Part shown: one piece after another, positions 1 to 23,711 of the stretch
Layout of the letters: the number at the start of each line of letters is the position of its first letter
Position numbering within the stretch: the stretch's first letter is position 1
Program-made: the position numbers and the translations under genes
The notes under the pieces: model-generated
Database searches by the model: none
What the model was told of the DNA's origin: nothing
What the model saw: only the letters and a program-made list of their open reading frames with translations
From: a virus
Virus record (IMG/VR): IMGVR_UViG_3300047480_000447
Location: 1-23,711 of that record
Length of the DNA stretch: 23,711 bases
Strand: one strand, 5' to 3'

Positions 1-2
1 AC

Positions 3-713
3 TCTGATGAGTTCCAAATGTCTTATTGCTGCAAATGGTTACTTGAAAGAGGTATGTTTGTTACTTCAGGAATTATGGACGAATTGGGAGACACTTCTCA
101 AGAAATCGTTAAGGTATGGCATAAAACTCCAGTAGTCGTAGGTATTGACCCTGCACGTAAACTTGACTCGACTGTTGTAACTGTTGTGTGGGTTGATTGG
201 GACAGACCAGACGAGTTTGGTTATTTCGAACATCGAATCTTAAATTGGCTTGAAATTCAAGGAGACGATTGGGAAGAACAGTATTTCCAAATAGTTAACT
301 TTTTGTCTAACTACGACGTACTTGCAGTTGGTGTAGACGCTAACGGTGTTGGTGACGCTGTTGCTCAACGTTTAAAGATTCTTCTGCCAAGAGCAGAAGT
401 AGCATCAATTACTTCTAGCCCAACAGAACAGTCCCAGCGTTGGAAACACTTACAGGCTCTAATTCAACGACGAATGATTGGATTCCCTGCCCACGCTAAG
501 ACAAGAAGACTCAGAACTTGGAAACGGTTTTACCAGCAGATGGTTGACGCTGAAGTTCAGTACAAGGGTCCAAACTTCCTAGTTTCGGCTCCAGACGAGT
601 CTTATGCCCACGATGACTACGTAGACTCCTTGGCTATCGCCTGTTCTTTGACAAAAGATTTAGTTATGCCAGAGGTTGTGCTGTCAAGTAGCCCATTCTT
701 CGGTAACAATTAG
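3..713 (+). CDS. terL: Terminase large subunit, C-terminal nuclease part (5' partial)
   Basis: This is the motor and nuclease that packages phage DNA into the prohead. Only the C-terminal RNase H-fold nuclease is in the window: the frame is open to the first bases, so the Met at base 18 is probably internal and the ATPase half lies upstream. Visible nuclease features are GIDPARKLDST with a first acidic residue (about D44 counted from that Met), VLAVGVDANGVGDAV with a second, and a C-terminal HDDYVDSLAIA acidic cluster. This three-acidic-site layout is typical of terminase nucleases. It precedes portal, scaffold and capsid, the usual head-module order. The domain call is firm; which packaging strategy (headful or cos) it uses cannot be read from this fragment. 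Confidence 0.87.
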   Translation, partial: SDEFQMSYCCKWLLERGMFVTSGIMDELGDTSQEIVKVWHKTPVVVGIDPARKLDSTVVTVVWVDWDRPDEFGYFEHRILNWLEIQGDDWEEQYFQIVNFLSNYDVLAVGVDANGVGDAVAQRLKILLPRAEVASITSSPTEQSQRWKHLQALIQRRMIGFPAHAKTRRLRTWKRFYQQMVDAEVQYKGPNFLVSAPDESYAHDDYVDSLAIACSLTKDLVMPEVVLSSSPFFGNN

Positions 714-715
714 AT

Positions 716-758
716 ATGAGTTAAACGGTACGAAATCTAAGATATCCGTCAAACTCAT
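716..758 (+). promoter_or_regulatory. Imperfect hairpin in the terminase-downstream gap
   Basis: Arms at 716-728 and 746-758 pair at 11 of 13 positions, with a two-base mismatch in the middle and a 17-base loop. No T-run follows, so it is not a standard intrinsic terminator. It lies between the terminase stop and the ribosome binding site AGGAGT at 791-796. It could be an mRNA-processing or stability element; the function is unknown. Confidence 0.35.
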
Positions 759-801
759 ACCAGGAATAGGCCGTTCCCACTAAACAGTTTAGGAGTCATT
801 A

Positions 802-1197
802 ATGACACTAGGACCAAACCCTCAATTCCCTGAAAAGGGTGCTCATGTATATGAGATGAAACAAGCAGGTAACGCGACTCGTCGTGGACCACTTCGTTTC
901 GAAGAAGGAATCGCTACTGACACAGATGTGCCAAACGATTTCCAAAAGGGCATTATGAATGGATACGCTGCTGCTGCAGGTCGTCCAAATCGCAATGCTC
1001 CAGTACACACAAAGACTGCTGCAGAGACAATGAGCGAACGTGCTCATGTTGGTTCTGCTGCTTGGACCGAGGCTCCAACCTTCTTGTCTGAGTTCTCTCA
1101 CGGTTCATTCACCGATTACGCAGAACAAAAAGTTGAAGTCGTTGCTCGCTCTGGTGGACGCACACAACGTGTTGCTCCAACCGTAGTAAACGACTAA
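802..1197 (+). CDS. Hypothetical protein between terminase and portal
   Basis: I do not recognise this 131-residue protein. It starts at an ATG with AGGAGT at 791-796 five bases upstream, a convincing initiation site. It is hydrophilic, with no signal peptide or membrane segment. The central part is Ala-rich (GYAAAAGRPNRNAP), and the C-terminal third has aromatic and acidic residues (SEFSHGSFTDYAEQKVEV). Its place between terminase and portal suggests a packaging or virion role, but nothing in the sequence proves this. The reverse-strand frame over 808-1101 is a shadow with no initiation signal. Confidence 0.75.
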   Translation: MTLGPNPQFPEKGAHVYEMKQAGNATRRGPLRFEEGIATDTDVPNDFQKGIMNGYAAAAGRPNRNAPVHTKTAAETMSERAHVGSAAWTEAPTFLSEFSHGSFTDYAEQKVEVVARSGGRTQRVAPTVVND

Positions 1198-1218
1198 TTA
1201 CCTCGTAGAACTTTGACA

Positions 1219-1241
1219 CCCCCAAGGTATATGCTTGGGGG
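1219..1241 (+). terminator. GC-rich hairpin, weak terminator candidate
   Basis: CCCCCAAG at 1219-1226 pairs perfectly with CTTGGGGG at 1234-1241 around a seven-base loop. Only TTAAAG follows, with no real T-run, so it may pause or attenuate transcription, or protect the mRNA end, rather than terminate fully. It sits 23 bases upstream of the next start codon. Confidence 0.4.
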
Positions 1242-1264
1242 GTTAAAGGTGTAAAGGATTAAAA

Positions 1265-1531
1265 GTGGCTGAAAAACCTGCTAACGAAAAACTTTGGGCA
1301 ATGATTATTGCTCAAGCGAAAGCAAAGTTTTCAACGTACCCAAATCCTGCTGCTAGTCATTGGGTTCACACCAAATATGAGCAGTCAGGTGGTAAGTTCA
1401 TAGACACGAGTAATCCTGTTTATCAAAAACAAGTGCTTCAAAAGAAGCAATTTGAAAAGCAACAAGAAGGCCGTTCCACAGTAAAGTTAGCCAAAAAGAA
1501 AAAGGGTGGCAGAAAACGTGATGAGAAGTAG
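1265..1531 (+). CDS. Small basic hypothetical protein with Lys-rich tail
   Basis: An 88-residue protein starting at GTG, with AAAGGA at 1253-1258 six bases upstream. The N-terminal two thirds looks like one small folded unit (NEKLWAMIIAQAKAKF, then YPNPAASHWVHTKYEQSGGKF). I associate this pattern with small phage proteins of unknown role that resemble DUF5872-type domains, but that is from memory and not tested. The last 20 residues are almost all basic (KLAKKKKGGRKRDEK), which suggests nucleic-acid contact. Its stop codon overlaps the portal gene's ribosome binding site, so the two genes are probably co-translated. The function is unknown; a DNA-packaging accessory role is an inference from position and charge. 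Confidence 0.75.
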   Translation: MAEKPANEKLWAMIIAQAKAKFSTYPNPAASHWVHTKYEQSGGKFIDTSNPVYQKQVLQKKQFEKQQEGRSTVKLAKKKKGGRKRDEK

Positions 1532-1540
1532 AGGCTTTGA

Positions 1541-3280
1541 ATGAGTTTTGTTGACTTCTCACCTCCGAGTTATAGAGCAGCGTCTTCTGATTTAACTATC
1601 TCCATTTCTCCGTTAGGTCTTGTAGAACTTGCGGATGAAGAATTTGAAGTACACGGTCCTCGCTTAAATCGTTATTCACTTAACTGGGCTATGTATCTTG
1701 GTCACCATTGGGGTTATCGTCGTGAACAAGGCGAAATGCAAATCTCTGTTAACTATTACAGAGCATTTAATGATTATTTAGCACGTTTTACTTTTGGTAA
1801 AGGAATTCACTTTAGAAGTCCAAAAGCAACAGAAGCAATCGTTCCAGACCGTTTACAAAGAGTTTGGGAAGTTGATAACGACAAGATGCGTGTGCTTCTT
1901 GAAATGGCACAACAAGGCGGTATTACAGGAGATTGCTTCGTAAAAGTTGCTTATGAAGAGCCTTGGACTGATGCTATTGGTCGTCTACACCCAGGCAAGG
2001 TACGCATCCTCCCACTTAACTCTTCATTTGCTTTCCCAGAGTTCCATCCACATGACAGAAACCGTTTGCTTCGTTTTAAGCAAAAATATCGTTTTTGGGG
2101 AACTTCTTTAGAAGGTACACGCCAAGTATTTACTTACACAGAAATACTTACCGATGACATCATCGAAGAATACATAAACGATGAACTAATTGATTCTCGT
2201 CCAAATCCTTTGGGAGTTATTCCAGTAGTTCATATTCCAAACATTCCAGTTGCAGGTTCTCCATGGGGATTATCTGACTGTCATGACATCATCACTATTA
2301 ACCGCTCCTACAACGAAATCTCAACAGACGTTGCAGACATCATCAACTATCACGCTGCTCCTGTAACAGTTATCGTTGGAGCAAAGGCTTCTAACCTTGA
2401 AAAAGGACCTAAGAAAGTCTGGGGCGGTCTTCCAAAAGATTCTCAAGTATTTAACCTAGAAGGCGGAGCATCAGGCATTGATGGTGCATTGAAATACCTA
2501 GAACTTCTAAAGAGGTCTATGCACGAAATGATGAACATTCCAGAGTCTGCTCTTGGACAAGTTCAGCCTATTTCAAATACATCAGGTGTTGCTCTTTCTA
2601 TCCAGTACCAGCCTCTCATGAACCGTTGGTCACAGAAAGTGGCTCAGTACGGTGCAGGTATTGAAAAAATTAATGAATTAGTAATGCTAAATCTTGCTAT
2701 TAAAGAACCACAAACACTTATTTACAACCCTGAAGAAGACGGGCCAATTAAAGACGGTCAATACAATCGTTTAGACCCAAATGACCCTCTTACTTACCAA
2801 AACTATGTTCAATTCCCACCACCACTTCCATTAGACAAACTTATTGTTCTTAATGAAATCCAAACTAAACTTGGCATGGGTCTTGAGTCTAAAGAAGGTG
2901 CACTACGTACTTTGGGCGAGGAGTTCCCAGAAGAGAAACTACAAGAGATTCGCTCAGAACTTATGGAAGAAGCCAAGTCTGACGGAGCCCTACAACTCTT
3001 GAAGATTCAAATCCAAAAGGAGATTCAAGACATGACTGGCATGATGCCAGGTCCTGACGGAAACTCCGCTATTCCTTTACAACCTACTCAACTAGCCGAT
3101 GGCGACATTATGGGTGATGGAATCGGAGGACAGCCAACGCCAGAAAACGTGGCTGACCCAATGATTCAAGAAGGAATGATGGCTGAAGCACAGGCTGAGG
3201 CTGAAATAAGAAACCGTCTAGTAACTGAAGCCTATGGAACCAAGATTCCGCAGAGAAGAGCAGTTGATAGAGACAACTAA
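1541..3280 (+). CDS. Portal protein
   Basis: This is the dodecameric ring at the capsid vertex through which DNA enters and leaves. Its 579 residues fall within the range of phage portals. The N-terminus has the usual aromatic-rich start (RYSLNWAMYLGHHWGYRREQ, then SVNYYRAFNDYLARFTFGKG). The middle has NPLGVIPVVHIPN and INRSYNEISTDVADIINYHA, followed by a wing and stem region with MNIPESALGQVQPISNTSG, a typical portal segment. The C-terminus from about residue 500 is Met-, Gln- and Glu-rich and probably disordered. AGAGG at 1530-1534, overlapping the previous stop, sets the start. Position between terminase and scaffold agrees with the call. Confidence 0.9.
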   Translation: MSFVDFSPPSYRAASSDLTISISPLGLVELADEEFEVHGPRLNRYSLNWAMYLGHHWGYRREQGEMQISVNYYRAFNDYLARFTFGKGIHFRSPKATEAIVPDRLQRVWEVDNDKMRVLLEMAQQGGITGDCFVKVAYEEPWTDAIGRLHPGKVRILPLNSSFAFPEFHPHDRNRLLRFKQKYRFWGTSLEGTRQVFTYTEILTDDIIEEYINDELIDSRPNPLGVIPVVHIPNIPVAGSPWGLSDCHDIITINRSYNEISTDVADIINYHAAPVTVIVGAKASNLEKGPKKVWGGLPKDSQVFNLEGGASGIDGALKYLELLKRSMHEMMNIPESALGQVQPISNTSGVALSIQYQPLMNRWSQKVAQYGAGIEKINELVMLNLAIKEPQTLIYNPEEDGPIKDGQYNRLDPNDPLTYQNYVQFPPPLPLDKLIVLNEIQTKLGMGLESKEGALRTLGEEFPEEKLQEIRSELMEEAKSDGALQLLKIQIQKEIQDMTGMMPGPDGNSAIPLQPTQLADGDIMGDGIGGQPTPENVADPMIQEGMMAEAQAEAEIRNRLVTEAYGTKIPQRRAVDRDN

Positions 3281-3284
3281 GAAT

Positions 3285-3302
3285 TCAGATGACATCATCT
3301 GA
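3285..3302 (+). promoter_or_regulatory. Perfect 8-bp-arm palindrome between portal and scaffold
   Basis: TCAGATGA at 3285-3292 and its exact complement TCATCTGA at 3295-3302 are separated by two bases. The tight symmetry suits a DNA operator at least as well as an RNA hairpin. It lies just after the portal stop in a 133-base gap, one of the longer ones in the head module. An AT-rich stretch follows (3320-3342) with a CTGACA at 3310-3315, but no clear sigma-70 -10 box at proper spacing. The bound factor, if any, is unknown. Confidence 0.4.
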
Positions 3303-3413
3303 CTATAGCCTGACAAAAGTGTATTTATAGTATGCAATTATCAGGTAAGACGTGTGGCAAGCGGGTAAAACCGCAATTCGGACAACGATAAAGAAATGAG
3401 TATGTGAACCCTA

Positions 3414-4172
3414 ATGGAAAACAACGAAACAGTTACTGAAACAGTAGCAACCGAGGCTGCAATTCCCCTCATGGAAAGCACTTCGTCGGAGGTAGAAACA
3501 GTGGATAACACTTTTGCATTTTCGCAGGACGACATTGTTCGTGCTCGTGAGCAAGAGAAAGCCAAACTCTACCCACAACTTGAAAAGTTGAAAGATGAAC
3601 TTGCAACCCTGAAGAAGGAGCGTGATGAGCGTGTGGCTGAAGAAGAGCGTATGCGTCAGGCTGCTGAAGCAGAACAACAAAAGAAGTTAGAAGAAGAGAT
3701 GGATGTTCGTGAACTTCTTACAAAGAAGGAACAAGAATTCCAGGCTCAACTAGAAGCAGAACGTCTCGAACGAGAAAGAGCGTTTGCACTTCTAGAGCAA
3801 GAACGTCAATTCCAAGAATTGATGCAATACCGTCAACAAAGGCTAGAAGCAGAGCGTGAGAACATCATTCCTGAACTTGTAGATTTGATTGAAGGAAACA
3901 ACCGCGATGAAATCGAGCAGAGCATCGCAAGTTTGAAAGAAAAATCTGCTCGGATTCTCGACTCAGCAGCACAAGCAATGTCTAGTGCTCGCAGAGAAAT
4001 GGCTGGGGCAAGAGTTACTGCACCAGCATCAGGACCTCTCGATAACGATACGGAACAACGTTCGTACTCTCCCGATTCAATTCGGGAAATGTCACTGGCA
4101 GACTATGCGAAGAACAGAGCCAAGTTACTTGGCGACGCAACAAACAATCGCGGTCGGGGACTGTTCGGGTAA
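3414..4172 (+). CDS. Capsid scaffolding protein
   Basis: The internal scaffold that guides assembly of the major capsid protein. Evidence is architecture: a short acidic N-terminus, then a long continuous coiled coil (about residues 40-190) made almost entirely of Glu, Lys, Arg, Gln and Leu, then a flexible C-terminus with SIREMSLADYAKNRAKLLG, a short helix like the capsid-binding tails of scaffolds. It lies directly upstream of the capsid gene, the classic position. No serine-protease motif is visible, so it does not look like a protease-scaffold fusion. The start at 3414 is the first in-frame Met but has only a poor ribosome binding site (an in-frame TGA lies at 3405), so the exact start is less sure than the gene. 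Confidence 0.85.
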   Translation: MENNETVTETVATEAAIPLMESTSSEVETVDNTFAFSQDDIVRAREQEKAKLYPQLEKLKDELATLKKERDERVAEEERMRQAAEAEQQKKLEEEMDVRELLTKKEQEFQAQLEAERLERERAFALLEQERQFQELMQYRQQRLEAERENIIPELVDLIEGNNRDEIEQSIASLKEKSARILDSAAQAMSSARREMAGARVTAPASGPLDNDTEQRSYSPDSIREMSLADYAKNRAKLLGDATNNRGRGLFG

Positions 4173-4215
4173 GCCCAAACAATTAACCATCTAACAGGAA
4201 AGGACTGATTCCAAA

Positions 4216-5328
4216 ATGGCATCAGCAATTACTGGCACAAGTGAATTGGCAGGAGCACCTACCGCTTATTCAGGTAGCAACTCATCCCTTTCACAAGCCA
4301 TCCAGACCATCTGGTCAAAGGAAATCCTGTTCCAAGCGATGCCAATTCTTCGCTTTGAACAATTCGCAGTAAAGAAGACCGAACTTGGTGTTGCACCAGG
4401 ACTTCGTGTCAACTTCCTCCGCTACAAGAACTTTGCGGTAGACCCAACACCTCTAACTGAAGGTGTACGTCTAACCACAAACGCTCTTACAGCAGAACAA
4501 ATTGCAATTACCGTTGCTGAACACGGCTACGCAGTTGCAGTTTCTGAATTGCTATTGAACGCATCATTCGACGATGTAATGGCATCTGCCTCACGTCTTC
4601 TTGGTCGTCAAATGGCTCAATACCTTGATGTACAAGCACGTAACACACTAGGTGCTGCAACTTCTGCAGTATTCGGTTACGACCGCTCAGGCATCACAGG
4701 CGGAGCATTTACCAACTACGACGAAGGTACACCTGCAACAGGTCTTGCCGACATCACAGTAAATGACAAGTTGACAACTGCAGCCGTTAAGGACGCAGCA
4801 TTGACACTTGCATCAAAGAACATCCCTCGCCTTGGTGAGACCTATGTTCAGTTCATTCACCCAAAGCAGTCACGTGACATTCGTTCGAACCCAGAGTTCA
4901 TCGAAGTTACAAAGTACGCTGCTCCAGGTAACTTCATGCTTGGTGAAATCGGTCGTCTATACGACGTTGTTTTCATTGAGACAACCCAAGTTAAGAAGAT
5001 TGCATCAGGAACTGCTGTTAACTACAGCAGCATTGTTGGTGCACCTGCAGACCAAACAGAAGTTCCAGTAAAGGCAAACACTGCTCCTGGTTCTGGTGGA
5101 AACCCAGAAGCACCAGGTGCAACTGCTCCTTCAGGAACAACTGCAGTTGATGTCTACGAATCAATCATGATTGGTGACAACGCATTTGGTCACGCTATCT
5201 CTCTTCCAGTTGAACTACGCGATGGTGGCGTTCTTGACTTCGGTCGTGAACACGCTCTTGCTTGGTACGCAATCTGGGGTCTTGGCGTAATCACTGACCA
5301 AGCAATCTGCAAGGTCTACACCGCTTAA
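4216..5328 (+). CDS. Major capsid protein, N4-gp56-like (HK97 fold)
   Basis: This 370-residue protein forms the capsid shell. The region ILRFEQFAVKKTELGVAPG, then DPTPLTEGVRLTTNALT, AEHGYAVAVSELLLNASFDD and LLGRQMAQYLDVQARNTL matches my recollection of the N4-gp56 family of major capsid proteins. The VYESIMIGDNAFGHAISLP and RDGGVLDFGREHALAWYAIW segments near the C-terminus also fit. AGGAAAGGA at 4195-4203 gives a strong initiation site. A Pro/Gly/Ala-rich loop around residues 285-310 (PGSGGNPEAPGATAPSG) may be a surface insertion. The gene directly follows the scaffold and is followed by a 12-bp hairpin, as is common after highly expressed capsid genes. Confidence 0.9.
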   Translation: MASAITGTSELAGAPTAYSGSNSSLSQAIQTIWSKEILFQAMPILRFEQFAVKKTELGVAPGLRVNFLRYKNFAVDPTPLTEGVRLTTNALTAEQIAITVAEHGYAVAVSELLLNASFDDVMASASRLLGRQMAQYLDVQARNTLGAATSAVFGYDRSGITGGAFTNYDEGTPATGLADITVNDKLTTAAVKDAALTLASKNIPRLGETYVQFIHPKQSRDIRSNPEFIEVTKYAAPGNFMLGEIGRLYDVVFIETTQVKKIASGTAVNYSSIVGAPADQTEVPVKANTAPGSGGNPEAPGATAPSGTTAVDVYESIMIGDNAFGHAISLPVELRDGGVLDFGREHALAWYAIWGLGVITDQAICKVYTA

Positions 5329-5343
5329 TTTAAGCACTGTTGA

Positions 5344-5378
5344 CGGAGAGGCTCATACTCCTTCTTTGAGCCTCTCCG
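5344..5378 (+). promoter_or_regulatory. 12-bp perfect hairpin after the capsid gene
   Basis: CGGAGAGGCTCA at 5344-5355 pairs perfectly with TGAGCCTCTCCG at 5367-5378; the loop is TACTCCTTCTT. No T-run follows (CCACAAAAACTAAAAG), so full intrinsic termination is unlikely. mRNA 3'-end stabilisation or partial attenuation after the capsid gene is more plausible. The loop contains CTCCT, complementary to the AGGAG ribosome binding site of the next gene at 5400-5404. Confidence 0.6.
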
Positions 5379-5414
5379 CCACAAAAACTAAAAGAAACCA
5401 GGAGAACAAACATC

Positions 5415-5786
5415 GTGGCAAACACACCAATCACTCCGCTTGATGCAACAGGCAAAGCAGCGGAAAAAGCACAAAAGGCAAATGCGGAAGCACTACGTAA
5501 GCGTCAGGATGAAATTTCAGTCGCTGCACGTATTGAGGCTGAGAGTCTGGAAAAAGATGTCTTTGACCCAAAGAACCCAGACAAACCGATTGTTCTAGAC
5601 GAAATTCAAGAAGTAGGCGTATCACTAGCAAACGATAAGGTCATCATCAGAACTATCACTGATATTGAAGATATGACTTACGGTGTAGGTAACACTTACA
5701 CATTCAAGGCAGGAGTTAAATACTCAGTGCCTCGTGAACTTGCTGACTATCTTGAAGGTCTAGGTTACATTTGGCGACCAAACTAA
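5415..5786 (+). CDS. Hypothetical head-associated protein
   Basis: A 123-residue protein starting at GTG, with AGGAG at 5400-5404. The N-terminal half is helical and rich in Ala, Lys and Glu (AAEKAQKANAEALRKRQDE). The C-terminal half looks like a small beta domain (VIIRTITDIEDMTYGVGNTY, then FKAGVKYSVPRELADYLEGL). I recall similar C-termini among small proteins encoded just after the capsid gene in actinobacteriophages, but no function is established for them that I can cite. It is bracketed by two strong hairpins, so it may be expressed with the capsid. A minor head or decoration protein is possible; the function is unproven. Confidence 0.75.
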   Translation: MANTPITPLDATGKAAEKAQKANAEALRKRQDEISVAARIEAESLEKDVFDPKNPDKPIVLDEIQEVGVSLANDKVIIRTITDIEDMTYGVGNTYTFKAGVKYSVPRELADYLEGLGYIWRPN

Positions 5787-5811
5787 ATCGTTAGTTTGTC
5801 GTCAATAAATC

Positions 5812-5860
5812 GTACGCCTCACTGGTTTCCGCCCTCCTCCCAGTGAGGCGTACCTTTTTG
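5812..5860 (+). terminator. Intrinsic terminator ending the capsid gene group
   Basis: GTACGCCTCACTGG at 5812-5825 pairs perfectly with CCAGTGAGGCGTAC at 5840-5853 across a 14-base loop, then CTTTTTG. A 14-bp stem plus a T-run is a standard Rho-independent terminator. The loop is pyrimidine-rich and contains CCTCCT, complementary to the GGAGG of the next gene's ribosome binding site (5915-5919). Confidence 0.85.
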
Positions 5861-5923
5861 TACTGAAGAAACCGCATTAATTAGAGAACATTAGTTCCGA
5901 GGAAAGAACAGCATGGAGGATAG

Positions 5924-6976
5924 ATGACGACCGTATCTAGTCTTATAGACCTAGTTCGGTCAGAGTTGGGTGACACACCCAAATCGTTTGTTATGCAATT
6001 CATGGCAGACGGTACAACTAACCGTTTTACGCTCCATTACTCCCCTGTAGATGCTGATGATTTATTTGTAAGTTTTGACGGAGTAGATGTTTCTGACAAC
6101 TGTTCCGTAGAAGAAGCAACAGGCGTTTTAGTAACTGATAACGTTCCAGTTGAAGGAACAGAGATTACAGTTGCTGGAAATTATTTTAGATACTTTACCA
6201 CTGCTGAATTACAGCGATTTGTAGAAAACGCATTACTTCAACACTCAAACAATAGAGTTGATTCTTTAGGCCGTGTTCAAACGGTAACAAACCTTCCTGC
6301 AGTTGAGGTTTATCCAGTAGCCCTTCTTGCCACTACTTTGGCTTTATACACTCTTGCTACTGACTCTGCTTTTGACATTAACGTTTTTGCTCCAGACGGA
6401 GTAACTATCCCACGTTCTGAACGCTACCGTCAGTTGATGGACATGATTCAGGCACGTAAAGACCAATACCGTGAACTATGTGTTCTATTGGGTATTGGCA
6501 TGTACCGCATTGAGGTATTTAGTTTCCGCAGAATTTCTAAGACAACCAACCATTACGTGCCTCTTTATAGGCCACAGGAGGTGGATGATTACTCCTATCC
6601 AGAACGAATCGAACTTCCAAGACCAGACTACGGAGACAAGCCCTCAGAACACCCTTATGACTCTGTGGAACTTACCGCTTATCAAGACGTGGCGTTCTCC
6701 TATGCCATTCCGTATACGGGTGACCTCACAACTAAGGGAGTTGTTGCGAACATTAGATGGAAGGCTGGGGTAGACCAATCCCACATGCCGTTTACAGTTT
6801 CGGTCACATCTGCGTCTTCAACCAGTCATACTATTACTTTAAGTTTGACGCAGGAACAAACGAAAAGACTTGCACAAAGAATGTATTGGGATGTCCAGTT
6901 TGTATATGACTCAGATGGTCATAAAGAAACCTACAAGGCTGGCAAATTATTTACTGTTCGTGAGGTGACTACATAA
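5924..6976 (+). CDS. Putative head-tail connector or virion structural protein
   Basis: A 350-residue protein following the capsid group. GGAGGA at 5915-5920 sets the ATG. The N-terminus ([17 protein letters not shown]) resembles the short helix at the start of phage adaptor-type proteins. A beta-rich segment follows ([20 protein letters not shown]), then helices around residues 90-190 ([35 protein letters not shown]). The C-terminal third, from about residue 245, looks like an immunoglobulin-like beta domain ([20 protein letters not shown] to [17 protein letters not shown]). Position between capsid and fibre genes makes a connector or neck role likely, but the family is not recognised with certainty. 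It shares a TAATG overlap with the next gene. Confidence 0.6.
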
Positions 6977-8952
6977 TGCCAATTAATCCGAACAGCCCTA
7001 AATATCCAGAGATTGACCCATCACTACTTCCTGCCGTTCCAGGACAACGTGGTGCAACAGGCCCTCGTGGTGCTACAGGTCCTACTGGACCAACAGGTGC
7101 TGCTGGCTCTGCTTCTGCTACTGGTGCAACAGGTCCGCAAGGTGCAACAGGTCCAACAGGTCCTGCATCTAACATAACTGGACCAACAGGTCCTCGTGGT
7201 TTTTCAGGTCCAACAGGTGAACAAGGTCCTACAGGTCCTCGTGGTCCTGTTGGTGAAACTGGTGCAGTTGGTCCTACAGGTGCACAAGGCGGTATTGGTC
7301 CAACAGGTTATACAGGTCCAACAGGTCCTCAAGGTCCACAAGGTACTGCAGGTTTTGTTGGTTCTGATGGTGCTACAGGACCTACTGGTCCTACTGGTTA
7401 CACAGGTCCAACAGGTCCTGCATCAAACGTAACTGGTCCAACTGGTTATACAGGTCCACAAGGAGACATTGGTCCTACAGGTCCAACAGGTTATACAGGT
7501 CCAACAGGTCCAACTGGTTACACAGGACCTCAAGGTACTCAAGGCGTTCAAGGTGAAGTTGGCCCAACAGGTTATACAGGTCCAACAGGTCCTCAAGGTG
7601 CAGACTCTACAGTTCAAGGTCCAACAGGCCCTACTGGTGCTACTGGTCCTACTGGTGCTGCTGGTGCTGCCACAGTAATTAAGGGCGAGTATTTAGATTT
7701 TGCAACACTTGTTGCAGCACGTCCAACAGGACAAATAGGAGATTCTTATCTTCTTGCTAATGGTGACCTTTGCGTTTGGAACCCATCGTTAAATGGCGGT
7801 GCAGGTGGTTGGCAAAACGTCGGTAACATTCAAGGCCCAACAGGACCCCAAGGTATTCAAGGTGCAACAGGACCTACTGGTGCAGACTCAAACGTTACAG
7901 GTCCTACTGGTGCAGTTGGTCCAACAGGCCCTACTGGTGCTACTGGTCCTGCATCTGATGTAACGGGTCCTACAGGTCCTATCGGACCTACAGGTCCAAC
8001 AGGTGCAACAGGTGCAGATTCAACAGTAACTGGTCCTACAGGCTATACAGGACCTACGGGCCCTACTGGTGCTGCTGGTACATCTATCAACGTTAAAGGC
8101 GTTGTAGCAACCACAGGAAATCTTCCACCTTCAGGAAACGTTGCTGGTGACGCATACATTGTTACTGCAGACAACCACATTTATATTTGGTCAGGCTCTG
8201 CTTGGGTTGATGCTGGACAGTTCGTAGGCCCAACTGGTGCTACAGGTGCAACTGGTCCTGAAGTTACAGGCCCTACTGGTCCTATGGGTCCACGTAATGG
8301 AACTACATTTGTTGTTACAAACAACCCAGGAAACACAGGGTATTTAGTTCAAGACATTTCTGGTACAAACCCAACACTTACTCTTGTACGTGGCGAAACA
8401 TATTACTTTGATGTAAGTGGTCTAAACATTCTTGACCCTCTTGCATTACGTCTTGATACAAACAACACTTCTGCAGTTCCAGGAACAACGAATAATGACC
8501 CAGTAAACGGTAAATATTCTGCATCAGTTCCAAACGTTATTACGTATGTTGTTCCTCTTAACGCTCCTTCTAACATTGTTTATCAGAGTTCAAATGATGC
8601 ACAACAAATTGGTCTTCTTAACATCTACGACAAGCGTGGTGACCAAGGTCCTACTGGTCCAACAGGAGCCACAGGTCCTACTGGTCCACAATCTCAGGTA
8701 ACTGGTCCAACTGGTCCTACGGGTCCAACTGGATACACAGGTCCTGTTGGTAGATTTACCGCTAGTGCTACTGCACCTGATGTGTCTACATCAAATGCAG
8801 GAGACGGTTGGTTTAACACTCAAAATGCAAAAACTTATGTATTCTTTCAAGGTGCTTGGGTAGAAGTTGCTTCAGGTAACGTCGGACCTACTGGTCCACA
8901 AGGAACTGTTGGAACGTTAGCAATATCTACTTCATGGTGGCTAGGGGCGTAA
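6976..8952 (+). CDS. Collagen-like tail fibre with degenerate cupredoxin-like domain
   Basis: A 658-residue modular fibre, probably trimeric. After a short N-terminus, Gly-X-Y repeats (mostly [12 protein letters not shown]) fill about residues 23-232, 284-367, 418-438 and 556-590. Between them sit three copies of a roughly 45-residue mini-module with a GD-[YW]...W or F...W motif (about 235-283, 367-416, 592-635). A beta domain at about 439-555 resembles the cupredoxin-like tip of the 18889-19698 protein ([18 protein letters not shown]) but lacks the copper ligands. GAGGTGA at 6962-6968 is the ribosome binding site, and the start overlaps the previous stop by one base. Host-surface binding is the likely role; the partner is unknown. 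Confidence 0.85.
7042..7672 (+). repeat. Collagen-like Gly-X-Y coding repeat, longest block
   Basis: About 210 codons of near-continuous Gly-X-Y, dominated by GPT with Thr in the Y position, and interrupted by AS[NT][IV]T-type breaks. Synonymous codons vary (ggt/gga/ggc, cca/cct, aca/act), so DNA identity between units is high but not perfect. Shorter blocks follow in the same gene at about 7828-8080, 8228-8290 and 8641-8745. Confidence 0.9.
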
Positions 8953-8954
8953 TT

Positions 8955-9032
8955 ATGAAAACTTATAGCCTTTATATGACGAAGAATTCAAGTATCTTGT
9001 CTATTGTGCGGGAAATGAAAGGTAAAAACTGA
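8955..9032 (+). CDS. 25-residue microprotein coupled to the next tail gene
   Basis: A short frame (begins MKTYSLYMTKNSSILSIV) fills the whole gap between two tail genes. AGGGG at 8943-8947 lies seven bases before its ATG. Its TGA overlaps the next ATG (TGATG at 9030-9034), and its last codons AAA GGT AAA supply AAAGG at 9018-9022 as the next gene's ribosome binding site. It is polar and basic, with no membrane segment. It could be a real microprotein or a translational-coupling leader; no family is recognised. Confidence 0.55.
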   Translation: MKTYSLYMTKNSSILSIVREMKGKN

Positions 9033-11440
9033 TGCCAGGTTTTCTAGGCGGCTCTTCTGGTAGCAGCGGAGTAAGTGGAGAAATCCGTTTCCCTGCTGAG
9101 TTAATTGACCCAGTAACTAAAATCCGTGTCAGTGAACCTCAAAACCTCATTGATACAGACTTTGAATATGGTCTTCAGCCTACTAAGTGGGAAACTGTTG
9201 AATTAATTAACAACACCCCATCATTCTTTTCTGCATCAGGCGATACCACAATCCCTAACCTTGTTGACGTAATTACAACAGCAGGTTCTCGTGAAGTTAA
9301 GGTAACAACTGCTCTTGCTCATGGTTTGGCTGTCGGTATTCCAATCAACGTTTCTGGTACAAAATCAATCACTGCCGATGGTTCTTACATCATTAACTCA
9401 GTTCCAGATACCACAACTTTCACTTATCTTTGCAAGCAAAATCAGTTAACTACTGCTTCTATTGTTGACCTTTACACATCCATTATTACTGGACAGTTCT
9501 TTCAAGGTTCACAAATTAAAATTTCTGACTCTGAAGGTATTATCACAGATGCTCAGGGTCAATCTACTCTTACAATCAAAACTGACTCACCTCACGGTTT
9601 TGGTGTTCAAACCCCGTTTTACTTCCTTAACTTAAACTCAACTATCTCACAAGAGTTTGACTCTTCAAATACAGGTTCTAAAACGTTCGACTCTTCGAAC
9701 ACTGCTACTGCTCAGTCATTTGATGGTTCTAACACACTTACTTCATACCCAGTAGACGTTACTAACAATGCAAATACCAACGGTCCGACTTATGCAAGCA
9801 CCGTTGCTGCTGTTAACACTACTGACGACACAATCACTGTAACCCACACTGCAAACGAAAACTTTATCGGAAAACAAATCGGTACTCCTTTGTACTATGC
9901 GGTAACTGCAAGTTCTGGATACTTTGCAACAAATCCTCGTGGAGTCGTTTATATTGCTACTCCTTCTGGCGGTGTTACCAATACATTTGGTCAAACAAAC
10001 TCAACTTTTGCTGTTAGTGCAACTCCTGGTGGGACTAAAATAGATTTAACAGTTGCTCTTACAGGGACTTTCCAATTAGCAACCTCTGCTCGTTTGTTTG
10101 CTGGAAACAACGAAGATAGCACTAACCAAACTTCTGTAGACGTTATTGCTCAAACTGCCGTTCAATTTGATGGTGCAAATTCTTTAGGCTCTACTTCAAA
10201 TGTTAACTCTTACAGTGGTACAAGCATTTTGATGACAAATGCGGCTGGTTCTGCAACCGACACAGGCCTGTATGTAAATGCTATGGTTCAGTACACTACG
10301 ACAGGCTCTGCTGCATCTGGTTTAACCAATAACGAAACTTACTTTATTACCAGTTTTATTGTTCTTGCTCCTTCTGCTCCTGGACTTGTACAGGTACAAG
10401 TGTCTGCAACACCAGGAGGTTCGGCTATTTCTATAAGCGGTGGTAGCGGAACTCAAAGTTTTAAAAAGATTGGCATTTCTACAACCAGAGACATGTGGCA
10501 TGTTCCTGGACATGATTTCTTACTTGGAGATATGGTTCTTTATCAGTATCCAAGCGGTGGTGCAATTGGTCGTTCTAACACTGTTAGCGATTATATGTAT
10601 GTTTCTAAAGTTTACGATTCCTACAATGTTCAATTAAAGAACGATAAAGGTACAACACCTGACGGTCTAACAGCAGCAACTGCTGGCGTATCAGCAGCAC
10701 AACTAAAGGCTGATAACGGATATAACACAGACGGTGTTTACTGGATTACCATCAACAATACTCCTCAACAGGTGTATTGCATTATGGACAGCCGTATTGA
10801 TGGTGGCGGTTGGATGATGATGATGAAGGCTACTCAAGGAACGACTTTCTCTTATTCGTCTTCTTACTGGACATCAAACAACACACTCAATACTGGAGAT
10901 GTAAATCGAAATAACGGTGATGCAAAGTTTGACGTATTTAACTACTTCCAAGGTAAAGACATGCTTGCCTTGTGGCCTGATATTGGTCAAGGCGGTTCTA
11001 TAAGTGCGTCGGGGTATCCATGGATTTGGTTACAAAACAACTACTATGACGGTACTCGTATTACTCCACTATCTTTCTTCCAAATTGACAATTACCCTGT
11101 AGGTTTGGGTGGTTCTGGTAAATTTATTCGTGATGCCAAAACCTTTAGTGGTTGGGCTCCTGGTGTTTTTTCTAGCCAGGCAGACATTCGTTTCTACGGA
11201 TTTAACTACAAGGGTTACTCTAATAACACTGGTAACGGCGTTCGTTGGGGATTTGGTTGGAACGAAAACAGCGAAGGATTGTTCCCATCAAGCGGTGGTT
11301 GCTGCCATGGCTCTAACGACGTATCTGGTGGTATTGGTATGGCTTATGGCGTTAACTGGTCTGCTGGTGACAGAATCTCTTGCTGTCAAGATTCAACAGG
11401 TATCAACCGTGCTGCTCGTGTCGAATTGTATGTGAGGTAA
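9032..11440 (+). CDS. Tail protein with C-terminal fibrinogen-like domain
   Basis: An 802-residue adhesin. The N-terminus (MPGFLGGSSGSSG, then FPAELIDPVTKIRVSEPQNL and FEYGLQPTKWETVELINNTP) closely resembles, from memory, a virion structural protein of T4-like cyanophages and marine myophages, and probably attaches it to the tail. The middle is beta-rich, with three FDSSNT/FDGSNT units near residues 209-235. From about residue 560 a fibrinogen C-terminal-like domain begins: GVYWITINN, VYC (C583), GGGW (591-594), an aromatic core, and near the end GGCCHGSNDV and SCCQDSTGINRAARVELYVR. Such domains bind acetylated sugars in animal lectins, so host glycan binding is a reasonable inference. AAAGG at 9018-9022 and TGATG coupling support the start. 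Confidence 0.85.
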   Translation: MPGFLGGSSGSSGVSGEIRFPAELIDPVTKIRVSEPQNLIDTDFEYGLQPTKWETVELINNTPSFFSASGDTTIPNLVDVITTAGSREVKVTTALAHGLAVGIPINVSGTKSITADGSYIINSVPDTTTFTYLCKQNQLTTASIVDLYTSIITGQFFQGSQIKISDSEGIITDAQGQSTLTIKTDSPHGFGVQTPFYFLNLNSTISQEFDSSNTGSKTFDSSNTATAQSFDGSNTLTSYPVDVTNNANTNGPTYASTVAAVNTTDDTITVTHTANENFIGKQIGTPLYYAVTASSGYFATNPRGVVYIATPSGGVTNTFGQTNSTFAVSATPGGTKIDLTVALTGTFQLATSARLFAGNNEDSTNQTSVDVIAQTAVQFDGANSLGSTSNVNSYSGTSILMTNAAGSATDTGLYVNAMVQYTTTGSAASGLTNNETYFITSFIVLAPSAPGLVQVQVSATPGGSAISISGGSGTQSFKKIGISTTRDMWHVPGHDFLLGDMVLYQYPSGGAIGRSNTVSDYMYVSKVYDSYNVQLKNDKGTTPDGLTAATAGVSAAQLKADNGYNTDGVYWITINNTPQQVYCIMDSRIDGGGWMMMMKATQGTTFSYSSSYWTSNNTLNTGDVNRNNGDAKFDVFNYFQGKDMLALWPDIGQGGSISASGYPWIWLQNNYYDGTRITPLSFFQIDNYPVGLGGSGKFIRDAKTFSGWAPGVFSSQADIRFYGFNYKGYSNNTGNGVRWGFGWNENSEGLFPSSGGCCHGSNDVSGGIGMAYGVNWSAGDRISCCQDSTGINRAARVELYVR
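9656..9736 (+). repeat. Three short FDSSNT-type repeats
   Basis: Six-codon units at 9656-9673, 9686-9703 and 9719-9736 encode FDSSNT, FDSSNT and FDGSNT, 30 and 33 bases apart. They lie in the linker-like middle of the fibrinogen-domain tail protein and probably arose by local duplication. Confidence 0.75.
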
Positions 11441-11442
11441 TA

Positions 11443-14400
11443 ATGGCTCTTATTGACGTAACCACTGTTGGTACTGCTGGTCAGCATACCCTTCAACGTA
11501 CAAACGTAAACTTAGCAGACAACTTCTTTTACTATTCAGGACTTGCTAACACTCCCTCTCGTGCTTTTCCTGCATGGGCTGCTGATGGAAACCCTTGGAT
11601 TTATCGTACTGCTGTAGGTTCTGTTGGCGGTTTAGTTTCAGGAAACCTTTACTACACCAAAAAACTTGACGCTAATTCCGTGTCTTTTTCTACTTCAGCA
11701 GGTGGAGCAAACGTTGATTTAACGACTGCAAACCCAGGGTCTGTAACTTTAAACTTCCCATTTGTTTACAACAACCAATTAAATATCAGTGCTTTATACA
11801 CCAACCAACAAGCCGTTAAGTATTTTACTAACTCAACTCCTATTGGTTCTTTAGTTTCAGGAAACACCTACTTTGTTAGAAATAACAATTCAGGTGTTGG
11901 AACTGGCCCTCTCTATTCATTCACTTCTCACACATTTACTACGGCTGGAAACACAGGACCTAGTGGCCCAACTCTTTCTGCATTAAGTGCTGCTTACAAC
12001 ACAGCGGGTGCAACATGGGCAACAAACACTGCTTACTTAAAACAAGGCTCATATCAAGGATACCAAGATTGGACTGTTCCAATTACTGGTGTTTATGAGT
12101 TTACAGTTGCTGGTGCTCCAGGTCGTCAAGGTAACGCTGCTGGTGGTGGCGGTGCAATTGTTAAAGGCCGTGTAACTTTAAATAAAGGCGAAATTGTAAC
12201 TATCGCTGTAGGTCAACGAGGCAACAATCCAGGAAACAACACAGCATGGCCCGCTTCTTCTGGCGGTACATTCGTTGTTCGTAAGAACGGAAATGTTGCT
12301 TTATTCGTAGCAGGTGCTGGTTCTTCCTCTTCTAACACCACTCCTGGTCGTAACGCTGTTTTAACAACCTCTGGTGATAACGCAAATGGTACTGCTGGTA
12401 CAGGCGGTAACGGTGCTCCAGGAAACGTTGTTGGTGGTGCTGGTGGTGGTTTCTTATCCGCTGGTGGCAATTCTTCACGTGGTGGCGGTGGTGGAGGTTT
12501 TAATAACGGTCTTGCTGGTGGTGGCGGTGCTGGAGGTTCTTCAGCAAGCGGTGGTTTTGGCGGTGGCGGTGGTTCCGACGGTGAACAATACGGCGGTCCT
12601 GGTGGTGCTGGTGGTTATTCTGGTGGTGCTGCTGGACCTGCTCAAGGAACTGCACCTGGTGGTGGTGGCGGTTCATACATCATTCCTACAGCAACCAACG
12701 TTGCTACTTCAACTGGACAATACAACGGCTCTTCAACTTTTGGTGGTAAACCAATCACAAACCTTTCGCTGTATAACACAGGCAACTCAGAAGGTTCTGT
12801 TGGTGTAACTCTAGTTTCTGGTGCAAACTCAGGAACAACTCTTCACCCAACAGCAGCGGATGCTCAAGCAAACACAAACGCTATTTCTTTAACTCCTGCT
12901 GGTAGTGAATACCATGCTCTTGTACCCATCAATCTAGATTTGGGTGCAAACACCTTTAACTTCCCAGATGCTCATGGGTTAAACAGCGGAGATTCTTTAA
13001 CCTACTCATTTACAGGAACAGGTGTCGGCGGTTTAGCAGCAAACTCTGTTTACTATGTAAACAAGGTTGATAACTATACTTACAAACTAAGTTCTACACC
13101 TTCTCCTACATTTACAGATGTAGACATTACTACTCCTGCAACAACTCTTGATTCCGCATTTAACAAGGTTGTTGTAAACGTTGCAACTAACGTTATCAAC
13201 ATTAATAGCCATGGTTTCTTAGCAAATCAGCCTGTTAAGTACAGCACTGGTGGTGGAACTGCTATTGCTCCACTTCAAAACAACGCTACATATTATGTAA
13301 GAAACGTTGTGGATAATAACAACATCCAACTCAGTGGACAGTTAAATGGACCAGTTATTGATATTACTTCTGCTGGAACAGGAACTAACCACTCATTCAT
13401 TTATGTTGTTGTAAACATTGATGAAGACAGCCTCTACATTCCAGGTCACGACCTTGTAACTGGTTCTAGGGTTGTGTACTCTGCAGGTGCAGGTACTCCT
13501 ATCGGAGGCTTAACTTCTGGTGCAACATACTTCATCTACAAAGTAGATGCAAACATCGTGAAGTTGGCAACCAACAAAGAAGGCACAAATATCATCAACC
13601 TGACTTCTTTGGGTACAGGAAACCACACATTAACTACAAACTCTGTAGATTTTGTTGCGGACCAAATTTCTATTCCTTCTCACGGATTTAGCCAAGGAGA
13701 ACTCGTACAGTACGACTCTGTTGGTCAAACAGCAATTGGTGGATTAACTTCTGGTAACCCTTACTACATTATTTTGGTAGATGGTGACAACATTAAGTTA
13801 GCCAATACTTTGTCTGAGGCTAATGCTGGAACTGCTGTAAATATCACAACAGCAGGTGTTGGTCGTCACCGTATTTTGTCTCTATCTAAGTCTCCTGATG
13901 GTACTTACACAATTGACTCAGTACCTACTGACTACACATTTACAGTTCCTGCAAATGGTTTCGTACCATTTATTGTAAAGACTTTTACCCCACGTTCTGT
14001 TGTAGATATTCAGCAAAATAACATCAAGATTTTGTCTCACGGTTTTATTACTGGAACTAAGGTTAATTACGACGCAGAAGGTGGAACTGCAATTGGTGGT
14101 CTTACTGATGACCAAGATTACTACGTAATTAACGTTAGCAAGGACTACATACAGTTAGCATCAACTGCTGAAAATGCTGCTTCTGGTGTTCCAATTGCAT
14201 TAACATCCTTTGGTGGTGGAACTGACCATACCCTTACATCTGCTCAAATCAATGGTTACGTAACTGGTTCAGGAACAGTGTCTACTCAAGTAGGCTCAAC
14301 TCTTGTATCAGGTGTAAACACTGCTTTTGCTAAGATTCTTAAAGTTGGTGATAGATTTAGACTATTCCCACCTAATACAACAACTACTTCAACGTTTTCT

Positions 14401-17019
14401 AGTGCAAACGTAACAGTAAATCCAACAAACACCATTACTTTAACAGGCCACTCTTTCTCCACAGGAGATTCAGTTGTATACACAGCAGGTTCTGGCTCTG
14501 TTGCCCCTACTGGTTTAACTTCTACTTACTACTACTTCATTCGCAGAATTGACGCAAATACTGTCAAACTATTTAACACTTCTGCAGATGCAGTATCTAA
14601 CGTAAACCCTGTAGTCATTACGACTCAAGGTTCTGGAACTACTCACACATTTGTTAAAACAATTCCAGCATCTCCAATTATTCGTAAGATTACTGCTATT
14701 GGTTCTGATACTCAGGTAACCGTAGACCGTCCTTATGCAACTGCATACAGCGGTGTTTCTTACTCATATCAAACCTTCGTTTATGTACGTCCTCAAGGGT
14801 ATTCATTACACCGTCCATTTGATGGTGGTGTAGAAATGTCTACAGGTGTCGGTACTTCATGGGCTTCTATTATTCGTCAAACCCGTAAATACTTCCGCTA
14901 CCAGTCAGGTAAAGGTCTACAAACCTCTTTTGGTATTAACTTCAAACCAACCATTGACCTTGAAAAAGTATTTAAGGTATCTAATACAACCTTCCAATGC
15001 ACAACTCGTCGTCCTCATGGTTTGATTAACGGTCTCTACATTAAAATTTCTGAGGCTCGAACAAACACAGGTGCATTAAGTACCGTTTATAACGGAATAT
15101 TCCAAGTAACTGTACTTGACAGCCTTAACTTCACATGTATTGCTGCCTCTACAGTTCCTAACTCACCAAATAACGTCGCCTATGGATTCCCTCAATTTAA
15201 CGTAAATGCGTGGGAAAACGGAGCACTACGTGCAGGTATGTTTGACTTCCAGAACGGTATGTTCTTTGAATTTGACGGTCAAAAGATTTACGCTGTTCGT
15301 CGTTCCTCTACTCAACAGATTGGCGGAACTGCAGCAGCCCTACAAGGTTCAGAGTTTGTGTTTGGAACAGGAACTTCATTTACAACACAACTTGCTGTAA
15401 ATGATTACATCGTTATGCGTGGTCAGTCTTACAAAGTTTCAAGCATCCTTAGTGATACTCGTATAACAATTAAACCTGAATATAAAGGCTCTTCAGGTGT
15501 TGAAAAAGAATTCAACCCAGGAGACGGAACTACAGGCGTGGTCAGAGTTACAGATGACCAGTTTGTAATTCAAAATCATGGATTTACAAACAACCTACCC
15601 ATTGTGTACGACTCAATTGATGGAACTCCTATTGGGGGTCTTATCAACGGACGTACGTACTACGTAGACCTAATTGATAACAACAACTTTAAGTTGAAAG
15701 CAACCCCAGACGCTTTAACTGATGTATCTATTTCTTCAGCAGGTACAGGAACACCTCATTCCTTTACTCCTGCTAAATCAGGCATCATCATTACAAAGAC
15801 AGTGGATACTCGTACTCCACAAGAAGAATGGTCAATTGACCCTTGCGATGGAACAGGTCCTACAGGTTACAACCTAAATCTTGGAACCATTCAGATGGCT
15901 TACATTGACTACTCTTGGTACGGTGCTGGAAAGATTCGTTATGGATTTAAGACAACAGACGGTGAAGTCCGTTATGTACATGAATATATCCACAACAACT
16001 TCCAACTAGAGTCATACTTCCGTTCAGGTAACTTGCCTGGTCGTTACGAAGTAACTACTTATGCTAATCCAACCTACATTCCGTTTTTATTCCACTGGGG
16101 TACTTCGGTAATGATGGATGGTAAGTTTGATGATGACAAGGCTTACTTGTTCTCTCAATCTGGTCAAACTCTAACTATTGCAGGTACTACAGCAAAAACT
16201 TTTGGTTCAAGAGCAATTACTATTGCAAACAACCAAATTAACATCCCAACTCACGGCTTCTCTTCTGGAGACTCTGTACAGTTTGTTGGTTTAACTGCTC
16301 AAGGTTTAACTGGTAATAACAACCAAAACCCAGCAACTGCAAACGTACCTACTCACCCATTTGCTAACTTGCAAAATAGTCGTGTGTACTACATTCGTGC
16401 AGTAGATGCTAACAACGTTACTTTGCATCCAACTCAAGCAGATGCAACAGCAACAGGTGGAACAAACGTAATTGATATTACATCTCAAGGTAACACTCAA
16501 TACACGTTCTTCTTCTACCCACTTGGCTCATTAAACAACACCTCTGGTGCTAACTATCAGCCATTACTATCGCTACGCCTATCACCATCAGTATCTAGCG
16601 GTTTGACTGGTAAGTTGGGTGACCGTGACGTTCTAAACCGTATGCAGTTGCGTATTAAAGAACTTTCAGTTCAAACAACTCAATTGGTTGACGTTAAGGT
16701 TCTTATTAATCCACGTTTGAACAACTTGAACTTCACATCAGTTCCAAGCCCAGCGTTGAGTCAGATTATTCAACACACAGGTAATGACACGGTTTCTGGT
16801 GGTATTCAGGTTTACAATTTCCGTGCTGCTGGTCAGAATGGTACAGAACAATCTACAACAGTAGATATTTCAGACCTGTTTGAGTTGTCTAACTCAATTC
16901 TTGGTGGAGACTCAGTATTCCCTGACGGTCCAGACATCCTGACGGTTGCTGTGGCTCGTTTGACTGGTAATACTACGCTTACCTCAGCAAAGTTAACGTG
17001 GACTGAAGCACAGGCATAG
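11443..17019 (+). CDS. Giant tail protein with glycine-rich domain and tandem beta repeats
   Basis: A 1858-residue virion protein, the largest gene here. I place the start at the ATG with GAGGT at 11434-11438, just after the previous stop; the same frame opens upstream at a TTG (11380) with no ribosome binding site. Residues about 214-416 form a Gly_rich-type domain (GVYEFTVAGAPGRQG, VTIAVGQRG, then very Gly-rich loops). From about residue 505 come repeated units with the pattern HGFxxGxxVxY, GTxIGGLTxGxxYYV, VDxxxIKL, ITSxGTGxHTL. Later segments FRYQSGKGLQTSFG, NGMFFEFDGQKIYAVRRSST, and DGTGPTGYNLN with DYSWYGAGKIRYGF resemble, from memory, large structural proteins of T4-like cyanophages. 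It is probably a tail or baseplate-attached fibre. Confidence 0.85.
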   Translation: MALIDVTTVGTAGQHTLQRTNVNLADNFFYYSGLANTPSRAFPAWAADGNPWIYRTAVGSVGGLVSGNLYYTKKLDANSVSFSTSAGGANVDLTTANPGSVTLNFPFVYNNQLNISALYTNQQAVKYFTNSTPIGSLVSGNTYFVRNNNSGVGTGPLYSFTSHTFTTAGNTGPSGPTLSALSAAYNTAGATWATNTAYLKQGSYQGYQDWTVPITGVYEFTVAGAPGRQGNAAGGGGAIVKGRVTLNKGEIVTIAVGQRGNNPGNNTAWPASSGGTFVVRKNGNVALFVAGAGSSSSNTTPGRNAVLTTSGDNANGTAGTGGNGAPGNVVGGAGGGFLSAGGNSSRGGGGGGFNNGLAGGGGAGGSSASGGFGGGGGSDGEQYGGPGGAGGYSGGAAGPAQGTAPGGGGGSYIIPTATNVATSTGQYNGSSTFGGKPITNLSLYNTGNSEGSVGVTLVSGANSGTTLHPTAADAQANTNAISLTPAGSEYHALVPINLDLGANTFNFPDAHGLNSGDSLTYSFTGTGVGGLAANSVYYVNKVDNYTYKLSSTPSPTFTDVDITTPATTLDSAFNKVVVNVATNVININSHGFLANQPVKYSTGGGTAIAPLQNNATYYVRNVVDNNNIQLSGQLNGPVIDITSAGTGTNHSFIYVVVNIDEDSLYIPGHDLVTGSRVVYSAGAGTPIGGLTSGATYFIYKVDANIVKLATNKEGTNIINLTSLGTGNHTLTTNSVDFVADQISIPSHGFSQGELVQYDSVGQTAIGGLTSGNPYYIILVDGDNIKLANTLSEANAGTAVNITTAGVGRHRILSLSKSPDGTYTIDSVPTDYTFTVPANGFVPFIVKTFTPRSVVDIQQNNIKILSHGFITGTKVNYDAEGGTAIGGLTDDQDYYVINVSKDYIQLASTAENAASGVPIALTSFGGGTDHTLTSAQINGYVTGSGTVSTQVGSTLVSGVNTAFAKILKVGDRFRLFPPNTTTTSTFSSANVTVNPTNTITLTGHSFSTGDSVVYTAGSGSVAPTGLTSTYYYFIRRIDANTVKLFNTSADAVSNVNPVVITTQGSGTTHTFVKTIPASPIIRKITAIGSDTQVTVDRPYATAYSGVSYSYQTFVYVRPQGYSLHRPFDGGVEMSTGVGTSWASIIRQTRKYFRYQSGKGLQTSFGINFKPTIDLEKVFKVSNTTFQCTTRRPHGLINGLYIKISEARTNTGALSTVYNGIFQVTVLDSLNFTCIAASTVPNSPNNVAYGFPQFNVNAWENGALRAGMFDFQNGMFFEFDGQKIYAVRRSSTQQIGGTAAALQGSEFVFGTGTSFTTQLAVNDYIVMRGQSYKVSSILSDTRITIKPEYKGSSGVEKEFNPGDGTTGVVRVTDDQFVIQNHGFTNNLPIVYDSIDGTPIGGLINGRTYYVDLIDNNNFKLKATPDALTDVSISSAGTGTPHSFTPAKSGIIITKTVDTRTPQEEWSIDPCDGTGPTGYNLNLGTIQMAYIDYSWYGAGKIRYGFKTTDGEVRYVHEYIHNNFQLESYFRSGNLPGRYEVTTYANPTYIPFLFHWGTSVMMDGKFDDDKAYLFSQSGQTLTIAGTTAKTFGSRAITIANNQINIPTHGFSSGDSVQFVGLTAQGLTGNNNQNPATANVPTHPFANLQNSRVYYIRAVDANNVTLHPTQADATATGGTNVIDITSQGNTQYTFFFYPLGSLNNTSGANYQPLLSLRLSPSVSSGLTGKLGDRDVLNRMQLRIKELSVQTTQLVDVKVLINPRLNNLNFTSVPSPALSQIIQHTGNDTVSGGIQVYNFRAAGQNGTEQSTTVDISDLFELSNSILGGDSVFPDGPDILTVAVARLTGNTTLTSAKLTWTEAQA
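12955..14250 (+). repeat. Tandem array of about 78-residue beta repeats
   Basis: Within the giant tail protein, repeat-unit His-Gly or equivalent positions fall near 12973, 13210, 13446, 13680 and 14038. The first four are 234-237 bases apart, and the fifth follows after a longer insert. Divergent copies continue near 14449, 15016, 15576 and 16252. The shared pattern is an H[GD][FL] turn, a VxY strand, GG[LT] with YY[VI], then a VDxNxIKL strand and an ITSxGTG ending. Confidence 0.8.
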
Positions 17020-17031
17020 GAGGAAAAACCC

Positions 17032-17556
17032 ATGGCGATTATTCGACTTGGAGTTGCTACTCCTGCTGCCAACACTCCAGTACAACTTGCTGCTGTTCTT
17101 AATTCTCATTTAGCCTCAGTAGTTATTGCTAATAAGTCCAGCCAAGCAAGCCCTGTCTGTAAGGTAGATGTATACGTCGTACCTAGTGGAGCCTCTCAAG
17201 AATCTGACTACGCTTATATTGCTGCAAACTTAAGCGTTCCTGTTGGTTCTTCTTTTGAGACTTTTAGGTTTGCTTTGAATCCAAGCGATGCTATTTATGT
17301 TAAATCCAGCATTGCAGGTACGTCATTTTCTGCATATGGTTTGTTACAATCTGAAGATGTTGGTCCTGGAGATTTGCCCGTAGTGTTTAGAAATAAAACA
17401 ATTAATGGCATTAACAACAACATATTGTTGGAAAAAGGAACTACTGCTCAACGCCCTGTAAATGCTGAGGTTGGGTATGTTAGATTCAATACTGATTTTG
17501 ATGCTTTAGAAGTAAAGACTTCCACAACGTGGAAAACAATTACGGCGGTGGGATAG
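17032..17556 (+). CDS. Tail fibre protein, paralogue of the next gene's N-domain
   Basis: A 174-residue protein with a perfect AGGAGG at 17018-17023, so it is probably strongly translated. Residues 1-105 ([55 protein letters not shown]) align by eye with the N-terminus of the following protein. The C-terminal 60 residues ([39 protein letters not shown]) form a small module common at the ends of phage tail and fibre proteins. There is no collagen stem. It probably joins the same attachment structure as its neighbour, perhaps as a short spacer or alternative fibre. The exact role is unknown. Confidence 0.75.
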
Positions 17557-17557
17557 T

Positions 17558-18889
17558 ATGCCAGTAACACGACTTGGGGTGTCCAATCCTCCTGCTAATG
17601 AAATAACCACTCTTGTTTCTGTAAATAAAGGGTATGTTGCTTCTGTAATTATTGCTAACAAAGGCACTAATACTGCAACAACTTCTGTTTATGTAGTTCC
17701 AACTGGTGGAACATACACAGACCCTACAACCATCACTATTGTTAAAGACCTTGCTGTACAAACAGGACAGTCTTTTGAAACTTTTCGTTTTGCTTTAAAT
17801 ACTGGTGATTCAATCCAAGTAATTGGAAGTACCGCAAACTTTTCATATTCAGTAAATGCTGCATACGAGGTAGACGGTCGTCAGTACGTTACATACTCTG
17901 GAACTGCTCCATCTTTACCTCAAATTGGCGACCTGTGGATTAAGACTGATAACTCTGTTTGGTTTTGGAATGGCTCAATTTGGGTTGATTCCATTTCCGT
18001 CGGACCAACAGGGCCAACAGGACCTGCTGGTGCTCCATCAACAGTTACTGGTCCCACAGGGCCACAAGGTGCTGCAGGAACTCCAGGCGGACCTACTGGA
18101 CCAACTGGTGCACAAGGACCTACTGGACCAACTGGTGCAACTGGACCATCAGTAACAGGACCTACTGGACCACAAGGACCAACTGGTCCGTCAGGAGGAC
18201 CAACAGGACCTGCTGGTGATGCAGGACCTACAGGACCTACTGGCCCGACTGGTCCAATTGCTCTTGCACAACAAACCAGTGCTCCTACAAATACAGACGT
18301 TTTGTGGATTGATACAGATGAAACTGCTTATAACTCAACGGTTCAACCTTGGTTAAGAGCATCATTACACAATTCTGCGACCACACTTGATGTAGTCCCT
18401 AGAGATTTAATTAATAACGCTATTAGCATTACTACAAATATTGCATACTTTTCGTTCTTTACTCCAACAGAAGACTTAACTGTTTCAAACATATCTTTTG
18501 CTTCAGGCTCAACAGTTGCTTCTGGTGTTACTTTGGTTAGATTTGGACTTTATACTTTTGATGGCACAACAGCAACGTTAGTTGCTAGAACAAATAACGA
18601 TGCTTCAAGATTCACTGTTGCAAATACTATTTACACAGGAGCATTAGATTCGACTGGTGGTTACCCAACTTCTTACACTCTAACTGCTGGAACTAGATAC
18701 GCCGTTGGTGTTGTTGTGGTAGCAACTAGTACGCCTACTCTTGCTGCTGTAGGTCATGGAAATGCTTCAACCGCAATTCTTGCAGCATCTCCACGTATGG
18801 CTGGTTATGCTGGTTCTCAATCAGATTTGCCAACAACACGAAATGCGTTTAGTGGAATTACCCACAGATACTGGAGTAGATTGTCATAA
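17558..18889 (+). CDS. Collagen-like tail fibre with beta-rich tip
   Basis: A 443-residue modular fibre. Residues 1-105 ([37 protein letters not shown]) are paralogous to the upstream protein and probably form the shared attachment domain. Residues about 109-147 are the mini-module with [21 protein letters not shown] Gly-Pro-Thr collagen stem spans about 148-233. The C-terminal 210 residues form a beta-rich tip that begins [19 protein letters not shown] and ends [11 protein letters not shown] do not recognise its fold with certainty, though a jelly-roll is plausible. The ribosome binding site is weak (GGTGGGA just before the previous stop), so translation probably depends on coupling across the one-base gap. 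Receptor binding is inferred. Confidence 0.85.
18000..18260 (+). repeat. Collagen-like Gly-X-Y coding repeat
   Basis: About 85 codons of Gly-X-Y, mainly GPT and GAT, with PSTVTGPTG and PSVTGPTG interruptions and several GGPTG units. It is the stem of the fibre encoded at 17558-18889. Confidence 0.9.
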
Positions 18890-19698
18890 TGGCTACCTTA
18901 AAGTATTGGAATGGGTCTGCTTGGGTTGTTGCAACTCAAGGCGTTCAAGGACCACAAGGCGTTGCTGGTCCTACAGGACCAACTGGCCCTGCAGGTGGGC
19001 CAACAGGACCAACAGGCCCTGAAGGACCAACAGGTCCATCAGGTGGTCCTACTGGACCTACTGGTGCAGATGGACCAACTGGCCCAACAGGACCAATCGG
19101 TTCTGTAGGTGCAACAGGTGCACAAGGTCCAATAGGTGCAGATGGACCAACTGGCCCAATCGGACCAACAGGACCAACTGGTCCTATAGGACCAACAGGT
19201 GCTGCTTCTACTGTTACAGGACCAACTGGCCCTGCTTCAACTGTCCCAGGACCAACTGGACCAACTGGCCCTACAGGTGCACAAGGACCTGCAGGTGACA
19301 CTGGTTTAGCAGGTGCTGCTGTTATCACCCACATTGTTTCTGTTGCTTCAGTATTGGGAACAAACTATTACTTTATTGACGGTGTTCAAAATCCTGCATT
19401 AAAGTTTTTGCCAGGAATTACATACGTATTTGACGTATCAAATGACACTGTAGATGGTCATCCGTTCTACATATCAACAACTCAAGATAATCCTGCAACT
19501 GCTTTAGGTTCTTCAGCAGGAGTTACTTACACAGTTGGCACTAACACTTATAACACCTACACAGACTATGCAACAGCCTGGTCTGCAGGTGCAACTACTC
19601 GTAGAGTTCAAGTTGTAGTCAAATACGACTACCCAACAACGACTTACTACAACTGCAACATTCACTCTAACATGGGAAATTCAATAACAAAGTTATAA
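18889..19698 (+). CDS. Collagen-like fibre with cupredoxin-like metal-site tip
   Basis: A 269-residue fibre. It starts with a clipped mini-module ([15 protein letters not shown]), then a Gly-Pro-Thr stem (about residues 17-141), then a globular beta tip (about 142-269). The tip has the cupredoxin pattern seen in plastocyanin-like domains: a strand TYVFDVSN, then GHPFYIS with H191, and near the C-terminus [12 protein letters not shown] with C256, H259 and M262. These would be the His, Cys, His and Met ligands of a type 1 copper site, with C-X2-H-X2-M spacing. Metal binding is inferred from ligands only; the domain may simply be a stable structural tip. The start overlaps the previous stop (TAATG). 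Confidence 0.85.
18935..19310 (+). repeat. Collagen-like Gly-X-Y coding repeat
   Basis: About 125 codons of Gly-X-Y with GPT, GPI, GAD and GAQ triplets, and ASTVTGPTG and ASTVPGPTG interruptions. It forms the stem of the fibre encoded at 18889-19698. The long reverse-strand Pro/Val-rich frame here is only its complement. Confidence 0.9.
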
Positions 19699-19711
19699 CA
19701 ACGGAGCATAA

Positions 19712-20761
19712 ATGAAAATTGCGGTATACACCATCGCATTAAACGAAGAACAATTTGTAGAATCTTGGTATAACTCAGCAAAAGAATCAGACTATCTTCT
19801 TATTGCAGATACTGGCTCTACTGACGGTACTGTTGAAAAAGCCAAGTCTTTAGGCATTAACGTTATAACAGTTAATATAAAACCATGGCGTTTTGATGAT
19901 GCTCGTAACGCTTCTCTTGCTGCTATTCCCTTAGATATTGACTATTGCATTGCTTTGGATATGGATGAAGTTCTTGTTCCAGGGTGGAGGTCACACCTTG
20001 AATCTGTACCATCAACTGCTACAAGAATTCGTTATAAATACACATGGTCTTGGAATGAAGACGGTTCAGAAGGGTTAACTTACGGTGGAGATAAAATCCA
20101 CACACGTAAAGGCTATAGGTGGAAACATCCTGTACACGAAGTACTTACCACGTACACCATTGACGAAGTTCAATATTGGGCTGGACTCGAAATCCATCAT
20201 CACCCAGACAACACTAAATCTCGCAAACAATATTTCCCACTACTAGAACTGGCTACACAAGAAGACCCACACGATGACAGAAACGCTCATTACTTAGGTC
20301 GTGAGTATTACTACTGGGGCATGTGTGATAAAGCAAAAGCAGAACTACAGCGTCACCTTGCTCTCCCTAGAGCAACGTGGAACGTAGAACGTGCTGCATC
20401 CATGAGGTACATAGCAAAATGTTCTGAGGGCGATGAAAGACAAGAATGGCTGCATAAAGCCCACAACGAAGCACCTGACTCAAGAGAGCCTCTTGTTGAT
20501 TTAGCGGAGTACTACTACGAACAAAAAATGTGGACGGCTTGTCGTACCGCAGCACTAAAAGCATTAGACATTAAAGAAAAACCATTGCAGTATTTGAATG
20601 AGCCTAAATCGTGGGGCTCTTTCCCTTACGATATGGCAGCAATAGCCTCATACCACTTAGGTTTGAAGGAAGATGCCCTGAAGTTTGGCGTAGAAGCGTC
20701 TAACATAGACCCTAAAGACGAACGTCTAAAGAAGAACGTAGACTTCTATAAGGAGATGTAA
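19712..20761 (+). CDS. GT-A family glycosyltransferase (GT2-like) with helical-repeat C-terminus
   Basis: A 349-residue enzyme predicted to transfer sugar from a nucleotide-sugar donor. The N-terminal GT-A fold shows IALNEEQFVESW, ADTGSTDGT (32-40), FDDARNAS (61-68) and a DxD metal-binding motif DMD at 83-85, then the WKHPVHEVL segment usual in this GT2 subgroup. From about residue 190 the sequence is helical and TPR-like (HYLGREYYYWGMCDKAKAEL; DLAEYYYEQKMWTACRTAAL), possibly for protein-substrate binding. CGGAG at 19702-19706 is the ribosome binding site. Its place right after three collagen-like fibres suggests it may glycosylate virion proteins, particularly Thr in GPT triplets. Modifying host surface sugars is the alternative. 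Substrate and donor are unknown. Confidence 0.85.
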   Translation: MKIAVYTIALNEEQFVESWYNSAKESDYLLIADTGSTDGTVEKAKSLGINVITVNIKPWRFDDARNASLAAIPLDIDYCIALDMDEVLVPGWRSHLESVPSTATRIRYKYTWSWNEDGSEGLTYGGDKIHTRKGYRWKHPVHEVLTTYTIDEVQYWAGLEIHHHPDNTKSRKQYFPLLELATQEDPHDDRNAHYLGREYYYWGMCDKAKAELQRHLALPRATWNVERAASMRYIAKCSEGDERQEWLHKAHNEAPDSREPLVDLAEYYYEQKMWTACRTAALKALDIKEKPLQYLNEPKSWGSFPYDMAAIASYHLGLKEDALKFGVEASNIDPKDERLKKNVDFYKEM

Positions 20762-21372
20762 TGCGAGGAAGTAAACTCCAAGGACGCTTTAACCTCGATT
20801 ACGAGTCCAAGCGAATCTACGAGAGCATCAAAGAAGACCTTCAACACCCTGTAGGTGTAGACGTTGACTGGTTCCGTTGGTCAGAAGATTACATGACCGA
20901 TAACAGAATAGATATTGTTGATGACATTTACGATGTGTCTAGTTCTATAACAAATAAGGGCCGTCGTTGGGCTTTGCCTTTTAATATGCCATGCGTGACT
21001 GCTCAGTTAGTCCGAGGCAGCAATGAAATGAATGAACGCGGTTTCTACATCGTAGATACCCTAAGAATTGTGCTAAATGTTGGAGATGTTCAAAGACTTT
21101 TGCCTGACATTCTAGTAAACCCTGACAAACACATCAAAGACCGTATCCTATACAGAGGAAACGTCTTTACCCCAACTCGCGTTTTACCTCGTGGACACTT
21201 TGGGTACTACTGGTCAGTAGTAACAATTGATTGCACTGAGGTTAATGCTGATGAGTTGGTAAATGACCCACAGTTTAAGCAATACGCACTTAAAGCCACT
21301 AAAGACTGGATTGAGCCAGACGAGTTAGGCTATGGTGCAGGACAGTTCGGAATGGAAGGATACGGTAGGTAA
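20761..21372 (+). CDS. Putative neck or head-tail joining protein
   Basis: A 203-residue protein, translationally coupled to the glycosyltransferase by TAATG, with AAGGAG about five bases upstream. The core alternates strands and helices (RRWALPFNMPCVTAQLVRGS, ERGFYIVDTLRIVLNVGDV, then DRILYRGNVFTPTRVLPRGH and GYYWSVVTIDCTEVNADELV). This layout, with a beta-barrel-like middle and an NDPQF ending helix, resembles head-closure or tail-completion proteins in actinobacteriophages as I remember them. No catalytic motif is visible. A connector role fits its size and the late neck-type genes downstream, but the family assignment is tentative. Confidence 0.5.
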   Translation: MRGSKLQGRFNLDYESKRIYESIKEDLQHPVGVDVDWFRWSEDYMTDNRIDIVDDIYDVSSSITNKGRRWALPFNMPCVTAQLVRGSNEMNERGFYIVDTLRIVLNVGDVQRLLPDILVNPDKHIKDRILYRGNVFTPTRVLPRGHFGYYWSVVTIDCTEVNADELVNDPQFKQYALKATKDWIEPDELGYGAGQFGMEGYGR

Positions 21373-21373
21373 C

Positions 21374-21514
21374 ATGAACCAAGAACAATATGAAGCAGCA
21401 AAGGCTGTTCTTGAGGCAGAACTTGCAGAAGCCATAGATGAGCGTGAAAAAGAGCGTTTAACAAAAGCACTCGATGACATCGCTAAATTGGTTGTAACCG
21501 ATGCCTCTGAATAA
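21374..21514 (+). CDS. Small helical protein
   Basis: A 46-residue protein (MNQEQYEAAKAVLEAELAEA onward) predicted to be a single helical hairpin rich in Glu, Ala and Lys. I choose the ATG two bases after the previous stop, with a short AGG at 21367-21369; an ATG in the same frame at 21332 would overlap the neck gene by 41 bases and has no better site. Its end overlaps the next gene by 14 bases. It may be a chaperone or assembly partner of the neighbouring fibre, but that is a guess from position. Confidence 0.6.
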   Translation: MNQEQYEAAKAVLEAELAEAIDEREKERLTKALDDIAKLVVTDASE

Positions 21515-22109
21515 ACCACGTCGTGGTGATTTAGATTGGGACGTTACTCTCAACGCTTCACTTGATTATTTAGACACCAAACCAATGCCAACTGGTCCTA
21601 CGGGACCTGCTGGTGCAACAGGAGCAACTGGACCTGCTGGTGCAACAGGAGCAACTGGACCTGCTGGTGCAGCAGGAGCAACTGGACCAACAGGACCCGC
21701 TATGTCTTTTCCAAACCGTGTGTTGTATACACCAATTTGGTCTGGAACTGGGCTAACACAATCTTCTAACCTGGCTACAGGAAGTTACTTTGACTACGGT
21801 CAAATGGTGGTTGTTCAAATCACTGTTCCAATGACAAACGTTACTAACTTTGGTACTGGTGGATACTCAGTTACTCTTCCAAAACCATCTGCAGTTCATT
21901 CAGATGGTTGGGGTGGAACTATTCACGACACAAGCACAGGTAATTTTTACAGTTTAAAAGCACATTTAGAGGCGGAGTCAAACGTAGCCACTCTTTGGTA
22001 CATAAGTGGGGCAGGTCAAGACGAAACTTTTGACCACAACAGCCCGTTTAATCTTGATACTACTGACTTATTCCACATCAACTTTGTTTATAATGCGATT
22101 GTTTCCTAA
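21501..22109 (+). CDS. Short collagen-like fibre with beta tip
   Basis: A 202-residue fibre in three parts. Residues 1-29 are an attachment segment (MPLNKPRRGDLDWDVTLNAS) of a kind common at the start of phage collagen fibres. Residues about 30-67 are Gly-X-Y repeats, here richer in GAT and GPA than the larger fibres. Residues 69-202 are a beta-rich tip (VLYTPIWSGTGLTQ, DYGQMVVVQITVPMTNVTNF, GTGGYSVTLPKPSAV) resembling a module widespread in structural proteins of actinobacteriophages, from memory. The start lies inside the previous gene and lacks a clear ribosome binding site, so reinitiation is likely. It sits apart from the main fibre cluster, beyond the glycosyltransferase and neck gene. 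Confidence 0.8.
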   Translation: MPLNKPRRGDLDWDVTLNASLDYLDTKPMPTGPTGPAGATGATGPAGATGATGPAGAAGATGPTGPAMSFPNRVLYTPIWSGTGLTQSSNLATGSYFDYGQMVVVQITVPMTNVTNFGTGGYSVTLPKPSAVHSDGWGGTIHDTSTGNFYSLKAHLEAESNVATLWYISGAGQDETFDHNSPFNLDTTDLFHINFVYNAIVS

Positions 22110-22369
22110 TGGCAGAAAAAAAGAAACCTGTTAAATCAGAAAAGCCAGTAACTCTTGCAATTGGAGTTCCTGGTAAAAAGGCTCACGTTACTCACAAAGT
22201 ATCAAAAAATAAAAAAGGTGATGTTGTAGTTGAGCACACTAATGTTAAGTTAGGAAAGTACGACAAAATCAACTTAACAAAAAAGGCTGGTGCTAAAAGT
22301 ATTAGTCAAGGTGTAAAAGCAGTAAAGAACTACCACAAACAAACTCCGCATAGAAAGCAGGGTCGCTAA
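22109..22369 (+). CDS. Small Lys-rich protein, first of the microprotein chain
   Basis: An 86-residue strongly basic protein (MAEKKKPVKSEKPVTLAIGV; HTNVKLGKYDKINLTKKAGA), ending HRKQGR. It has a possible small beta core (residues 15-55: VTLAIG, KAHVTHKV, DVVVEHT) and a Lys-rich remainder. The start overlaps the fibre stop by one base (TAATG), with no independent ribosome binding site. Charge suggests nucleic-acid or capsid-interior binding. I do not recognise a family. Confidence 0.7.
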   Translation: MAEKKKPVKSEKPVTLAIGVPGKKAHVTHKVSKNKKGDVVVEHTNVKLGKYDKINLTKKAGAKSISQGVKAVKNYHKQTPHRKQGR

Positions 22370-22515
22370 TGGCAAAAACACTATCTAAGAATCCTTGCTG
22401 GGACGGGTACGTTCAAGTAGGTATGAAAAACAAAAATGGTAAGAAAGTTCCGAACTGTGTACCTGAAGGTTCTGGAAAAAAGAAAGTTGCCAAACCAAAG
22501 AAAGGTAAGAAATAA
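22369..22515 (+). CDS. 48-residue Lys-rich protein with NPCWDGYxxxG motif
   Basis: A short gene linked by TAATG to both neighbours. The protein begins MAKTLSKNPCWDGYVQVGMK and has NGKKVPNCVPEG, then a Lys-rich tail ending KPKKGKK. The CWDGY-(x)n-G-(x)n-KKVPNCVP pattern, with two cysteines (C10, C30), is one I recall from many small phage and phage-associated ORFs of unknown function. The two cysteines could pair or bind metal. The final Lys-Gly-Lys-Lys codons (AAAGGTAAGAAA) double as the next gene's ribosome binding site. Confidence 0.75.
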   Translation: MAKTLSKNPCWDGYVQVGMKNKNGKKVPNCVPEGSGKKKVAKPKKGKK

Positions 22516-22649
22516 TGTGTGCTACATGTGGCTGTATGCGTCCTAAGGACAAGCATGGCGAAAAGACTCTTGCTGCAGCAAACCGTAAGTTTGCAAAGAA
22601 AGACAAAGACAAGAAAGCCAAGTCCTCTAAAGCAAAGGGCAAAAAGTAA
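22515..22649 (+). CDS. 44-residue protein with HypB-like N-terminal CxxCxC
   Basis: The protein begins MCATCGCMRPKDKHGEKT and continues as a Lys/Ala-rich helix ending KAKGKK. Cysteines 2, 5 and 7 match the position and spacing of the N-terminal MCTTCGC of E. coli HypB, where Cys2, Cys5, Cys7 and the amino group form a high-affinity nickel site. A His at 14 is also close. No GTPase domain is present, so this is not HypB, only a shared motif. Nickel, zinc or another thiophilic metal is possible. The start is given by TAATG and AAAGG from the previous gene's tail. Short actinobacterial proteins with a similar start exist as far as I recall. Confidence 0.75.
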   Translation: MCATCGCMRPKDKHGEKTLAAANRKFAKKDKDKKAKSSKAKGKK

Positions 22650-22705
22650 TGGCATGTAAAGACAAGAACTGCAAGTGCACTTGCAAGGTATGCAAAGGAA
22701 AGTAA
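22649..22705 (+). CDS. 18-residue cysteine-rich microprotein
   Basis: The complete product is MACKDKNCKCTCKVCKGK: five Cys (3, 8, 10, 12, 15) and six Lys in 18 residues. The C-x-C-x-C-x2-C core is metallothionein-like in density. Start and stop are tightly placed: TAATG with the previous gene, whose tail codons AAAGGGCAAAAAG give a ribosome binding site, and a stop directly touching the next ATG in the same frame. Readthrough or reinitiation could link it to the next protein. It could be a metal-binding peptide or only a coupling element; its length makes either uncertain. Confidence 0.55.
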   Translation: MACKDKNCKCTCKVCKGK

Positions 22706-22993
22706 ATGTCTAAGACTCCTTCATTTATGAAGGGCAAATACACCAAGTCCAAAGACGAAAAAATGGATGCCCGTTTAACCAAAAAGGCTGGTCTTGATAA
22801 GGAACAGAAAGAAGAGTTCGAAAAGAAGGACAAAGCCCATGGTCTTAAAAAGAAGCCCAAGACCATCTCTGAAGACCGTAAGGTAGATACCAAAATCATC
22901 AAAGGTATTAAGGCTAAAGAGAAGCGTCATGAAGCCCGTGAGGGTAAGAAGGGCGAGAAAGCCGAAGAGAAGCGAGAGCGTAAAAAGAAGTAA
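22706..22993 (+). CDS. Highly charged Lys/Glu-rich protein
   Basis: A 95-residue protein (begins MSKTPSFMKGKYTKSKDEKM) composed largely of Lys, Glu, Asp and Arg, ending EKRERKKK. It is predicted to be helical or disordered with no hydrophobic core, signal peptide or Cys. AAAGGAAAG at 22693-22701, encoded by the preceding peptide's tail, is its ribosome binding site. It is the last gene before a strong terminator. A histone-like or capsid-internal DNA-binding role is conceivable from charge, but nothing specific is recognised. Confidence 0.75.
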   Translation: MSKTPSFMKGKYTKSKDEKMDARLTKKAGLDKEQKEEFEKKDKAHGLKKKPKTISEDRKVDTKIIKGIKAKEKRHEAREGKKGEKAEEKRERKKK

Positions 22994-23001
22994 AAGTTAA
23001 G

Positions 23002-23025
23002 GCCACCTTCGGGTGGCTTTTTCTT
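23002..23025 (+). terminator. Intrinsic terminator with UUCG tetraloop
   Basis: GCCACC at 23002-23007, loop TTCG, GGTGGC at 23012-23017, then TTTTTCTTT. C(UUCG)G is the ultra-stable tetraloop, and the T-run makes this a textbook Rho-independent terminator. It closes the microprotein operon, so genes from 23106 need a new promoter or readthrough; I could not find a convincing promoter in 23026-23105. Confidence 0.92.
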
Positions 23026-23105
23026 TATCCTTGCATTAGTGATGACCATGCGGGAATCACTGCTTTACTTGCTGATTATTTGCTACCTGTAAGGGGAACT
23101 GCGGT

Positions 23106-23297
23106 ATGTCTACACCATGGTATGAACAGATTACTGATATTCATAATGCCCATGAACGTGACGAATTCGTCAAAGGAATGTTTGGTCTAAGACCTCATAG
23201 TCAGCACACATTTATAGCGGGATTACTTGCTGGTTATCTAGGCACTAAGGCCCTCACCAAGACGATGAAGAAAAAGTCACGTTATGAAAACCGTTAA
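23106..23297 (+). CDS. Small protein with possible membrane segment
   Basis: A 63-residue protein. AAGGGG at 23091-23096 precedes the ATG by nine bases. The N-terminal half is polar (MSTPWYEQITDIHNAHERDE). Residues about 38-52 (TFIAGLLAGYLGTKAL) form a short Gly-spaced hydrophobic stretch, followed by a basic MKKKSRYENR tail, a layout suited to a small membrane-inserted or amphipathic helix. Its end overlaps the next gene by 14 bases. It is not similar to a holin that I can name; the function is unknown. Confidence 0.65.
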   Translation: MSTPWYEQITDIHNAHERDEFVKGMFGLRPHSQHTFIAGLLAGYLGTKALTKTMKKKSRYENR

Positions 23298-23601
23298 CTT
23301 CCAAGAGGTACTAAAGCAAGCAGCAAAAGAAACCTCATTGGTTATGACTGCCCAACTAAGGGACGAGTGTATAGCCAGTGGCTGGTCAGAAAAAGTTGCC
23401 AATAGAATTCGCGTTGTTTACAAAGGCAACAAGTTTGTCGTTGATATTCCTGATTCCGTTAAGTCTGAAGCAGACAATTTTGAGTACGGAACCCCTACCT
23501 CTCAACCTACGGCTGCCATCCGTCGTTTTGGCAACCGTCTAGAAGATTCTGAAAAGTTTTTGTTGCGGAGAGCAAAGCAACTAACAGGAGGTGCTCTATG
23601 A
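23284..23601 (+). CDS. Putative tail-completion or neck protein (HK97 gp10-like)
   Basis: A 105-residue protein. The N-terminal half is helical (FQEVLKQAAKETSLVMTAQL), then a beta segment (ANRIRVVYKGNKFVVDIPDS) and the sequence ADNFEYGTPTSQPTAAIRRF. An EYG[TS] followed by Pro and a final helix is characteristic of HK97 gp10-type neck proteins that join head and tail. The match is by pattern only. It overlaps the gene before it by 14 bases and the gene after it by four (ATGA), an operon-like arrangement. Its appearance here suggests the tail-assembly genes continue beyond the window. Confidence 0.5.
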   Translation: MKTVNFQEVLKQAAKETSLVMTAQLRDECIASGWSEKVANRIRVVYKGNKFVVDIPDSVKSEADNFEYGTPTSQPTAAIRRFGNRLEDSEKFLLRRAKQLTGGAL

Positions 23602-23711
23602 GTCTAGGTCCTTTGTTCTTAGCAGAAGACAAGGCTTTGCGAGAACTCCTAAAGGGCATGACAGTTCTTGACCAAAGAGCCAATGCTGAGGGAACCCCTC
23701 GTCCTGTTGGC
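23598..23711 (+). CDS. Hypothetical protein, 3' partial
   Basis: Only 38 codons are present (begins MSLGPLFLAEDKALRELLKG) before the window ends. AGGAGG at 23586-23591, six bases upstream, and an ATGA overlap with the previous stop make the start convincing. The visible part looks helical and then Pro/Gly-containing. No family can be assigned from this length; position suggests another neck or tail gene. Confidence 0.65.
   Translation, partial: MSLGPLFLAEDKALRELLKGMTVLDQRANAEGTPRPVG

Follow-up and report, generated by a model that had tools for sequence, protein, structure and literature searches.

The window, a 23,711-nucleotide stretch of viral DNA, carries a chain of five microgenes (p1 to p5) that is real and goes far beyond what chance would give: purifying selection acts on each frame, and homologues of all of them occur elsewhere in the same order. 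The cassette to which these genes belong is no rigid five-gene block; it varies in content, keeps its order and draws on about ten families of microproteins.

Genomic context and layout of the chain

The window is a fragment of an aquatic tailed phage with a bacterial host. Its genes run from the terminase end through the portal and MCP, both upstream of the cassette, to long genes for fibres and other structural proteins; a glycosyltransferase gene and then the chain follow. The features are as follows.

18–713: terminase end
1541: portal
4216: MCP
19712–20761: glycosyltransferase (phrog_13126, 3e-114)
21501–22109, + strand: collagen-repeat (fibre-like) gene, first of the coupled chain; the repeat matches tail fibre PHROGs
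22109–22369, + strand: p1, 86 aa, net +18, without Cys, near-invariant KxDKINLT core; dN/dS 0.14
22369–22515, + strand: p2, 48 aa, PCWDGYVQVGMKxKNGKKVPNCVP and a Lys tail, predicted beta-hairpin; dN/dS 0.125
22515–22649, + strand: p3, 44 aa, MCATCGC...PKDKHG and a Lys tail; C-x2-C-x-C-x6-H invariant, dN/dS 0.12
22649–22705, + strand: p4, 18 aa, MACKDKNCKCTCKVCKGK, five Cys; dN/dS 0.32 (interval 0.19–0.46)
22706–22993, + strand: p5, 95 aa, Lys/Glu-rich, net +17; dN/dS 0.12
22999–23020, + strand: intrinsic terminator at the chain end, −18.3 kcal/mol, z −4.6
23106–23601, + strand: d2 (63 aa) and d3 (105 aa), a conserved flank downstream of the chain; d3 serves as an independent marker

The chain of p1 to p5 occupies 22109–22993 (86, 48, 44, 18 and 95 codons), and the spacer-free layout described in an earlier, sequence-only reading was reproduced exactly in coordinates and lengths. 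Its junctions are of the two kinds which that reading had named: TAATG overlaps at p1/p2, p2/p3 and p3/p4, and TAA/ATG contact at p4/p5, with p5 starting at the next base. The stop of the collagen-repeat gene (21501–22109) likewise overlaps p1 by TAATG, which extends the coupled chain to six genes. The strong terminator claimed at its end, a 9-pair hairpin followed by a T-rich tail at 22999–23020, is convincing (fold z = −4.6). Common gene callers have a length limit of roughly 90 nt; three of the genes had been considered too short for calling, but only the 18-codon frame lies below this limit. All five products are basic, as had been claimed, with net charges of +18, +12, +12, +5 and +17 for p1 to p5, although p5 combines 38% Lys+Arg with 20% Asp+Glu. 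The Cys clusters ascribed to the middle three proteins are found in p3 and p4 (five Cys in the 18 residues of p4, and eight in 34 residues in one p4 variant), whereas p2 has two separated cysteines.

In relatives, the genes that follow the cassette continue into those for the tail sheath and tail tube, showing that the phage group is contractile-tailed. Of 124 non-redundant loci that are long enough to judge, 116 have a sheath gene starting 991–1726 nt after the cassette. The cassette site lies between the fibre genes and the connector/sheath genes, and structural or packaging genes adjoin the cassette in nearly all loci with readable context. The MCP of the window is ~62% identical to the MCPs of Streptomyces phages of the BRock group, and this likeness tentatively suggests an actinobacterial host; p1 and p3, taken as another route to the host, had no match in 84,980 species genomes. 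Several collagen-repeat fibre genes occur within one structural module (6976–8952, 18889–19698 and 21501–22109), and a 1879-aa gene between the capsid and fibre genes (11380–17019) matches virion structural and baseplate-wedge PHROGs. The glycosyltransferase at 19712–20761 sits inside the fibre-gene run; 28 of 89 loci have it upstream of their cassette, and a role in fibre modification is possible.

Gene order is fixed and every frame is under purifying selection

Relatives of p1, p2, p3 and p5 in IMG/VR were confirmed by tblastn, and p4 was found inside those loci. Across 195 non-redundant loci, the order of the core five genes showed 0 inversions in 521 ordered pairs. The four genes p1, p2, p3 and p5 occur together in 30 loci, and all five in 10 non-redundant loci of the 195. 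When d3 was used as the query instead, cassette genes were found upstream in 13 of 14 loci, i.e. in every locus not truncated at d3 (14 contigs, 13 of them informative; two pairs are near-duplicates).

Purifying selection is clear in every frame: nearest-neighbour dN/dS for p1 to p5 is 0.14, 0.125, 0.12, 0.32 and 0.12, with a bootstrap interval of 0.19–0.46 for p4, whose value is the least secure of the five because the sets were gathered by similarity and dN is thereby biased downward. Together, dN/dS and order rule out the reading of these frames as chance.

Gene content of the cassette is fluid

Some close relatives lack p3, p4 or most of p5. In the two closest (L002 and L003) p4 is absent and p3 joins p5 directly by TAATG, while in two others (L077, 4146–4345; L225, 4632–4823) p5 has been deleted except for its C-terminal tail and the flanking genes are kept. 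Up to five further micro-families (p6 to p10) are interleaved in relatives, in an order that is largely fixed. Of these, p6 corresponds to phrog_17747 (1.6e-35) and p7 to phrog_14910 (2.5e-38), neither of which is present in the window, and p10 is DUF6321 (2.4e-25; 89.4 bits against a cut-off of 28.5). The remaining two, p8 and p9, are Cys-rich, p9 being the sole family whose position is unsettled, relative to p3 and p4; both families are loosely bounded because the p9 matches were collected with a query sharing the MCAxCGC start. At curated cut-offs, DUF6321 (PF19846) did not match p1, p2, p3 or p5 of the window, and DUF5872 (PF19197) matched neither these nor p6 and p7 of the relatives. The 34-aa p4 variant and p8 gave no Pfam match, and p1, p3 and p5 gave no matches among annotated phage records.

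The question raised by the sequence-only reading, whether the chain is kept as a block, is therefore answered differently for order, which is kept, and for content, which varies through losses of p3, p4 or most of p5 and through added families. The free variation that would speak against such a unit holds only for the presence or absence of single members. A rigid five-gene block is ruled out by the varying gene content, and the loss of members in close relatives implies accessory roles.

Junctions and proposed translational coupling

Most adjacent cassette pairs overlap by −1, and the coupled junctions share the consensus AAGAAGAAGAAGTAATGGC. Of the distinct coupled tails, 176 of 182 end in TAA. 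Within the final codons of the upstream gene, 119 of 182 tails have a Shine-Dalgarno core, compared with 102.3 ± 4.0 after synonymous redraw; as the loci are related to each other, this excess is no more than suggestive. Since the cores are commoner than in the redraw, the Lys-Gly tails may partly double as ribosome-binding sites. The proposal of a single co-translated unit agrees with this coupled arrangement but does not extend to evolution, where varying gene content leaves no fixed unit. We infer late expression and coupled translation of the cassette.

Sequence motifs and predicted structures

The invariant residues of p2 are C10, W11, G13, Y14, G18, K20, N29 and C30. The protein falls into a motif family (PCW-x-GY-x3-G-x-K...VPNC; phrog_9737 and related; PHROG match 2.7e-9) defined by two cysteines on either side of a hairpin-like, aromatic stretch with VPNCV at its end. 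Its predicted model is a beta-hairpin (residues 14–22 and 25–32) flanked by the invariant C10 and C30, with a mean pLDDT of only 64; a search for a relative among solved structures returned one insignificant match (E 0.12). The p1 model, of fair confidence (mean pLDDT 79.6), is a beta-beta-beta-alpha-alpha mini-domain. Foldseek and VIA-align matches to it were weak (best Z 3.4), and no known fold or function was assigned from them, a missing match not being equivalent to a new fold. The C-x2-C-x-C-x6-H pattern of p3 is, as a sequence, compatible with a metal site.

Cassette families in other phages and homologous domains in virion proteins

Several of these families recur beside packaging genes in other lineages. 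In Methylophilales phage MEP402, p6 and p7 form an overlapping tandem directly before the terminase gene; the same overlapping tandem is found in HTVC034P, adjoined by DUF6321-like and p9-like genes, and in HMO-2011 the two lie about 2 kb apart, near the terminase. This micro-operon of HMO-2011-type phages, pelagiphages and MEP402 resembles the cassette in its short, Lys-rich, often overlapping genes and in its position next to or near late genes, sometimes the terminase (most clearly in MEP402). Both families also occur inside longer versions of the cassette, but the phage lineages differ. In a further lineage (L290, L296, L299 and L314) p3 lies shortly before a 639–640-aa gene, which in L290 (639 aa) is the terminase large subunit. 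A TAATG chain of short, Lys-rich genes (a 41-aa phrog_2423 gene, p3 and a 50-aa gene) is seen at L290:3876–4269, ~0.6 kb upstream of that terminase gene.

The p2 motif was found in 243 phage records, often within large proteins encoded near portal, protease, MCP or neck genes. Its carriers include HRTV-4 gp37 (between portal and MCP), RcZahn gp18 (between protease and MCP), DSL-LC01 and cyanophage T4-GC_119. In the T4-GC_119 proteins a single polypeptide holds both the p2 motif and DUF6321; their genes lie among those for gp15, gp16 and gp17 in T4-like cyanophages. The T4-GC190 cytidylyltransferase, a known virion protein, was rejected as a carrier, its S-SM1 copy being without the motif.

The proteome of purified virions of cyanophage S-CREM2, obtained by mass spectrometry, includes gp160, with 7 peptides, and gp137, with 4 peptides and 4.1% coverage (PMC10665884, Table 3). 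We find that gp160 contains NCWPGYEKKGTKKMFGKEYNNCVKK and scores 22.9 bits against the p2 profile, and that the C-terminal end of gp137 is DUF6321 (3.5e-10); the S-CREM2 proteins examined yielded no match to p1, p3 or p5. By analogy, these homologous domains support a virion association of the cassette proteins. The link, the only experimental one found, is indirect because gp160 and gp137 have other parts, and in these larger proteins other domains may explain presence in the virion. Like the cassette, the T4-GC_119 and S-CREM2 proteins have the p2 Cys motif and/or DUF6321, and most, though not gp160, are encoded in the neck/packaging gene region; unlike it, they are large multi-domain polypeptides with no separate microgenes.

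Discussion

We tentatively favour the reading that the cassette encodes accessory proteins which are co-translated late in infection, are packaged into the head or assemble with it, bind DNA and use their Cys motifs as staples. DNA binding, a metal or disulfide role and the copy number of p1 to p5 are what we infer here. Late transcription would give a single message for the cassette, and TAATG coupling, with ribosome-binding sites in the Lys/Gly codons of the previous gene, would allow the proteins to be made together late in infection. The microproteins would then join the head or the head-neck junction, or be packaged as heads fill, and would most likely stay in the particle. There, the Lys tails could neutralise or contact packaged DNA by charge, and the two-cysteine hairpin of p2 and the Cys clusters of p3 and p4 could act as disulfide or metal staples, so that the set would work like T4-type internal head proteins or protamines in modular form. 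The genes themselves may be drawn from a shared aquatic-phage microprotein repertoire, placed beside packaging or connector genes or fused into virion proteins. The T4 internal head proteins IPI–IPIII are small, Lys-rich and packaged with DNA, and their likeness to the cassette lies in this proposed role, with no sequence relation claimed. As is typical of phage internal head proteins, p1 to p5 are small, strongly basic (pI 9.2–10.4, net +5 to +18) and encoded in a structural region.

In favour of head-associated accessory proteins we count the gene order, the −1 overlaps, the TAA tails, the Shine-Dalgarno cores, dN/dS of 0.12–0.32, the sheath-linked site and the charges, together with the terminase-side micro-chains elsewhere, the fused cyanophage domains, the S-CREM2 virion listing and the absence of p1 and p3 from 84,980 species genomes. 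A late, structural context is supported, and the nucleic-acid or metal handling in the virion suggested by the sequence-only reading is plausible, given the two cassette-domain proteins in S-CREM2 virions. Counting against head-associated proteins are the other domains of gp160 and gp137, the acidic residues of p5 and the loss of members in close relatives. LuckySocke of the BRock group, with its ~62% identical MCP and a similar terminase-portal-scaffold-MCP order, has no Lys-rich microprotein cassette between its head and sheath genes; p1, p2, p3 and p5 are absent from the region searched, and the function is therefore dispensable in that lineage.

Somewhat unlikely, in our judgement, is that the products are transient cofactors of assembly or packaging (small scaffold, connector or terminase helpers), needed during head filling and tail joining but not retained in the particle. 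The fixed site by connector and sheath genes, the site by terminase in other lineages and the presence of the p2 motif in the protease–MCP interval of RcZahn (gp18) and the portal–MCP interval of HRTV-4 (gp37) would all fit such helpers, but homologous domains are found in proteins of purified S-CREM2 virions, and several members are dispensable in close relatives. A late host-takeover or stress set without structural role, in which p3, p4 and p8 would be metallothionein-like metal buffers and the basic members would act on host nucleic acid or ribosomes, we consider distinctly unlikely. It draws on the C-x2-C-x-C-x6-H of p3, the five cysteines in 18 residues of p4 and the accessory pattern of presence and absence; structural or packaging genes nevertheless adjoin in nearly all readable loci, and other members have few or no cysteines. 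Very unlikely is selfish or neutral accretion, whereby low-complexity Lys/Cys microgenes of little individual function would spread by recombination at AAGAAG-TAATGGC junctions. The junctions do share a repetitive consensus, and whole genes are gained and lost with TAATG junctions kept, but dN/dS well below 1 in every family already weakens this idea, as do the invariant core order and the retention of the cassette at one site over large divergence. That the short frames are not genes is, despite lengths of 18–48 codons and low-complexity Lys tails, refuted for p1, p2, p3 and p5 and close to untenable overall, with weak doubt left for p4, as start, stop, frame and Cys positions are conserved and substitution is synonymous-biased in all five.

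The favoured reading of head-associated accessory proteins can be extended, with a probability that we regard as low, to a modular 'protamine kit' common to aquatic tailed phages, in which ordered, exchangeable microgenes would supply Lys tails and Cys/His staples that jointly form a genome core condensed by protein inside the head. On this reading, T4-like cyanophages would have the same modules joined within single virion proteins.

In the open-access literature searched, we found no papers on DUF6321 or on phage metallothionein or protamine, one algal-virus paper on DUF5872 that was uninformative, and nothing that describes the ordered cassette or links the microgenes to the fused cyanophage proteins. 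Single families are already catalogued as unknown (PHROGs, Pfam DUFs). The analysis joins p1, p3, p4, p5, phrog_17747, phrog_14910, the p2 motif and DUF6321 as parts of a single ordered system that is open to test and tied to the head and neck genes of aquatic phages. That p4 has only 18 codons illustrates how genes of this kind are overlooked. The results suggest that small, basic Cys proteins may accompany packaged DNA as sets in tailed phages, which departs from the textbook picture.
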